Positions 1-64,000 of a DNA stretch of 64,000 bases are shown piece by piece. Under the pieces are notes generated by a model. It saw only the letters and a list, made by a program, of their open reading frames with translations. It searched no databases and was not told where the DNA came from. The DNA comes from Planctomycetia bacterium (GTDB lineage Bacteria > Planctomycetota > Planctomycetia > Pirellulales > UBA1268): contig BJHK01000001.1 in assembly GCA_014192425.1 (NCBI GenBank), positions 128,623 to 192,622 of the forward strand, written 5' to 3'. A program made the position numbers and the translations under genes. Every line of letters begins with the position of its first letter. Position 1 is the first letter of the stretch.

Positions 1-2
1 TG

Positions 3-326
3 ATCGTGGCCGTTACGGAGCCGGATGCCCTCGCCCGGCTCGCCCGGCTCGACGCCCGCGGCTGGGCCGCCTTCGCCTTCCTTGCGGTGATGGTGCTCGC
101 CCTGTCGATGATCCTGTTCTTCGCCGTCCTGAAGTCGCTCCCCGTCACCGTCGCCCTGTCATCGACGTACATGATGCCGGTGTTCGGGGTCGTGCTCGCG
201 ATGCTCCTGCTGGGTGAGCGACTGACGACACTGAACGTCGTCGGCGCGGGGCTCGTACTCGGCTCCACGATGCTCGTCATGCGATATGACACGGACCCCG
301 AGCGGCCGGCGACGGAGGAGCGATGA
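3..326 (+). CDS. EamA/DMT-family transporter, C-terminal part (5' end outside window)
   Basis: The frame is open to the left edge, so only the last ~107 residues are present. They hold three or four hydrophobic helices (around residues 20-45, 50-70 and 75-95 of the visible part) with the sequence LLLGERLTTLNVVGAGLVL. That GE-x-L...GAxLIL pattern is typical of the last two helices of EamA (drug/metabolite transporter) proteins of the inner membrane. The tail is short and polar. Substrate cannot be inferred. A TGA ends the gene 40 bases before the next start codon, on the same strand. Confidence 0.75.
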   Translation: MVAVTEPDALARLARLDARGWAAFAFLAVMVLALSMILFFAVLKSLPVTVALSSTYMMPVFGVVLAMLLLGERLTTLNVVGAGLVLGSTMLVMRYDTDPERPATEER

Positions 327-366
327 TGCGCGGTGACAAGGCGGTGGCCTGCGGGGGATTCATGCC

Positions 367-1617
367 ATGAAGATCGAAGCAGTCGATTTCTATTACCTCT
401 CCATCCCCACGGTGCTCGACATCGGTGACGGCAGCCAGGACGCGCTGCTCGTAAGGGTGCAGGCGGGGCCCCACGTGGGCTGGGGCGAGTGCGAGGCTTC
501 GCCCTTGGTGTCGATCGCCAGCTGGAACTGCCCGATGTCGCACAGCGCCTGCAAGCCGCTGCGGAGCACGGTGCTGGGACAGACGCTGGACGGCGTCGAC
601 GACATCCTGCGGATCAACCGCGAGGTCCGGGCCGCCAGCCTCGACCTCCTCCAGGCCGACCACACGCTGTCGGGCATCGACATCGCGCTCTGGGACCTGC
701 TCGGCAGGCGGGCCGGCGCGCCGGTGTATCGCCTGCTGGGCTGCGAACGCCCCCGGCCGAAGGTGGCCTACGCATCGCAGCTCTTCGGCGCCGATCCCGC
801 GGAGACGTACGAACTGGCCCGCCGGGCAGCGGCGGCGGGGTTTCGGGCCGTCAAGTTCGGCTGGGGGCCGTTTGGCCTGGGGACGCCGGCCGCCGACGCG
901 GAGCAGGTCCGGGCGGCCCGCGCGGGGATCGGGGACGAGGGCGTGCTGCTCGTGGATGCCGGCACGGTGTGGGTCGATGACGTGGCCCGGGCCGAGGCCT
1001 GCCTGCCGGCGCTGCAGGACTGCCGTGTGACGTGGCTGGAGGAACCGTTCGTCTCCGGGGCGCTGGCGGCGTATGCCTGCCTGGCCGGGCTGTCGGAAAG
1101 CGTCCGCCTGGCCGGCGGCGAGGGCTGCCACACGCTCCACCAGGCCACGAACATGATCGACTTCGGCGCGGTCGGTTTCATCCAGATCGACACCGGTCGG
1201 ATCGGCGGGATCACCACCGCCAAGGCCGTGGCCGACCATGCCGCCGCCCGGAACGTGCGGTTCGTGAACCACACGTTCACCACGTCGCTGGCGCTGTCGG
1301 CCTCGCTGCAGCCCTATACCGGCTCGGCGGCCGACGACCTCTGCGAATACCCATTCGCCCCCTCGACGCTCGGGCAGGAGTTCACGACCGACAGGATCGT
1401 GCCCGACTCCGCCGGCTTTATCCACGTTCCCGAGGGGCCGGGGCTGGGGGTTGAGCCCGATCTGCCCGCGCTGCGGAAGTATCTGCGCGACGTCGAGATT
1501 CGCGTCGACGGCGCAGTGGTGTTTCGCAGCGAACCGCTCCCCGAGCCGTTCGGTCAGACAGGCCGCGTCAGCGGTTGCGGCGGCGCTCCTGACGCTCGGC
1601 GAACCCCGACGGGATGA
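367..1617 (+). CDS. Mandelate racemase / muconate lactonizing enzyme family protein (enolase superfamily)
   Basis: 416 aa, close to the family norm. Enolase-superfamily residues are visible in order: a Lys (K163) in RAVKFGWG, metal ligands D197 (LLVDAG), E225/E226 (WLEEPF) and E252 (GGEG), then D275 (QIDTGRIGG) and H302 (NHTFTT), which resemble the Asp-His dyad of the mandelate racemase subgroup. Family members abstract a proton alpha to a carboxylate, usually as sugar-acid dehydratases, racemases or cycloisomerases. The substrate cannot be read from sequence. The last ~17 residues look non-conserved and overlap, convergently by 50 bases, the end of the repeat-protein gene on the other strand. 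The ATG at 367 starts directly at the conserved N-terminus (KIEAVDFYY). Confidence 0.85.
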   Translation: MKIEAVDFYYLSIPTVLDIGDGSQDALLVRVQAGPHVGWGECEASPLVSIASWNCPMSHSACKPLRSTVLGQTLDGVDDILRINREVRAASLDLLQADHTLSGIDIALWDLLGRRAGAPVYRLLGCERPRPKVAYASQLFGADPAETYELARRAAAAGFRAVKFGWGPFGLGTPAADAEQVRAARAGIGDEGVLLVDAGTVWVDDVARAEACLPALQDCRVTWLEEPFVSGALAAYACLAGLSESVRLAGGEGCHTLHQATNMIDFGAVGFIQIDTGRIGGITTAKAVADHAAARNVRFVNHTFTTSLALSASLQPYTGSAADDLCEYPFAPSTLGQEFTTDRIVPDSAGFIHVPEGPGLGVEPDLPALRKYLRDVEIRVDGAVVFRSEPLPEPFGQTGRVSGCGGAPDARRTPTG

Positions 1618-3103
1618 TGATATCCTCGCCCGGCGAGCCATCGGGCTCCGGCAGGATCTCCAGCGTTTCGACGAACGGGAGCTCGACGTCCTCCTTGCGG
1701 ATCAACGCCGACAGCGCGTTGGCCGAGATCGCCTTCAGGTTCGGCAGGGCGAGTGCGCCGCCGAATCGGGCGAGGACCTCGGCCACCTCCAGCGCCTGCG
1801 GGAAGTCGAAGGACGTGATGCCGGCAAGGTCGAGCGTCCGTTCCCGCGCCGCGATCGCCCGGGCGACCTCCGGCGTCAGCGTCGCCAGACGGCGATAGTC
1901 GAACGTGAGCGTGTCCCGCGCGAGCAGCGCGGCCCGGGTCTCCGTGTCGGCGGCGGCGAGGATCCGGCCATCGAGGAAGGCGCGGGCGGCGCCCAGCGCG
2001 GCGGCGTCGGTGGCCGCGCGCGACTCCAGCCCCCTGAGATCGATGCCGACCCGGCAGGCCGAGAGTTCCCGGGCGACATCCGCCGGCAGGCGACGCACTC
2101 CCGAGAGGTCGAGGTCCGCCGCGCGGCGGGCGAGTTCCCGGGCCGCCGCCGCCGAGAGCGTCGCCACCGATGCCAGACCTGGCGACTCCTGCCCGGCGAG
2201 CTTGGCCGCCAAGGGCACCGAGTCGAGCGTTTTCAAACTGAGTTGCAGGTCGCCGCGATGCCGGGCAAGGGCCGCCGCGGTGTCGGCCGGGAGCGCGGGC
2301 AGCGCGAGCCAGAGAACGCCGCCGTGCGCGGCGAGTTCGTCCGCGGTCGCGGCCGAGAGGGACTCGAGCCCCGTGAGCCGAAGCTGGCCGCGCAGTCCGG
2401 TGAGGCCGCGGGCAGCCTCCGGCGCGAGCACCTTCAGTCCCGGCAGGTCGAGGGCGAAGCCGCCATGGCCGGCGAGGGCTGCCGCCACGGCGGCCTCGAG
2501 CGTCGTGAGGCCGTCGAGCCGCAGCGTGCCCCCGGCATGACGGGCCAACGCCGCCGCCGTGGCCGGGGTGAGCGTGGCGACCGCCGGCAGCGACAGGTCG
2601 TTGGTCGCCGTCGCGAGCGCCGCTGCGACCTCGGGACTCAGGCTCGTCACGCCGAGCGACAGTCCGAACGACAGACGCTGCGCGAGCAGGCCCGCCACGT
2701 CGGGCGCGAGGGACTCGAGCCCGGGAAGTTCGAGCAGGCCTTCGGTCCGGGCCAGCGGCCGGGCCACATCCGCGGTCAGCCGGCGCAGGCCGCCGAGCCG
2801 CAGCCGGCCCTGATGCCGGGCCAGCTTCTCGGCGGCCGCGGCCGACAGGGCGTGCAGTCCGCCCAGGTCGAGGAGCGGTCCGGAGTGCGCGGCGAGCGCC
2901 TGCGCCACGTCCGCCGGAAGGATCGCCAGCGCGGGAAGCACGAGTTCGCCTCCGCGGGCCGCCAGGGCGGCCGCCTGCGCCGGCGTCAGCCGGACGACCG
3001 TGCGCGGATCGACGTCGGCGGCATCGTCGGCGGCCGACGTCGTCAAGCCGCCGACCGCAAGGAGGGCGACGAGGAGCGCGACGGTGCGTGCGAGCAGGGG
3101 CAT
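1568..3103 (-). CDS. Secreted leucine-patterned repeat protein (unrecognised family)
   Basis: 511 aa. It begins with a signal peptide (hydrophobic core LLVALLAVGGL, Ala-rich cleavage region near residue 25). The rest is a run of about 17 degenerate repeats of ~23 residues with the pattern L-x-L-x-G-L-x-x-L-x(4)-A-x-x-L-A-x(3)-G. This is a solenoid-like, LRR-type periodicity rich in Ala and Leu. The C-terminus (after residue ~490) is charged. I know no named family for it; similar Leu/Ala repeat proteins occur in planctomycetes and are presumed extracytoplasmic binding scaffolds. It lies 24 bases downstream of another minus-strand gene and probably shares its transcript. The 3' end overlaps the convergent enolase-superfamily gene by 50 bases. 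Confidence 0.7.
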   Translation of the reverse strand: MPLLARTVALLVALLAVGGLTTSAADDAADVDPRTVVRLTPAQAAALAARGGELVLPALAILPADVAQALAAHSGPLLDLGGLHALSAAAAEKLARHQGRLRLGGLRRLTADVARPLARTEGLLELPGLESLAPDVAGLLAQRLSFGLSLGVTSLSPEVAAALATATNDLSLPAVATLTPATAAALARHAGGTLRLDGLTTLEAAVAAALAGHGGFALDLPGLKVLAPEAARGLTGLRGQLRLTGLESLSAATADELAAHGGVLWLALPALPADTAAALARHRGDLQLSLKTLDSVPLAAKLAGQESPGLASVATLSAAAARELARRAADLDLSGVRRLPADVARELSACRVGIDLRGLESRAATDAAALGAARAFLDGRILAAADTETRAALLARDTLTFDYRRLATLTPEVARAIAARERTLDLAGITSFDFPQALEVAEVLARFGGALALPNLKAISANALSALIRKEDVELPFVETLEILPEPDGSPGEDIIIPSGFAERQERRRNR

Positions 3104-3127
3104 GATGAACCTGACCCCATTTTACCG

Positions 3128-3853
3128 CTAGGTCGTCAGCGGGGGCGGCGCGGCCGCGAAGGCGCTGCCGAGCCCGCCGGCCCAGGCTTCGTCGTCCCGT
3201 GCCGGTCCCACGGCGGCGAGCACCCGGCTGCGAAACAACTGCCCCTTCTCGATGGCGGTCGAAAACAGCCAGCAGCGGACGCGGAGCAGATCGCCCGCGC
3301 GGTCGATGTCGATGTGCCGCACGTCGTCAGGATGGACAGCCACGAGCAGGCTGGGCCGCGCGTCGGCCCCGTGCCCGGCGCGGACGAGCACGGATGTGGC
3401 CCGCGCGGGCCGCGGCTGGCCCGGCTCGGCCCGGGTCCAGCGCCACCCGGCGGGCGTGCTCTCCCCCCATGCCGCCTCGGTCGCCACGGCCTCCGACACC
3501 ACGGCGAGCGCGGAATCGCTCGACACCAGCGCCGTCTGCGCCGAGAGCAGGAGTTCCCAGGCGGCGACGCCGGTCGGAGCGAGCCACGGTCGCCAGAGCG
3601 CCGTGGCCCGCAACCGGCGCGGGTCGTCGGGTTCGTAGACGGCGATCAGGTCGGCGCCACGAATCCAGCGTTCCAGCGGACCACATGGGCCGCGCAGGTC
3701 GACGCCCAGAAGCCTGATGCCCCGGCCGAGGCCGGCGGGCTCGAGGCCGGCGGCCGGCGTTGCCAGGTCGAGCGTTGCGGCCGGCGCGGATGCCGCGGTC
3801 GACGCGACAGTGCCGGCGAGCGACCAGCCGACAGGCGCCGAGGGGTGTGTCAT
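3128..3853 (-). CDS. Hypothetical protein, 241 aa
   Basis: I do not recognise this protein. It has no signal peptide or clear transmembrane segment. It is a soluble alpha/beta-looking chain rich in Ala, Arg and Trp, with stretches such as WIRGADLIAVYEPDD and LLVAVHPDDVRHIDID that look like beta-strands ending in acidic turns. Codon usage follows the local high-GC pattern on this strand, which supports real coding. It starts 184 bases from the divergent inositol-monophosphatase-family gene and is followed 24 bases later by the leucine-patterned repeat protein, suggesting a two-gene operon. Confidence 0.55.
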   Translation of the reverse strand: MTHPSAPVGWSLAGTVASTAASAPAATLDLATPAAGLEPAGLGRGIRLLGVDLRGPCGPLERWIRGADLIAVYEPDDPRRLRATALWRPWLAPTGVAAWELLLSAQTALVSSDSALAVVSEAVATEAAWGESTPAGWRWTRAEPGQPRPARATSVLVRAGHGADARPSLLVAVHPDDVRHIDIDRAGDLLRVRCWLFSTAIEKGQLFRSRVLAAVGPARDDEAWAGGLGSAFAAAPPPLTT

Positions 3854-4037
3854 GCAGGGGTCTCCCGATCACGCTGTCTGCAGGGGCCGGCCGCTGCCGT
3901 GCGGCGTCGCTCGTACCGACGATTCTGCCGTCGCGCGACCGATCGTGCCAAGCCGGCGGTCGCCGCCGGGTTGCCTTGCGGCGCGCATCCCGGTTCAACT
4001 GCCGCGGATCCACACCGCATTCCCGGAGCATGCAGCC

Positions 4038-4874
4038 ATGGCCGATGCCAGTCCTCCCGATCCGCTCGTCGTCGCCGAGGCCGCCGCCCGGGCGGGGGGA
4101 CGCGTGCTCCGCGACTGGGTCGGCAGGTTCGCCGTGGCCGTGAAGGGGCCGCGCGACCTCGTCACCGAGGCCGACCACGCGTCGCAGCGCGAGGTCCGCC
4201 GGATCATCGCGGACGCCTTCCCCACGCACGGCTTCGTCGGCGAGGAGGATGACGGCGGCACGGCCCGGCCGCCGGCGGGCAGCCCGGGCCACGCCGGCAG
4301 CGGCCTGCGCTGGATCGTCGATCCGCTCGACGGGACGAGCAACTACGTCCACGGGTTTCCGTTCTATTGCGTGTCGATCGCGCTGGCGTCCGACGACGAG
4401 ATCATCTGCGGCGCGATCCTCGACCCGGTCCGGGACGAATGCTTCACGGCCCGGCGCGGCGCCGGCGCCTGGCTCGACGGCCGTCCGATCCGCTGCCCGG
4501 CGGTCGACGATCCCGCCGACGCGCTGACGGGCGTCAGCTTTCCACCGCACGTCGGCCTCGACGCCAAGGCGGTGGCCGACTTCCTCGCCGTCTTGCCCCG
4601 CGTGCATTCGGTGCGCCGCACCGGCTCCACGGCACTCAACCTCGCCTACCTCGCCTGCGGCCGATTGCACGCCTTCTGGGCCCGGCGGATCGCCTGCTGG
4701 GACGTTGCCGCCGGCCTGTTGATCGCCCGCGAGGCCGGGGCCGTGATCGGGCCGTTCGGCGGCGCCGGGGAACGGATCCCGCTCGACGATCCGGCCTTTC
4801 TGGCCGCCAGCACGCCGGCCCTCCACGCCTTCTTCCACCGACTGTTCGCGGCCGGCGACGACGGCCAGTTGTAG
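4038..4874 (+). CDS. Inositol monophosphatase family protein
   Basis: 278 aa, typical length. The metal-dependent phosphatase signatures are intact: GEE at 68-70, DPLDGTSN at 95-102 (metal ligands D95 and D98) and CWDVAAG at 220-226 (D222). Family members hydrolyse inositol-1-phosphate or related sugar phosphates, or 3'-phosphoadenosine 5'-phosphate (CysQ branch). The sequence does not decide which. The frame is open far upstream, but the ATG at 4038 sits at the usual distance from the first conserved helix. It is divergent from the 241-aa hypothetical gene. Confidence 0.85.
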   Translation: MADASPPDPLVVAEAAARAGGRVLRDWVGRFAVAVKGPRDLVTEADHASQREVRRIIADAFPTHGFVGEEDDGGTARPPAGSPGHAGSGLRWIVDPLDGTSNYVHGFPFYCVSIALASDDEIICGAILDPVRDECFTARRGAGAWLDGRPIRCPAVDDPADALTGVSFPPHVGLDAKAVADFLAVLPRVHSVRRTGSTALNLAYLACGRLHAFWARRIACWDVAAGLLIAREAGAVIGPFGGAGERIPLDDPAFLAASTPALHAFFHRLFAAGDDGQL

Positions 4875-4956
4875 GGGGCGGTCGTAGCGGTTGGAGGGAT
4901 CGGACGAACGGCCGAGAATGTACGCATTGCGTCGAGTCGCGGGGTAGGCTTGTGAG

Positions 4957-4978
4957 GGCGCCGTCCACCGGCGGCGCC
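4957..4978. terminator. GC-rich hairpin between genes
   Basis: GGCGCC at 4957-4962 pairs with GGCGCC at 4973-4978, with partial extension into the loop. It lies after the phosphatase gene and just before the next start. No T-run follows, so a terminator role is only a possibility. Confidence 0.3.
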
Positions 4979-5009
4979 GTTCAGGCACGGCACGCGCACG
5001 GTCCTTCTG

Positions 5010-8000
5010 ATGGTGGGTCCACACATTCCTTTTTTCCTGCCGACGGTGTCGCGGCCGCGGTGCGTCGTCGCCGCGGTCTGGATCGGGCTCGCGATCACGG
5101 TTGCCGGCTGGACGCCCGCCCGCGGGCAGGAGCCGGTTCGCGCCGACGCTGCGGCGTCCGAGGCGGCTCCCGCCCCCGCCCGCGAAGGAGGCGGACCGCG
5201 GATCGCGGAAGGCCGGCCCGAGCTCTTCTATCTCAAGGGGGAGGACGGGCGGCTCGTGCCCGTGCCCGGCTTCCGCTATCGCGACTTCGTCGAACTCTTC
5301 CGGCTCAAGGAAGGCCTGCCCAACGCCGCGCGGCCGCCGGCGGCCGTGCTCGAACTGGTGACGATCAAGGCCGACCTGGCCGACGCCGCCGAGAGCGGCG
5401 CGGCGGCCGTCAGCGTGGAGTGCACCGTGCGTCAGACCGAGGCCGGCTGGGCTGCGGTCCCGCTGGCGCTGGACGGGCTGCTCCTTGTCGCGCCGCCGCG
5501 GCACGAGGGGCCGGGGCGGATGGTCGTCGATCCGGCCCCTGCCGGTGCCGGCTTTCGGGCCTGGTTTGAGTCCGCCACGGTGCCGGCGGCCAACGCACGG
5601 CACATGGTCACCCTCGACGGACGGATCGCCGTCGACAGGAGCGGCGACCAGGAAACGCTCCGCCTCGACGTCCCCGCGGCGACCGCCAGCGCGGTCGAGA
5701 TCCGTTCACCGCGCCGCGATCCCGAAGTCGTGGTCGAACCGACCGCGCCCGATCGCCGGGTGACCGTCGCGGCCGATGCCAAGGGGAGCGTCGTGCGCGT
5801 CGCCGGCCTCGCGGGCCGGGTGCGGCTGCGGATCGGCGGCCGCGGCCGGCCGGATGAGGGAACGGCCGCCGTGCCGCGGGCCGAGGTCGACAGCGTCGTG
5901 CGGATCGACGGCCGGGCAGCCTTCACCGACACGCGGATCGTGGTCGAGAACCTGCCGACGTCGGCCACGTCGCTGCGGATCGCGCTGCCCGCCGGCACGG
6001 TCCTGCGCGAGGTCCGGCCCCCCGCCGTGCTGCGTTCCCGCGCTGGTGCGGAGGAGCGTCCGATCATCGAGGTCGACGGCGTTCGAAACGAGGCCGGGGC
6101 CGCCGTCGTCGAGCTGCGCTGCGAGCGGCCGGTGGACACGAGCGGCGCGCGGACGTTCAACGCCGCCGGCTTCGCCGTCGAGGGCGTCGAGGCGTGGCGG
6201 CAGCGCGGGCGGATCAGCCTGGCCATCGACGGCGACTGGCAGGCGGATTGGACGGGCTCGCTCCGTCAGATCGACCCGCCGGCCGCTGCCCGTCCGGCGG
6301 GCTTCGTGGCCGCCTTCTCCTACGACGACGTCGGCAGCGCGACGCTCGACGTGCGCGTTCGGCAGCGTCGCAGCCGGGTGGTGGTCGAGCCGGAGTATCG
6401 CTACGAGGTCGGCGCGGAGCGGATCGGGTTCGTGGCGTCGCTGCAGGTGGCCACGAGCGGCGCCCCCGTTCCCGGCATCGAGGTGGCGATCGATCCCTCG
6501 TGGGTGATCGAGGAGGTGGGGCCTGCGGCGGTGGTCGAAGACGGCTGGACCTTCGAGGCGGGGCGGCTGGTGATCCCGTTCGCGCAGGGGCTGTCGGGAA
6601 AGGCGCGCGTGGAAATCCGCGGCGGCCGGCAGATCGATCGGGATGCCGAACGGCTGGACTGGATCCTGCCCGTGCCGGGTCCGCAGAAGACCGTCACGGT
6701 CGGCCCGGCGGCCGTGTTCATCGACGCCGCCAGCGACATCGAATTGCAGCCCGACGGCGACGAGACCAAGGGGCTGTTTCGGCAGACGGCCGCCGCCGTG
6801 CCGCGAGCCGAGGGGGAGCGGGCCACGCTCGCCTATCGCTTCGACGGCAGCAAGGGCCGGTTCGTGGCCCAACGCCGGTTCCTCCCGCGCCGGGTGGATG
6901 CGGACGTCGAGAGCGTCGTCGACGTGGACGATCGCGTCATTCGCGTCGTGGAGACGATCCGCCTCGACGTCCTGCACGTCCCGCTGGAGTTCATCGAACT
7001 GCTCGTGCCCGACCAGGCGGCCGGGAGCTTGGAGGTGCGGCAGGAGAAGACACTGCTCGATGCGCTGGACATCGTCGGCGAGGCGGCCACGGACGGGCAG
7101 CGCCGGTTTCGCGCGCTGCTCGCGCGGCGGCTGCTGGGCCGCGGCGACGTGCAGGTCGCCTACGAACTGCCCCTGTCGACGCTGGCGGCCGGCTCGAGCG
7201 TCGTGATCGACGTGCCGTTCGTCCAGCCGGCCGACGCGCGGATCGCTCGGCAGACCGTCGTCGTCACGTCGGTCAAGGATCTCGTCGCCGAAGTCACGGC
7301 GCCGGGCTGGAAGCGCGAGCCCGACTCCGACGCCGCGCAGCCGCGGCGGGCCTGGTTGGCGGCCCGCTCGCAGACCGGGGTGCCGCTGGCGGTCACGCGG
7401 CGCCGTGCCGCGGCCGGGGGAGACGTGGCCGTGGAGGCGGCGTGGCTGCGGACGGCGGCGTTTCCCGACCGGCGCGAAGACGTCTACACCTACGCCCTCG
7501 CGGGAGGTGCCGGCAGCCTGCCGGTGACGATACCGGCCGCGCTGCGGGCCGCAGCCAGCGTGACGGGAGCCGGAACCGGCCTGACCGTCAGCCTCGACGG
7601 CGAATCGCTCCCCCTCGTGCCGGACGACGACGGCCTGATCACGATCGAACTGCCGCCTCGCGCCGCCGCCGAGCGGTCGCGCTGGCTGCTGCAGATCCGC
7701 GCGGTCGTCCCCTGGCAACGCGGCCCGCTGGCCCGCTGGACGGCCATGCCGACGCGGGTCGTCCTCGATCCGCCGCTGTTCGCCGACGGCGTGGAGCAGT
7801 CGCGGTTCTACTGGGAGGTCGATTCACCTCCCGACGAATACCTGATCGGGGCACCGCGTTACTGGACCGTGCAGCAGCGCTGGGAGTGGAGCCGGCTCGG
7901 GCCGGATCGCGTGCCCGTCGTCGATCGGCAGGCCTTGGCGAACTGGGTGCAGGCCGCCGGGACGGCCGACGGCGCGGCGGCTGCGCGGGACGACGCGGAC

Positions 8001-8447
8001 CTGCCGGGCCGTGAGCGGCGGGCCGTCTTCTCCGGCGTCGGCAGGCCGGGCACTGCGCGGCCGTGGCTCGTGCCCGCGTGGTTCATCGTCGCCGTCTGGT
8101 CGGGCGCGACCCTCGCCGGCGGCCTGGCGTTCGTCTACTGGCCGGCGGTTCGACGGACGTCGATCGTGCTTGCCGTCGGCGGATGCGCGGCGCTGGCAAC
8201 CGCGAATTTTCCCGATGTCGCCCCGTTGTGGGCGCTCGGTGCGGCACCGGGACTGCTGCTGGCGATCTGTGCCTGGGCACTGCGGGCGGCGGTCGAGGGA
8301 GGAACGAGAACGCCGGTCGTGCCTGTCCCGGCCGGCATGGCGTCGGCGAGTTCACTGACGAGGGTCGCCGGTTCTGCGCCGTCGCTCCTCGTCGGTCCGA
8401 CGGTGGTCGGCAGCAGCGCGACCGCGGCCGGCAGGGGGACGCGATGA
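5010..8447 (+). CDS. Large secreted, C-terminally membrane-anchored protein, 1145 aa (unrecognised)
   Basis: Not a family I can name. The N-terminus is signal-peptide-like (hydrophobic residues ~17-34, Ala-x-Gly-Gln near 37-40). A short conserved-looking block follows at 71-98 (FYLKGEDGRLVPVPGF, then FVELFRLKEG). The middle ~900 residues are beta-rich, with alternating hydrophobic positions and many Arg/Asp/Val. At residues ~1018-1090 there are two or three transmembrane helices, then a short Ala-rich tail. The topology suggests a large extracytoplasmic domain held at the membrane. Its stop overlaps the next start (ATGA at 8444-8447), so the two giant genes are translationally coupled and probably act together. 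Confidence 0.75.
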   Translation: MVGPHIPFFLPTVSRPRCVVAAVWIGLAITVAGWTPARGQEPVRADAAASEAAPAPAREGGGPRIAEGRPELFYLKGEDGRLVPVPGFRYRDFVELFRLKEGLPNAARPPAAVLELVTIKADLADAAESGAAAVSVECTVRQTEAGWAAVPLALDGLLLVAPPRHEGPGRMVVDPAPAGAGFRAWFESATVPAANARHMVTLDGRIAVDRSGDQETLRLDVPAATASAVEIRSPRRDPEVVVEPTAPDRRVTVAADAKGSVVRVAGLAGRVRLRIGGRGRPDEGTAAVPRAEVDSVVRIDGRAAFTDTRIVVENLPTSATSLRIALPAGTVLREVRPPAVLRSRAGAEERPIIEVDGVRNEAGAAVVELRCERPVDTSGARTFNAAGFAVEGVEAWRQRGRISLAIDGDWQADWTGSLRQIDPPAAARPAGFVAAFSYDDVGSATLDVRVRQRRSRVVVEPEYRYEVGAERIGFVASLQVATSGAPVPGIEVAIDPSWVIEEVGPAAVVEDGWTFEAGRLVIPFAQGLSGKARVEIRGGRQIDRDAERLDWILPVPGPQKTVTVGPAAVFIDAASDIELQPDGDETKGLFRQTAAAVPRAEGERATLAYRFDGSKGRFVAQRRFLPRRVDADVESVVDVDDRVIRVVETIRLDVLHVPLEFIELLVPDQAAGSLEVRQEKTLLDALDIVGEAATDGQRRFRALLARRLLGRGDVQVAYELPLSTLAAGSSVVIDVPFVQPADARIARQTVVVTSVKDLVAEVTAPGWKREPDSDAAQPRRAWLAARSQTGVPLAVTRRRAAAGGDVAVEAAWLRTAAFPDRREDVYTYALAGGAGSLPVTIPAALRAAASVTGAGTGLTVSLDGESLPLVPDDDGLITIELPPRAAAERSRWLLQIRAVVPWQRGPLARWTAMPTRVVLDPPLFADGVEQSRFYWEVDSPPDEYLIGAPRYWTVQQRWEWSRLGPDRVPVVDRQALANWVQAAGTADGAAAARDDADLPGRERRAVFSGVGRPGTARPWLVPAWFIVAVWSGATLAGGLAFVYWPAVRRTSIVLAVGGCAALATANFPDVAPLWALGAAPGLLLAICAWALRAAVEGGTRTPVVPVPAGMASASSLTRVAGSAPSLLVGPTVVGSSATAAGRGTR

Positions 8448-11400
8448 GCCGCCTGGGGCGGGAGACCCGGCATGGCACGGCGCGCGGCGGGAGGCGGGCC
8501 GTCGTGCTCGCGGCGCTCGTCGCGGTCTGCCGCTGGCAGGGGACGGCGGCCGTCGAGCCGGCGGCCGGGGAGGCTGCGGAGCCCGTCGCCGGGATCGTCG
8601 AGTTCATCCGGGTCCGTGTGCCGGCAGGACGGCTGCAGGACGTGCCTGTCGACGCGGAGCGGCACGTGCCGATGTCGGTCGCGGAGTTCGACAGGGCGCT
8701 GGCCAGGCTCGGCCCGGCCGCGGCCCGTGCGGACCAGCCGGTGAGTCTTCCCGCCGCGGCCCGCTACGAGTTGCGGCCGGATGCGACCGGCGGCCTCGTC
8801 GGCCAGCTGGTGATCGACGTGGACGACGCCGCGCCGGGGCGGTTCCTGCGCCTGGGAGCGGTCCGGTCGGCCGGAGGCGTGGTGCGGACCGGCCGCGGCG
8901 CGGGGGCGGCCGTCGTGTTCGGTCTTCCCGACGGCGGCACGGCGCTGGCGACGCCGGAAGCCGGGACGTACTCCTGCCAGATCGCCTGCCCGCCCGCTGT
9001 CACGGGTGGCGGCCGCGTGCATCTCCCGCTGGTGGGATCGCTGACGACGACGATCCTCCTCGAGAACGTTCCCGCGCGGTCGCGGCCGCTGGTGTCGGCC
9101 AGCGTGGGCAGTCCGATCGTGCGCAGGATCGATGCCGGCGAGACGTCTTCGGCGTGGCGGATCGACGTCGGAGCCGCAGCGGCGGTCGACATCGAGATCG
9201 TGGATGGTGACCGGCCGGCGCCGCGGGTCGCGATCTGGACCCGGGCTTCCGTCGTCGGCGGCGCCGTCGCCGTCACGACGCAGGTCGTGCCGGCCGGCTC
9301 CTGGCACGGCGGCGAAATCGTGCTCACCAAGAGTCCGACCCTCAGGCCGACGGCCGTATGGGTCGCCGACGTGGACGACGCGGTCGGATGGCGCGAGACC
9401 GACGAGGGGCGGGAACTGCGCATCCGCGTCCCGCCGGCGGCGGAGTCGCGATCAACGCCGCTCCTCGTCGCGGCGATCGGACCCGCGCCGCTCGGCCGGG
9501 ACTGGGCCGTGCCCACGTTCGCCGTCAACGCGTTGGCCTGGGGCGGGGGCGGGATCGTGCTCACGATCGATCCCGCCGTCGTGGTCGAGGACGTCGCTGC
9601 CTCCGGCGCGGGATACCGGATGGTCACGCCGGAGATCGCGGCCCGCTGGCCGCTGCCGCCCGCCGCGCCGGCGGACGACGGCGAGCCGTCGGCGCGGATG
9701 CACTTCGAGCTGCAGCAGGCCGCGGGAGCGCCGCAGGTCGTGCTCCGGCCGCGGGCGGCGCGATTCGACGTCGCGCGCGTCACCACGGTCGAGATGACCC
9801 GCGAGCGGGTCGTGGGCCAAGCCGCCTGCGATGTGCGGGTCGTGGCCGGCGAGGCGTTCGGCATCGAGGGGCGGATCATGCAGGGCTGGGTCATCGACTC
9901 CATCGAGGCCGTCGAGTGGGACGGCGGCCGCGACGAGGATCAGGCCGGCCGGCAGCGCGGATCGGCTGCCGAACGTCGGGTCCTCGAATGGACCGAGCCC
10001 AAGCCGACGCGGGCCGGCGTGCGGCCGCTGCGGATCGTGCTCGACGCGGCGGCCACGCCGTCCCGCGGCATCGGCCTGCGGATCACCGGACACCGCCTGA
10101 GCGTGCCCTTCGACACCGGCTTCGAGACCGGCGACATGGACATTGTGCGGCTCGTCGGTGAGTCCGCTGACATGTCGGTGGTCGACTTCCGACCCGCTCC
10201 CGAGGCGCTCGTCGAGGTCGGCGGCACGCCACTCGGCCTGTTCGATGTCCCGGAGCGGCTCGTACCGCTGGTGGAGGAGACCGCCGCGCGCGGCCGCATC
10301 CGCGGCGGCGAGCAGGCGGCCTCGCGCAGGGCCGTGCTCGTGCGTCGCCGCCCGCCGCTCGACGCCGACGTCTCGATCGAGGTTGCGGTGCGCGAGGAGG
10401 TGGTCACGCAGACGTTTCGCTTCGCCTGTCAGACGGCCAGCGCCCCGCTCGACTCCTTCGTCGTTCACTTTTCGGAGCCGATGGGAAGCGAGCTGGCGTG
10501 GGAACTCGTCTCGCCCGCGGGGGGCGGCCTCGTCGCCCGCCGCGTCGAGGCGACGGACCCCGGCGCGACGGGGCCGCGCGACCGGGGACCGGGAGAGTCG
10601 TGGCTCGTCGAACTCTCGCCGGCGGTCGTCGGCCGGGTGCGGGTGCGGGCCGTCCGCGAGGTCCCGGTCATGGCGGCGGTGCCGCTGCCGTTGGCATGGG
10701 TCGAGGCGGCGACGCGGCCGGGCGGCACGGTGCTGGTGCGGGGCGAGGGGACGGTCCGCCCCACGGTTCGGAACCGCAGGCTGCGCGAAGTTCCTCCATC
10801 CGCTGAGGCCCCGGCGGGCGCCGTGGCCGAGTTCGCCTACTTCGAAACCGATCGGCGCGCGAACCCCGGGCCGGCCGCCGCGGAGGTCCTGGCGCCGCAA
10901 CCGGACGCGGAATCGCGGGCCTGGGCATGGCACGAGGAGTCGATCGTCTGGTGCCACGACTCGGGTGCCACCGAGATCGAGACGCGATTCGACATCGAGA
11001 ATCATGGCCGCGACGCCGTCACCCTGCAGCCGCTCGCCGGCCGCCGGCTTCGCGAGGTCCTGATCGATGGCCGTCCGCTCGATCTGCCCGCCATCGACGC
11101 GGCCGGCAGCCTGCGGGTTCCGCTGCCGACCGGCACGGCGCGGTTCACGCTCCAGATTCGTGCCCTCGCCGAGCACGTGCCGCGACTTGGATGCTGGTGG
11201 ATCGAGACGAGCAGCTGCACGCTCGACCTGCCGGTGCTCGATCGGCGGCTGCGGCTGCTGCTGCCCCCTGAACTCGAGGCGGTCACGGTCGGCGGACGGC
11301 ACCGCGAAGTCGCCGCCCCAGCCCGCGACTGGCGCGAACGGCTCTTCGCCCTGTCGCCCGTCCGGACCGCCGAGGCCGCTCCCGCCGCCGGCGCGGCGGG

Positions 11401-14188
11401 ATCGTTGGCGGTCGGCTTCCGCTCCCGCTGGTTCGTGCCCACGACCGGAGCCGCCGATGCGGTCGGGATCGGCATCGTGCGCCGGCGCCTGCTCGACGCG
11501 GTGGCCATCGTCTCCGCCTGGCTGGCGCTCGTCGCAGTGTCGTTCGCCGCCCGACGGTCAGTGGCGGCGTCCGTCGCGCTGTCTGCCGGCGCGGCGGTCG
11601 TGGCGCTGTGGACGCCGGCCCCGTTTCACATCGTCACCAGGGTGGCATGGTGGGCCTGTCTGGCCGGCACGGTCGTCGCCGCCCGGAGCCGCGGCTGGCC
11701 ACGCCGGCCGGTCGTCGCCGCCGTCGTGGCCGCGGTCGCCTGCTGCCCGGTGGCAGCGCTGCAGGCTGCCGACGAATCGGCGCCGCTGCGGGTGCTGGTG
11801 GTCCCCGGTGACGATGGTGACAACGTGCTCGTGCCGGAGCGGCTGTTCCGCCTGCTCGCCGCCACGGCAGCCGACGAGGACGTCGGTTTCCGCATCATCG
11901 CCTGTCGCATCCGCGTCGACGTCGCGGCGGCCGACGCCCCGTGGAGGGTCGAACTGGATGTGGATGCCGATCCCGGTGGCCGGGTCGTGCTCGACCAACG
12001 GCTGTGCGCTGCCCGGTGGCTCGCAGCCGCTGCGGACCCGGCGGCGGTGAGGGTCACGCGGGCTGCCGATGACCAGGTGGCCCGGCTGGCGGCGCTGGAA
12101 GGAGGGCGGCTGACGGTGCGGCTGGCGCTGCGGCCGGCGGTCGAGCGGCGCGGCGACGTGGAGTTCATCGCGGCCTGCCTGCCGCCGGCGGCGCGGGCCG
12201 TGGTCGAGTTCGTGGACGGCACGGGCCGAGCCGTGCAGCCGGTGGAGGATGCGCTGCAGTGCGAGGTGGCCAGACGGGCCGGTCCCTTCCTGCGCGCTGC
12301 CGCGACCGACGGCGCGTGCGACGTGAGCGGCGCGGCCGCGGTGCGGCTCGTGCGGCCGGCGGACGGAAGCGACCGGCTGGTCGGCAGCGGCCTGCGCGGG
12401 GTGCGAACGATCAACGAGGTGACGTGGGGCCTCGACGCCTGCCGCCTGCAGGCGACCTTCGAGATCGACCCGGGCGCAGGCATTTCCCGGTCCTTCGTGG
12501 TGCTGGCGCCGGCGGCTTTCGTGCCCCGGGCCCCGGAGCCGGAGGCCGAACACACGATCGTGCCGCTGGGTGCGGGCCGCCACCTCGTGGAACTGCGCCG
12601 GCCGCGCCGCGGCGTGGACCGGGTCCGTCTCGACTTCCAGTCGATGCTCGCCGATCCGGTCGGCACGTTCACCGTGCCGGAGGCGCGGCTCGAGGCGGCG
12701 GTATCCGACATGCTCGAGGTCCGGCTGAACGCGGCAGCCGACCTCGACATCGATGTGGAGCCCCCGGCCGCGGCGCTGCCCGCGAACACCGCCGACGGCG
12801 AGCCGCCGCGCAGCGGCTGGGCGTGGCGCACGGAACGTGCCGACGGGAAGCCGGTCGCCGGATCGGGGGCACGACTGTCGGTGCGCCGCAAGCTCCAGCA
12901 GGTCCGGGCCACGCAGCGGCTCGGCGTGGAGTTCACCGCGGACGGGGTGCGGCTGCAGTTGCGGGCCAAACTCGATGCTTCGACGACGCCGCTGGCATCG
13001 GTCGTCGTCGATGTTCCGCGCGGCTTCAGCGCGACGCGCGTGGCGGTGTTCGAGGACGAGGTGCTGGAGGCCGGTGCCGCGGGCCGTGGGCCGCTGGACA
13101 TCGAGTGGAAGCCCGGGGACGACGGCCTGGCGATCGTCGTGCAGCAGCCGCGGGCGGGCAGGTTCAGGCTCGAGGTCGACGCCAGCCGAACGAAGCCTCC
13201 GGCACGGCGCGGGCCGCTGCCGCTCCTCCGGGCCGAGCTTGCCGGCGGCGCTCCGCTGGCGGTCGAGTGGTGGCAGGCGGATGATGACGCCGGGGGCGTG
13301 CGCCATACGGCCGAGGTGACAGCCGCCGGACCGGCACCCGAGTACGAACTGGTGACATCGACGCTTCCCGCCGTGGAACCGCCGGCGGTCGAACTGCCGG
13401 AGGCCGCCCTGCCGGCCGCTGGTGCGCAGCCGCGCGGGGTGCTGTTGTCACGGGTTCACGTCGCTCTCGACGATGCCGGTCGGCTGCGGGGCATCGCCCG
13501 CTTCGACCTGCTCACGGCGGCCGGCAACGTGCGGCTGCGGCTTCCCGCGCGGACGCGGCTGCTCGACGTGCTGGTGGACGGCCGCGAGGTGCAGGCCGTG
13601 CCGGAGGGGCCGGAAGCCTGGGTGGTCAGACTGCACGACTCGCTCTGGCCGCGGTCGGTGTCGGTGGTCTTCGGTGCGGACGTGGGCCCGCGCGGCCGCG
13701 CCGGTCAGGTGCGGCTCGCCGCCCCGACGATCGACGGGCTGGACGTGCGCGACGTGTTGTGGACGATCGATCCGGCGCCCGGTGCCATGGTGACGCTGGT
13801 CGATTCCGCCCGCCAACTCGACGCGGCTGCGTGGCAGGCGCGTGTCCGTGACGCCGAAGCACTGGTCGTCGATGCCTTCGGGCCGGTGATCGCCGCGACA
13901 CCGGAGCCGATCCGCGAGCGGTACCGGAGCTTCGCAGCGACGCTGGCGGCTGGTCCGGCGAGCCCGCTGGAGGCGTCATGGGATGACGCGATTCCGCTGC
14001 CGGACGGCAGTGGTGGCGGCCGCGTGCACGGCCTCGCTGCGGGGGACGGCACGATTGCCTGCCGCATCGACCGCGTGGTCGACGAGTCGCTGCCCCAGCG
14101 GGTGGTCGTGACGGGAGCCTTGGTGGCCGCAATCTGCCTCGCCCGCTTCGTCGCCACGGGGCGAAGGCGGGCCGGCGTGGCAGGCTGA
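8444..14188 (+). CDS. Giant membrane-anchored protein, 1914 aa, apparent two-module fusion (unrecognised)
   Basis: The start is the ATG overlapping the previous stop; the frame is open further upstream but coupling argues for this ATG. Residues 20-38 form a signal-like hydrophobic segment. Near 52-90 there is a block (GRLQDVPVD, then VPMSVAEFDRAL) resembling the N-terminal block of the preceding protein. Hydrophobic helices occur at about 1012-1105 and again at 1882-1908. Immediately after the first helix cluster, at ~1110-1140, another such block appears (VLVVPGDDGDNVLVPERLF). The protein therefore looks like two copies of a 'block + beta-rich ectodomain + membrane anchor' module joined head to tail, with the upstream gene as a third copy. 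Function unknown; I know no catalytic motif here. Confidence 0.75.
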   Translation: MSRLGRETRHGTARGGRRAVVLAALVAVCRWQGTAAVEPAAGEAAEPVAGIVEFIRVRVPAGRLQDVPVDAERHVPMSVAEFDRALARLGPAAARADQPVSLPAAARYELRPDATGGLVGQLVIDVDDAAPGRFLRLGAVRSAGGVVRTGRGAGAAVVFGLPDGGTALATPEAGTYSCQIACPPAVTGGGRVHLPLVGSLTTTILLENVPARSRPLVSASVGSPIVRRIDAGETSSAWRIDVGAAAAVDIEIVDGDRPAPRVAIWTRASVVGGAVAVTTQVVPAGSWHGGEIVLTKSPTLRPTAVWVADVDDAVGWRETDEGRELRIRVPPAAESRSTPLLVAAIGPAPLGRDWAVPTFAVNALAWGGGGIVLTIDPAVVVEDVAASGAGYRMVTPEIAARWPLPPAAPADDGEPSARMHFELQQAAGAPQVVLRPRAARFDVARVTTVEMTRERVVGQAACDVRVVAGEAFGIEGRIMQGWVIDSIEAVEWDGGRDEDQAGRQRGSAAERRVLEWTEPKPTRAGVRPLRIVLDAAATPSRGIGLRITGHRLSVPFDTGFETGDMDIVRLVGESADMSVVDFRPAPEALVEVGGTPLGLFDVPERLVPLVEETAARGRIRGGEQAASRRAVLVRRRPPLDADVSIEVAVREEVVTQTFRFACQTASAPLDSFVVHFSEPMGSELAWELVSPAGGGLVARRVEATDPGATGPRDRGPGESWLVELSPAVVGRVRVRAVREVPVMAAVPLPLAWVEAATRPGGTVLVRGEGTVRPTVRNRRLREVPPSAEAPAGAVAEFAYFETDRRANPGPAAAEVLAPQPDAESRAWAWHEESIVWCHDSGATEIETRFDIENHGRDAVTLQPLAGRRLREVLIDGRPLDLPAIDAAGSLRVPLPTGTARFTLQIRALAEHVPRLGCWWIETSSCTLDLPVLDRRLRLLLPPELEAVTVGGRHREVAAPARDWRERLFALSPVRTAEAAPAAGAAGSLAVGFRSRWFVPTTGAADAVGIGIVRRRLLDAVAIVSAWLALVAVSFAARRSVAASVALSAGAAVVALWTPAPFHIVTRVAWWACLAGTVVAARSRGWPRRPVVAAVVAAVACCPVAALQAADESAPLRVLVVPGDDGDNVLVPERLFRLLAATAADEDVGFRIIACRIRVDVAAADAPWRVELDVDADPGGRVVLDQRLCAARWLAAAADPAAVRVTRAADDQVARLAALEGGRLTVRLALRPAVERRGDVEFIAACLPPAARAVVEFVDGTGRAVQPVEDALQCEVARRAGPFLRAAATDGACDVSGAAAVRLVRPADGSDRLVGSGLRGVRTINEVTWGLDACRLQATFEIDPGAGISRSFVVLAPAAFVPRAPEPEAEHTIVPLGAGRHLVELRRPRRGVDRVRLDFQSMLADPVGTFTVPEARLEAAVSDMLEVRLNAAADLDIDVEPPAAALPANTADGEPPRSGWAWRTERADGKPVAGSGARLSVRRKLQQVRATQRLGVEFTADGVRLQLRAKLDASTTPLASVVVDVPRGFSATRVAVFEDEVLEAGAAGRGPLDIEWKPGDDGLAIVVQQPRAGRFRLEVDASRTKPPARRGPLPLLRAELAGGAPLAVEWWQADDDAGGVRHTAEVTAAGPAPEYELVTSTLPAVEPPAVELPEAALPAAGAQPRGVLLSRVHVALDDAGRLRGIARFDLLTAAGNVRLRLPARTRLLDVLVDGREVQAVPEGPEAWVVRLHDSLWPRSVSVVFGADVGPRGRAGQVRLAAPTIDGLDVRDVLWTIDPAPGAMVTLVDSARQLDAAAWQARVRDAEALVVDAFGPVIAATPEPIRERYRSFAATLAAGPASPLEASWDDAIPLPDGSGGGRVHGLAAGDGTIACRIDRVVDESLPQRVVVTGALVAAICLARFVATGRRRAGVAG

Positions 14189-14377
14189 GTGGCAAGCCGG
14201 GCAAGCCCGGCAGCGTGAAAACAGGGCTGGCCGGCCCGCGCCCTCGCCGCTACCGTCCGCCCCCTCCCGGGCCGCTGCGGCGCCGGTCGGCGGTCGTGCT
14301 GAACCGCCGGCGTGCGCGCCGTCTGCGACGGAAAGGATTCCGCCGCACGGCCGGGTTGCATGGAGGCACCTGTTCGC

Positions 14378-15310
14378 ATGACGCCACAGTGTTCCGCGCC
14401 CGCGCGGATGTTCCGCGGATTCATCGCCGCCTGCCTGGCCGCGTTCGTCGGAGCCCAGGCAGCTGGCGGCGCCGACTTCCGCACGGCCAACTTCATCGTC
14501 GATGCCCCGACTCCCGATCTCGCCCGGAAGATCGGCGAGGCCGCGGAGCACTACCGGCAGACCCTCGCCGAGGAATGGCTGGGCACGCCGCTGCCGCGCT
14601 GGAGCCGGCCGTGCCCGATCAGGGCGCAGGTCGGGCCGCACCTCGGCGCCGGCGGCGCGACGACCTTCGTCTTCGACCGCGGCGAGGTCTACAACTGGAC
14701 GATGTCGATCCAGGGGAGCGAGGAGCGGATCGTCGACTCCGTCCTGCCGCACGAGATCACGCATACCGTCTTCGCCAGCCACTTCCGTCGCGGCCTTCCC
14801 CGCTGGGCCGACGAGGGAGCCTGCACCACGGTCGAGCACCCGGTGGAGCGCGGCCGGCAGCACAAACTACTGCTCGAATTCCTCAGCACGGGCAGGGGGA
14901 TCGCGTTTCCGGACATGTTCGCGATGCGCGAGTATCCTCGCGACGTGCTGCCGCTGTACGCTCAGGGCTATTCGCTTGCCCGCTACCTGATCGACCGCGG
15001 TGGACGGCGGAAGTACGTCGCCTTCGTCGCCGACGGCCTGGCGTCTGACGACTGGTCGCGGGCGCTGGGAAAGCACTACGGCATCGGCAGCGTGGCCCAG
15101 ATGCAGCACGTCTGGCTCGACTGGGTGAAGGAAGGCTGCCCAGCCCCCAGCGCGGCTGTCGCTGCCGCAGCCCCGCCGACCCGGCCGGGTGGGGCGGCCA
15201 CAGCGCGTGGCCAGAGCCCCGAACCGGTGGCGGCCACTCCGCCCGACCGCCGGTCGATCTACGCCAGCCGGCAACGGGTGGCGGCGGCTGATCAGCCGCT
15301 GGCGCGTTGA
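14378..15310 (+). CDS. Secreted gluzincin-type metallopeptidase-like protein (HExxH)
   Basis: 310 aa from the ATG at 14378, preceded by GGAGG at 14362-14366. Residues 11-32 form a signal peptide (FIAACLAAFVGAQAAGG). The zinc-binding motif is LPHEITHTVF, with H125, E126 and H129, followed 17 residues later by E146 in PRWADEGAC, the spacing of gluzincin peptidases (MA clan). The last ~60 residues are Pro/Ala-rich and probably disordered. It is expected to act outside the cytoplasm; substrate unknown. The gene stands alone after the giant pair, with a convergent neighbour downstream. An earlier ATG at 14360 is possible. Confidence 0.75.
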   Translation: MTPQCSAPARMFRGFIAACLAAFVGAQAAGGADFRTANFIVDAPTPDLARKIGEAAEHYRQTLAEEWLGTPLPRWSRPCPIRAQVGPHLGAGGATTFVFDRGEVYNWTMSIQGSEERIVDSVLPHEITHTVFASHFRRGLPRWADEGACTTVEHPVERGRQHKLLLEFLSTGRGIAFPDMFAMREYPRDVLPLYAQGYSLARYLIDRGGRRKYVAFVADGLASDDWSRALGKHYGIGSVAQMQHVWLDWVKEGCPAPSAAVAAAAPPTRPGGAATARGQSPEPVAATPPDRRSIYASRQRVAAADQPLAR

Positions 15311-15370
15311 CCGTCGCCACGTCCCGGCAGGGACCATGGCAGCGCTGCAGTGGCGGTGCGGCGGGCCGCG

Positions 15371-16351
15371 TCAGGGGATGGGGCCGAGTTCGGGACCGGC
15401 TCCCGTCACCAGCAGCGTGATGTGGTAGAAGACCGGCGCGGCGAAGCACATCGAGTCGATCCGGTCGAGGACTCCGCCGTGGCCGACCACGAGCGTTCCG
15501 TAGTCCTTGACGCCGCGATCGCGCTTGATGGCCGACATGGTCATGCCGCCGGCAAAGCCCATCACGGCGACCACGAAGCCGGCGAGGGCCGCCTGCCAGG
15601 GCTGGAACGGTGGCGCGGCCCACCACAGCGCGGCAGCGAGGAGGGCCGTGCTGGTGGCGCTGCCAAGCAGCCCCTCCCACGTGCGGCTGGAACTGACGGC
15701 CGCAGCGACGAGTCGCTGACCGATCATCCTGCTCCAGACGTACTGCATGCAGTCGGCGAACTGCACGAGGAGAATGAGGAAGAACAGAAGCCGGAAGTTC
15801 GCCGCTCCCCCCACGCCGGCCGCGGCGGGGATCGGGACTTGCAGCAGGGCCGGAGCGAAGGACAGGCAGTACACGCAGACCACGAGGCCGGCCTGGATTT
15901 TTGCGGTCCGCTCGAGAAAGCGCTTGAAGTCGCCGGCGAACGCAACCCGGGCGAGCACGAATAGCGTGGCGTACACCGGCAGGAAGACGCTGAAGATGTC
16001 GTAGCGGTTCAGGCCCACGAGCACGTAATGCAGCGGCGTGAACAGGAAAAACACCCAGAACAGCGCTCGATGGTCTCCCTTTCGCGTGGGCGTCAGGGTG
16101 ATGAACTCCCGCAGCGCCCAGAAGGAGACGAGGCCGAACAGGATGACGGTCGCCACGGGGCCGAGCCAGAAGGCCGCCGCCAGCACCGTGCACAGCACCC
16201 ACCAGCCTCGGAGACGCTGGTTGAATGCCCGGATCGAGGCCGGGTCGAGGCCGCGATCGGGATGGCGGCGCAGGAACTGCCCGACGCCGGTCGCCGCCGT
16301 CAGCAGGGCGAGCACGCTGGCGACGAGCGCGATGGTGAGGGGGTCGTTCAT
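15371..16351 (-). CDS. cdsA: Phosphatidate cytidylyltransferase
   Basis: 326 aa, polytopic, with about eight hydrophobic helices. Near the C-terminus (about 273-300) is the CDP-alcohol synthase signature: SAIKRDRGVKD, then GHGGVLDRIDS. The Pro that usually precedes HGG is Gly here. The enzyme makes CDP-diacylglycerol from phosphatidate and CTP for phospholipid synthesis at the inner membrane. It is the last gene of a minus-strand run, 25 bases after a PlsC-like acyltransferase that would supply its substrate phosphatidate. Confidence 0.9.
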   Translation of the reverse strand: MNDPLTIALVASVLALLTAATGVGQFLRRHPDRGLDPASIRAFNQRLRGWWVLCTVLAAAFWLGPVATVILFGLVSFWALREFITLTPTRKGDHRALFWVFFLFTPLHYVLVGLNRYDIFSVFLPVYATLFVLARVAFAGDFKRFLERTAKIQAGLVVCVYCLSFAPALLQVPIPAAAGVGGAANFRLLFFLILLVQFADCMQYVWSRMIGQRLVAAAVSSSRTWEGLLGSATSTALLAAALWWAAPPFQPWQAALAGFVVAVMGFAGGMTMSAIKRDRGVKDYGTLVVGHGGVLDRIDSMCFAAPVFYHITLLVTGAGPELGPIP

Positions 16352-16376
16352 GGGGCGCGATCCCGGCGGGAACCGC

Positions 16377-17057
16377 TCATTCCTTCAGCGAGATGACGGC
16401 TCGTCTCGCCCGGGCAAGAAACTCGAGTTTCGCCTCGCCGCGTTCCAGCCACAAGGGCGGGCCGAAACTGATGCAGGAGAGCAGGGGCACCGGAAGAAAT
16501 TCCCCGCGCGGCAGGACCCGATTGAGATTGTCGATGTGCACCGGGATGAGCTCGATCTCCGGCCGCTTCTTGGCCAGATAGTACAGGCCGCTCTTGAACT
16601 CGCCGATCTCGCCGCTGACGCTTCGCCCCCCCTCCGGAAACACGATCAGGGAACGGGTGCTGCCGGCCTCGCGCAGCATCATGTCGACCGGACTCTGGTG
16701 GACCTTGATGTCGGTGCGGTCGATGAGGATGGCGTCGAAGACCTCCTCGGCGAGCCAGCGGCGGATGGCTCCGCGCGACCAGTAGTCCTTGGCCGCAACG
16801 GGCCGCGTCAGTTCGCGCACCGGCTGCGGCAGCGACGACCAGATCACGATGGCATCGAGGTGGCTGGTGTGGTTGGCGAAGTAGACCCGCTGGCAGGTGT
16901 CGGGTTGGCTGGCAATCCAGCGGACGCTCGCGCCGGCGAGCACCCGGGCCAGCGCCGCGAGGGTCAGGCCCGCGACTCTGCAGAACGGTGACCGGCCGGC
17001 GGCGGCCGGGTCGGAAGGCGCCGCCGGTGGGTCGTTGAAGTCTGCCGGGGAGAGCAT
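16377..17057 (-). CDS. 1-acyl-sn-glycerol-3-phosphate acyltransferase (PlsC-like)
   Basis: 226 aa from the ATG at 17057, which has a GGAAG ribosome-binding site. A TTG at 17093 that overlaps the upstream stop codon (TTGA) is the alternative start and would add 12 residues. The glycerolipid acyltransferase motifs are present: NHTSHLD at 62-68 (catalytic H63 and D68) and FPEGGRS at 140-146. The enzyme transfers an acyl chain to lysophosphatidate to give phosphatidate. It lies directly upstream of cdsA, a logical pairing. Confidence 0.88.
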   Translation of the reverse strand: MLSPADFNDPPAAPSDPAAAGRSPFCRVAGLTLAALARVLAGASVRWIASQPDTCQRVYFANHTSHLDAIVIWSSLPQPVRELTRPVAAKDYWSRGAIRRWLAEEVFDAILIDRTDIKVHQSPVDMMLREAGSTRSLIVFPEGGRSVSGEIGEFKSGLYYLAKKRPEIELIPVHIDNLNRVLPRGEFLPVPLLSCISFGPPLWLERGEAKLEFLARARRAVISLKE

Positions 17058-17089
17058 CGGTTCATCTTCCGCAGCGGCTTGGCCGCCGG

Positions 17090-17776
17090 TCAATCAGGCC
17101 GCCCGGCTGGGACGTGGGGATTGGTGCGTTTTTCGCGTCCCACCGTCGTCGGATCGCCGTGCCCTGGATGGACGATCGTTTCGTCTGACAGCGTGTAGAG
17201 ATTCTGGCGGATGCCGCGGGCAAGGGTTTCGAAGTCACCGTCCGGAAAGTCGGTGCGGCCGATGCTGCCCCGGAACAGGACGTCACCCCCGAACACGACG
17301 GGCGGTTCGACCCGGTCGAGGAGGAAAACCATGTGTCCCGAGGAATGACCGGGAAGCGATCGCGCGACGATGCGCAGCCCCGCGGCCTCGATGACGGCTC
17401 CGTCGTCGAGGAGCCGGTCGGCCGGCGGGCTCTTGATCGCCATGCCGAAAGCCGCCGAGAGATTGCCCCCGGGATCGGTGAGCTTCGGTGCGTCAACGCG
17501 GCTGATGAGGATCGGGAGCCCGGGCCAGCGGGCCCGCAGCGCGGCGTTGCCGGCGATGTGGTCGGAATGGCCATGGGTGAGGAGGATTGCCGCCGGCTGG
17601 AGCCCACGGAATTCCAGCCACTCCACGACGAGGCCCGGTTCGAAGCCCGGGTCGATCACCACGCACTCGCGGCTTTCCGCGCGCGACAGCACGTAGGTGT
17701 TCTCGCCGAAAGGCTGGGACTCGATGCGGGCCAGCTCGAAGCCTTCCGGGGCGGCGAGCAACTCGGGATTGGGCAT
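17090..17776 (-). CDS. Metallo-beta-lactamase fold hydrolase (glyoxalase II-like)
   Basis: 228 aa. The zinc-binding HxHxDH motif is at 68-73 (THGHSDHIAGN); further ligand candidates are in GHSSGH and in the C-terminal HPGHGDPTT. Length and spacing match the glyoxalase II-like group of MBL hydrolases, which often cleave thioesters such as S-acylglutathione. The exact substrate is undetermined. It is the first gene of the run leading to the PlsC-like gene and cdsA. Confidence 0.8.
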   Translation of the reverse strand: MPNPELLAAPEGFELARIESQPFGENTYVLSRAESRECVVIDPGFEPGLVVEWLEFRGLQPAAILLTHGHSDHIAGNAALRARWPGLPILISRVDAPKLTDPGGNLSAAFGMAIKSPPADRLLDDGAVIEAAGLRIVARSLPGHSSGHMVFLLDRVEPPVVFGGDVLFRGSIGRTDFPDGDFETLARGIRQNLYTLSDETIVHPGHGDPTTVGREKRTNPHVPAGRPD

Positions 17777-18181
17777 CGGGAGGGAGGTCAGGCTGGGTCA
17801 GGTCAGGCGGATGGGGGCATCTGGAGGATGGGTCGAGCATGAACTGACTGGGTCGCGTTCACAAGTCGCCCGGCTGTTTCACTGTATTTCGCCGGCTCTG
17901 CTCCGATTTCGCGGGCTGACTGGGGTGGCGGCCGTGAGCCGGGCAGGATACAGTCCGGCCCTCGTTCCCAGGCATGGCCGACCGCGCGGTCCATGCCGGG
18001 CTGAGGCCGGGTTCCGATCCTTTCGGATCTACCGGCGGTTCCGGGACGAGATACGCGGGGTTAAGGCTGGCAGCGGCACGGGCGATACTCACCGAAAGTC
18101 CCGCGGCGACCGAGGACAGGCAGGGCGGAGGAGGAATCCGCCCTGGAAGGTCGCCAGCAGCGGGGTTCCATGGAGGGAATG
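17777..18181. other. Intergenic region, ~400 bp, no gene seen
   Basis: This gap lies between the divergent MBL and DUF1571 genes and should carry both promoters, but I could not pick convincing -35/-10 boxes. A small hairpin (GATCC-TTTC-GGATC, near 18017) and one copy of the GGACAGGCA word (18114-18122) are present. GGAGGG at 18172-18177 is the ribosome-binding site of the next gene. Confidence 0.4.
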
Positions 18182-19084
18182 ATGGCGGTTTGCGCAGCGG
18201 CGGTTCGGGAAACGGTCAGTACGCCTGCTCGTGGAGCCAGGTGCGGGCTGGTCGCCCTGGCAGTCTTCGTCGGCTGCGTGTCGATCGCGAGCGCCCAGCA
18301 GGGGCCGGGGCTCGTGCCCAACGGTGACGTGGCCCGCGGAAATGCGGACGCCAGTGATGCGGCGGCGATGGTCGCCGAGGGGCATCCGCTGCAACCGGCC
18401 CTGGAACTCGCCACGCGCGGCCTGGCCGGCCTGCGCGGCAAGATCAAGGACTATTCCTGCACGGTCGTCAAGCGGGAACGGATCGACGGCAAACTCGGCG
18501 AGCACGAGTACATGTTCGCGAAGATCCGCCACGAGCCGTTCAGTGTCTACCTTTACTTTCTCTCGCCTGACGCGGTGAAGGGGCAGGAGGTGATATACGT
18601 CGATGGGCAGAACGACGGCAATATGCTGGCCCACGCTGGCAGTGGCGTGCGGGCCCTGGTGGGCACGGTTTCGCTCAAGCCCCAGAGCCAGCTTGCGATG
18701 ACCGGCAATCGGTATGCGATCACCGAGCTCGGCGTGGAGAATCTGGCCAGGCGACTCGTGGAGGTCGCCGAGCACGACAGCAAGTTCGGCGAGTGCGAGG
18801 TGAACTTCTTCCCCAATGCCAAGGTCAGCGGTCGCGTCTGCACCTGCGTGCAGGTCGTTCATCCGGTGCCGCGGCGAAATTTCCGCTTCCACCTGGCCCG
18901 CGTCTTCATCGACGACGAATACACCATCCCGATTCGCTACGAGGCCTATGACTGGCCGCACGAGGCGGGAGGGAAGCCGGTGCTGATGGAGGAGTACACG
19001 TACGTGAACGTGAAGATCAACAACGGCTTCACGGATGCCGATTTCGACCCGAAAAACACCGCCTACAAGTTCGGCGGCAAGTGA
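18182..19084 (+). CDS. DUF1571 domain protein, secreted
   Basis: 300 aa from the ATG at 18182, placed five bases after GGAGGG; ATGs at 18179 and 18170 are alternatives. It has a signal peptide (LVALAVFVGCVSIASAQ) and then a DUF1571 domain. Recognisable features are DYSCTVVKRERIDGKL near residue 90, RHEPFSVYLYFLSP, and a C-terminal VNVKINNGFTDADFDPKN. DUF1571 proteins are common in planctomycetes and have an LolA/outer-membrane-lipoprotein-sorting-like character, but their role is unproven. The LysM gene follows after 115 bases on the same strand. Confidence 0.8.
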   Translation: MAVCAAAVRETVSTPARGARCGLVALAVFVGCVSIASAQQGPGLVPNGDVARGNADASDAAAMVAEGHPLQPALELATRGLAGLRGKIKDYSCTVVKRERIDGKLGEHEYMFAKIRHEPFSVYLYFLSPDAVKGQEVIYVDGQNDGNMLAHAGSGVRALVGTVSLKPQSQLAMTGNRYAITELGVENLARRLVEVAEHDSKFGECEVNFFPNAKVSGRVCTCVQVVHPVPRRNFRFHLARVFIDDEYTIPIRYEAYDWPHEAGGKPVLMEEYTYVNVKINNGFTDADFDPKNTAYKFGGK

Positions 19085-19199
19085 TCGCCCCAGCCGCAAT
19101 CGCTCTGGCGGCGGACGGTGATTTTCGCGAGACTCGCCCCGGCGGGACCGGCTCGGGCCGTGGTTCCGGTCGTGTGACTTCCGGCCTGTGGTGTCCGGC

Positions 19200-20009
19200 A
19201 TGGGGCGTGAAGCAAAAATTCTTCTCGGTTTCCTCGGCCTGCTGGGCGGCGTCTTCTGTGGCGTCCTGGCGATGAAGTTGTTCGTGCACCGCCCGCCGAC
19301 CGGCGTTGGTCCGGACATGCCGGGTGTATTGGCGGCCGGCCGCGCGTCCCGAACTTCCGGGGATGGCCCTGTCTCGGGTTTGCCGGCACGTGCTTTCGCG
19401 GCAGCGCCTCCGTTGATGAGCGTCGCGGCACAGGCCCTGCCGAATGACGCGGTCGCAAGGGGAGACGAGCTGCAGGGCCCGGAGCACGAGTCAGCGCTCG
19501 GCTCACGGAGGTTCGAAGCGGCGCTGGAGTCGCAACCGGTGGAGACGGCCTCCCGATTTTCTGACCGGGGCGCCGATGTTGGCGACCTGCCGAGGGATGT
19601 GTTCGTGAAGCCGGTCGGTTTCGAGGATGCCGTGTCGTTGCCTGTTGGCGATGTGTCGCCGGCATCTTCCCCGGTCGGGAAGGGGGGGGCGACGGCTCCT
19701 GCGGGACAGGCAGTCGCGGCGCCGGCAGTCGCGGGACAGGCATTGGTCGCGACCGGTGCGACTGCGTTAGTCAGTGGCTACGAGGTGCAGCCTGGCGACT
19801 CGTGGTGGCGCGTCGCGGAACGCGTTTACGGTGACGGTCGTTTGTATCGAGCGCTCTTTGCTTGGAACCGGGCGATTGATCCACGCGTAGCACTCGTTCC
19901 AGGAACGCGTTTGGAGGTGCCGCCGCTCGGGCGGTTGGTGACCGTCTGGCCCCGTCTTGTGCCAGCGTTGCCAGCGGCAGCGTTGCCAGCGGGACAGGCA
20001 TCGCCGTAA
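19200..20009 (+). CDS. Membrane-anchored LysM domain protein
   Basis: 269 aa from the ATG at 19200. An N-terminal helix (ILLGFLGLLGGVFCGVLAM) acts as anchor or signal. A long low-complexity linker rich in Ala, Pro, Val and Gly follows (residues ~40-185). A LysM domain ends the protein (~190-245: YEVQPGDSWWRVAERVYGD...LVPGTRLEVPPL). LysM binds peptidoglycan-type glycans, so the protein probably links membrane and cell wall. Three GGACAGGCA words fall inside the coding sequence (19704, 19734, 19992), each in low-complexity sequence. Confidence 0.8.
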   Translation: MGREAKILLGFLGLLGGVFCGVLAMKLFVHRPPTGVGPDMPGVLAAGRASRTSGDGPVSGLPARAFAAAPPLMSVAAQALPNDAVARGDELQGPEHESALGSRRFEAALESQPVETASRFSDRGADVGDLPRDVFVKPVGFEDAVSLPVGDVSPASSPVGKGGATAPAGQAVAAPAVAGQALVATGATALVSGYEVQPGDSWWRVAERVYGDGRLYRALFAWNRAIDPRVALVPGTRLEVPPLGRLVTVWPRLVPALPAAALPAGQASP

Positions 20010-20223
20010 AGCCCGCGGCGACGGTGCCGGAGGAGCGATCCTGAGACCAGTGGCACTGCCTTGGAAATCTTGATCCAGGCGATACGGGGCCTAATGCCCA
20101 GCCGGCAGGGAACCTGTCGACAATGAGACGCCAAACCGCTGCTGCCCAATGATTCAGATTCGGTGAAAGAGCAGTGCAAGCATTTCTTGCCTGGAAGCGG
20201 TTACCTCAACACGCTGACTGCAG

Positions 20224-21258
20224 TTACACGCAGCCGAACGCATTCTCGACGCGATGACGTCCGAGTCGGAGAGCCACCGCCTTCAGGCGTTCGGGGCGTG
20301 TCGTGCAGTAGTTGCCCAGCCATCGTGTCTTGTGCAGCAGATGGTTCATGGCGTTGTTCCAAGTCGCTGCAGAAGCGCCAATTCTCTCGATGATCGCCGC
20401 CACCTTACGGGAAAGTCGCGCCCGGCCGGAGCGGCATAGGCGAGCCGTCCAGTCAACGAGTTGCAGGTAGCCAGAAAGAGAGAAGCCAACCAACAGTCCT
20501 TCTCGTGTGCTGCCTTGCCCTCGGCGGTCTTGCAGTGGACAAAGCCAGTGGAGTTGCTCGATATTGCCCTCCAACTGTGCCGCCGCCGATGAGCCCGCCT
20601 GAAACGCCGCTTGGAGCCTTGCAAGGGCATTCATTTTTCGAACGTGACGAATGCGTTGCCGAATCGAGGTGTGAAGGCTGTCTTCAGGAAGTTTTGCAAT
20701 CCCCGCGGCCAGCGGGTTGAGGTCGATGTAGGCACACGTCGCGAGCAGGGCTGCCTCATCAAGAATGGCGATCGACTTGTAGCGGGCCTCCCAGAAAGTT
20801 CCTCTGCAATTGTCCTCCTTGTTCGCCAGCCGCGACAGTGGCTCCTTGATCGCTTTCATGAACCACCCGAGGTCGGACAACCGTTCTCGGATAGTCCCGA
20901 CTCGGCCTGGGTTCCTGCATTGCTGATCGACCCACGCCTTGACCTCTTCTGGGGACTGCATGTCGAGGCCTCGGGGCGGATAGATCGCGATCCAGCGCCG
21001 GAGCACTTCCTCGTCACTCCAGCCTGCCGCCACCTCGGGATCAATCCGGCAGAGAATGTGGAGGTGATTGTCCAGTATCGCGAAGCCACTCACCGCTATC
21101 GCAAAAGAATGGGCAAGGTCCTCGAGCCGCATTTCGACCCACAATTTCCGATGTTCAAACCCTCGGCCACACAACGATGCCTGACGCACGCATCTTGAAA
21201 TGCAGTGGTAGTGCCGAGTGACTGCAGTATCCACGAGTTGCCGTCGTGCCATTGTCAT
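20224..21258 (-). CDS. HUH (Y1) transposase, REP-associated/IS200-like family
   Basis: 344 aa from the ATG at 21258, preceded by a perfect GGAGG eight bases upstream. The Y1-transposase core is visible: RHYHCISRCVRQ near 15-26, then the HUH motif as ILDNHLHIL (H65, H67), and a downstream helix LLATCAYIDLNPLAAGI that ends the domain, as in RAYT proteins. It is longer than classical IS200 TnpA (~150 aa) and has a C-terminal extension. I found no matching partner gene or clear element ends, so it may be a domesticated, immobile copy. Its base composition is less G+C-rich than its neighbours, which suggests acquisition. It sits in the middle of the GGACAGGCA repeat cluster. Confidence 0.75.
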   Translation of the reverse strand: MTMARRQLVDTAVTRHYHCISRCVRQASLCGRGFEHRKLWVEMRLEDLAHSFAIAVSGFAILDNHLHILCRIDPEVAAGWSDEEVLRRWIAIYPPRGLDMQSPEEVKAWVDQQCRNPGRVGTIRERLSDLGWFMKAIKEPLSRLANKEDNCRGTFWEARYKSIAILDEAALLATCAYIDLNPLAAGIAKLPEDSLHTSIRQRIRHVRKMNALARLQAAFQAGSSAAAQLEGNIEQLHWLCPLQDRRGQGSTREGLLVGFSLSGYLQLVDWTARLCRSGRARLSRKVAAIIERIGASAATWNNAMNHLLHKTRWLGNYCTTRPERLKAVALRLGRHRVENAFGCV

Positions 21259-21312
21259 GCCGCAATCCTCCAAAAGTGAACGTCAGTACACTATCAGGAG
21301 GTAGGCACGGTG

Positions 21313-22203
21313 TCAATCGAGTGCGTTGCGAGTTGCTGCGGCACGCAGTTTTGCAGATCTGCTGCGCGGATTCAGCCTGATTTCCTCGGCCGAAGCCTCG
21401 ACCGGTTTTCGCGTGAGTGACTGCCACACCTGCTGGTTGCGGAAGGCTTCCTTGACGAGCCTGTCCTCTAGCGAATGAAACGCAATGACAACCAGCCGGC
21501 CGCCGACTGATAGCCGGCTCGGTATTCGTTCGAGGGCGACCTGCAGCGATTTGAGTTCCTGGTTGACGGCGATCCGCAGTGCCTGGAATGTGCGGGTGGC
21601 GGGGTGAATCCGGGCCGGTGCTTGTTGACGGGGAACCGCCGCCATAACGATAGCGGCAAGTTCACGCGCCGACCGGATCGGACTTCGCTCGCGTGCCGCT
21701 GCAATCCGCCGCGCGATCCGCCGGCTGAACCGCTCCTCGCCGAATTCGTAAATGAGGTCGGCGAGGCTCTCTGGCCGCATGCGGTTGATCAGTCGCCAGG
21801 CGGGTTCTCCCTCGGTCGGGTCGAAGCGAAGGTCCAAGGGGCCTGCGGATTCGAAGGAAAAGCCACGGGAATCATCGGCCAACTGATCACTCGAGAGGCC
21901 GACGTCGAGAAGAACGCGATCGACGGTCGGTATGCCGAGGGCATCGAGAACCTCGGGAATATCGCAGAAATTAGCTTGTGCAAACCGCAGTGGGCGACCT
22001 GCGAACTCACGAACTCCGCGATCGATGGCGCAGGGGTCGCGGTCGATCGCCACCACGAGCCCCTGGTTTCCGACCGCGTCTGCGAGCAATCGAGCGTGAC
22101 CGCCGCCCCCGAGAGTGCCGTCGACGACGGTCATGCCGGAGCGAATGTCCAAGTACGAAGTCACCTCCGCGGCGAGAACAGGAATGTGGACGGAGATATT
22201 CAT
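21313..22203 (-). CDS. rsmH: 16S rRNA (cytosine(1402)-N(4))-methyltransferase
   Basis: 296 aa from the ATG at 22203, which begins MNISVHIPVLAAEV, the usual RsmH N-terminus. The SAM-binding motif is DGTLGGGGHARLL, followed by AIDRDP. LLDVGLSSDQL and the C-terminal VIAFHSLEDRLVK are family hallmarks. It N4-methylates C1402 in the ribosomal P site. In many bacteria rsmH opens the division/cell-wall cluster. Here it is isolated, with no mraZ, ftsL or mur genes beside it, which fits planctomycetes. Confidence 0.92.
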   Translation of the reverse strand: MNISVHIPVLAAEVTSYLDIRSGMTVVDGTLGGGGHARLLADAVGNQGLVVAIDRDPCAIDRGVREFAGRPLRFAQANFCDIPEVLDALGIPTVDRVLLDVGLSSDQLADDSRGFSFESAGPLDLRFDPTEGEPAWRLINRMRPESLADLIYEFGEERFSRRIARRIAAARERSPIRSARELAAIVMAAVPRQQAPARIHPATRTFQALRIAVNQELKSLQVALERIPSRLSVGGRLVVIAFHSLEDRLVKEAFRNQQVWQSLTRKPVEASAEEIRLNPRSRSAKLRAAATRNALD

Positions 22204-22328
22204 GTCGGGGTTCACAAACCCAACATCATATCCGGCGGGCGGTTTTGCGGATGGGCAGCGGGACGCCTTTGGAAAGCGGGTGCTCTGTCCAGGCCGAGCA
22301 GCGGTTGCCTGGTCTCTTGAGACGCATG

Positions 22329-22382
22329 CCCGTCCCTGCCTGTCCTTTTGCGAGCCCCGTCCCTGCCTGTCCTTTTGCGAGC
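22329..22382. repeat. Exact 27-bp tandem duplication containing the TGCCTGTCC word
   Basis: Two identical 27-bp units (22329-22355 and 22356-22382, core CCTGCCTGTCCTTTTGCGAG) sit in the gap between rsmH and queA. A third TGCCTGTCC follows at 22388. Only two units exist, so this is not a CRISPR array. Confidence 0.8.
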
Positions 22383-22477
22383 CCGGATGCCTGTCCCGCA
22401 GCGCGTCGCAAGGCACCGCGGAACAACGGCCAGACTGGACGCTGGGCCGCGTATGATTGCCGGTTACACTCGTCGTT

Positions 22478-23548
22478 ATGGGAGATGCCGATCTTTACGA
22501 GTATGACCTTCCCCGTGAACTCATTGCCCAGGAGCCGCTCGCCGACCGGCCTGCGGCCCGACTTTTGCATCTGCACCGCAGGACAGGCATCATTGCCCAT
22601 CGCCGCGTTCGGGACCTGCCAGACATTCTGCGAGCAGGTGATCTACTCGTCGTGAACGACACGCAGGTCCTGCCAGCTCGACTGCGCGGTCGGCGACTGG
22701 AGACCGGTGGTGCCTGGGAAGGCCTGTTCCTGCGGGCAGCCAGCGACGAAGAGCATCCCGGGGCTTGGGTGATCCTGGCCCAGACCCGTGGCCGAATGCA
22801 CCCTGGCGAGCGGATCGTGCTCAGAGACCGGTCCGATGTCGACGCCGGGATGCTGCACCTCGTCGGCCGGACGGCCGGCGGCGGCTGGCTGGCCATGCCC
22901 GACGAGCAGGGGCCATTCGCCGCGATCCTGGCCCGCGTGGGGCATGTGCCCCTGCCCGGCTACATTCGCAAGGGCATGGCGGTCGCGGCGGACATCGACC
23001 GCTACCAGACCATTTTTGCCCGCGAGCCAGGGTCGGCCGCCGCTCCCACCGCGGGCCTGCACTTTACTCCCGAACTGCTGACCACACTCGCTGAACGTGG
23101 CGTTCATAAGGCTGCCGTCACGCTCCACGTCGGGCTCGACACGTTCCGGCCGATTTCGACCGAATCGGTCGCCGAGCATCCGATGCACAGCGAGTGGTGT
23201 GCCTGTCCTGCGGAGACTGTCGCGGCCATTCGCGAGGCGAAGGCCCGCGGCGGACGGGTGGTGGCCGTGGGCACGACCGCCGTCCGCACGCTCGAGACCG
23301 CAGCCCGCGCCGGCGGCGTGGCGGATAGCCTCGTCCCATGGAGCGGAACCACCGACCTGTTCATACGCCCCGGCTTCGACTTTCGCGTCGTCGACTGCCT
23401 GCTCACCAACTTCCACATGCCGCGTACAACGCTCATGGTGCTCGTCTGCACGTTCGCCTCCCAGTCCCTCATCGAGCAGGCGTACGCCGTGGCGATCCAG
23501 GAACGATACCGGTTCCTGAGCTACGGCGACGCCATGCTGATCGACTGA
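22478..23548 (+). CDS. queA: S-adenosylmethionine:tRNA ribosyltransferase-isomerase
   Basis: 356 aa from the ATG at 22478, divergent from rsmH. Family features: N-terminal YDLPRELIAQEPL, LLVVNDTQVLPARL, AAPTAGLHFTPELL, HVGLDTFRPI, and C-terminal LLTNFHMPRTTLMVLV. QueA transfers the ribosyl part of SAM to preQ1 at tRNA position 34, making epoxyqueuosine. No other queuosine genes are in the window. Two copies of the GGACAGGCA word (either strand) fall in this gene. Confidence 0.93.
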   Translation: MGDADLYEYDLPRELIAQEPLADRPAARLLHLHRRTGIIAHRRVRDLPDILRAGDLLVVNDTQVLPARLRGRRLETGGAWEGLFLRAASDEEHPGAWVILAQTRGRMHPGERIVLRDRSDVDAGMLHLVGRTAGGGWLAMPDEQGPFAAILARVGHVPLPGYIRKGMAVAADIDRYQTIFAREPGSAAAPTAGLHFTPELLTTLAERGVHKAAVTLHVGLDTFRPISTESVAEHPMHSEWCACPAETVAAIREAKARGGRVVAVGTTAVRTLETAARAGGVADSLVPWSGTTDLFIRPGFDFRVVDCLLTNFHMPRTTLMVLVCTFASQSLIEQAYAVAIQERYRFLSYGDAMLID

Positions 23549-23771
23549 CCGCATGCTTGCATGGGCGAGGCTCGTCAGGCCGTTCATGGGACGGTTTCGG
23601 CAGGCCAGGAATCGACGGAGGACAGGCATGACCCTTTCGAACCTTTCGCCCTCCAAGTGGAACATGTGAGAGACGACTGGGCGTCAGGCTTGCACGTCGG
23701 GAGAAACGCCCGTGGGGCCGGAGGAAGCGGCTCGTTGTGCCGCGAAACAGCCGGTGCCCTGGGCAGGCGGT

Positions 23772-24848
23772 TCAGGGAGCGGCGCCGACGTCGAGGGCGA
23801 ACTCGGTCGCAAGCCGCAGGGCGGTTGCCGCCGTCTCCGAGCCGGGCGCGGTTTTCTGGATGCCGCGGACGGCATCGGTCATCTGCCGCCGCGTCGGCGC
23901 CGGCACCGCCTTCACCATCTCTGGGGTGATCTTCCCGTCGGGCTCGTCGCCGAAGGCCCGCAGCACGTTGGCCCGCAGTACCTGGAGCTTCGCGAGCTGT
24001 TGGGCAGCCTTGATGGCTGTCTGAAAGCCCTTGTCCTTCTTCCACTCCCGGAGCGTGTCGGCCGCCTCGGCACCGACGTCGCTCCCCTTGAAGGCGGTCG
24101 AGCAGCGCTGCACGAGGTCGGCTGCGCCGGCGGGGTTCGCGGCCTTCATCTCCACCCCTGCGGCGAGCATGCGCCGGCCATGGGCCTCGAGCTTCTCGAC
24201 GACGAACTTTGCCTCGTCGGCCGTGGCCGCGTCCTTCGACGAGGTGAGCGAGGCCGCCTTGCGCAGCGCGGGCCCGAAAGCCGCCTCGTTCCGCAGCCCC
24301 TCGTTGAGGGCGGCGAGCTTCTCCAGGCGCCGCCCCTCGAGGAGCCCCGACGGGGCCGCCTTCACGGCCGCGAGGATCGCGTCGTGAGCCCGGAAGGGGG
24401 ATCCGCGATAGACGCACTTCCCTGTGTGGTCGAAGAGCATGCAGTGCGGAATGCCCTGGAAGTCGTTGCCGCCCTGAACCGAGGCTTCGGCGACGATCGT
24501 GAACGTGATGCCGAGTTCGGCCGCCGCCGCGCGCACGGCGGCGGGGTCGCCTCCCTGCGCGTGGGCCCCGATGACGACGAGCCCCTGCGGGGCCAGTTCC
24601 TGGTGGGCCTCCTCGAGCTTCGGCATGCTGGCGATGCAGGGGGGGCAGCTGACGCCCCAGAACTCAAGCAGCACGACTCGGTGGGCGAGCGACTGGGGCG
24701 TCAGCTGCGGTCCCGACACGTGACTACCCAACTGGATGCCGGCGGTCGTCACGCCCATGTTGAACTCTTCGGCAGCGCGCCCGGTCTCGAGCACCGCCAC
24801 CATCACCAGCCCGCCGGCCAACGCCGCGGCGAATCGCCGGATTCTCAT
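23772..24848 (-). CDS. Secreted thioredoxin-fold protein (TlpA-like)
   Basis: 358 aa from the ATG at 24848. A signal peptide (RFAAALAGGLVMVAVLETGRAA) precedes a TlpA/ResA-like domain with the redox motif WGVSCPPC (C68, C71) and a later GIPHCMLFD carrying the cis-Pro region. The C-terminal ~180 residues are helical, Ala/Lys-rich and of unknown role. It is expected to act as a thiol-disulfide reductase outside the cytoplasm. It is convergent with queA and divergent from the Nudix gene. Confidence 0.8.
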   Translation of the reverse strand: MRIRRFAAALAGGLVMVAVLETGRAAEEFNMGVTTAGIQLGSHVSGPQLTPQSLAHRVVLLEFWGVSCPPCIASMPKLEEAHQELAPQGLVVIGAHAQGGDPAAVRAAAAELGITFTIVAEASVQGGNDFQGIPHCMLFDHTGKCVYRGSPFRAHDAILAAVKAAPSGLLEGRRLEKLAALNEGLRNEAAFGPALRKAASLTSSKDAATADEAKFVVEKLEAHGRRMLAAGVEMKAANPAGAADLVQRCSTAFKGSDVGAEAADTLREWKKDKGFQTAIKAAQQLAKLQVLRANVLRAFGDEPDGKITPEMVKAVPAPTRRQMTDAVRGIQKTAPGSETAATALRLATEFALDVGAAP

Positions 24849-25075
24849 CGACCGAATCTCCTCGCGGCTCTTGGGTTCATTCCCTCCCCGACAGCGTACC
24901 GGCGTGCTCCCTTCCCGGCGACAACCGCGTCGCTGCGCGGACCGCCGCCCGCGTCGCCGGGCGGACCGGCGCGGGCCGCCGGCTTGAGAAGTCCCGGCGC
25001 CAGGGGCTATTCTGCGGGAGACAGGCACGCGGCTCGGGATCGCGGCCGCGGAAGACATTCGACGAGGAGAGGACG

Positions 25076-25705
25076 ATGGCGAATCCGCTGGACGAGGACG
25101 TGCTCGTGGTGCCGCGGGCACTGTTCGACAGGCTCGGCGCGTTCCAGGGCTTTTGCGCCGACGCCGCCGCCTACCTGCCGGAACTGCTCGACCCCGCGCA
25201 GACGTCGTGGCGACCGCGGGCGCACGTCGAGGACGATCCGTCGTTCAAGCAGTTGATCCCCTACTGCGTCCTCGCCTGGCGAAACGCCGCCGGGGACGAC
25301 CGCTACTTCGCCTACACACGCGGGGGTGGCCAGGGAGAGGCCCGGCTCCGCGCCAAGCGGTCGGTCGGCATAGGGGGGCACATCTCCAGCACCGACGGAG
25401 CCCACGGCGACGACACCTCCTACGAAGCGGGCATGCGGCGTGAACTGGCCGAGGAGATCGCCATCGACGGGGGCTGGCAATCGCGGTGCGTCGGGCTGAT
25501 CAACGACGATTCCAACGCCGTGGGGAGCGTGCACCTGGGGATCGTTCACGTGCTGGAACTGGAGCGGCCAGCCGTCGCGCCGCGCGAGGCCGCGGTCGCC
25601 GGCTGCGGCTTCGAGACGCTCGTTGCCCTGCTCGCCGACCGGGAACGGTTCGAAACCTGGTCGCAGATTACCCTCGACGCGCTGGCCGCGGGGAACGTGC
25701 GCTGA
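25076..25705 (+). CDS. Nudix-like hydrolase with an expanded Nudix box
   Basis: 209 aa. The box reads GIGGHISS...YEAGMRRELAEEI (about residues 98-130). The RE-x-x-EE catalytic half is intact, but there is an insertion where the G-x5-E half is normally compact. The fold around it (KRSVGIGGHIS, then VHLGIVHVLEL) fits Nudix enzymes that cleave nucleoside-diphosphate-linked substrates; substrate unknown. Its TGA is immediately followed by the ATG of the cysteine desulfurase, so the two are co-translated. Confidence 0.7.
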   Translation: MANPLDEDVLVVPRALFDRLGAFQGFCADAAAYLPELLDPAQTSWRPRAHVEDDPSFKQLIPYCVLAWRNAAGDDRYFAYTRGGGQGEARLRAKRSVGIGGHISSTDGAHGDDTSYEAGMRRELAEEIAIDGGWQSRCVGLINDDSNAVGSVHLGIVHVLELERPAVAPREAAVAGCGFETLVALLADRERFETWSQITLDALAAGNVR

Positions 25706-26935
25706 ATGGCCGCGGCCGACCGTCCCGCCACGATCTACCTCGACAACCACGCCACGACCCGGCTCGACCCGCGGGTTCTCGAGGAGATGCTCCCCTGGCT
25801 CACCGACCGCTACGGCAACGCCGGCAGCGCGACCCACGAGATGGGCCGGGAGGCCCGGGCCGCCGTCGAGGGGGCACGGGAGGAGTTCGCCGCCACGATC
25901 GGCGCCACGGCCCGGGAGATCGTGTTCACGAGCGGGGCCACCGAGAGCGCGAACCTGGCGATCCTGGGGACGGCGGCGCGGGCCGAGAGCTCGGGCCGCG
26001 CCGCCGGGCACGTGGTCACGCTCCTCACCGAGCACCACGCCGTTCTCGACCCGCTCGACCACCTGGAGCGGATGGGTGCGGCGGTGACGCGGCTGCCGGT
26101 GGGGCGGCAGGACGCGCCGGCAGACGCGGCGGGCCGCATCTCGCTGGCGACCCTGGAGGAGACGCTGCGGCCGGAGACGTTTCTCGTCTCGGTGCTGCTC
26201 GCCAACAACGAGATCGGCGTCGTGCAGGACGTGGCGGCGATCGCGGCAGTCGTGCATGATCGCGGTGCTCTCCTGCACGTCGACTGTGCGCAGGCCCTTG
26301 GCCGGATGCCGCTGGACGTGGACGCGATTGACGCCGACCTGGCGAGCTTCTCGGCGCACAAGTGCCACGGTCCGAAGGGGGTGGGAGCGCTCTACGTGCG
26401 GCGCCGGGGCCGGGCCGTCCGCGTGGCGCCGCTGGTCTTCGGCGGCGGCCAGGAGCGCGGGATGCGCAGCGGAACGCTCGACGTGCCGGGGATCGTCGGG
26501 CTGGCGGCGGCGGCCCGGCTGGCACGTGACGAGGGGCCGGCCGATGCCGCCCGCATGCGTGTGCTGCGGGACAGGCTCTGGGAGGGGCTCGCGGCCCGAG
26601 TTCCCGGGCTGGCCCTCAACGGCCCGGCGCTCGATGCCGTTAACGCTGCCGGGCGGCCACTGCGGCTGGTCAACAACCTGAACGTCCGCGTTCCGGGGGT
26701 GGACGGGCAGACACTGCTCGCCACGCTGGCCGACGCCGGGCTGGCACTGAGTTCCGGGAGCGCCTGCTCGTCGGAGAGCCCGCGGCCGAGCCACGTCCTC
26801 CTCGCGCTGGGGCTCGACGATGACGAGGCCCGGGCAAGCCTGCGTTTTGGACTGTCGCGGTTCACGACGGCGACCGAGATCGACACGGCCGTCGAGCGGA
26901 TCGCCGCCGGCGTCGAGCGTCTTCGCGCCCTGTAG
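25706..26935 (+). CDS. Cysteine desulfurase, IscS/NifS class
   Basis: 409 aa. PLP-enzyme residues are in place: H110 (LLTEHHAV), D193 (LHVDCAQ) and the PLP lysine K219 (SAHKCHGPKG). The active-site cysteine is C354 in SSGSACSSESPRPSHVL. It releases sulfur from cysteine as a persulfide for Fe-S clusters or tRNA thiolation. It directly abuts the Nudix gene. It is distinct from the second, SufS-class desulfurase at 42.2-44.0 kb, so this genome has at least two. Confidence 0.9.
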   Translation: MAAADRPATIYLDNHATTRLDPRVLEEMLPWLTDRYGNAGSATHEMGREARAAVEGAREEFAATIGATAREIVFTSGATESANLAILGTAARAESSGRAAGHVVTLLTEHHAVLDPLDHLERMGAAVTRLPVGRQDAPADAAGRISLATLEETLRPETFLVSVLLANNEIGVVQDVAAIAAVVHDRGALLHVDCAQALGRMPLDVDAIDADLASFSAHKCHGPKGVGALYVRRRGRAVRVAPLVFGGGQERGMRSGTLDVPGIVGLAAAARLARDEGPADAARMRVLRDRLWEGLAARVPGLALNGPALDAVNAAGRPLRLVNNLNVRVPGVDGQTLLATLADAGLALSSGSACSSESPRPSHVLLALGLDDDEARASLRFGLSRFTTATEIDTAVERIAAGVERLRAL

Positions 26936-26989
26936 TCCATCGCCGGGAGAGGACCTGTCTCCGTGCAGGCCGGTGCGGTTGGGGGACGG

Positions 26990-27346
26990 TCAGGCGGGCG
27001 CGATGGCGTCGATCTTGGCGGCGAGGATGAAATCGTTCTCGGACAGGCCGCCGATGGCGTGCGTGAAGATTTCAATCCAGACGTTGCGGTAGCCCTCGAC
27101 GTGCAGGTCGGGGTGGTGCTGCTCGCGTTCGGCGAGCGCTGCCACGTTGTTCACCAGTTTCACGGCCTCGCGAAAGTTCTTGAGCCGCACATCGCGACGG
27201 ATCCGCGTGCCGTCGTGGGTGAGCCGCCAAGCGGGCAGGGCACCAAGTTGGGCCTCGGCCTCGGCGGTCGAATACCTGGGGACGCCCCCTTCGCAGGGAA
27301 CGCAGTTTTTCGCGGACAGATCGCAGGCCTGTTTTGGAGTTTGCAT
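26990..27346 (-). CDS. 4a-hydroxytetrahydrobiopterin dehydratase
   Basis: 118 aa from the ATG at 27346. The pterin-4a-carbinolamine dehydratase signature is clear: EREQHHPDLHVEGYRNVWIE, then THAIGGLSENDFILAAKI. It dehydrates 4a-hydroxytetrahydropterin in pterin recycling. No aromatic amino acid hydroxylase is nearby. Convergent with the cysteine desulfurase. Confidence 0.9.
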   Translation of the reverse strand: MQTPKQACDLSAKNCVPCEGGVPRYSTAEAEAQLGALPAWRLTHDGTRIRRDVRLKNFREAVKLVNNVAALAEREQHHPDLHVEGYRNVWIEIFTHAIGGLSENDFILAAKIDAIAPA

Positions 27347-27374
27347 GGCCGAATCGTAGCAGACGCCCCGCAGG

Positions 27375-27746
27375 GGACAGGCACGCGATCGCAGAAAGGA
27401 CAGGCATAGGGTCGCGAAAAGGAATCGCGAAAAGGACAGGCACGCAACTGGCCACAATCGAGCGCCGGAGCCACTTTCCACCGCGGCGGGGGCCGTACCT
27501 CGCGTTCCGGACGCTCGCTCCGGCCCCCCAGGCCTCCGCTCACTGCGTGTCGGCTTCGCTCCGCCATCCTGGCTGCGCTCGCCTCCCCAGCCCGGCCCGC
27601 GAGGCACCGCCAACCCCCACCGAATAGGCCCAAAAGACCCAAAAGACCTTGAACCAAGCCTCGAGACATGCCTGTCCTTTCGTGGAGCGGTGAGACATGC
27701 CTGTCCTTTCGCGGATTTCGAGCCATGCCTCGAGCCATGCCTGTCC
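27375..27746. repeat. Cluster of six GGACAGGCA / TGCCTGTCC words
   Basis: In the 490-bp gap before the DUF1559 gene, the word occurs three times on the plus strand (27375, 27398, 27434) and three times on the minus strand (27669, 27698, 27738), facing inward to a palindromic element at 27495-27607. The minus-strand copies carry the longer unit TGCCTGTCCTTTCG. Two of them (27669 and 27738) extend identically into TGGAGCGGTG. Confidence 0.7.
27495..27607. repeat. Inverted-repeat element, copy 1
   Basis: GTACCTCGCG at 27495-27504 and CGCGAGGCAC at 27598-27607 pair in 9 of 10 positions. The interior contains GGACGCTCGCTCCGG and CTCCGCTCACTG, matching the interiors of the elements at 43.6 and 61.9 kb. 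No coding frame. Probably a non-autonomous mobile repeat of the REPIN/MITE kind. Confidence 0.55.
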
Positions 27747-27800
27747 TTTCGTGGAGCGGTGGCTTGACGGCCGGGCCGGAGGGGTCAATAATCCCCATGA

Positions 27801-27820
27801 ATTTTTGATTCATCAAAAAT
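27801..27820. promoter_or_regulatory. AT-rich palindrome upstream of the DUF1559 gene
   Basis: ATTTTTGAT-TC-ATCAAAAAT is a perfect 9-bp inverted repeat, very AT-rich for this genome, 20 bases before the start codon at 27840. Just upstream GGGG-N8-CCCC (27781-27796) forms a second small dyad. It may be an operator, a promoter element or an mRNA hairpin covering the start region; no ordinary ribosome-binding site is visible for the gene. Confidence 0.4.
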
Positions 27821-27839
27821 AAGTTTTTGGGCTTTCAAA

Positions 27840-28841
27840 ATGCGTGTTCTTGGGCGGGTACCTCGGAAGGCGTTCACGCTCGTCGAACTGCTCGTGGCGA
27901 TCGCCATCATCGCCGTCCTGATGGGCCTGCTCATTCCCGGCGTGCAGATGGCCCGCGAGAGCGGTCGCAAGGTTCACTGCCGGTCCAACCTGCGGAGCAT
28001 GGCCCTGGCAGTGCAGTCGTACGAGACCGCGCACCGCGTCTTTCCCTCAGGCTACGTGGCCAACCACGCGGCGTCCGACGTCGATGCATCGACGCTCGAT
28101 GCGTCGCCAGGCACCAGCTGGGGGCTCGCGATCGCGGCGTTCCTCGAGGAGCAGCGGGCAGCGGCGGCGGTGCGGCCGAACGACCCAGCGTGGAGCGTGG
28201 CGAGTCCCCAGGCGGCCGATGTCGTGGCCCTCGCACTCCCCATCTTTCTCTGCGCGTCGGCGACCGGGCCGCGGGACCCGTTCGCCGCGCGCCGGCCCGA
28301 TGGCAGCCCGCATCCGTCCGGCGCCCGGCTGGGAAGGTCGCACTACGTGGCCAATGCCGGTCACGCCGATCCGTGGGATGAGTCGCCGCCACGCCGGTCG
28401 TGGGACGGCATCGCCAATGGGCCGCTGTATCGCAATTCACGAATTCGGGCGGCGCAGATCACCGATGGCCTGTCGCAGACGGTGTTTCTCGGCGAGCACA
28501 CGTCCGCGGTCTCCGAAAAGGCGTGGGCGGGCGTCGTGCCCGGAGCGGCCAGTCATCCCGGCGAACGCGTGGCAACGCTCCTCGGTGGGCATGCCGATGC
28601 CGCGGCGGCGCTCGTCCTCGTCCACAGCGGCCCGGCCGAAGACGAGATGCGGATCATTCATCCGCCCAATGATCCCGCCGCCCACGCCGATCAGATGTTT
28701 TCCGATCACCCTGGCGGGGCCCACGTGGCGATGGGAGACGGCTCGGTGCGGTTCGTGTCGGAGCTGATCCACCAGCCGACCTGGGCCGCGCTGTCGAGCA
28801 TCAACGGCGGCGAGGTCGTCCCGGGAGACCGCAGCGAATGA
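27840..28841 (+). CDS. DUF1559 domain protein with pilin-like N-terminus
   Basis: 333 aa. The N-terminal KAFTLVELLVAIAIIAVL is a type IV pilin/pseudopilin prepilin signature; it should be cleaved before the Phe and N-methylated by a prepilin peptidase. The DUF1559 domain follows, and the C-terminus holds the H-x(n)-GDG element (DHPGGAHVAMGDGSVRFV). These proteins are expanded into large families in planctomycetes and are probably cell-surface proteins; their exact role is unknown. The stop overlaps the start of a small lipoprotein gene (ATGA at 28838). Confidence 0.88.
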   Translation: MRVLGRVPRKAFTLVELLVAIAIIAVLMGLLIPGVQMARESGRKVHCRSNLRSMALAVQSYETAHRVFPSGYVANHAASDVDASTLDASPGTSWGLAIAAFLEEQRAAAAVRPNDPAWSVASPQAADVVALALPIFLCASATGPRDPFAARRPDGSPHPSGARLGRSHYVANAGHADPWDESPPRRSWDGIANGPLYRNSRIRAAQITDGLSQTVFLGEHTSAVSEKAWAGVVPGAASHPGERVATLLGGHADAAAALVLVHSGPAEDEMRIIHPPNDPAAHADQMFSDHPGGAHVAMGDGSVRFVSELIHQPTWAALSSINGGEVVPGDRSE

Positions 28842-29167
28842 CGCCAGAGCTCACGCTCCCGAGCATCCTCGCGCGAGTGCTGCTGGTGGTGGTGATCCCG
28901 CTGGGCACGGGATGCGGTCGGCCGGTGCCACAGGTTGCCCGCGAAAATATCCGCTACGCACAGGCCCTGCGGACGGCCGCCAACAGCCGGGACGCCGCCG
29001 GGTTCGAGAATGTCGCGCGGACGATCGAGCGCGATGCGCAGGCCGGACGGATCGCCGCCGACGAGCAGGCGGTGTATGCGGAGATCGTCGCCCTGGGCAG
29101 GGCGGAGCGGTTTGCGGATGCCGAGCGACGCTGCCTGGCGTTTCTGCGGGAGCAGGCCCGGCGCTGA
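28838..29167 (+). CDS. Small lipoprotein, 109 aa
   Basis: Translationally coupled to the DUF1559 gene by an ATGA overlap. The N-terminal hydrophobic stretch LARVLLVVVIPLGTGC ends in a lipobox (LGTGC), giving a predicted lipidated Cys near residue 26. The mature part (~83 residues) is helical and charged, rich in Ala, Arg and Glu, with no recognised domain. It probably sits on the membrane and may assist the DUF1559 protein. Confidence 0.65.
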   Translation: MTPELTLPSILARVLLVVVIPLGTGCGRPVPQVARENIRYAQALRTAANSRDAAGFENVARTIERDAQAGRIAADEQAVYAEIVALGRAERFADAERRCLAFLREQARR

Positions 29168-29308
29168 CGATCCAGCCGTACCGGCGTGGACGCCCGGCCC
29201 CGGCCAGCTGGCCTCGGCTTGGCCGCCGCCGAGGAGCGGGATATACTTTTCACACCACGGGTTGTGAGATTTCGGCCCGGGACGTCATCCAGCAGGAGGT
29301 TTCAGGAC

Positions 29309-29641
29309 ATGTCGGTCATTGTCACGGAAAAAGCCGCCCTCGAGGTCAAGAAGATCATCACCGAGCAGAAACTCGACCCCGCCACCGTGCTTCGCGTGGG
29401 CGTTGCCGGCGGTGGCTGCAGCGGCTTCCAGTATTCGCTCGGCTTTGACACGCAGTTCGACCCGAAGGCCGACACCAAGACCGACCAGCACGGCGTGGCC
29501 GTGGTCGTTGACAAGAAGAGCGACCTGTTTCTCGACGGCACGACGCTCGACTTCCACGAGTCGATCGACAAGCGCGGCTTCACGTTCAACAATCCGAACG
29601 CCAAGAAGAGCTGCGGCTGCGGCAGCTCGTTCCAGGCCTGA
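29309..29641 (+). CDS. A-type iron-sulfur carrier protein (IscA/ErpA/SufA family)
   Basis: 110 aa from the ATG at 29309, preceded by AGGAGG. The three conserved cysteines are present: one in [11 protein letters not shown] and two in the C-terminal SCGCGSSF. Such proteins carry [2Fe-2S]/[4Fe-4S] clusters from the scaffold to client enzymes. The sequence alone does not place it with the Isc or Suf system. The next gene starts with GTG two bases after its stop. Confidence 0.9.
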
Positions 29642-29643
29642 TC

Positions 29644-30894
29644 GTGGCGGACGCAGGGGCGGAACGGGTCCGGATCGTCGGCATCGGTGACGACGGCATC
29701 GACGGCATGACGGCCCACGCGCGGCGGCTCGTGGAATCGGCTGACGTGTTGCTCGGTCCGGAGTCGTGCGTTTCCGTGCTCCCCCCGGCAGTCTCCGCGC
29801 GGTTGCAGCGGGTGGCGAGCCTCGAGGACCTCGTCGAGCGGATCGAGGGTGCGAGTCCGGGCCGCATCGTTGTCCTGGCGTCGGGTGACCCGCTGTTCTA
29901 CGGCACGGCCCGCTACGTCTGCAGCCGGCTCGGCAAGGACCGGTTCGAGGTGGTGCCGCACGTCAGCAGCATGCAGCTGGCGTTCGCCCGGGTGAAGGAG
30001 TCGTGGGAGGAGGCGTTTCTCGCCAACCTCTCGGGACAGTCGATCGAGCGGGTCATCGACAAAATCCGCTCGAGTGATACCGTCGGCCTGTTCACGAGCG
30101 AGCAGTGGCCCCCGGCGGCCGTCGCCCGGGCGCTGCTCGACGAGGGCGTCGACGCCTTCCACGCCTACGTGTGCGAGAACCTCGGCTCGCCCGACGAACG
30201 GGTCACGCAGGGATCGCTTGCCGACATCGCCCGCGACTCGTTCGGTCCGCTCAACGTCATGATCCTCGTCCGCAAGGCCCGGGCGGCCGACCGTCCCGGG
30301 CACGTCGGCACGCGGCTGTTCGGCAATCCCGATGAATGCTTCCTGCAGTCGCGGCCGAAACGCGGTCTGATCACGCCCGCGGAGATCCGCTCGCTCGTGC
30401 TCGCCGAACTGGCGCTCGGGCCGACGAGCGTTGTCTGGGACGTCGGCGCGGGAAGCGGCTCCGTTGGTCTGGAGGCGGCGCGGATCGCCCATGCCGGCGC
30501 CGTCTACGCCATCGAGATGGACCCGGATGACCACCAGTTGATTCGTGAGAACGCTGCGACGTTCGGCGTCGCCAACCTGCATCCCGTGCTCGGACGGGCC
30601 CCGGAGGCGTGGAGCGGACTCCCCGACCCCGACGCGGTGTACGTCGGCGGCAGCGGCCGCGAGGTGGCGATGCTGGTGGAGAAGGGCTGGGAGCGGCTCC
30701 GCCCCGGCGGCCGGCTCGTCACCGGCTGCAAGAGCATCGACAATCTCGCCGCGGTGCACGCGCACCTCAGGGCTCGATCGGCCGACGCCGCCTACTGGAT
30801 GGTGAACATCGCCCGCGGCATCGAGCAGCTCGACCGGATCCGTTTCGAGGCGATCAACCCGGTGTTCCTCATCGCGGCGACCAAGCCTTCCTGA
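29644..30894 (+). CDS. Precorrin-6Y C5,15-methyltransferase-like protein (CbiE-CbiT fusion)
   Basis: 416 aa from a GTG two bases after the A-type carrier's stop. The N-terminal half (~1-210) is a tetrapyrrole methylase of the CbiE type ([27 protein letters not shown]). The C-terminal half (~225-416) is a CbiT-type SAM methyltransferase ([25 protein letters not shown]). In cobalamin synthesis the fusion (CobL) methylates C5 and C15 and decarboxylates precorrin-6Y. No other corrin gene lies in the window, so it may be a lone homologue. It is coupled to the Fe-S carrier and followed 14 bases later by a PIG-L deacetylase. Confidence 0.82.
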
Positions 30895-30908
30895 CCAACG
30901 CGGGCGGC

Positions 30909-31649
30909 ATGAACGCATCTTTCCAGCTCCCTGAGCCGCTCGACGTGATCGCGGTGGGCGCCCACCCGGACGACGTCGAGATCGGCTGCGGCGGAACGCT
31001 CGCCCTGCTCGCCGCCCGCGGCGCCCGCGTCGGGATCGTGGACCTCACCGACGGTGAGCCGACGCCGCGGTCGAGCGGCCCGGAGGAGCGGCTCGCCGAG
31101 GCGGCCGCCGCGGCCAAAGTGCTCGGCGTGACGCACCGCGAGAACCTTGGGTTTCCCAACCGGCGCCTGTTCGACGGCTTCGAGGTCCGCGTGGCGCTGG
31201 CGAAGGTGTTCCGCCGCTGGCGGCCAAGGCTCGTGCTCGGACTCGGCGACCGCACGCCGCTGGCCTCGCCCGATCACGCCCAGGCGGTGGCGATCACGGA
31301 GGCGGCAGTCTTCTACTCGCGGCTCACGAAGTGGGACGACACGTTCGCCGGGCTACCGGTCCACACGGTGCCCCAGCTCTGGACCTATTTCCTTTTTGCC
31401 GGCGTCCCCGGCGTGCCGCACGGCCACTGGCCGCTGGTGGTGGACATCGCCGCACATCTGGAGACGAAACTGGCGGCGATCGGCTGCTACCGCTCGCAAT
31501 TCCCGCCGGAGAAGGCCCACGTCTTCCCACGGGTGCGGTCGATGGCCGAAACGGTGGGCATGATGGCGGGCTGCGCGGCCGGGGAACTGCTCGCCGGCAG
31601 CCGGATGCCGCTGACCACCGACCCGCTGGGGATGCTGTTTCCAGGCTGA
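30909..31649 (+). CDS. PIG-L family deacetylase, BshB1-like
   Basis: 246 aa from the ATG at 30909. The zinc motif is [14 protein letters not shown] (H19, D21, D22) and a later SPDHAQA supplies the third ligand. [12 protein letters not shown] and IGCYRSQF resemble BshB1, which deacetylates GlcNAc-malate in bacillithiol synthesis. No bshA or bshC is in the window, so the thiol assignment is only by similarity. It follows the CbiET-like gene closely and probably shares its transcript. Confidence 0.78.
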
Positions 31650-31766
31650 TGGCATGGGGCATTCTTGACCGGTGAAAAGTAGATTCATGAGCAGCAGCGA
31701 CAAATCCCTGTCGCGATGCGATTGCAGACGATGAATGGTTTATGCATGCCTCATGAACGCTGCCCG

Positions 31767-32549
31767 TCACCTGCCACCGACCGCCTGGCCGAGCAGCTTG
31801 ACGCTCGCCACGGCGAGCACGGCCGCCATCAGCAGCCGGAGCGCCGGCACCGGCAGGCGGAAGGCGCCGAACTGCGAGCCGACGAGACCGCCGGCGGCGG
31901 CCGCCGCCACGGCCGCGAGGCCGAGCGGCGGCAGGCTGCCGCCGGTGGCGAGCCCGCCGGCGAGGCCGGCCGCTGAGTTCACGAGGATGAACGGGGCGGT
32001 GACGGCGGCGACCTGCTTGACGGGCGCCGCCCGCAGCCAGAGCAACAGCGGCGTGAGAAACACGCCCCCGCCCACGCCCGTGAGCCCGGAGAGGAGGCCG
32101 ATCGCGGCACCGAGGGCGAGGCTCACGAGCAGCGGGAGCGGTCGTGATTCCGCCGCCCCGCCGGCATCCATTCGGCCGTCGGCCGGCCCGCGGGGACCGA
32201 CCGCGTGGGACTCGACCACGATCCTGGCGGCCGACACCAGGAGCACCGTGGCCAGCAGGCCCTCGAACGCGCCGGTGGCGAGTTTCCAGGCGCCACCGAT
32301 CGCCGCGCAGGGGACGCTGCCCACGGCCAGCGGCAGGAACAGCCGGCGGCGAAAGTGCCCGGCGCGGGCGAACTGCACGGTGCCGATCGCGGCCACGACG
32401 AGGTTGAGCATGAGCGCCGTCGGTCGGATGACCTCCTTGGGCAGTCCGGCGAGCGCCATCACGGCCGTGTAGCCGGTGGCGCCGGCATGCCCCACCGCGG
32501 CATACAGCAGGGCGACGAGGCCGATCGCGATCGTGACCCAGGGTGTCAT
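31767..32549 (-). CDS. TauE/SafE family anion permease
   Basis: 260 aa from the ATG at 32549, about eight transmembrane helices in two repeats (VGHAGATGYTAVMALAG in the first; GLLSGLTGVGGGVFLTPLLL in the second), which is the TauE/SafE fold. Members move sulfite, sulfoacetate or other organosulfur anions. A polar stretch separates the halves (~125-145). It is divergent from the flavoprotein gene downstream and lies 10 kb from the sulfur locus, so a link to it is not shown. Confidence 0.8.
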   Translation of the reverse strand: MTPWVTIAIGLVALLYAAVGHAGATGYTAVMALAGLPKEVIRPTALMLNLVVAAIGTVQFARAGHFRRRLFLPLAVGSVPCAAIGGAWKLATGAFEGLLATVLLVSAARIVVESHAVGPRGPADGRMDAGGAAESRPLPLLVSLALGAAIGLLSGLTGVGGGVFLTPLLLWLRAAPVKQVAAVTAPFILVNSAAGLAGGLATGGSLPPLGLAAVAAAAAGGLVGSQFGAFRLPVPALRLLMAAVLAVASVKLLGQAVGGR

Positions 32550-32690
32550 GGAATTGTCGCGCTCCAGTGGCGGGCGCGGATGGCGACGAACACACGCAGC
32601 CCACGACCGCCGGCACAAGGTAGCATGGAGCCTATTCGTCGCGCACACGACGCCGCTTCGCGCCGGACACGGCCCCGGAAGAGAGTGATC

Positions 32691-33800
32691 ATGGACTCCA
32701 CACTGCCTGACGTCGTCGTGGTGGGTGCCGGCATCGCCGGGTTGTGCGCCGCCGAGCGGCTCGTGGCCGCCGGCCTGAGGGTCGTCGTGCTCGACAAGTC
32801 GCGCGGCAGCGGCGGACGCATGGCGACGCGCCGGGTCGGTGCCGCCGTCTGCGACCACGGGGCGCAGTTCTTCACCGTCCGCGGCGCCGACTTCGCCGAC
32901 CTTGTGGCGGCGGCCCGCGCGGATGTGGCTGTGGAGCCGTGGTGCGAAGGCTTCGCGCAGGCCTCGGCTGACGGGAGCGTGGGGCCGGCCGGCGACGGGC
33001 ATGCGCGGTGGCGCGGCGCCCGCGGCATGACCGACCTGCCCAAGTGGCTGGCCGCACGGCTCGGCGCTGCAACCGGAGCGGGGCGATGCACGATCCGCAC
33101 GGCGGCGTCGGTGACGGCGCTGGCGACCGGAGCGGCGGGGGTGCGGATCGACGTCGCGGCGGCGGACGGCGACCGAGAGTCGATCAGCGCCCGGGCCGTG
33201 ATCGTCACGGCACCGATCCCGCAGGCACTCGACCTGATGACCGCCGGCGGGATCTTTGATCCGGTGGGGAGCGGGGGAAAGAGCGGCGCGGCCGCTGATC
33301 CCGCCGTCCGCGACCTGCTCGCCTCCGTGACCTACGACCCCTGCTTCGCGCTCATGCTCGTCCTCGACCGGCCGAGCGGGGTGCCGGCGCCGGGCGGGAT
33401 CCAGTTCGCCCCAGGCGCCGAGCCGATCGCCTGGCTGGCCGACAATTTTCAGAAGGGGATCTCACCCGTGCCCGCCCTGACGGTGCACGCCACGGGGGAG
33501 TTCAGCCGCCGGCACTTCGACGACGAACCGGAGCAGGTGAGCCGACTGCTGCTCGATGCCGTCCGCCCCTGGATCGACGGCGACCTGGCCACGGCCGTCG
33601 TCGAGCGGACGCTGCATCGCTGGAAATTTGCCCTTCCGACGCGGGTCCTGGCGGAGCCATTCGTGGCCGTCTCCGAGACGCCGCCGGTCGTCGTCAGCGG
33701 CGATGCCTGCGCCGGGCCGCGGGTCGAGGGGGCGGCGGCGAGCGGCCGGGCCGCCGGCCTGTGGCTGGCCCGGAGGCTGGCCCGCGGCGACGGCGGGTGA
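32691..33800 (+). CDS. FAD-dependent oxidoreductase, renalase-like
   Basis: 369 aa from the ATG at 32691. The dinucleotide-binding fold VVVVGAGIAGLCAAE is followed by SRGSGGRMATRR, the typical renalase-family second motif. The C-terminus (VVSGDACAGPRVEGAAASG) binds FAD. Bacterial renalase-like proteins oxidise alternate dihydronicotinamide isomers or amines; the substrate here is unknown. The aldehyde dehydrogenase follows after 85 bases. Confidence 0.8.
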   Translation: MDSTLPDVVVVGAGIAGLCAAERLVAAGLRVVVLDKSRGSGGRMATRRVGAAVCDHGAQFFTVRGADFADLVAAARADVAVEPWCEGFAQASADGSVGPAGDGHARWRGARGMTDLPKWLAARLGAATGAGRCTIRTAASVTALATGAAGVRIDVAAADGDRESISARAVIVTAPIPQALDLMTAGGIFDPVGSGGKSGAAADPAVRDLLASVTYDPCFALMLVLDRPSGVPAPGGIQFAPGAEPIAWLADNFQKGISPVPALTVHATGEFSRRHFDDEPEQVSRLLLDAVRPWIDGDLATAVVERTLHRWKFALPTRVLAEPFVAVSETPPVVVSGDACAGPRVEGAAASGRAAGLWLARRLARGDGG

Positions 33801-33885
33801 GCCGCTTGCCAGAGGACGCGGCCCGCCGGCAAGATACGGCTCTTCTGGACCGCCCCGAGCCGCTCTGCAATCGAGGAGACTTTTC

Positions 33886-35379
33886 ATGGCCACCGCCACC
33901 GCGCCCCGCCTGCTGCCCGAGGTCGAGAAATTTTTAACCGGTGCTCCGCTCACGGGCGTGATCGGCGGCAAGGACGTGGCCGCGGCCAGCGGTGAGACGA
34001 TGCCCACCCGCGACCCCGGCACGGGCGAGACGATCGCCGAGTTCAGCGTCCTCGGCGCCGCCGAGGTCGACGCCGCGGTGAAGGCCGCCCAAACCGCCTT
34101 CAAGAAGTCGGGCTGGGCGACGATGGCCCCCAACGAGCGCGGGGCGTTGCTCCACCGCTTTGCCGACGCGATCGAGAAGCACAAGCCGATCATCGGCCAG
34201 ATCGAGTCGCTCGACGCCGGCAAGATCCTCGGCCAGGCGCTCGGCGACGTTCAGAACTGCGTCGACACGCTCCGCTACTTCACCGACATGGCCCAGCACG
34301 TGCAGCGCCGAAACGTGCTCGCCGTCGCCGGCCACGAGGCCTGGACGACCCGCAGCCCATGGGGCGCCTGCGGCTTCATCTTCCCCTGGAACTTTCCGCT
34401 GCTCCTCATCGGCTGGGGCATCTCGCCCGCCCTCGCCGCGGGCAACACGGTCGTCATCAAGCCCGCCGAAGACACGCCGCTGTCGGCGATCTACCTCGCC
34501 CGGCTGGCCCGCGAGGTGGGGCTCCCCGATGGCGTCATCAACGTCGTGACCGGGACCGGTGCCGGCGCCGGCGCGGCGGTCTCCGGCCACCCCGGCCTGA
34601 AGCGGATGTCGTTCACGGGCTCGCCCGAGGTGGGGCGGCTCGTCGGCGAGGCCTGCGGACGCAACCTCGTGCCGGTGAAGCTCGAGCTTGGCGGCAAGGG
34701 GGCGGCGGTCGTGTTCGACGACGTGGACGTGGCCGCAACCGCGGCCAAGCTCGTCGGCGCGATCACCTTCCACACCGGCCAGGTGTGCTGCGACGCCACC
34801 CGCTGGCTCGTGCACGACACGATCTACGACCGGTTCGTGGACGAGTGCCGGACCCGGATGGGGCAGGTGCACGTCGGCCACCAGCTCGACGGCGGCTCGA
34901 CCATGGGGCCCGTCGTCAACGCCAAGCAGCGGCAGCGGGTGCTCTCGTATCTGGAGAAGGGTGTCCAGCAGGGGGCAAAGGCCGTGGTTGCGGGCGGCCC
35001 CGCCGAGGTGAGTGGCTGTGGCGGCTATTACGTCAAGCCGGCCCTGCTCGCCGGCCCGCTCGACAACGTCGCCGCCCGCGAGGAGATTTTTGGGCCGGTC
35101 GCCTACCTGTCCCGGTTCAAGACCGAAGACGAGGCGGTGGTGATGGCCAACGACACCGACTACGGCCTCGCCAACAGCGTCTGGACGACCGACCTCGGCC
35201 GCGCGGCCCGGGTCGCCGAGTCGATGGTGGCCGGCAACAGCTGGATCAACGCCCACAACGTCTTCCCGCACGGCGTGCCCTACGGCGGCGTGAACAAGAG
35301 CGGCGTGGGCGGGGGCGTGAACTCGATCGAGACGCTGTTCGACTACTGGCGGAGCCAGTCGATCGTCCGGCCGCTGTGA
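33886..35379 (+). CDS. Aldehyde dehydrogenase
   Basis: 497 aa, standard length. NAD(P)-binding and catalytic elements are intact: FIFPWNFPLLL, VIKPAEDTPLSA, FTGSPEVG, the catalytic Glu in LELGGKG, and the catalytic Cys at 301 (TGQVCCDATR). The C-terminal PYGGVNKSGVGG is also typical. It oxidises an aldehyde to the acid in the cytoplasm; it resembles the betaine/retinal aldehyde dehydrogenase group but the substrate is not clear. Flanked on both sides by flavoproteins. Confidence 0.92.
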   Translation: MATATAPRLLPEVEKFLTGAPLTGVIGGKDVAAASGETMPTRDPGTGETIAEFSVLGAAEVDAAVKAAQTAFKKSGWATMAPNERGALLHRFADAIEKHKPIIGQIESLDAGKILGQALGDVQNCVDTLRYFTDMAQHVQRRNVLAVAGHEAWTTRSPWGACGFIFPWNFPLLLIGWGISPALAAGNTVVIKPAEDTPLSAIYLARLAREVGLPDGVINVVTGTGAGAGAAVSGHPGLKRMSFTGSPEVGRLVGEACGRNLVPVKLELGGKGAAVVFDDVDVAATAAKLVGAITFHTGQVCCDATRWLVHDTIYDRFVDECRTRMGQVHVGHQLDGGSTMGPVVNAKQRQRVLSYLEKGVQQGAKAVVAGGPAEVSGCGGYYVKPALLAGPLDNVAAREEIFGPVAYLSRFKTEDEAVVMANDTDYGLANSVWTTDLGRAARVAESMVAGNSWINAHNVFPHGVPYGGVNKSGVGGGVNSIETLFDYWRSQSIVRPL

Positions 35380-35439
35380 TCTCGGCCACATGGGGCCAAA
35401 CACGCGGCGCAGGACGCGGCGCACGATTCGGCGCACGAC

Positions 35440-36732
35440 ATGCCGCATGAGGACGTGATCATCGTGGGGGCGGGGCTGGCCGGGCTGGCCTGCGCGCGGG
35501 AGCTCGTCCGGGCCGGGAGACGGGTGACGCTCGTCGAGGCTGCGGACCGCGTCGGCGGCCGCGTCGCCACCGACACCGTGGACGGCTTTCGCATCGACCG
35601 CGGCTTCCAGGTCTACAACGACGCCTATCCCGAGGGGCGCCGGCAGATCGATCTTGCGGCCTTGTCGCTCGGGGCCTTCGAACCGGGGGCGTTGATCGCC
35701 TCGGGAGGCCGGCTGCAACGCGTGGCCGACCCGTGGCGCCGCCCGCTGGCGGCCGTGCGCGGCCTGTTCGACGGCACGGTCGGGCTCGCCGACGCGTGGC
35801 GGACGGCCCGGCTGCGGTCCGACGCATTGCGGGCGCTCGACGCCGGGCAGATCGATCCCGATGCGGTCGTGCCGGATGCCGGGCCGGAGCGGACGACCGG
35901 TGAGGAGCTCGCCGCCCGAGGATTTTCCGCGTCGTTCATTCGCCGGTTCTTCGTGCCCTTCTTCGGCGGCGTGTTTTTGGAGCGGTCGCTCGACACCGCG
36001 GCACCGGTGTTTCTCTTCGATTTCGCCATGTTCTCGCGCGGCCGGGCCTGCCTGCCGCGCGGGGGCATGGAGGCGATTCCACGGCAGTTGGCGGCTGGGC
36101 TGCCGACGGGCGTGCTGCGGCTCGGCACGCCGGTGCGCGGGGTCGAGCCGAGCCGGGTAACACTCGCCGACGGCGGCGTGCTCGAGGCCGGTGTCGTCGT
36201 GCTGGCGGCGGATGCGACGGCCGCGGCCATGCTGCTGCCCGAGGCGTATGGCGGCCCTTTCAAGGCGCGGCAGGTGAAGGGGACACAGCTCGTCGCCTTC
36301 GCGGCCGACAGGTCGCCGCTCGCGAGCCGCGTGCTTCTCGTGAACGCCGACGCGGCGGGGCCGATCGACAATCTCACGGTGCCATCCGACGTCGCCGCGG
36401 GCTACGCCCCGCCGGGCAAAACGCTCGTCACGGTTTCGGTCCGCGGCGACTGGCAGGCTGGCGACGCCGACCTGCCGGAGGCCGTGCGGCGGCAGGCGGC
36501 CGGATGGTTCGGTGCCAGCCCAACGACGTGGCGGCACCTGGCGACGGTCGATGTGCCGCGGGCCCTGCCGGACGAGTCGCCGGCGGCCCGGCGGCTCCGG
36601 CCCGCGTCGCCGCGGCTCGCGCCCGGGCTCTTCATCTGCGGCGATCACTGCGGCAGCGGCTCGATCAACGGCGCCCTGGCCAGCGGCCGGCGGGCCGCGA
36701 TCTGCGTCATGGCCGCGGCCGGGGCAGCCTGA
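35440..36732 (+). CDS. FAD-dependent amine-oxidase/desaturase-like protein
   Basis: 430 aa. DVIIVGAGLAGLACARELVRAG is the FAD Rossmann motif, followed by ADRVGGRVATDTVDGFRIDRGFQV, the second motif of the flavin amine oxidase/protoporphyrinogen oxidase/phytoene desaturase group. The C-terminal FICGDHCGSGSINGALASGRRAA closes the FAD site. Related planctomycete and cyanobacterial proteins are annotated only generally. It starts 60 bases after the aldehyde dehydrogenase, so the three redox genes may be cotranscribed. Confidence 0.8.
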   Translation: MPHEDVIIVGAGLAGLACARELVRAGRRVTLVEAADRVGGRVATDTVDGFRIDRGFQVYNDAYPEGRRQIDLAALSLGAFEPGALIASGGRLQRVADPWRRPLAAVRGLFDGTVGLADAWRTARLRSDALRALDAGQIDPDAVVPDAGPERTTGEELAARGFSASFIRRFFVPFFGGVFLERSLDTAAPVFLFDFAMFSRGRACLPRGGMEAIPRQLAAGLPTGVLRLGTPVRGVEPSRVTLADGGVLEAGVVVLAADATAAAMLLPEAYGGPFKARQVKGTQLVAFAADRSPLASRVLLVNADAAGPIDNLTVPSDVAAGYAPPGKTLVTVSVRGDWQAGDADLPEAVRRQAAGWFGASPTTWRHLATVDVPRALPDESPAARRLRPASPRLAPGLFICGDHCGSGSINGALASGRRAAICVMAAAGAA

Positions 36733-36798
36733 ACCGGCCGTCCGAAAAATCTTCGTTAGCCAGCCGTAGCGATCCCGGTTACGATGTCATACGGGCGA

Positions 36799-36819
36799 TT
36801 GAAACGTCTGTTTGAAACG
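36799..36819. promoter_or_regulatory. Direct repeat TTGAAACG x2 ahead of the TetR gene
   Basis: TTGAAACG occurs at 36799-36806 and 36812-36819, 13 bases apart, enclosing an AAAC-N4-GTTT dyad. It lies just before the preferred start of the TetR-type regulator and could be its own operator. The pattern is short. Confidence 0.3.
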
Positions 36820-36831
36820 GTCGAAAGAGTC

Positions 36832-37512
36832 ATGGCAACGGTCGAGCAAAGTCGGGAGTCCAAGCCGACGGACGAGCCGCGGGAGCGAATCCTGCTGTCC
36901 GCAGGGCGGGAGTTTGCCGAGCGGGGCTACGACGCCGCCACGATCCGCGACATCTGTGCCGCGGCCGGGGCCAACGTCGCGGCCGTCAACTACTACTTCG
37001 GCGACAAGCAGCGGCTGTACATCGAGAGCGTGAAGCACGCCCACGAGTCGCGGGCCCGGCAGCTGCCGCTGCCGGAATGGGGCGCCGGCGTGCCGGCCGA
37101 TCAGCGGCTCCACGACTTCGTCCACAATCTCCTCGAGCGGATGCTTGGCCTCGGCCAGCCGCCGTGGCAGGTGCAGTTGATGATGCGTGAGGTGCTGCAG
37201 CCGACTGCCGCCTGCCGCGAACTCGTCGAGGACTACATCCGGCCCCACTTCGCGATCCTGCTCGCGATTCTCGACGAACTGGTCGCCGGTTCGCTTCCGG
37301 AGGCCGAACTGCGCCGCGTGGCCCTGAGCATCATCGGCCAGTGCTTTCTGTATCGGGCCGCGGGGGATGTGGTTGCGATGCTCGTGCCGGCGGGCGAAAT
37401 CGACGCCTGTCACGCGCCGCAGGCGATCGCCGACCATGTCACCCGGTTCTCCCTCGCGGCCCTCGGCGCGGCCGCGCCGCTCGTGGCCCAGAACAAACTT
37501 TTCTCCTCCTGA
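36832..37512 (+). CDS. TetR-family regulator with DUF1956 C-terminal domain
   Basis: 226 aa from the ATG at 36832; an in-frame ATG at 36784 would add 16 residues and is less likely. The N-terminal helix-turn-helix is canonical (RILLSAGREFAERGYDAATIRDICAAAGANVAAVNYYFGDK). The C-terminal ligand domain matches DUF1956 (CerR/YbiH type: LMMREVLQPT, SIIGQCFLYR). It is followed by a membrane fusion protein after 11 bases, then by an RND pump, so it most likely represses this efflux operon and responds to a pump substrate. Confidence 0.88.
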   Translation: MATVEQSRESKPTDEPRERILLSAGREFAERGYDAATIRDICAAAGANVAAVNYYFGDKQRLYIESVKHAHESRARQLPLPEWGAGVPADQRLHDFVHNLLERMLGLGQPPWQVQLMMREVLQPTAACRELVEDYIRPHFAILLAILDELVAGSLPEAELRRVALSIIGQCFLYRAAGDVVAMLVPAGEIDACHAPQAIADHVTRFSLAALGAAAPLVAQNKLFSS

Positions 37513-37523
37513 CACGTGGTGGC

Positions 37524-38921
37524 ATGAGCGCGTTCAAGACTGTCGCAGGCTGGGTGGTTCCGCTGGTCATCCTCGGAGCGGGCGTGGGCATTTTTCTGGC
37601 CCTCGGCCGCCAGCCTCCCCCACCCCGCAAGGAGGTGCCGGCGGCGGCGGCGGTTGCGGTGCGGACCGTGGTCGCCCAGTCGGTCACCGACGGGCTGACG
37701 GTCGCGGCCGATGGTGTGGTGGTTCCTCTGCGCGAGGTCACGCTCGCGGCCGAGGTGGCCGGCCGCGTGCGCAGCAAGGCCGATGAGTGCAACGAGGGGC
37801 ACTTCGTGAAGGCGGGCAGCCTGCTCCTGGAAATCGACCCGCGGGACTACGAACTCGATGCCGAACGACTGACCCGCGAGCAGGCTCAGGCCGGACTGGC
37901 GATCGAGGAGGCGGACGAGGAATTGGCACAGAACGCGGTGGCGATCGACATCGCGCGGCGGCAGGTCGACCTGGCGCGGCGGGAAGTCGCCAGGCTGGCG
38001 ACGCTCAGGGCCGGCAAGATCGTCACCGAGTCGGACTATGATCGCGCCCTGCGCGACGAGCTCACGGCGACCAACGCCATGACGGCGCTGGAGGGGCAGA
38101 AACGGGTTCTGTCCAAGCGGCGTAGCCGGCTGCAGGAGGCGCAGTCGCTTGCCGGCACGATGCTGGAGAAGGCCCGGCTCGACCTGGAACGAACCAGAAT
38201 CACGGCACCGGTCGATGGGGTGATCGTCGAGGACACGGTGGAGAAGGGATCGTTTGTCGCCAAGGGGACGCCCCTGGTAACGATCGAGGACACGAGTGCC
38301 GTCGAGGTGCGGACGAGTCTCGAGATGGCCGACGTGGCACGGATCTGGGGCAGCATGACCGACAGCGGCCGCGGGGTTTTCGGCACGCCGGCCCACGTGG
38401 TGTATCGCATCGGAGACGCCGCCTACGAATGGGACGGCGTGCTCTCGCGTCAGGAGGGGCGCGGCCTCGACGAGAAGACGCGCACGCTTCCGTGTCGCGT
38501 GCTCGTGCGCGAGCCGGGCAACGTGCGGGCGCTCGACCGGTACGGTGTCGCCATGGCTCGTCCGCCGGCGGCGGCGCCGCGGTCGCTGCTGCGGGGCATG
38601 TTCGTCGAGGTGCACGTGCACGTCGCAGGTGGCGATCCCCTGGTCTCGATTCCCGAGGAGGCTCAGCGGCCCAGCGGCGACGTGTGGGTGATGCGCGACG
38701 GTCGGCTGGAGGTGCTCCGGCCCCGGCCGGTGCAGGTGTCGGCCGGGCGGATGCTGTTCGACGCCGCCACGTCTGGCCTGACGGCCGGTGACCGCGTCGT
38801 CGTCTCGCCGATCGCGGCGCCGCGGCCAGGCATGGCGATCGTGGAGGCCGGCCCTCCGGCCGCGCCGGCCGCACGGGTCGAGCCGCAAGGTGAGCCGCGC
38901 GGTGAGGAGGACGCCACGTGA
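37524..38921 (+). CDS. RND efflux membrane fusion protein (HlyD/AcrA-like)
   Basis: 465 aa from the ATG at 37524. One N-terminal membrane helix (VVPLVILGAGVGIFLALG) is followed by the lipoyl half-motifs (VVPLREVTLAAEVAGRV and ITAPVDGVIVEDTVEKGSFV) flanking a long coiled-coil hairpin (~120-225). A beta-barrel and membrane-proximal domain end the protein. It links the inner-membrane pump to an outer-membrane channel; no TolC homologue is next to it. Its stop overlaps the pump's GTG start (GTGA). Confidence 0.88.
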   Translation: MSAFKTVAGWVVPLVILGAGVGIFLALGRQPPPPRKEVPAAAAVAVRTVVAQSVTDGLTVAADGVVVPLREVTLAAEVAGRVRSKADECNEGHFVKAGSLLLEIDPRDYELDAERLTREQAQAGLAIEEADEELAQNAVAIDIARRQVDLARREVARLATLRAGKIVTESDYDRALRDELTATNAMTALEGQKRVLSKRRSRLQEAQSLAGTMLEKARLDLERTRITAPVDGVIVEDTVEKGSFVAKGTPLVTIEDTSAVEVRTSLEMADVARIWGSMTDSGRGVFGTPAHVVYRIGDAAYEWDGVLSRQEGRGLDEKTRTLPCRVLVREPGNVRALDRYGVAMARPPAAAPRSLLRGMFVEVHVHVAGGDPLVSIPEEAQRPSGDVWVMRDGRLEVLRPRPVQVSAGRMLFDAATSGLTAGDRVVVSPIAAPRPGMAIVEAGPPAAPAARVEPQGEPRGEEDAT

Positions 38922-41900
38922 GATCGATCGTTGCCTGGACGGTCCGGAACATGCCGGCGATGAACACGCTGGTCATCGCCATCCTGCTCGTCGGCGGGCT
39001 GGCATTCGCGTCGATGCGCCGCGAGGTGTTTCCCGAGTTCGACCTGGAGATCGTGCTCGTCACGGTGCCCTATCCCGGTGCGACGCCCGACGAGGTCGAG
39101 GAGGGGATCTGCCAGAAGGTCGAGGAGGCCTGCCGGAGTGTCGCCGGCATCAAGAAGATCACGAGCGTGGCCCAGGAGGGGATGGGCTTCTGCGTTTTCG
39201 AACTGCAGGAGAGCGTCAAGGACGTGCAGAAGTCGCTCGGCGAGATCCGTTCCGAGGTCGAGCGAATCCCGAGCATGCCGGAACTGGCCGAGGATCCGAA
39301 GATCGAGCAGGTGACGCTGCGGACGGCGGCGATCAAGGTCGGCGTCCTGGCCCCGCCGAACACCACCTGGGACACAGCTGCGGAGCTCGAACTGCGGGAC
39401 GTGGCGGAGCAGGTTCGCGACGACCTGCTCGGCCTGCGCGAGGTGTCGGCGGCGAACCTGCTCGGGGCCCGCGACTACCAGATCGACATCGAGATCTCCG
39501 AGGAGACGCTGCGGAAATACGGCCTCTCGCTCCAGAAGGTCGCCGAGATCGTCCGGCGCGAGAACCTGGAGTTGCCCGGCGGCACGATCCGCAGCGAGCG
39601 CGGGGAGATCATGATCCGCGGCAAGAACAAGCGCTACGTCGGCGCTGAGATCGCCAAGCTCCCGCTGGTGACCCTGCCGGACGGCCTCGTGCTCACCGTC
39701 GGCGACCTGGGCACCGTGCGGGACGAGTTCGCCGACGTGGCCTCGCTCAACCAGATCAACGGCCGGCCCGGGATCGTGGTCTCGATCGACCGCAGCTCGG
39801 GGGAGGACCTGCTGGCGATGGTCGCGGCCGTGAAGAAGTACGTGGCCACGGCGAAGCTGCCGGAGGGCTACGAATTCGCCATCTGGGCCGACCAGTCGAT
39901 CGACGTCCGCGACCGGCTGGAGATGCTCCTCAGCAACGGTTTCCAGGGGCTGATCATCGTGTTCGTGATGCTGGCCCTGTTCCTCGACCTGAAGATCGCC
40001 TTCTGGGTGGCGATGGGGATCCCGTTCTCGATGCTCGGAACGGGAGCGCTGATGTTCGGCACCGACCAGACGCTCAACATGCTGTCGATGTTCGCTTTCC
40101 TGATGGCGATCGGCATCGTGGTGGATGACGCGATCGTCGTCAGCGACAACGTGGACCGGCACCGGCGTATGGGGAAGAGCCTGACGACGGCCGCGATCGA
40201 CGGCACGGTGGAGGTGGTGCCGAGCGTGATTTCCAGCGTGCTGACGACGGTGATCACGTTCCTGCCGCTGTGCTTCGTGTCGGGCGTGATGGGCAAGTTC
40301 ATCGCCGTCATGCCCTTCGCCTTCATCTCCACGCTGCTCGTGTCGCTGGCCGAATCGACGCTCGTCCTGCCGGGGCATCTGGCCCACGAGAAAAACCTCG
40401 TGTTCACCATCCTCGGGATCGTGCTCTACCCGCTGCGGCTGCTGCTGCCCGTCGTCACCTGGCTGCAGCGGGCCTGCGACAGCGGCCTGAAGCGGTTCGT
40501 GAAGCACGTCTACGCCCCGGCCCTCGATCTCGCGCTCGAGAACCGACTGTCGGTGCTGGCCGGCGCGGCGTGCATCCTGCTCGTCGCCTTCGGCATCGTG
40601 CGGAGCGGCATGACCCCCTTTCTGCTGTTTCCGAAGATCGACGCCAACCGGCTCCTCGTGAAGGTCGTGTTTCCCGACGGCACGCCGGCGGACGTCACCG
40701 AGGAGGCGACGAGCCGGCTGGAGCAGGCGGCGGTCTCGGCGGCGCGGACGCTTGCTCCGGAGGAACGGCCAGTCATCGAACTCATCCACCGCGCCGTGGG
40801 GCAGGTGGCCGCGCAGGGGGAGATCGGGCCGAATGCCCGGATGAGCGGCAGCCACGTGGGCGCCGTGGCGGTCGAGCTCGTGGACGGCCGCGAGCGGACC
40901 GTCACCAGCGAACAGTTCATCAGCGAGTGGCGCCGGCAGGCGGGCGAGTTCGCCGGCACCGAATCGCTCGTCTTCGGCACCGAGAACATCGGCCCCGGCG
41001 GCAAGACGATCGAGTTCAAGCTGCTGGCCAACGCCGACCCGGAGGGGGTGCGGCAGCTGGAGGCGGCGGTGGAGCGGTGCAAGGAGTGGATGGCCCAGTA
41101 CCCGGGCGTGATCGACATCGACGACGACTCACGACCCGGCAAGTGGGAGTACCAGATCAAGGTCAAGCCCAAGGCGGAGGCGATGGGCGTATCGCTCACC
41201 GATCTTGCGGGCACGATCCGGGCGGCGTTCTATGGCGAGGAGGTGATGCGACTGCAGCGCGGGCGGCACGAGGTGAAGCTCATGGTCCGCTACCCGCAGG
41301 CGGAGCGGCGGACGCTGGCGACCCTCGACGAGATTCGGGTCACCAGCCCCGACGGCGTCAAGCGGCCGATCGGTGAACTGGCCGACGTGGCGGTCGAACG
41401 CGGCTATTCGGAGATCAACCGTCTGGGCCAGAAGCGTGCGATCACGGTGACGGCGGACATCGACGTGGCCAAGACGACGCTCACCAGTTCACAAGTGATC
41501 GCGGACATGGAGCGGCGGCTCATGCCGTCGTTCGCCGCCGATTATCCGGCGGTCCGGGTCCGCTGGGAGGGGCAACGGGAACAGTCGAACGAGTCGCTGC
41601 GCAGCCTCGGCGTGGGCTTCGTCGTGGCCCTGTTCGCGATGTTCGTGCTCCTGACGATGGAGTTCAAGTCGTACTTCCAGCCGTTCCTGATCCTCGCCGC
41701 CATCCCCTTCGGCATCGCCGGCGCCGTCTTCGGTCATGCCGTTATGGGGATGCCGCTGACGCTGTTCAGCATGTTCGGCCTCGTCGCACTGGCGGGCGTG
41801 GTCGTCAACGACTCGATCTGCCTCATCGACTTCATCAATCTCCGCGTGCGCGAGGGGCACCCGCTGCGGGCGGCGCTTCGCGAGGCCGGCTGCCTGCGGT

Positions 41901-42235
41901 TTCGCCCGGTCATGCTCACCAGCATCACGACGATCGGCGGCCTTCTGCCCCTGCTCCTGGAGAAGAGCTTCCAGGCCCAGTTCCTCGTGCCGATGGCGAC
42001 GGCCCTTGCCTTCGGGCTGATGATGACCACGCTGCTCGTGCTGATTCTCGTGCCCGTGATGTACTCGTTCTTCGGGACGAGCGCCCGCGAGGAGCACGTC
42101 GAGGAGTATCTGGACGGGCATGCCCCGGCCGGGCCGGGCGTGGCCGGCTCCGGCAGCGTGGCCCCCGACGAGGCCGAGCGGGAGTGGCTGCCAGATCACC
42201 TCCGCGAGGACCGCCCGCAGTCGGCGGGGGTCTAA
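38918..42235 (+). CDS. RND-family efflux transporter permease (AcrB-like)
   Basis: 1105 aa from a GTG overlapping the previous stop. It has the RND plan: one N-terminal helix, a large periplasmic loop, then a helix bundle, repeated twice. The proton-relay acidic pair is present (IGIVVDDAIVVSDN) as are the conserved VFPEFD and PGATPDEVE of the first porter loop. It exports hydrophobic compounds or metals by proton antiport; the substrate is unknown. It ends two bases from the convergent encapsulated cysteine desulfurase gene. Confidence 0.92.
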   Translation: MRSIVAWTVRNMPAMNTLVIAILLVGGLAFASMRREVFPEFDLEIVLVTVPYPGATPDEVEEGICQKVEEACRSVAGIKKITSVAQEGMGFCVFELQESVKDVQKSLGEIRSEVERIPSMPELAEDPKIEQVTLRTAAIKVGVLAPPNTTWDTAAELELRDVAEQVRDDLLGLREVSAANLLGARDYQIDIEISEETLRKYGLSLQKVAEIVRRENLELPGGTIRSERGEIMIRGKNKRYVGAEIAKLPLVTLPDGLVLTVGDLGTVRDEFADVASLNQINGRPGIVVSIDRSSGEDLLAMVAAVKKYVATAKLPEGYEFAIWADQSIDVRDRLEMLLSNGFQGLIIVFVMLALFLDLKIAFWVAMGIPFSMLGTGALMFGTDQTLNMLSMFAFLMAIGIVVDDAIVVSDNVDRHRRMGKSLTTAAIDGTVEVVPSVISSVLTTVITFLPLCFVSGVMGKFIAVMPFAFISTLLVSLAESTLVLPGHLAHEKNLVFTILGIVLYPLRLLLPVVTWLQRACDSGLKRFVKHVYAPALDLALENRLSVLAGAACILLVAFGIVRSGMTPFLLFPKIDANRLLVKVVFPDGTPADVTEEATSRLEQAAVSAARTLAPEERPVIELIHRAVGQVAAQGEIGPNARMSGSHVGAVAVELVDGRERTVTSEQFISEWRRQAGEFAGTESLVFGTENIGPGGKTIEFKLLANADPEGVRQLEAAVERCKEWMAQYPGVIDIDDDSRPGKWEYQIKVKPKAEAMGVSLTDLAGTIRAAFYGEEVMRLQRGRHEVKLMVRYPQAERRTLATLDEIRVTSPDGVKRPIGELADVAVERGYSEINRLGQKRAITVTADIDVAKTTLTSSQVIADMERRLMPSFAADYPAVRVRWEGQREQSNESLRSLGVGFVVALFAMFVLLTMEFKSYFQPFLILAAIPFGIAGAVFGHAVMGMPLTLFSMFGLVALAGVVVNDSICLIDFINLRVREGHPLRAALREAGCLRFRPVMLTSITTIGGLLPLLLEKSFQAQFLVPMATALAFGLMMTTLLVLILVPVMYSFFGTSAREEHVEEYLDGHAPAGPGVAGSGSVAPDEAEREWLPDHLREDRPQSAGV

Positions 42236-42237
42236 TT

Positions 42238-43959
42238 TCAGCGTGCTCGCAGGCGGCCGGCGATCGCGGCGACGGCCGCACCGAGCTGGTCGATCTCGGC
42301 GTGGGTGTTGTAGAAGGCCAGCGACGGCCGAACGGTGGCCTCGAGACCGTAGCGGCGGAGCGACGGCTGGGCGCAGTGGTGGCCGGCGCGGACGGCGATC
42401 CCCTCCCGGTCGAGCGCCCGGCCGATCTCGATCGGGTCACGGCCGTCGATCACGAACGACAGCACGCCCACCTTGTCGCGGGCCGTGCCCACGAGCCGGA
42501 GGCCGTCGATCGCCGCGAGCCTCGCGGTGGCGTGGTGCAGGAGGTCGTGCTCGTAGGCGGCGATCCGCTCGCGGCCCAGCGCCGTCACGTAGTCGAGGGC
42601 GGCGCCGAGGCCGATCGCGTCGGCGATGTTCGGCGTGCCGGCCTCGAACTTCGCCGGCGGGTCGGAATAGATCGTCCGCGCGAAGGTCACGTCGCGGATC
42701 ATGTTGCCGCCCCCCTGCCAGGGCGGCAGCGACCGCTGCACGTCGCGGGGCATGAAGACGGCGCCGATGCCGGTGGGCGCGAAGATCTTGTGCCCGGAGA
42801 AGACGTAGAAGTCGCAGCCGATCCGGCGCACGTCCACAGGAAAGTGCGACACGCTCTGGGCGCCGTCCACGAGCACGCGGGCGCCCAGCGCCTTGGCCAT
42901 GCCCGTCATCAGTTCGACCGGCAGGATCGTCCCCAGGCTGTTGGAGGCGTGTGACAGCGCGACGATCCTGGTGAGTGGCGAAAGGAGCCGGGCGTACGCC
43001 TCGATGATCACGTCGCCGCGGTCGTCGATCGGCACGACGCGGAGCACGGCGCCGGTCCGCTCGGCCACCATCTGCCAGGGAACGATGTTGGCGTGGTGCT
43101 CGAGCTCGGTGACCACGATCTCGTCGCCCCGCGAAAGGCCCGGGGCGAGGATGTTGGCGACGAGGTTGATCCCCTCGGTGCAGCCGCGGACGAAGACGAT
43201 GTCGTCGGAGCTCTCCGCACCGAGGAACGTGGCGACGATGCTCCGGGCCCGCTCGTAGGCGTCTGTCGCCCGGGCGGCGAGGGCGTGGGCGCCACGGTGG
43301 ATGTTGGAGTTGTCGTGGGCGTAGAAGGCGGCGAGGGCGTCGATCACGGCCTGCGGCTTCTGCGTCGTCGCCGCATTGTCGAGCCAGACGAGCGGCCGGC
43401 CGTGAATCCGCTCGCGCAGGATCGGGAAGTCGCGGCGGACCGCCGCGACGTCGAACGGGCCGCCGGTCGGGGTGAGCGTTGCCGGGAGGCCGGGCAGGGC
43501 CGAATCGCCGGCGCCGCCGAGCGAGACGGCGCCGAACGGCGGATCGGTGCGGAGATGGTCGAGGCCGCGAATCCGGCGTACGAACGAGCGGATGCCGGAT
43601 TCCGTGTGCTGTTGAACCTCGCGTGGTTCGCTGGTCGGGACTACCCATGCCCCATCGCCGGACGTTCGCTCCGGGCCTCCAGCCCTACGCTCACTCGGAC
43701 CAGCCTGCGCTCCGAGTCCGTCCTGCGCTCCGAGTCCGTCCTGCAATTGGCTGCTCACGCCGGCTCCCGGGGCATGGGTAGCCCCGCCCGACGTCTGATT
43801 GCGCAGCATGTGTTCATGTTCGGGAGAGAACGGCAGCCCGGGCCCGCCACCCGACATCGGCACATCGATGCCTCGGGCAACCGGCGTCTGTGACACCACG
43901 GCCCGTGCATCGGCGAGGAGCCGGGCGGCGGCCGTGGCGATGTCGTGGCCGGCGTCCAT
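42238..43959 (-). CDS. Encapsulated cysteine desulfurase (SufS class) with long N-terminal targeting extension
   Basis: 573 aa, ~165 longer than normal SufS. Residues ~169-573 are a complete group-II desulfurase: H289 (LEHHANIVPW), D365 (VDGAQS), PLP lysine K391 (SGHKIFAPTGIG) and active-site C529 (RAGHHCAQPSLRRYG). Residues 1-168 are Gly/Ala/Pro/Ser-rich and predicted disordered, with short conserved-looking islands (LPFSPEHEHMLRN at 42-54 and GIRSFVRRIRG at 122-132). Desulfurases that are cargo of family-2 encapsulins (for example with SrpI of Synechococcus) carry just such an extension, which directs them into the shell. The ATG overlaps the stop of the shell gene by one base (TGATG). It should release cysteine sulfur inside the compartment. 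Residues ~58-107 are encoded by a palindromic repeat. Confidence 0.88.
   Translation of the reverse strand: MDAGHDIATAAARLLADARAVVSQTPVARGIDVPMSGGGPGLPFSPEHEHMLRNQTSGGATHAPGAGVSSQLQDGLGAQDGLGAQAGPSERRAGGPERTSGDGAWVVPTSEPREVQQHTESGIRSFVRRIRGLDHLRTDPPFGAVSLGGAGDSALPGLPATLTPTGGPFDVAAVRRDFPILRERIHGRPLVWLDNAATTQKPQAVIDALAAFYAHDNSNIHRGAHALAARATDAYERARSIVATFLGAESSDDIVFVRGCTEGINLVANILAPGLSRGDEIVVTELEHHANIVPWQMVAERTGAVLRVVPIDDRGDVIIEAYARLLSPLTRIVALSHASNSLGTILPVELMTGMAKALGARVLVDGAQSVSHFPVDVRRIGCDFYVFSGHKIFAPTGIGAVFMPRDVQRSLPPWQGGGNMIRDVTFARTIYSDPPAKFEAGTPNIADAIGLGAALDYVTALGRERIAAYEHDLLHHATARLAAIDGLRLVGTARDKVGVLSFVIDGRDPIEIGRALDREGIAVRAGHHCAQPSLRRYGLEATVRPSLAFYNTHAEIDQLGAAVAAIAGRLRAR
43636..43786. repeat. 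Inverted-repeat element, copy 2, inside the desulfurase gene
   Basis: The ends 43636-43653 and 43769-43786 are inverted repeats matching in 17 of 18 positions (core CTACCCATGCCCC / GGGGCATGGGTAG). The interior carries CGTTCGCTCCGGGC and CGCTCACTCGGA, shared with the intergenic copies at 27.5 and 61.9 kb, and a short direct repeat (CTCCGAGTCCGTCCTGCG region, two copies). It lies wholly in frame within the disordered extension. Confidence 0.7.
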
Positions 43960-45416
43960 CAGATGCCCGCCCCCTGGGCGTAGGCCGTCCGCCCGTCGGA
44001 ACGGTAGTCGTGGTAGAAGCCGACCTCGACGTTTTCCAGGACGCCGAGGGCGTCGTCGGTGAGGACGGCGAGCGAGAAGTAGTTGGTGAGCAGGTAGGAA
44101 GCGACGCCGAGGCTGTCGAGCCCCATCAGGCGTGCCGAGAGGCTGGGCATGATTTCTCCCGGGATACCGGTCTGGTGGAGACCGACGACGCCCTGATCGG
44201 CCTCGCCCACCCTGACGAGCACGATCGACGTGGTGCCGAACGACTGGCTGTATCCCGAGCGACTCTTGACCTCCAGTTTGTCGCAGGGAACCAGCGGCAC
44301 GCCGCGCCACATGATCAGCGGCGTGCCGTGGAGCACAGTGGTGACCGGCGGCACGCCGCGCCTGGTGCACTCGCGCTCGAAGGCCGCGATCGCCTTGGGG
44401 TGGGCGAGGAAGAACGCCGGCTTCTTCCAGACCAGGGCCAGCAGGTCGTCGAGATCGTCCGGTGTCGGCGCCCCGTAGCGGGTCGAGATCCGCATCGCCG
44501 GATCGACGGCGTGGAGGAGGCCGAACTTCTGGCTGTTGACCAGCTCCCACTCCTGCCGCTCCTTGATGCCCTCGATCGTGAGCCGGATCTGCTCCTCGAG
44601 CTGGTCGTAGGGCCCGTTGTAGAGGTCGGAGACGCGGGTGTGGACGCGGACGACCGTCTGGATGGCGGACAGCGAGTACTCCCGCGGATTGGCCGCGTAG
44701 TCGACGAATGTCTCGGGGATCTCGACGTTCTCGGCATAGCCCGAGACGAGGTCGATGTTCCGCTCACCGTAGCGGTTGACCGCCGAGCGGAGGGCGAGGT
44801 GCTCCTCGATCGCCGCCCGGAAAGCGTCCCGCTGCGTGGGGACGTCGTCGAGCACGGCGTCGAGGTCCTTGCGCGAGAGGGTGAGGAGCACGCAGGGCGT
44901 GATCGTGCGGACCGTGATCCCCGAGGGGCGATCGCTCACCAGGTCCACCTCGCCGAAGAATTCACCCTCGGTGAGCAGCGCCGCCCGCAGGTCGCGGCCG
45001 TGGGCGCCCTTGGAGAGGATCTCCACCTGCCCCTGGGCGATGACGAAGAACGTGCTCCGGTCCTGGCCCTCGATGAGCAGATCGCTGCCCAGCGGCACCT
45101 CCTCGGTGCGGAACCGGGCCTGCATGCGGTCGAGGAGCGTGTCGGGCAGGTTGGCGAACAGCGGCACGCTGCGGAGCTCGCCCGCCGTGAACGACAGGCC
45201 CGCGTCGCCGGCCGCAATCTCGATCCGCTCCGCCTTCGAGAGCTCGACCTTCGTGCGGTTGACGCGGTACGTGCCCCCCTCGACCTGCACCCAGGGCAGG
45301 AGGTCGAGCAGATGCCGCGGCGTGATCGACATCATCATCGGCCGCGTCTTCGTCGTCGTGGCCAGATTGCGGGCCACGGCGGTCGTGACGCTGCGTTGCA
45401 GCAGGCTGTCGCTCAT
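43959..45416 (-). CDS. Family 2 encapsulin shell protein with cyclic-nucleotide-binding-like domain
   Basis: 485 aa. Residues 1-75 form the N-terminal arm and first part of the shell fold. Residues ~80-205 are a CNB/CRP-type beta-roll ([13 protein letters not shown], then [15 protein letters not shown], then [10 protein letters not shown] at 151-160). From ~206 onward is the HK97-like shell domain, with the encapsulin hallmarks [24 protein letters not shown] and [24 protein letters not shown] insertion defines the 2B type. In the phosphate-binding cassette FGE (154-156) is kept, but the position of the usual nucleotide-binding Arg is Ser165. The protein should self-assemble into an icosahedral cage; the coupled downstream gene is its cargo. 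It starts 69 bases after cysteine synthase on the same strand. Confidence 0.88.
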
Positions 45417-45485
45417 CGGGGATGGGTCCTCGGGGTGAACTGTGAACTGTGGGGGCGTGAACGCAGAGGGCGAAACGGCGCGGGC

Positions 45486-46409
45486 TCAGGATTCGTAAAG
45501 ACCGGTGGACAGGTAACGCTCGCCGGAGTCGGGCAGGACGACGACGATCGTCTTGCCGGCCGATTCGGGGCGGGCGGCGACCCGCAGGGCGGCATGCATC
45601 GCCGCGCCGCAGGAGATGCCGCAGAGGATGCCCTCCTCCCTGGCGACCCGCCGGGCCACGGCGTACGCCTCCTCGTTGGTGACGGTCAGCACCTCGTCGA
45701 TGAGCGTCCGGTCGAGGACGTCGGGAATGAATCCGGCGCCGATGCCCTGGATCTTGTGCGGCCCCGGCGCGCCACCGGACAGCACGGGGCTGGTGGCCGG
45801 CTCGACGGCGACGGTGTGCAGTTTTTGTCCCTGGGCTTCCTTGAAGAACCGCGACACTCCGGTGATCGTGCCGCCGGTGCCGACGCCGGCGACGAACACG
45901 TCGACCTTCCCCTCTGTGTCGTTCCAGATCTCGGGGCCGGTGGTGGCGAAGTGGATCGCCGGGTTGGCCGGGTTCCTGAACTGTTGGGGCATGAAGTACT
46001 TCGAATCCTGCGCCATCTCCTCGGCGCGGGCCACGGCACCGCGCATCCCCTCCGTGGCGGGTGTGAGCACGAGTTCCGCGCCGAGCCCCTTGAGCAATTG
46101 CCGCCGCTCCATCGACATCGACTCCGGCATCAGGAGCGTGAGCGGATAGCCCTTGGCCGCGCAGACGAAGGCGAGGGCGATCCCGGTGTTGCCGCTCGTC
46201 GGCTCGATGACGTGCTGCCCCGGCTGGAGACGGCCCGACTTCTCGGCGTCCCAGATCATCGCGGCGCCGATCCGGCACTTGACGCTGAAGGCCGGATTCC
46301 GGCCCTCGATCTTGGCCAGAAGCCGGACGTTCAGGCCGTGCGTGAGCCGGTTGATGCGGACGAGGGGCGTCCGCCCGATCGTTTCGACGTTGTCAACGAA
46401 CACTGACAT
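45486..46409 (-). CDS. cysK: Cysteine synthase (O-acetylserine sulfhydrylase)
   Basis: 307 aa. PLP lysine K44 ([15 protein letters not shown]), the substrate loop [11 protein letters not shown] and the phosphate-binding [10 protein letters not shown] are all present. The C-terminus is [16 protein letters not shown]. It makes cysteine from O-acetylserine and sulfide. It lies between a sigma-54 activator and the encapsulin-desulfurase pair on the same strand, so it would produce the substrate for the encapsulated enzyme. Confidence 0.93.
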
Positions 46410-46496
46410 GGAGAGCCTCCTGCTCGGCCCGCGTCAGCGGGCAGTCAGGCGAGCCTCCAAGAGGACCGGTCAGCGTCGCGAAGTTGAAATCGACGA

Positions 46497-46517
46497 CGGA
46501 CGAGTCTTCCTCGTCCG
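46497..46517. terminator. Hairpin between activator and cysK
   Basis: CGGACGAG-TCTTC-CTCGTCCG is a perfect 8-bp stem with a 5-base loop, 69 bases after the activator's stop on the minus strand and 88 bases before the cysK start. It may terminate the activator transcript or act in the cysK leader. No T-run follows on the minus strand. Confidence 0.4.
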
Positions 46518-46585
46518 CAAAGTTTTCCTAGGTTAGCGAGCAGGTCGGTGGTTGCCAAGACCCCGGGTTCGTCCCGTCGCCCCGG

Positions 46586-48199
46586 TCATTCCCGAAAACT
46601 CTCGACGTCGACGCGCAGCTTCCGCATCCTGGCCCGGAGCGTGTGCGGATTGATGTCAAGCAGGGCCGCGGCGCCACGCCTGCCCTCGATTCGGCCGCGG
46701 GTGGCGATCAGAGCCCGCTCGATGTGCTGCCGCATCGCCGTCGCCAGTGAGACGATCTCGCCGCCGACCGGCGCCGCGGAGATCGCAGACGAAAGCGGCG
46801 CCGGAGGGTCCTCGGGCACGACCTCATAGAGCGTGGCGTCGGCCGGCGGCCGCGGGGGCGGGGCCAGCGGCTGCCGGCCGAGTCCGAGCGCGGCGCCGAC
46901 GTCGAGCCGGCGGCCGCCGCCGAGGATCGCCGCCCGGTCGATCACGGCGCCGAGTTCGCGGATGTTGCCTGGCCAGTCGTAGGCGGCGAGCTGCTGCAGG
47001 TCGGCCGCGGTGGGCTCGACCGCCGGCAGACCGAAGCGGATTGCCGCCCGCTGGGCGAAGTGCCGGACAAGGGCGGGAATGTCCTCGAGCCGCTCGCGGA
47101 GCGTCGGCAGCAGAATGGGGAAGATGTTGATCCGATACCAGAGGTCCTCGCGAAACGTCTTCGCCTGAACCATCGCCGCCAGGTCGCGGTGGGTGGCGGC
47201 GACGATCCGCACGTCCACGTGCACCGGCGACTTGCCGCCGACCCGTTCGATCTGATGATCCTGGAGGACGCGAAGCAGGCGGACCTGGGCGGGGAGCGGC
47301 AATTCGCCGATTTCGTCGAGAAACAACGTGCCGCGATCGGCCCGCTCGAACCAGCCCTGGTGCTGCTCGGCGGCCCCGGTGAAACTCCCCTTCTCGTGCC
47401 CGAACAGCTGGGAGTCGATGAGCTCGGCCGGGATCGCGCCGCAGTTGACGCGAATGAACGGGCCGTCGGCCCGCTTCGACCGGGTGTGGATCGCCCGCGA
47501 CACCACCTCCTTGCCAGTGCCTGTCTCGCCGAGGATCAGCACCGGCACGTCCGCCTGGGCAACCAGTTCGACCCGTTCCATGACGTGCCGCAGGCCGGTG
47601 CGGGCGCCGATCACGTCCTCGTTGACGTCCTGCCTGCCCAGCCGGGAGAGGAGCGTTTCGCGGTCGGCCTCAGCCGCCTCGCGGAGCGCCTTGAGCTCGT
47701 GGAAGCGGGCGTCGTTTTCCAGCGTGACAGCCAGCGGCTCGAGCAGCTGGGCGAACGTGCCCTCATGGTCGGCGGTGAAGGCCGCGCCGTGTGTCGCCAC
47801 GGCGACGAGCATGCCGGCGTTGCCGGTTGATATCCGCAGTGGTCCCACGAGCACGTCGCCGGCGATCTCTCTGGGAATCGCCAGACGCAGCCAGTCGTGG
47901 TCGGTCGCCGCCGTCCCAAGCAGCACCGGTTCGCCGCTCGCAAGCCAGCGGCGGTACTTTCGCCACGCATCCGCTGGTAGCGGAGTCGTCCTTGCCGCCA
48001 CATGCAGGCCGTCTCCGACCAGTCCGCTGGCAAACGTCTCGATCGTGCGGTCGTCATCGTCTGCCCGGAGCACGAGCAGGGCCCGCAGCGGCATGGTGAC
48101 CGCCAGGGTTGCCGCGATTGCGGCCGTTGAACGCTCGATTTCCAGATGCCGGCAGGCCTCCCGCCAGACTGCTGCGATCAGGTCGTTGGGCATGGGCAC
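46586..48199 (-). CDS. Sigma-54-dependent transcriptional activator (GAF - AAA+ - Fis HTH, NorR-like layout)
   Basis: 537 aa. Residues ~1-165 look like a GAF sensor. The AAA+ domain (~195-430) has Walker A GETGTGKE (224-231), the sigma-54 contact loop as GSFTGA (271-276, a known variant of GAFTGA), Walker B GTLFLDEIGELP and the DWPGNIREL motif. A linker with Pro-rich sequence leads to a Fis-type helix-turn-helix (~497-535: GRRGAAALLDINPHTLRARMRKL). There is no receiver domain, so it should sense a small molecule through GAF. It is divergent from the sulfate transporter and upstream of cysK-encapsulin-desulfurase, so it is the likely regulator of both. Confidence 0.9.
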   Translation of the reverse strand: MPMPNDLIAAVWREACRHLEIERSTAAIAATLAVTMPLRALLVLRADDDDRTIETFASGLVGDGLHVAARTTPLPADAWRKYRRWLASGEPVLLGTAATDHDWLRLAIPREIAGDVLVGPLRISTGNAGMLVAVATHGAAFTADHEGTFAQLLEPLAVTLENDARFHELKALREAAEADRETLLSRLGRQDVNEDVIGARTGLRHVMERVELVAQADVPVLILGETGTGKEVVSRAIHTRSKRADGPFIRVNCGAIPAELIDSQLFGHEKGSFTGAAEQHQGWFERADRGTLFLDEIGELPLPAQVRLLRVLQDHQIERVGGKSPVHVDVRIVAATHRDLAAMVQAKTFREDLWYRINIFPILLPTLRERLEDIPALVRHFAQRAAIRFGLPAVEPTAADLQQLAAYDWPGNIRELGAVIDRAAILGGGRRLDVGAALGLGRQPLAPPPRPPADATLYEVVPEDPPAPLSSAISAAPVGGEIVSLATAMRQHIERALIATRGRIEGRRGAAALLDINPHTLRARMRKLRVDVESFRE

Positions 48200-48221
48200 G
48201 CCTCACTTGAAGAATCATGAA

Positions 48222-48283
48222 TCCGTCATATGGAACGGAATTCCGTCACTTAGCACGGGATAATTACCGTGAAATATAACGGC
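48222..48283. promoter_or_regulatory. Three tandem CCGT-N8-ACGG dyads (putative activator sites)
   Basis: Three inverted repeats with identical 8-base spacers: 48222-48239 (TCCGT/ACGGA), 48242-48259 (TCCGT/ACGGG) and 48266-48283 (ACCGT/ACGGC). They begin 20 and 24 bases apart. They lie in the divergent intergenic region, 20-85 bases ahead of the activator gene and about 105-165 bases upstream of the expected transcription start of the sulfate operon. Multiple upstream dyads are what sigma-54 activators such as NorR bind. Confidence 0.7.
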
Positions 48284-48363
48284 CTAAGTTCTTGAACGCC
48301 AAAAAACAACGTTTTTTGTCAGTTTCGGTCAGATGTGACGGCCTCCGTATGCAAATTCCGGCC

Positions 48364-48379
48364 CGGCATGCCAATTGCG
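48364..48379 (+). promoter_or_regulatory. Putative sigma-54 promoter of the sulfate-transport operon
   Basis: CGGCATGCCAATTGCG matches the -24/-12 consensus TGGCAYR-N4-TTGCW: the invariant GG (48365-48366) and GC (48377-48378) are exactly 10 bases apart, and GGCATG and TTGC are kept. Transcription would start near 48390, 70 bases before the Sbp gene. Confidence 0.65.
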
Positions 48380-48460
48380 ATCCAGGGTTCGCGACGGTGG
48401 AACGCGACCGGGCTGTTGGAGGCCGGCTGCGACCGTCCGCCGCAATCGATGGAGATAGGG

Positions 48461-49540
48461 ATGCGAGTGCCGCCACGAGTTGTCCGGTTCCTGCTTGCGA
48501 CGCTCGTTGCGTTGCCGATTGCCGGGTGTGGCTCGACCACGACCGTTCCGCCGGGGGAGGCGCCGGGGAGCAAGCCGGAGGGAGCTGGAACGGCGGCCCA
48601 GGCTCCGCTCGAACTCCTCAACGTCTCGTACGACCCGACCCGGGAACTCTACCGCGACGTCAATACGGCCTTCGCGAACCGGTACCGTGCGGAGCATGGC
48701 CGGGAGGTCACGGTCAAGCAGTCGCACGCCGCGTCGGGCAGCCAGGCGCGTGCCGTCATCGACGGCCTCGAAGCCGACGTCGTCACGCTGGCGGTCTGGC
48801 CCGACGTCGAGGCGGTTGCCAAGGCCGGACTCGTCAAGGCCGACTGGCAGCGGCGGTTCGACAACGACGCGGTTCCCTACCACTCGGTCGTGGTGTTCGT
48901 CGTTCGCAAGGGGAACCCCAGAGGGATCAAGGATTGGAAGGACCTGATCAAGGGTGACGTGTCGATCATCACGCCCAATCCCAAGACGTCCGGCAACGGA
49001 AAGTACAGCTTTCTCGCCGCCTGGGGAGCCGTGGTGGCCGCCGGCGGCAGCGAGGCAGACGCGAAGGCGTTCGTCGCCCAGCTCTACAAGCGGACGCCCG
49101 TGCTCGACACCGGTGCCCGGGCCGCGACGGCCACGTTCTCGCAGAAGGGAATCGGCGACGTGCACCTGACGTTCGAGAACGAGGCCCATCTCGAGGTCGC
49201 GGAGTCGAAGGGGGCCCTGGAGATCGTCTATCCGCAGCGGTCGATCCGCGTCGATCCGCCCGTTGCCGTCGTGGACGTCAACGTGGACAAAAAGGGAACG
49301 CGGCACGCAGCCGAAGCGTACCTGGGCTTCCTCTACACGCCCGAGGGGCGGGAGATCATCGCCCGACATCATTACCGGCCATGGGGCGCGTCGCCGCCGG
49401 CGCCGGCCGCGGGCGAGTCATGGCCGGCCATCGAGACGTTCGACATCGCCGCCGTTGGCGGCTGGCCCGTGGCCATGAAGGCGTTCTTCGGCGAAGGGGG
49501 CGTGTTCGACGCGATCTATCAGCCGGCGGGCGGTCAATGA
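48461..49540 (+). CDS. Sulfate ABC transporter substrate-binding lipoprotein (Sbp/CysP)
   Basis: 359 aa from the ATG at 48461 (GGAG nine bases upstream). A lipobox LPIAGC ends the signal peptide near residue 24, so the protein is membrane-tethered rather than freely soluble. Family motifs: LLNVSYDPTRELY, DVVTLAVWPDV, NPKTSGNGKYSFLAAWG and a C-terminal RHHYRPWG. It binds sulfate or thiosulfate outside the inner membrane. First gene of the transport operon; its stop overlaps the cysT start (ATGA). Confidence 0.92.
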   Translation: MRVPPRVVRFLLATLVALPIAGCGSTTTVPPGEAPGSKPEGAGTAAQAPLELLNVSYDPTRELYRDVNTAFANRYRAEHGREVTVKQSHAASGSQARAVIDGLEADVVTLAVWPDVEAVAKAGLVKADWQRRFDNDAVPYHSVVVFVVRKGNPRGIKDWKDLIKGDVSIITPNPKTSGNGKYSFLAAWGAVVAAGGSEADAKAFVAQLYKRTPVLDTGARAATATFSQKGIGDVHLTFENEAHLEVAESKGALEIVYPQRSIRVDPPVAVVDVNVDKKGTRHAAEAYLGFLYTPEGREIIARHHYRPWGASPPAPAAGESWPAIETFDIAAVGGWPVAMKAFFGEGGVFDAIYQPAGGQ

Positions 49541-50490
49541 GCCGGGGTGTGACGGGGAACCCGGCCCAGACGAGGAGCATGGTCCAGACGGGCATGAACA
49601 GCGCCGCGCGATCCGTGACGGCCGCCCCGCCCCCCGGGCGGCCAGCATCGTTTTCGGCCCAGCCCGGCCGGCGGCGCGGGCCGGCCGTGCTGCCCGGCTT
49701 CGCACCGAGCGCCGCGATCACGTCGCTCGTCATCACGGCGCTCGTGATCGTGCCGCTGGCGGTGCTCATCCTGCGGGCCGCGTCGCTCGGGCCGCAGGGG
49801 TTTCTCGCCGCGGCCTGGACGCCCCGGGCCCGGGCCGCCTACGGCGTGTCGCTCGGCGCCTCGCTGCTGGCCGCCACCGTCAGCGCCCTGCTCGGCCTCG
49901 TCGTCGCCTGGGTGCTCGCCCGCGTCGAGTTTCCCGGCCGCCGGATCCTCGACGCGCTCGTGGACGTGCCGCTGGCCCTGCCCACAGCTGTGGCCGGCCT
50001 CGTCTACTCGGCGCTGTACGTCGAGAAGGGCTGGCTCGGCCAGTGGCTCGTGCCGCTGGGCGTCAAGGGAGCCTATTCGTATCTCGGCATCGTGCTGGTG
50101 CTCGTGTTCGTCAGCCTGCCGTTCGCGGTCCGTGTCGTGCAGCCGGTGATCGAGAGCCTCGACCGCGACACCGAGGAGGCGGCGCGGATCCTCGGCGCCT
50201 CGCGGCAGCAGACGTTCTTTCGCGTCGTGCTTCCGGGGATCCTGCCCGCCGTCGTCACCGGCTTCGCCCTGTCGCTCGCCCGGGCGCTCGGCGAATACGG
50301 CTCCGTCGTCTTCATCTCGGGCAACATGCCGTTCAAGACCGAGATCGCCCCGGTGCTGATCGTGGCCCGGCTCGAGGAGTTCGCCTACGCCGAGGCGACG
50401 ACGATCGCGGTCGTGCTCCTGGCGATGTCGCTGACGCTCCTCGTCGTCGTCAACGCGCTGCAGCAGCGACTCGCCCGCAACGCCCAGTAG
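49537..50490 (+). CDS. cysT: Sulfate ABC transporter permease CysT
   Basis: 317 aa, starting by ATGA overlap with the binding-protein gene. The first ~55 residues are an unusual polar, Pro/Ala/Arg-rich cytoplasmic extension. Six hydrophobic helices follow, with the ABC-permease EAA loop (EEAARILGASRQQTFFRVVLPGILP). CysT-like signature: LPTAVAGLVY and ARALGEYGSVVFISGNMPF. It pairs with CysW to form the channel. Confidence 0.92.
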   Translation: MSRGVTGNPAQTRSMVQTGMNSAARSVTAAPPPGRPASFSAQPGRRRGPAVLPGFAPSAAITSLVITALVIVPLAVLILRAASLGPQGFLAAAWTPRARAAYGVSLGASLLAATVSALLGLVVAWVLARVEFPGRRILDALVDVPLALPTAVAGLVYSALYVEKGWLGQWLVPLGVKGAYSYLGIVLVLVFVSLPFAVRVVQPVIESLDRDTEEAARILGASRQQTFFRVVLPGILPAVVTGFALSLARALGEYGSVVFISGNMPFKTEIAPVLIVARLEEFAYAEATTIAVVLLAMSLTLLVVVNALQQRLARNAQ

Positions 50491-50512
50491 GACGTCCGCA
50501 CGGACGCCGCCC

Positions 50513-51391
50513 ATGTCTTCGCCCCGAACAACACCGACGCTCGCCTCCCCCGCGATCAACGCCGGCCTCGTGGCCGCCGCCGCCGGCATCGTCGGCCTGC
50601 TGATCGTGGTGCCGCTGGTGAGCGTGTTTTTCGAGGCGTTCGCCGCCGGGCCCGCGGCCTGGTGGGCCGCGCTGGCCCACGATCCCGACACGCGGCACGC
50701 GATCTGGCTGTCGCTGACGGTGGCCCCCGTGGCCGTGGCGGTCAACACGGTGTTCGGCGTCGCCGCCGCCTGGCTCGTGGCCCGGTTCCGGTTTCCGGGG
50801 CGGTCGATTCTGATCTCGCTGTTCGACGTGCCGTTTTCCGTGTCGCCCGTCGTGGCCGGGCTGGCACTGGTGCTGATTTTCGGCCGGCAGGGGCTTCTCG
50901 GGCCGACGCTGGCCTGGCTCGACTGGAAGGTGATCTTCTCCTGGCCGGGCCTCGTGCTGGCCACGACGTTCGTCACGCTGCCGCTCGTCGTCCGCGAGCT
51001 GATCCCGGTTATGGAGGCGATCGGGCCGGAGGAGGAAATGGCCGCCGTGAGCCTCGGCGCCAGCGGCTGGCAGGTTTTTTGGCGGGTCACCCTCCCCAAC
51101 ATCCGCTGGGCGCTGTTGCACGGGATCGTGCTCGCCAACGCCCGGGCGATGGGGGAGTTTGGCGCCGTGTACGTGGTCAGCGGCCACATCGCCGGAGCCA
51201 CCGACACGATGCCGCTGCGTGTCGAAAAGCTCTTCCAGGAATACCGCACGCCGGCCTCGATGGCCGTGGCCAGCGTTCTCGCCAGCCTGGCCCTGGTCAC
51301 ACTCGTGGCCAAGTTCGTCATCGAGCGGCGGCTGGAGGCCGAGTCGCGCGACCGCGACGCGGTCCGGGAGGCCGGCGCGGCCGGCGGCTGA
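50513..51391 (+). CDS. cysW: Sulfate ABC transporter permease CysW
   Basis: 292 aa, 22 bases after cysT. Six helices, an EAA loop ([20 protein letters not shown]) and the CysW-type [37 protein letters not shown] is conserved in the family. Second channel subunit of the sulfate/thiosulfate importer. Confidence 0.92.
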
Positions 51392-51429
51392 TCAGCACCC
51401 TGACCCGAACCCGTGGAGGGGAATCGACG

Positions 51430-52530
51430 ATGAGCATCCATGTCCGTGACATCACGAAGGCCTTCGGCAGTTTCAAGGCCCTCGACCGGGTCTCGCTCGA
51501 CGTGCCGGACGGCACGCTGCTCGCCCTGCTCGGTCCCTCGGGGTCGGGCAAGACGACGCTCCTACGAATCATCGCCGGCCTCGAGTATCCCGACGAGGGC
51601 GTAATCGTCGAGGATGGCGAGGACATCACCGAGCGGCACGCCCGGCAGCGGGAGGTGGGCTTCGTGTTCCAGCACTACGCGCTGTTTCGCCACATGAGCG
51701 TCTTCGAGAACGTCGCCTTCGGGCTGCGGGTCCGGAAAACGCCGCGGGCGGAAGTGACGCAACGGGTCGAGGAGCTGCTGCGGCTGGTGCGGCTGGAGGG
51801 ACTCGGGGGGCGGAAGCCGTCGCAACTCTCCGGCGGCCAGAGGCAGCGTGTGGCCCTCGCCCGGGCGCTCGCCATCCGGCCCAAGATCCTGCTTTTGGAC
51901 GAGCCGTTCGGGGCCCTCGACGCCAAGGTTCGCGTCGAACTGCGGCAGTGGCTGCGCCGGCTGCACGACGAGATCGGGATGACGAGCGTGTTCGTGACCC
52001 ACGACCAGGAGGAGGCCTTCGAACTGGCCGACGAGGTCGTGGTCATGAACCACGGGCGGATCGAGCAGCAGGGGACGCCAGATGCCGTGTTCGACAACCC
52101 GGCGACGCCCTTCGTGATGGACTTCCTCGGCCACGTGAACGTGTTCCACGGCCGGGTCGAAAACGGCCGCGCCTTCTGGCACGGGATCCCGATCGACTAT
52201 CCCGATTACCCGCATGCCCAGGCCCGCGAAGCCCGCGTCTACCTCCGCCCCCATGAACTGGAACTCTCTCCCTTGACTGATCACGGGCAAGCCGTGGCCG
52301 GCAACGGCCGGGAGCGGACCAGCCTTCCGGCAAGCGTGGTCCGAGTTTCACGGGCCGGAGCGATTACACGCGTGTCTTGCAGGCCCCACGGCTCGGAGGC
52401 CGAGGTGCAGGTCGATATTCCGACAGAGACGGCACGGGGTTTGCAATCAGTTCTGGAGCCGGGGACGCACGTGGCGATTACACCACGGAACGCTCGCGTG
52501 TTTCTCCCCGGTCCCGAGTACGTGATCTGA
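51430..52530 (+). CDS. cysA: Sulfate ABC transporter ATP-binding protein CysA
   Basis: 366 aa from the ATG at 51430. Walker [10 protein letters not shown] (35-43), signature [15 protein letters not shown], Walker [15 protein letters not shown] and the H-loop VTHDQEEA are intact. Residues after ~240 form a C-terminal regulatory/TOBE-like domain. It energises CysT/CysW. Followed after 30 bases by the DUF2292 gene. Confidence 0.94.
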
Positions 52531-52560
52531 TCGACGCGTCCGCATGAGGCAGTCGCAGCG

Positions 52561-52758
52561 ATGAGCAGGCCCGACCACGAGGTTCCGAACGCAAGCGAAC
52601 GCGGCGCGGTCGTCCCACCTGCGGGACGGACGGACGCGGCGCTGCGGCGGATCGGCGAGGCGCTCCACGGACTCAAATACGGCTCGGTGCTGGCAATCGT
52701 CCAGGACGGCGTCGTCGTCCAGGTCGAGCGGACGGAGAAGATTCGGTTCGGCAAGTAG
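52561..52758 (+). CDS. DUF2292 (YezD-like) small protein
   Basis: 65 aa. The C-terminal 40 residues match DUF2292: LHGLKYGSVLAIVQDGVVVQVERTEKIR. Proteins of this type are often encoded beside sulfate-assimilation genes, and here it closes the cysA operon, which supports a role in sulfur metabolism. No biochemical function is known to me. Confidence 0.82.
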   Translation: MSRPDHEVPNASERGAVVPPAGRTDAALRRIGEALHGLKYGSVLAIVQDGVVVQVERTEKIRFGK

Positions 52759-52878
52759 TTCACCACCAGGGCGTTCATTCGGACCCAGCAGGCGTTTTCC
52801 ACACTCGAAACACTTCATTCCCGACGCGACTGACCGGAGGCACCGGAGGCACGCGACGGCTCGACAGGAGCCCTCGAC

Positions 52879-53604
52879 ATGTCCTCACCATCCGATCAGA
52901 AGAAGGCTGCCGCCGGTCACAAACCGGCTTCTGCCGCCGCGTCCGCTGCCGGCAAGGCCGCCAAGCGCGTGTCGGTCCGGCACCGGGCTGCGACGTCGGT
53001 GACCAGTACATCGAACGCCGCCGAGCATGCGATCCAGAAAGTCCTCGAGCGGCGTGAACTGAAGCGGCAGGGGAAGCTGCCGCCCCCCGAGCCGGCGCCA
53101 TCGCTGCTCAAGTCGGTCAAGGACGAGTTTTCGTTCGTGATCCGCGGGTCGCTCGCGCAACTCGGCCTCCCGCAGTGGGCATTTCGCGTGCTGGTGCTGG
53201 TCGTCGTCACGGCCGTCATGGGCGTCGCCGTGGCCAAGATCGCCCTCCGGGAAGGCCCGCCCTGCCCGGTGCATCCGCTCTCGGGCAGCCTGACGATCGG
53301 CAGCGTGATTCCGGTGGGCGCGAGCATCGTGCTTCACCCCCAGGGGCACGCCATTCCGGGCGACGGGGTGCCGATGGCCAAGGTGCGCGAGGACGGAACG
53401 TTCACGTTCTCCACGTTCTCGGCTGAAGACGGCGCACCTGTCGGTGACTACGTCGCCACCGTGCAGTGGTTCCGGGTAAACGCGGACGGATCCGTGGGCG
53501 GGAACGCCGTTCCAGCTCGCTTTGCCTCGCCGGCGAAGTCGCCATGGACGGTGACCGTCGCCACAGACGGCACGACCCTGGCCCCCTACCAGATCACACG
53601 TTGA
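52879..53604 (+). CDS. Membrane-anchored planctomycete protein with beta-sandwich C-terminus, 241 aa
   Basis: The N-terminal ~90 residues are basic, Ala/Lys-rich and probably cytoplasmic. One transmembrane helix follows (~105-125: [18 protein letters not shown]). The outer part (~130-241) has a carboxypeptidase-regulatory-like pattern ([44 protein letters not shown]). Such proteins commonly precede DUF1559 genes in planctomycetes, as here (83-base gap). Function unknown. Confidence 0.7.
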
Positions 53605-53687
53605 CCGCGACGGTGTGCACCACTCACGCGGCAGCGGGCCGCAGCGAACGAGTTTTGATTTTCGGTTTCAACCCAGGAGAAGAGTCG

Positions 53688-54797
53688 ATGCGACACGTCA
53701 TCAGATCCACGCCTTCAGTCCCGCCGCAGAGCAGGCCCAGACGGGAAGGGTTCACGCTCATCGAACTGCTCGTGGTGATCGCGATCATCGCGGCGCTCGC
53801 CGGCATTCTCGTGCCGGCTGTGCAGTCGGCCCGCGAGGCGAGCCGGCGGTCGCTGTGCGGGAACAACCTCAAGCAGCAGGGCATCGCCCTGCATGGCTTC
53901 CACGACACGAAGCAGAAGCTGCCCAGCGGCGGCCGGCCGCCAGATGCGGCCACGATCCGCTGCGGCGTGTTCGTGTACATGCTTCCCTGGCTCGACCAGA
54001 ATTCGCTCTGGCAGTCCTACGACACGAGCGTGACCTGGAGCGATCCCAAGAACACCCAGGTCACGAGCGTACGGATCCCGACGTTCGAGTGCCCGTCGTC
54101 GCCTCGGCACAGCAACCAGCTCGACCACAACCCGGACAGCACGACCGGGTTCGGCACGGGCATTGTTGCCGTCGGCGACTACGCCGCATCGCTGGGAATC
54201 GATCCGCGGCTCCCCGGAGCGGTGACCGGCACGGTGGTGATCTCGGGATCGACCTTCAACAGGACCGACCTGATCATCCCCAGCGTGTCGATGACGTCGT
54301 CCTCGACCGGCGGTTTCACCAACGGCATGCTGCCCAAGAACGCGTCGATCACGTTCCAGGACGTCACCGACGGCCTCTCGAATACGATCGCGGTCTTCGA
54401 GTCGGGCGGTCGGCCCTACGTCTACCAGCGCGGCGTGCAGAAGAGTGCCCAGCTCAGCACCGCGCACACGAATGCCGGTGGCTGGTGCCGACCGGCGAGC
54501 GACATCCTGTTCGCTGGCTCCTCGGCCGATGGGAAGACGATTCCGGGGGCGTTCATCAACCGGACGAATGGCTACGACCACGGCTCCGAGGCCTACGGGG
54601 GCAGCGGCTATCCGGCGCCGTACGGCACGGAGGGTTCGAGCCAGCCGTACGCGTTTCATCCGGGCGGTCTGCAGGTGCTCGTCGGCGACGGGGCGGTGAA
54701 GTTTATCGACGAGAATATCGGCATCGAGGTGCTGTCGGCGCTGATCACCCGGAACCAGTCCGGCAAGGAGCGGAAGGCGACGTTCGGGGGGCTCTGA
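53688..54797 (+). CDS. DUF1559 domain protein with pilin-like N-terminus
   Basis: 369 aa from the ATG at 53688, with GGAGA upstream. [21 protein letters not shown] at residues ~21-41 is the prepilin-type segment. The DUF1559 body includes [17 protein letters not shown] and [14 protein letters not shown], and the C-terminal [18 protein letters not shown] is the family's end motif. Second DUF1559 gene of the window, apparently paired with the preceding membrane protein. A strong hairpin follows. Confidence 0.92.
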
Positions 54798-54832
54798 GGC
54801 TCCACCCGCAAGGGCCATCAAGACGACGTGAA

Positions 54833-54864
54833 AGCCGCGGCGGCCTGGCAAGGCCGCCGCGGCT
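54833..54864 (+). terminator. Perfect 14-bp hairpin after the DUF1559 gene
   Basis: AGCCGCGGCGGCCT-GGCA-AGGCCGCCGCGGCT forms an uninterrupted 14-bp GC stem, 36 bases after the stop. It is followed by GCGTCGTTCTT rather than a pure T-run. Likely a terminator. The rest of the 302-base gap to the porin gene shows no gene. Confidence 0.7.
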
Positions 54865-55099
54865 GCGTCGTTCTTGGGCGGGGCGTTTGCCGGCAGGTCC
54901 TGTGTCGCCGCCCGGTTTCGCAGTTTTCCAGATGGCTGGGTAAATGGGTGGCCGGGGATGACTCAAGCGGTCGTGCCGGTTGTGACGATAACTCCGGCGG
55001 GTGCATCAGAGCGCCGACCCGGAAAACGGGAGGCGGCACCCGGCGTGACCGCTGTCTGACCGGAGAGACCGGAGGACTCTTCCCGAAGGGGACAACCCC

Positions 55100-56758
55100 G
55101 TGTTTCGCAGTCGGTTTGTCGACGCCGCCTTACGCGGTCTCTGCCTGGCGATCCTGCTCGCGGCCGCTGCCGAAGCGGGTGACAGCAGTCCGTTGCAGAC
55201 GACTGCTCCGGAGCCGCCCGAGGAGATTGTCTTCGCCGCCGAGGAGCCGTCGGCCGTCGTCGAGCTCCCCGCCCCGGCTCCCGACCTGCCCCAAGGCGTG
55301 GCCGGCGAATTGGAGCGCCTGCAGCGGCAGATCGACGACCTGCGGGCGGCCCAGCAGCGATCGGCGGCTGGGGCTACGCCGGCCCGCGCCGTCGCGGCCC
55401 CGGGCGGCAAGGAGAAGGGCAGCACGGAGAAAGCACGCGGGGCAAAAGCTGGCGAGGAGAAGGCCGGGGGCTCCGCAGAGGAACGGATCTCGGCGGTCGA
55501 GAAGGGGCTGGGAAAACTCGTCGCCGCCGTCGACAAAAAGAAGGCCGACGACGCCAAGAAGCCATCGCTCGTCGTCTCCGGCCAGGTGCAGGCCGACCAG
55601 GTGTACTTCGGCCAGGGGCCCGTCAGCCGGGCGAGCGTCGGTGATCTCCAGGATGGCACCCAGTTTCGCCGGCTCCGCATCGGCGCCCGGGGCACCAGCT
55701 TCGAGGTCCTCGAATACTCGCTGGGGGTCGACTTCGCCCTCGCCAACCAGCCCAGCTTCCTCGACAACTACCTGGAGTGGAAGCAACTGCCCTGGCTGCA
55801 GAACGTCCGCGCGGGCCACTACTTCGAGCCCTTCTCCTTGGAGCGGGTGACGCAGAACCGCAACAACACGTTCATGGAGCGGTCGCTCGTCGACACCTTC
55901 GCCCCGGCCCGCAACATGGGGGTCATGGCCTACGGCAACACGGAGGACGAACTGGCGACGTGGGCCATCGGCACGTTTCGCACCAACTCCGACAACACCG
56001 GCAACGACTCCTTCGACAGCGGCCAGGCGCTGACGATGCGCGGCACCTGGCTGCCGTGGTGGGACGAGCCCAGCGACGGCCGGTTCTACATGCACCTCGG
56101 CGCCGCCTACAGCTACCGGGCCACGGCGCAGAACCAGGTCCGGTTTCGCAACACGCCCGAGATCCGCAAGCAGCAGCCGGCCACGGTCTTCGGCCCGGTC
56201 GGGCCGCCGAGCCCCAGCAACTACATCAACGGCGTGCCGGGGCCGTTCGCCCCGATCTTCGTCGACACGGGCAACATCCCCGCCCGCAACTTCCAGCTCT
56301 TCGACCCCGAGTTCGCCCTGATCATGGGGCCCGTCTCGCTGCAGTCTGAATATGCCTTCGCCTTCGTCGAGCAGATCGGCGGGCCGCCGCTGTTCTTCAA
56401 CGGCTACATGGCCCAGCTGAGCTGGTTTCTCACCGGCGAGCACCGGCCCTACGACCGCAAGCAGGGCATTCACACGCGGATGCAGCCCTTCGAGGATTTC
56501 TTCCGGGTGCGGACGCGGTCGCAGGGGGTTCAGACCGGGCTCGGCGCCTGGGAGATCGCCGCCCGGTTCTCGAACATCGTCCTCAACGACCACAACATCC
56601 GTGGCAACAACCTGACCGACTTCACGGTCGGCCTGAACTGGTACCTGAATCCCTACACCCGCTGGAAATTCAACTACATCCGCGCCTTCCTCGAGGATGA
56701 CCGCAAGGGCAACAGCCTCACCGACGCCTACGGGATGCGGATCGACTTCGAGTTCTGA
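55100..56758 (+). CDS. Outer-membrane porin, OprP/OprO-like
   Basis: 552 aa from a GTG at 55100. Signal peptide (LCLAILLAAAAEAG) first; then a Glu/Pro-rich stretch and a short coiled coil (LERLQRQIDDLRAAQQ), then a Lys/Ala-rich linker; from ~155 a beta-barrel with alternating aromatic residues, beginning SLVVSGQVQADQVYFGQ. The last residue is Phe (DFEF), the outer-membrane insertion signal. It fits the phosphate-selective porin O/P superfamily; the transported ion is not shown by the sequence. Confidence 0.85.
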   Translation: MFRSRFVDAALRGLCLAILLAAAAEAGDSSPLQTTAPEPPEEIVFAAEEPSAVVELPAPAPDLPQGVAGELERLQRQIDDLRAAQQRSAAGATPARAVAAPGGKEKGSTEKARGAKAGEEKAGGSAEERISAVEKGLGKLVAAVDKKKADDAKKPSLVVSGQVQADQVYFGQGPVSRASVGDLQDGTQFRRLRIGARGTSFEVLEYSLGVDFALANQPSFLDNYLEWKQLPWLQNVRAGHYFEPFSLERVTQNRNNTFMERSLVDTFAPARNMGVMAYGNTEDELATWAIGTFRTNSDNTGNDSFDSGQALTMRGTWLPWWDEPSDGRFYMHLGAAYSYRATAQNQVRFRNTPEIRKQQPATVFGPVGPPSPSNYINGVPGPFAPIFVDTGNIPARNFQLFDPEFALIMGPVSLQSEYAFAFVEQIGGPPLFFNGYMAQLSWFLTGEHRPYDRKQGIHTRMQPFEDFFRVRTRSQGVQTGLGAWEIAARFSNIVLNDHNIRGNNLTDFTVGLNWYLNPYTRWKFNYIRAFLEDDRKGNSLTDAYGMRIDFEF

Positions 56759-56794
56759 CCAGACCACAGGGAGGGCCGATCGCGGCCGCCGATC

Positions 56795-57421
56795 ATGATC
56801 CGCATGCATCCCGGACGACGGCCGCTGGCCGTGGTTGCGGTCCTCGTCCTCGTCGTCATCTGTCACGGGGCGGCTCCTGCCGACACGGGGAAGGGGGCCG
56901 ACAAGGCAAAGGCTCAGGGCAAGTCAGAGGGCAAGTCAGAGGGCAAGTCAGAGGGCAAGTCAGAGGGCAAGTCAGAGGGCAAGTCAGAGGGCAAGGACCG
57001 TCCGGCCTGCGTTCACTGCGGCGCGACCTGCGGCCTCGTGGCCTTCTGTGAATGCAAGCCGGGGACGAAGAAGACGCAAAAGACCGAATATGACATGACC
57101 TGCGATCCGGTCTGCGTGCCTGGCTGCAGCGGGTTCGCCTGGCCGTGGGACCGGCGGCACTGCGCGGGCTGCACGAAGGGCGCCAGCGGTTGCACGGACG
57201 ATGGCAGCGACGGCTGCGGGGCGGACTCCTGCCGGGCCTGGGTGCGGCAGCGGAAGAAACTGGTCAAGGAGTCCAAGGACGAAGAAAAAGAGGTGATCGA
57301 GCGAAAGGTCGTCTGGGTCTGCCGCGGCTGCACCAGCGGCTGCACGGCTCCTGCCCGTCCGGCTTCGACGGCATCCGGGTGGTGGCCGGCGTGGCTGCGC
57401 TGGCCCCACGCGGGGCCATGA
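56795..57421 (+). CDS. Secreted Cys-rich protein with tandem GKSE repeats
   Basis: 208 aa. Signal peptide (VVAVLVLVVICHGAAPA), then a Lys/Glu repeat GKSE x6 (about residues 41-65), then a Cys-rich core with ~17 Cys in ~90 residues (CVHCGATCGLVAFCECKPG, CDPVCVPGCSGF, CAGCTKGASGC), a charged helix, and CRGCTSGCTAP near the end. The paired Cys suggest disulfides or metal binding outside the cell. No family recognised. It starts 36 bases after the porin. Confidence 0.65.
   Translation: MIRMHPGRRPLAVVAVLVLVVICHGAAPADTGKGADKAKAQGKSEGKSEGKSEGKSEGKSEGKSEGKDRPACVHCGATCGLVAFCECKPGTKKTQKTEYDMTCDPVCVPGCSGFAWPWDRRHCAGCTKGASGCTDDGSDGCGADSCRAWVRQRKKLVKESKDEEKEVIERKVVWVCRGCTSGCTAPARPASTASGWWPAWLRWPHAGP
56917..56988 (+). 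repeat. 12-bp tandem repeat, six exact copies
   Basis: GGGCAAGTCAGA repeats six times without a mismatch from 56917 to 56988, followed by a partial unit. In frame it encodes GKSE. The exact identity at DNA level suggests recent slippage and length variability. Confidence 0.9.
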
Positions 57422-57432
57422 AGGCGTCGGTG

Positions 57433-57645
57433 TCAGTTCGCCTGCAGGGCCTCGACGCTGTTAATGTGGATCAGGGCGCAGGTGACGCTGCGGTCATCGT
57501 CGGGGTAATAGACGATCACCCTGGTCTTCATCACGAACGCACACTCCGGGTGCCGGATTTCATGCACCTCGCCATTCGACATCCTGATGACGAATGGTTC
57601 GAAGGGTTCGCGTCTCAGGTAATCCTTGATCGTCTCCGCGTTCAT
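57433..57645 (-). CDS. Small conserved planctomycete-type protein, 70 aa
   Basis: The pattern YLRREPFEPFVIRMSNGEVHEIRHPECAFV is typical of a family of very short planctomycete proteins with a compact beta-fold. Function unknown. Convergent with the Cys-rich gene (11-base gap). Confidence 0.65.
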   Translation of the reverse strand: MNAETIKDYLRREPFEPFVIRMSNGEVHEIRHPECAFVMKTRVIVYYPDDDRSVTCALIHINSVEALQAN

Positions 57646-57946
57646 GGCGGGGCTCCCGGTCGGGGCTGTCAGGAAGTGAACATATGAACAATATAGCGGC
57701 GGATGGTGGCGGAGGGAAGGGAGGGGACGGCATTTGGCAAAGGTTTCACAGTGCTGTGTCGCCGGGCCGGCGGCTGTCTCCTCGCTGGGATATTTCGCCG
57801 CGATCGCCCGTGGCGATGCGGACCGGGGGCCCGTGAAGGCGAAATCTCCAACGCTCGTCGAGCAGCCGCCGGCCCGGCTGCGTCAGGCGCGAGACCTCCG
57901 GGCAGAACGCCAGCGCTGTGCGCGGGTGTCTGGCGATGTCAGCCGG
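57646..57946. other. Intergenic region, ~300 bp, nothing recognised
   Basis: Lies between two minus-strand genes. A short AT-richer patch around 57680-57705 may hold the promoter of the 70-aa protein. No repeat, RNA or gene seen. Confidence 0.4.
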
Positions 57947-59041
57947 TTACTTCGTCGCCACGAGGAAGTGGCAGATGTCGCCGTCGCGCATCTCGTAGTC
58001 CTTCCCCTCGACCCGGAGCTTGCCGGCGGCGCGGATCTCCTTCTCGCTCTTGAAATGCTCGAGGTCCTCGAGAGCGTAGATCTCCGCCCGGATGAAGCCT
58101 TTCTCGAAGTCGGTGTGGATCACGCCCGCCGCCTGCGGGGCCAGCGCGCCGACCGGGATCGTCCACGCCCGAACCTCCTTCTCGCCGGCCGTGAAGTAGC
58201 TCTGCAGGCCGAGCGTGCGGTAGGCAGCCCGGGCGAGCGCCGCCAGCGCGGGCTCCGTGAGGCCGGCGCCGGCGAGCATCTCCCCCCGGTCGGCCTCGTC
58301 CAGTTCCGCGATCTCGGCCTCCAGCTTCGCGCACACCGGCACCACCTCCGCGCCGGCCTTCGTCGCCGCCGCACGCACCGCCTGCACGAGCGGCCCTGTG
58401 CCCGCCAGGTCCCCCTCATCGACGTTGGCGACGTAGAGGATCGGCTTGGCGGACAGCAGGCCGAGTTCACGGACGGCCTTCTTGCCCACGTCGTCGAAGT
58501 CGAGCGTCCGCACCGGCTTCTCCTCCGCCAGGTGGGCGAGGCAGGCGCGGATCACGTCGACCTTCGCCTTGGCATCCTTGTCGGGGCCCTTCGCCGCCCG
58601 CTCCGCCTTGGGGAGCAGGTTGTCGAGGTGCTGGATGTCGGCGAGGAGGAGCTCGAGCTCGATCGTCTCCATGTCGGAGACGGGATCGACCTTGCCGGCC
58701 ACGTGGATGACGTCGGGATCCTCGAAGCAGCGGACGACCTGGAGGATCGCGTCCACCTCGCGGATGTGGGCGAGGAACTTGTTGCCCAGCCCCTGGCCCT
58801 CGCTCGCCCCCTTCACGATCCCGGCGATGTCAACCAGCTTGAGCGCCGCCGGGATCACCTTCTGCGGGGGAATGAACCGCGTGATCCGCTGCAGGCGGTC
58901 GTCGGGCACGCTCACCATCCCCTCGTTGGGCTCGATCGTGCAGAAGGGATAGTTGGCGCTCTGCGCCGCCTTCGACTGGGTGAGGGCGTTGAAGAGCGTG
59001 CTCTTGCCGACGTTCGGCAGTCCGACGATGCCTGCTTCCAT
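57947..59041 (-). CDS. ychF: Redox-regulated ATPase YchF
   Basis: 364 aa, full length. Obg-family motifs: [15 protein letters not shown] (G1), [20 protein letters not shown] (G3) and [10 protein letters not shown] in the G4 position, with the C-terminal TGS domain ([17 protein letters not shown]). YchF binds ATP rather than GTP and associates with ribosomes. Divergent from the glycosylase gene. Confidence 0.93.
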
Positions 59042-59179
59042 GGGGGCTCCGCGCGTGATGGTTCAAGGGGCGGCATCATAGCAGGCGGCGGTGTGAGTCC
59101 AGCGCCACGGCCGCCGCGGCTCGGGGCGGGGATGTCGGCCCGCTCGCCGGCGGCGGCTGGATCGCGTACAAGGACAGGC

Positions 59180-59764
59180 ATGACTCGCCGCACCGGCCCG
59201 CTGCCCGCCCCGTTCTTCGACCGGCCGGCCGACCGGGTGGCGCGGGATCTCCTCGGCGCCTCCCTCGTCGTGCGGGCCGCCGACGGCGGCGTCACGCGGC
59301 ACCTGGTCCACGAGGTCGAGGGCTACCTCGGCGGCCATGACCTCGCCTGCCACGGATCGAAGGGGATGACCGCCCGCAACGCCGTGATGTTCGGCCCGGC
59401 GGGTCGCTGGTACGTCTACCTGTGCTACGGCATGCACTGGATGCTCAACGTCGTCACCGGGCCGCCCGGCGTGCCCGCCGCCGTGCTCATTCGTGGGGCC
59501 GGCGAGTTCGTCGGGCCGGGGCGGCTGACCCGCGGCCTGGGAATCGACCGGCGGATCGACGGCCGGACCGCGGGACGGGCAGCCGGCCTGTGGTTCGAGG
59601 CGGCGTTCGTGCCGGTGCCGCGGCGGCTGATCGAGCGCACGCCGCGGATCGGCGTCGGCTATGCCGGGGACTGGGCCGACGCGCCGCTGCGGTTTGTCGT
59701 CGACGCGGAGAAACTGACTACACTAACTGTGCGTTCGGAAGTCACGAGGAGATCGTCGCGATGA
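59180..59764 (+). CDS. DNA-3-methyladenine glycosylase (AAG/MPG type)
   Basis: 194 aa from the ATG at 59180. Family blocks: RDLLGASLV, HEVEGYLGGHDLACH, NAVMFGPAGRWYVYLCYG and VLIRG. It excises alkylated purines in base excision repair. A GGACAGGCA word overlaps the start codon. Its stop overlaps the msrA start (ATGA). Confidence 0.9.
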   Translation: MTRRTGPLPAPFFDRPADRVARDLLGASLVVRAADGGVTRHLVHEVEGYLGGHDLACHGSKGMTARNAVMFGPAGRWYVYLCYGMHWMLNVVTGPPGVPAAVLIRGAGEFVGPGRLTRGLGIDRRIDGRTAGRAAGLWFEAAFVPVPRRLIERTPRIGVGYAGDWADAPLRFVVDAEKLTTLTVRSEVTRRSSR

Positions 59765-60384
59765 ACCAGGTCACGCTCGGAATCCTGCTTGCCTGTGGCC
59801 TTGCCATGATGTCGGTGGTGATGCACCCTGCTGCGGCCGCCGACGCGCCGCCCAAGACGGCCAAGGCGACGCTGGCCGGCGGCTGCTTCTGGTGCACGGA
59901 GGCGGTGTTCGCCGAACTCAAGGGGGTGAAGAAGGTCGTCAGCGGCTACACGAACGGCAGCGTTCCCAACCCCACGTACAAGCAGGTCTGCACCGGCCTC
60001 ACAGGTCATGCCGAGGCGATCGAGATCGAGTACGACCCGTCCGTGGTGTCGTTCGAGAAGCTGCTCGAGGTGTTCTTCGCGACGCACGACCCGACGACGC
60101 TCAACCAGCAGGGGGTCGACGCGGGCACGCAGTATCGCTCGGGCATCTATTACCACGACGACGAGCAGATGCGGGTGGCGAGACAGGTGATCAAGGCCCT
60201 CGACGACGCGAAGGCCTTTCCGGCGAAGATCGTCACCGAGGTGACGAAGGCGGAGAAGTTTTATCCGGCGGAGGACTACCACCAGGACTTCTTCGCCAAC
60301 AATCCGAACCAGCCCTATTGCCGGGCGGTGGCGGCGCCGAAGGTGGACAAGGTCCGCAAGGTGTTCAAGGGCCTGGTGAAGTAA
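59761..60384 (+). CDS. msrA: Peptide-methionine (S)-S-oxide reductase, secreted
   Basis: 207 aa, starting by ATGA overlap with the glycosylase. An N-terminal signal peptide (LGILLACGLAMMSVVMHPAAAA) precedes the MsrA domain with the catalytic GCFWC (C42). HDPTTLNQQGVDAGTQYRS is also conserved. It repairs methionine-S-sulfoxide, here outside the cytoplasm. Confidence 0.92.
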   Translation: MNQVTLGILLACGLAMMSVVMHPAAAADAPPKTAKATLAGGCFWCTEAVFAELKGVKKVVSGYTNGSVPNPTYKQVCTGLTGHAEAIEIEYDPSVVSFEKLLEVFFATHDPTTLNQQGVDAGTQYRSGIYYHDDEQMRVARQVIKALDDAKAFPAKIVTEVTKAEKFYPAEDYHQDFFANNPNQPYCRAVAAPKVDKVRKVFKGLVK

Positions 60385-60497
60385 GGGCTTTCGGTCAGCG
60401 GATCGTTCGGCGGACAGGGCTGCCCGTGCCCAAGCGGGGCCAACACTCCAAAGAGTGGACTTTTCAAGCGTCCATAACTTCCTTCAGGAGGCTTTGC

Positions 60498-61796
60498 GTG
60501 CGACGACGAACTCCCTTGCTTGTGAGTGCGTGTGCGTGGTTGTTTTTCGGGGCCTGCTTGCTGGCGGCCGAGCCGGCCGTCGATCTGACCGTGGCGACAG
60601 ACCGGGGCGATGCAACGTACGCGGTTGACACGCCGGTGAAGTTCGTCGTGACCGCGAAGCAGGCGGGACAAGCGGCCGACATCGACGTGGTTTGCACCAT
60701 CGACAAAGACGGCATGCCGCCCAGCGACGCGAAGACGCTGAAACTGACCAACGGGACTGGGACCGTCGAAGGAACCCTCGGCGAACCTGGTTTCCTGAAA
60801 TGTCGAGTGACGTACGGAAGCGGCGCCAAGCCGGCAGCCGCAGCGGTCGCCGTAGCGGCCATCGACCCGCTGAAGATTCCGCCCAGCCTGCCCGTGCCGG
60901 AGGACTTCGACGCTTTTTGGGCGCAGCAGAAGATCCGACTGGCGGACGTGCCCGTGAAGCCGATCCTCGAACCCGTCAAGTCGCCGAAAGGGATCGAGTG
61001 CTTCCACGCCGAGATTCCTTGCGTGCCGCCGCGGCCGACGACGGGCTACTTCGCCCGGCCCGCGGGTGCGGCGCCCAAGAGCCTGCCGGCCATCCTGATG
61101 GTCCAGCGAGCGGGGGTTTTTCAAACCAAGCCCGACGATCCGATCGGCGTCGCCAACAAGTTCCACGCGCTGGTGCTGGACATGAACGCGCACGGTCTGC
61201 CCAACAAGCCCGAAGCATTCAAGGAAGTAGCCGGCACACTGGGCGACTACGCGGCTCTCGGCCGTGAAGACCGGGAGCAAAGCTACTTCCTGGGAATGTA
61301 CCTGCGGCTCCTGCGGGGGCTGGACTTCCTCTGTGCCCAGCCGGAGTGGGACGGCAAGACCTTGATCGTCCGCGGTGGCAGTCAAGGAGGCGGGCAGGCG
61401 ATCGCCGCAGCGGGCCTCGATTCCCGGGTGAGCTTCATTGCCGCCAATGTGCCGGCGATGTGTGATCACTCGGGCTGTGTGATCGGTCGCGCGAGCGGCT
61501 GGCCGGGGTTGGTGCCCACGGGTGAGGACGGCAAGCCGGACCCGAAGGTCCTGCAAGTGGCAAGGTATTTTGACGGCATGAATCTCGTCACACGGGCCAA
61601 GGGCGAGGCAATTTTCGACGTGGGCTTCCTCGATCCTCACTGCCGACCCACGTCCGTGTATGCCGCCTACAACAACTGGCCCGGCACGAAGCGGATCGTG
61701 GACCGACCGCAGGCGGGACACCGGTTCGCACCGGACTTCGGCGATGCCACCATCGCCGAGCACATCGCACGCATGCAGGCCGGCGGCGGACCGTAG
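60498..61796 (+). CDS. Acetyl-xylan-esterase-like secreted hydrolase (AXE1/CE7 type)
   Basis: 432 aa from a GTG at 60498, seven bases after AGGAGG. A signal peptide (LLVSACAWLFFGACLLAAE) is followed by a beta-sandwich domain (~25-125) and an alpha/beta-hydrolase domain. Catalytic candidates: S295 in RGGSQGGG, Asp in FLDPHC and His in QAGHRFAP. CE7-type enzymes deacetylate xylo-oligosaccharides or cephalosporins, so a role in polysaccharide use is likely but not certain. Confidence 0.82.
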   Translation: MRRRTPLLVSACAWLFFGACLLAAEPAVDLTVATDRGDATYAVDTPVKFVVTAKQAGQAADIDVVCTIDKDGMPPSDAKTLKLTNGTGTVEGTLGEPGFLKCRVTYGSGAKPAAAAVAVAAIDPLKIPPSLPVPEDFDAFWAQQKIRLADVPVKPILEPVKSPKGIECFHAEIPCVPPRPTTGYFARPAGAAPKSLPAILMVQRAGVFQTKPDDPIGVANKFHALVLDMNAHGLPNKPEAFKEVAGTLGDYAALGREDREQSYFLGMYLRLLRGLDFLCAQPEWDGKTLIVRGGSQGGGQAIAAAGLDSRVSFIAANVPAMCDHSGCVIGRASGWPGLVPTGEDGKPDPKVLQVARYFDGMNLVTRAKGEAIFDVGFLDPHCRPTSVYAAYNNWPGTKRIVDRPQAGHRFAPDFGDATIAEHIARMQAGGGP

Positions 61797-61899
61797 CATC
61801 GTGGCCTGGCACCCGTGCACGACGCCCCGCGGCCGCCTCCTGCGGCGGGGCGTCTCTACCGGGAGCATCCAAGAGGTGACACTTGCTTGGGCACGGTTC

Positions 61900-62032
61900 G
61901 GGGTTGCCCATGCCCGCTCGCCGGCCGTTCGCTCCGGGCATCCCTGCCCTCCGCTCACTCGGAGGTGCCTGCGCTCTCGCCCTCCGGGCTTCGCTGGCCA
62001 CCTACGCCGACTCGTTGGGCACGGGCAACCCC
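61900..62032. repeat. Inverted-repeat element, copy 3
   Basis: GGGGTTGCCCATGCCC (61900-61915) and its near-complement at 62017-62032 match in 15 of 16 positions. The interior (CGTTCGCTCCGGGCATCC, CCGCTCACTCGGA) matches the copy inside the desulfurase gene. Lies in the 845-base gap after the esterase gene. Confidence 0.7.
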
Positions 62033-62089
62033 TCACGGACTCCACAACCAAAAACGCCAACAGCAACGACCGCTCGTTAGTATCACCCC

Positions 62090-62420
62090 GCGGCCAGGAT
62101 GGCCGCGGCCGCCCGTCCGGGCAACCCTTGGCGTTGCCCATGACGGGCCAAGCGAAAACGGGCAGGATGCCCGTGCTGGCTTCCCGTGGAAAAAGGCATC
62201 CCTGCCCTTTTCCCACTTGGTCGACCGCAGGAAAAGCCGAGGTTTTCCTGGGTCGACAATCGCCGCTTCCTGCGGCAGCGCGAAAACGGCAAGGCTTTGC
62301 AGCCGTGCCGTTACGCGTCAGCGTAACGTGCAACGCGGCCAGGATGGCCGCGGCCGCCCGTCCGGGCAACCCTTGGCGTTGCCCATGACGGGCCAAGCGA
62401 AAACGGGCAGGATGCCCGTG
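62090..62420. repeat. Pair of identical 86-bp palindrome-rich repeats
   Basis: 62090-62175 and 62335-62420 are identical by eye over 86 bases. Each contains GCGGCC-AGGAT-GGCCGC and GGGCAAC-CCTTGGC-GTTGCCC hairpins. Between them (62176-62334) is degenerate related sequence ending in a copy of the GTTACGC-GTCA-GCGTAAC hairpin (62308-62334). Confidence 0.8.
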
Positions 62421-62438
62421 TTTCGCGTGTATACAGCA

Positions 62439-62665
62439 GGCCGCGGGCTCGCGCGGGAACCCTTGGCGTTCCCCCGCGAGCCGAAGGCTGCGAAGGCCAT
62501 GGATGGCTTCGCAGCCGCGCCGTTACGCGTCAGCGTAACGTGCAACGCGGCCCGGAAGGCCGCGGGCTCGCGCGGGAACCCTTGGCGTTCCCCCGCGAGC
62601 CGAAGGCTGCGAAGGCCATGGATGGCTTCGCAGCCGCGCCGTTACGCGTCAGCGTAACGTGCAAC
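62439..62665. repeat. Two 108-bp tandem repeats reaching into the carboxylase gene
   Basis: 62439-62546 and 62558-62665 are identical by eye over 108 bases (period 119). Each has GGGAAC-CCTTGGC-GTTCCC and ends with the GTTACGC-GTCA-GCGTAAC hairpin. The second copy covers the last codons and stop of the minus-strand carboxylase gene. Confidence 0.85.
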
Positions 62666-64000
62666 AAGCTCCCCCGCCTCCACCGGCGTGCCCGGCGCCA
62701 CGAGCACTTCGCCGATCCGCCCGTCGCGCTCGGCGTAGACCGTCGTTTCCATCTTCATCGCCTCGAGCGAGAGCAGCTTCTGCCCCTTCGTCACCACGTC
62801 GCCCGGCCGCACCGCAACCGTCACGATCAGGCCCGGCATCGGGGCCCCCACCTCGCGGGCGTCGCCGACCGTCGCCTTCGGCCGACGCTGGACCTTGGCC
62901 TCCAGGCTGCGGTCGGCCACCGTCACGCTCCGCGGCTGGCCGTTGAGCTCGAAGAACACCGTCCGCGTGCCGTCGGCATGGGGCTCGCCCACCGTCAGCA
63001 GCCTCACGACCAGCGTCTTGCCCGGCTCGATGCTGATCGAGAGTTCCTCCCCCGGCTTCGGGCCTTCCAGGAAGGCCGGCGTCGGGATCACGCTCACGTC
63101 GCCATGCTTGGCGCGGTGCTGCGCGAAATCCTGGAACACCCGAGGATAGAGGAGCCAGGACAGGACCTCGCGTGGGGAGGCGGTGCGGCCGACGATGTCG
63201 GTGGCCTTGCGGGCCGCGGCGGCGAAGTCGGCCGGCGGCAGCGACTCGCCGGGCCGCCCCGTCACAAGGTCGGCGTCGCGGACGATCCGCTTCACGACGG
63301 CCGCCGGAAAGCCTCCCGGCGGCTGGCCCATCCGGCCGGCGAGCAGGTCGATGACCGACTCCGGAAAGGCGATCTCGCGGGAGTCGGTGAGCAGCTCGTC
63401 GGCCCGCATTCCGTTGGTCACGAGCATCAGCGCCAGGTCGCCCACCGACTTGCTCGTCGGTGTCACCTTGACGATGTCGCCGAGCAGCCGATTGACGTCG
63501 GCATAGGCCCGGCAGACATCTTCCCAGCGGTCGCCGAGGCCGAGGGCCTTGGCCTGCTCGAGAAGGTTCGTGAACTGGCCGCCCGGCATCTCGTGGAGGT
63601 AGAGGTCGACGTCGGGAGCCTTCATGCCACACTCGAACGCGGTGTAGTGCTCGCGGACGCCCGCCCAGTAGTGGGCGAGGTGGCGGAACGGCTCCGGGTC
63701 GAGGCCGGTGTCGAGCGGCGTGTTGCGCGTCGCCTCGATGATGGCGTTGAGGTTCGGCTGGCTGGTGAGGCCGGCGAACGGGCCGCAGGCCGCGTCCACC
63801 ACGCTGGCGCCGTGGCGGGCCGCCTCGAGGGCGCTGGCCAGGGCGGCGCCGGAGGTGTCGTGGGTGTGGAAGTGGATCGGGATGCCGATCTCGTCGCGGA
63901 GCGCCTTGACCAGCCGGCCGGCCGCGAACGGCTTGCAGAGGCCGGCCATGTCCTTGATGGCGAGCATGTGGGCGCCGTGCCGCTCCAGCTGCTTGGCGAG
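62642..64000 (-). CDS. Pyruvate carboxylase-type protein, carboxyltransferase and biotinyl domains (5' end outside window)
   Basis: The visible ~452 residues run off the right edge. They include the end of the carboxyltransferase TIM barrel (IKDMAGLCKP, then HFHTHDTSG), the conserved PC C-terminal region (YLHEMPGGQFTNL) and a biotinyl domain with the lysine in LEAMKMET near the C-terminus. It could be pyruvate carboxylase itself or the alpha/B subunit of a two-subunit carboxylase or oxaloacetate decarboxylase; the missing N-terminus decides. The last seven codons (RYADA then TAA) lie inside a palindromic repeat. Confidence 0.88.
   Translation of the reverse strand, partial: LAKQLERHGAHMLAIKDMAGLCKPFAAGRLVKALRDEIGIPIHFHTHDTSGAALASALEAARHGASVVDAACGPFAGLTSQPNLNAIIEATRNTPLDTGLDPEPFRHLAHYWAGVREHYTAFECGMKAPDVDLYLHEMPGGQFTNLLEQAKALGLGDRWEDVCRAYADVNRLLGDIVKVTPTSKSVGDLALMLVTNGMRADELLTDSREIAFPESVIDLLAGRMGQPPGGFPAAVVKRIVRDADLVTGRPGESLPPADFAAAARKATDIVGRTASPREVLSWLLYPRVFQDFAQHRAKHGDVSVIPTPAFLEGPKPGEELSISIEPGKTLVVRLLTVGEPHADGTRTVFFELNGQPRSVTVADRSLEAKVQRRPKATVGDAREVGAPMPGLIVTVAVRPGDVVTKGQKLLSLEAMKMETTVYAERDGRIGEVLVAPGTPVEAGELVARYADA

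Follow-up and report, generated by a model that had tools for sequence, protein, structure and literature searches.

Putative sigma-54 control of sulfate uptake by a NorR-like activator and a conserved three-dyad array in Planctomycetia

In the 64 kb stretch of planctomycetal DNA analysed here (the window), a GAF-AAA+-Fis activator gene and a sulfate ABC transporter operon diverge from an intergenic region (48194-48460) that holds three inverted repeats followed by a sigma-54-type -24/-12 element. We propose, as very probable, that the protein is a NorR-like sigma-54 activator which is specific to one pathway, the assimilatory uptake of sulfate, and is induced when sulfur is limiting. Three activator dimers would occupy the three dyads and so help the AAA+ hexamer to assemble; looping of the DNA would bring this hexamer to the sigma-54 RNA polymerase poised at the -24/-12 element, and, upon a signal of sulfur shortage from the GAF domain, ATP hydrolysis would open the promoter, so that sbp-cysT-cysW-cysA-DUF2292 would be transcribed from a predicted start near 48390. 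With site 1 positioned 30 bp ahead of the activator start codon, binding there probably also tunes the expression of the activator itself. The sulfur signal is inferred from the targets.

The three CCGT-N8-ACGG dyads that the sequence-only reading had described are indeed present, with start-to-start distances of 20 and 24 bp (Table 1). The window contains nine such motifs, against 2.4 expected and a count that no shuffle reached, and the array scored as a triple gives 47.4, compared with a best of 15.6 among 100 window shuffles. Under a matrix refined on the upstream regions of the family, with the window's own sites excluded from training (leave-one-out), the three dyads rank first to third in the 64 kb; the refined motif, about CCRTSAWATWTSAYGG, has an AT core and is longer than CCGT-N8-ACGG. 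Neither this longer motif, nor the weak fourth dyad, nor the DUF2292 gene after cysA had figured in the sequence-only reading. The A/T-tract inverted repeat is possibly an intrinsic bend; A/T tracts of at least five are found in 7 of 15 family loci, that of the window among them.

Table 1. Coordinates of the features discussed, in window positions; dyad centres are relative to the predicted transcription start.
Feature	Position	Strand	Sequence	Remarks
Dyad 1	48223..48238		CCGTCATATGGAACGG	CCGT-N8-ACGG; centre about -160; leave-one-out score 14.8
Dyad 2	48243..48258		CCGTCACTTAGCACGG	CCGT-N8-ACGG; centre about -140; leave-one-out score 14.0
Dyad 3	48267..48282		CCGTGAAATATAACGG	CCGT-N8-ACGG; centre about -116; leave-one-out score 18.3, top-scoring site of the window
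A/T-tract inverted repeat	48300..48319		CAAAAAAC-AAC-GTTTTTTG	Between array and promoter
Possible fourth dyad	48326..48341		CGGTCAGATGTGACGG	Score 13.3, fourth best in the window; weaker, not conserved in relatives
-24/-12 element	48364..48378	+	CGGCATG-CCAA-TTGC	GG-N10-GC; place conserved in relatives
Sulfate-binding protein (sbp)	48461..49540	+		TIGR00971, 8.6e-106, above cut-off
cysT permease	49540..50490	+		TIGR02139, above cut-off
cysW permease	50513..51391	+		TIGR02140, above cut-off
cysA ATPase	51460..52530	+		TIGR00968, above cut-off; CysA_C_terminal
DUF2292 (YezD-like) small protein	52561..52758	+		PF10055, 3.8e-16; last gene of the proposed operon
GAF-AAA+-Fis enhancer-binding protein	46586..48193	-		535 aa; ATG at 48193; GSFTGA loop
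cysK	45486..46409	-		TIGR01139, above cut-off; not counted as a shown target
Family 2B encapsulin shell protein	43959..45416	-		NF041163, 581 bits, above cut-off
Cysteine desulfurase	42238..43959	-		TIGR01979, above cut-off; NF041166, 734.9 bits against a cut-off of 800

A search for CCGT-N8-ACGG arrays through the 3.98 Mb genome returned the paired array at this single locus, besides a match at C20:60578. The latter was rejected as a second array: the core of its dyad is not rich in AT, and the dyad itself overlaps a terminator-like hairpin of 12 bp that follows a stop codon. A perfect TGGCACG-N4-TTGC stands at G000:C20:60741 (L004, L133), after that dyad and before a DUF1254-like gene. Allowing up to two mismatches to the motif gave 16 sites in the genome versus 12 in the control, and only two sites have one mismatch, namely site 3 of the window and a site by a second activator copy; a wider regulon in the source genome was rejected on these counts, and the regulon there seems small. 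The second copy, apparently partial, lies at a contig end (G000:C20:65992-66652; L133:13993-14653), with two overlapping dyads and TGGCACGGCAGGTGC ahead of a cysteine synthase gene. PAPS reductase-type genes were also located.

The -24/-12 element has the exact GG-to-GC spacing claimed for it, and rpoN, on which the sequence-only reading had made its proposal depend, is present in the genome (Sigma54_DBD, 4.4e-60, at C1:81674). Taken alone, the motif is weak evidence, because such elements are only twice as common in the genome as their reversed control (22 versus 11), and the case for it rests on conservation in relatives. Linkers between array and promoter cluster at 80-82, 90-93, and 102-104 bp in the family (R 0.77 at 10.5 bp), and outside it at 69-76 and 83-86 bp with weaker phasing (R 0.44); these clusters, which shared ancestry confounds, are suggestive of a helical phasing of the array to the promoter. 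Downstream, the sulfate ABC transporter is identified by all four of its components. The sequence CGGCACGGGGTTTGC at 52430-52444, within cysA just ahead of the DUF2292 gene and with a weak dyad upstream, may be a chance occurrence.

A search with the GAF domain across 60 genomes of the same family recovered orthologues of the activator, 64-77% identical, in 16. Upstream of them lie related dyads and, in almost every case, a good sigma-54 promoter, and the sites are spaced by 20 and then 23-24 bp in nearly all of the 15 loci measured. The co-occurrence of array and activator can be counted over the 22 usable sulfate-binding-protein loci of the family: where the genome has the activator, array and promoter are found at sbp in 12/12 loci, and where it does not, in 0/10 is there an array or promoter. 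The probability of this division is 1.5e-6 if the loci are independent, a figure weakened by shared ancestry, since the counted loci are related and hence not independent events. Array and promoter thus appear only where the activator is present, which supports control of sulfate uptake through the array, and with it the earlier suggestion that the layout is here applied to sulfur uptake.

Beyond the family, a contig scan yielded 64 relatives of the activator, labelled as Planctomycetota, Hydrogenedentota, Gemmatimonadota, Rokubacteria, Desulfobacterales, Lentisphaerales, Latescibacterota, and others; some of these labels may be wrong, because most of the relatives are metagenome bins. One is on a complete Gemmatimonadota chromosome (L103), where sbp-cysTWA is accompanied by the array and TGGCACGGGCGTTGC. 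With the family-trained matrix, the array exceeds the 99% null threshold in 41 of 48 loci outside the training family, a clear array being missing in 7 distant ones, and the 20-21/21-24 bp spacing recurs in 65% of the 48 as against 4-5% of controls. The contig-scan loci were selected by the short peptide VWRxxxRH, so that its conservation is unreadable from them; at order level, loci were found by profile without the peptide, and the array is present in all 18 examined (scores 20-53, versus at most 5 when shuffled). Sulfate ABC genes lie near the activator in about 37 of 62 annotated loci, by our own count. Elsewhere the divergent genes encode ATP sulfurylase, TauE/SafE, an SLC13-type carrier, a PstS-like binding protein, a molybdopterin oxidoreductase, a porin, or cysteine synthase, and in several no sulfur-gene identity was recognised. 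In L161 and L162 the array is directly followed by a DUF2292-like gene, and in L162 a DUF1254 gene comes after it. The activator becomes less frequent with distance: it was found in 54 of the 196 genomes of the order and in 12 of 294 drawn from across the phylum.

The divergent gene product is the type of protein that had been claimed. Its AAA+ domain (Pfam Sigma54_activat, PF00158, 1.7e-70, plus AAA_lid_14) carries a GAFTGA-type loop, as in sigma-54 enhancer-binding proteins, in the form GSFTGA, which is listed among the functional GAFTGA variants (PMC4641369). The C-terminal match to HTH_8 (7.8e-4; 19.6 bits, just under the cut-off of 22) we count as a Fis-type helix-turn-helix, and within it INPHTLRARMRKL is invariant throughout the family. 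The GAF_2 match is likewise just below its Pfam cut-off; the GAF domain was modelled at a pLDDT of 94.9 and matches GAF structures. The fold search with this model matched many GAF domains and indicated no ligand, and a search of a plasmid collection for relatives of the domain found none.

The claimed likeness to NorR holds for the layout and not for the identity of the protein. In the NorR/norVW system of Escherichia coli K-12, as here, a one-component GAF-AAA+-Fis activator is divergent from its target, with a sigma-54 promoter downstream of three sites; the palindromic NorR sites start at 4303, 4324, and 4348 of L160, a spacing of 21/24 bp compared with 20/24 bp in the window, and all three are essential as enhancers, forming a scaffold for oligomer assembly (PMC2941729). 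The geometry of the array is practically the same, and the NorR analogy is therefore right as to the working mode. The activator is, however, not a NorR orthologue: its AAA+ domain is 48% identical to that of E. coli NorR, but BLASTP similarity is confined to this domain and none was detected in the GAF domain; the NorR iron-centre residues R75, Y98, D99, H111, and C113 are replaced by K, W, L, gap, and gap (in a part where the alignment is weak); and the NCBIfam NorR model NF003451 matches only from residue 120 on, with 322 bits against an equivalog cut-off of 476. The sites also differ, being GT-N7-AC for NorR and GT-N8-AC with CC/GG flanks in all three sites here, as do the linker from array to promoter (about 55 bp versus 81 bp) and the target, which here is sulfate uptake. 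NifA shares the GAF-AAA+-Fis architecture and is the best NCBIfam match by score; it was rejected as well, since its 326.9 bits fall short of the TIGR01817 cut-off of 528.85 and the targets are not those of nitrogen fixation.

Activator, array, and sigma-54 promoter might all work as proposed and yet answer to a signal other than sulfur limitation, the GAF domain sensing redox state, sulfide, NO, or some other small molecule, with sulfate uptake as one part of the response. We regard this as unlikely, though deserving of serious attention: GAF domains in proteins of similar architecture respond to diverse ligands, NO in the case of NorR (PMC2941729), and a Cys-His motif near the start of the GAF domain, WREACRH, is strongly conserved, including in 18/18 loci chosen without the peptide. 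Against it, this cysteine is Ser or Gly in three family members, the NorR iron-centre residues are missing, and the recognised targets across phyla are genes of sulfur uptake and assimilation. It is a good deal less credible that the dyads serve as operators for some unrelated regulator acting on the divergent region, with the activator working elsewhere; site 1 is near enough to the activator start for an operator role, but the array tracks the activator gene and not sbp (it is absent at 10/10 sbp loci in genomes lacking the activator), its spacing matches that of NorR, another three-site enhancer-binding protein, and the partial second activator copy in the same genome has its own dyads before cysteine synthase. 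Mere chance in a GC-rich genome, where the window has six further copies of CCGT-N8-ACGG and the genome 22 of the promoter motif, can practically be dismissed in view of the triple score relative to the shuffles and the conservation across genera and phyla.

Sigma-54 control does not appear to extend to the neighbouring cysK-encapsulin-desulfurase cluster, for which we rejected it: there are no dyads upstream, nor is there a sigma-54 promoter before the cluster. A conserved TTGGCA-N17-TAACCT-like promoter lies ahead of cysK (46558-46530, minus strand), and the region formed by this sigma-70-like promoter and a leader (46410-46586, minus strand; AAACTTTGCGG ... GCTGACCGGTCCTCTTGGAGGC) is common to six loci; an Rfam search of the window, including the cysK leader, gave no match. 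Without dyads and with its own conserved sigma-70-like promoter and leader, the cluster is probably controlled separately. Its cysteine desulfurase is likely the encapsulin cargo, and the pairing of shell and cysteine desulfurase resembles the family 2 encapsulin sulfur systems, one of which, SrpI, increases when Synechococcus is starved of sulfate (PMC8049743); the link to the array is one of proximity only. Two tandem encapsulin shell genes are found near the activator, sulfate transporter, and cysteine desulfurase in L068, L097, and L100.

What is known of the control of sulfate uptake comes mainly from regulators of the LysR, Rrf2, and CRP types: CysB, CymR, and CysR, which regulate genes of sulfate uptake and cysteine synthesis, do the same physiological job as that proposed here, but act with sigma-70 and are not known to use an enhancer array or sigma-54. 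SfnR of Pseudomonas putida is, as is proposed for the present protein, a sigma-54 activator in sulfur nutrition, and is linked to sulfate starvation (works cited in PMC8234197). It differs in controlling the use of dimethyl sulfone and in being itself regulated by CysB, and it is known neither to control sulfate transport nor to have a sensor domain. Our search of the literature, mainly open-access, turned up no description of a regulator of this kind that controls sulfate transport through sigma-54.

Sigma-54, with its obligatory ATP-driven activation, appears to run sulfate uptake in Planctomycetota and in scattered members of other phyla. There is perhaps an even chance that the relatives make up a cross-phylum family of one-component sigma-54 activators serving as the sulfur-limitation regulator of their hosts, the GAF domain reading a sulfur metabolite, and that the three-site spacing is a general rule of hexamer assembly. 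NorR and the sulfate activator family differ in their sensors and their sites, yet both have spacings of 20-21 and 22-24 bp, so this array makes it possible to test clearly whether a trio of sites separated by about two helical turns generally builds activator hexamers.
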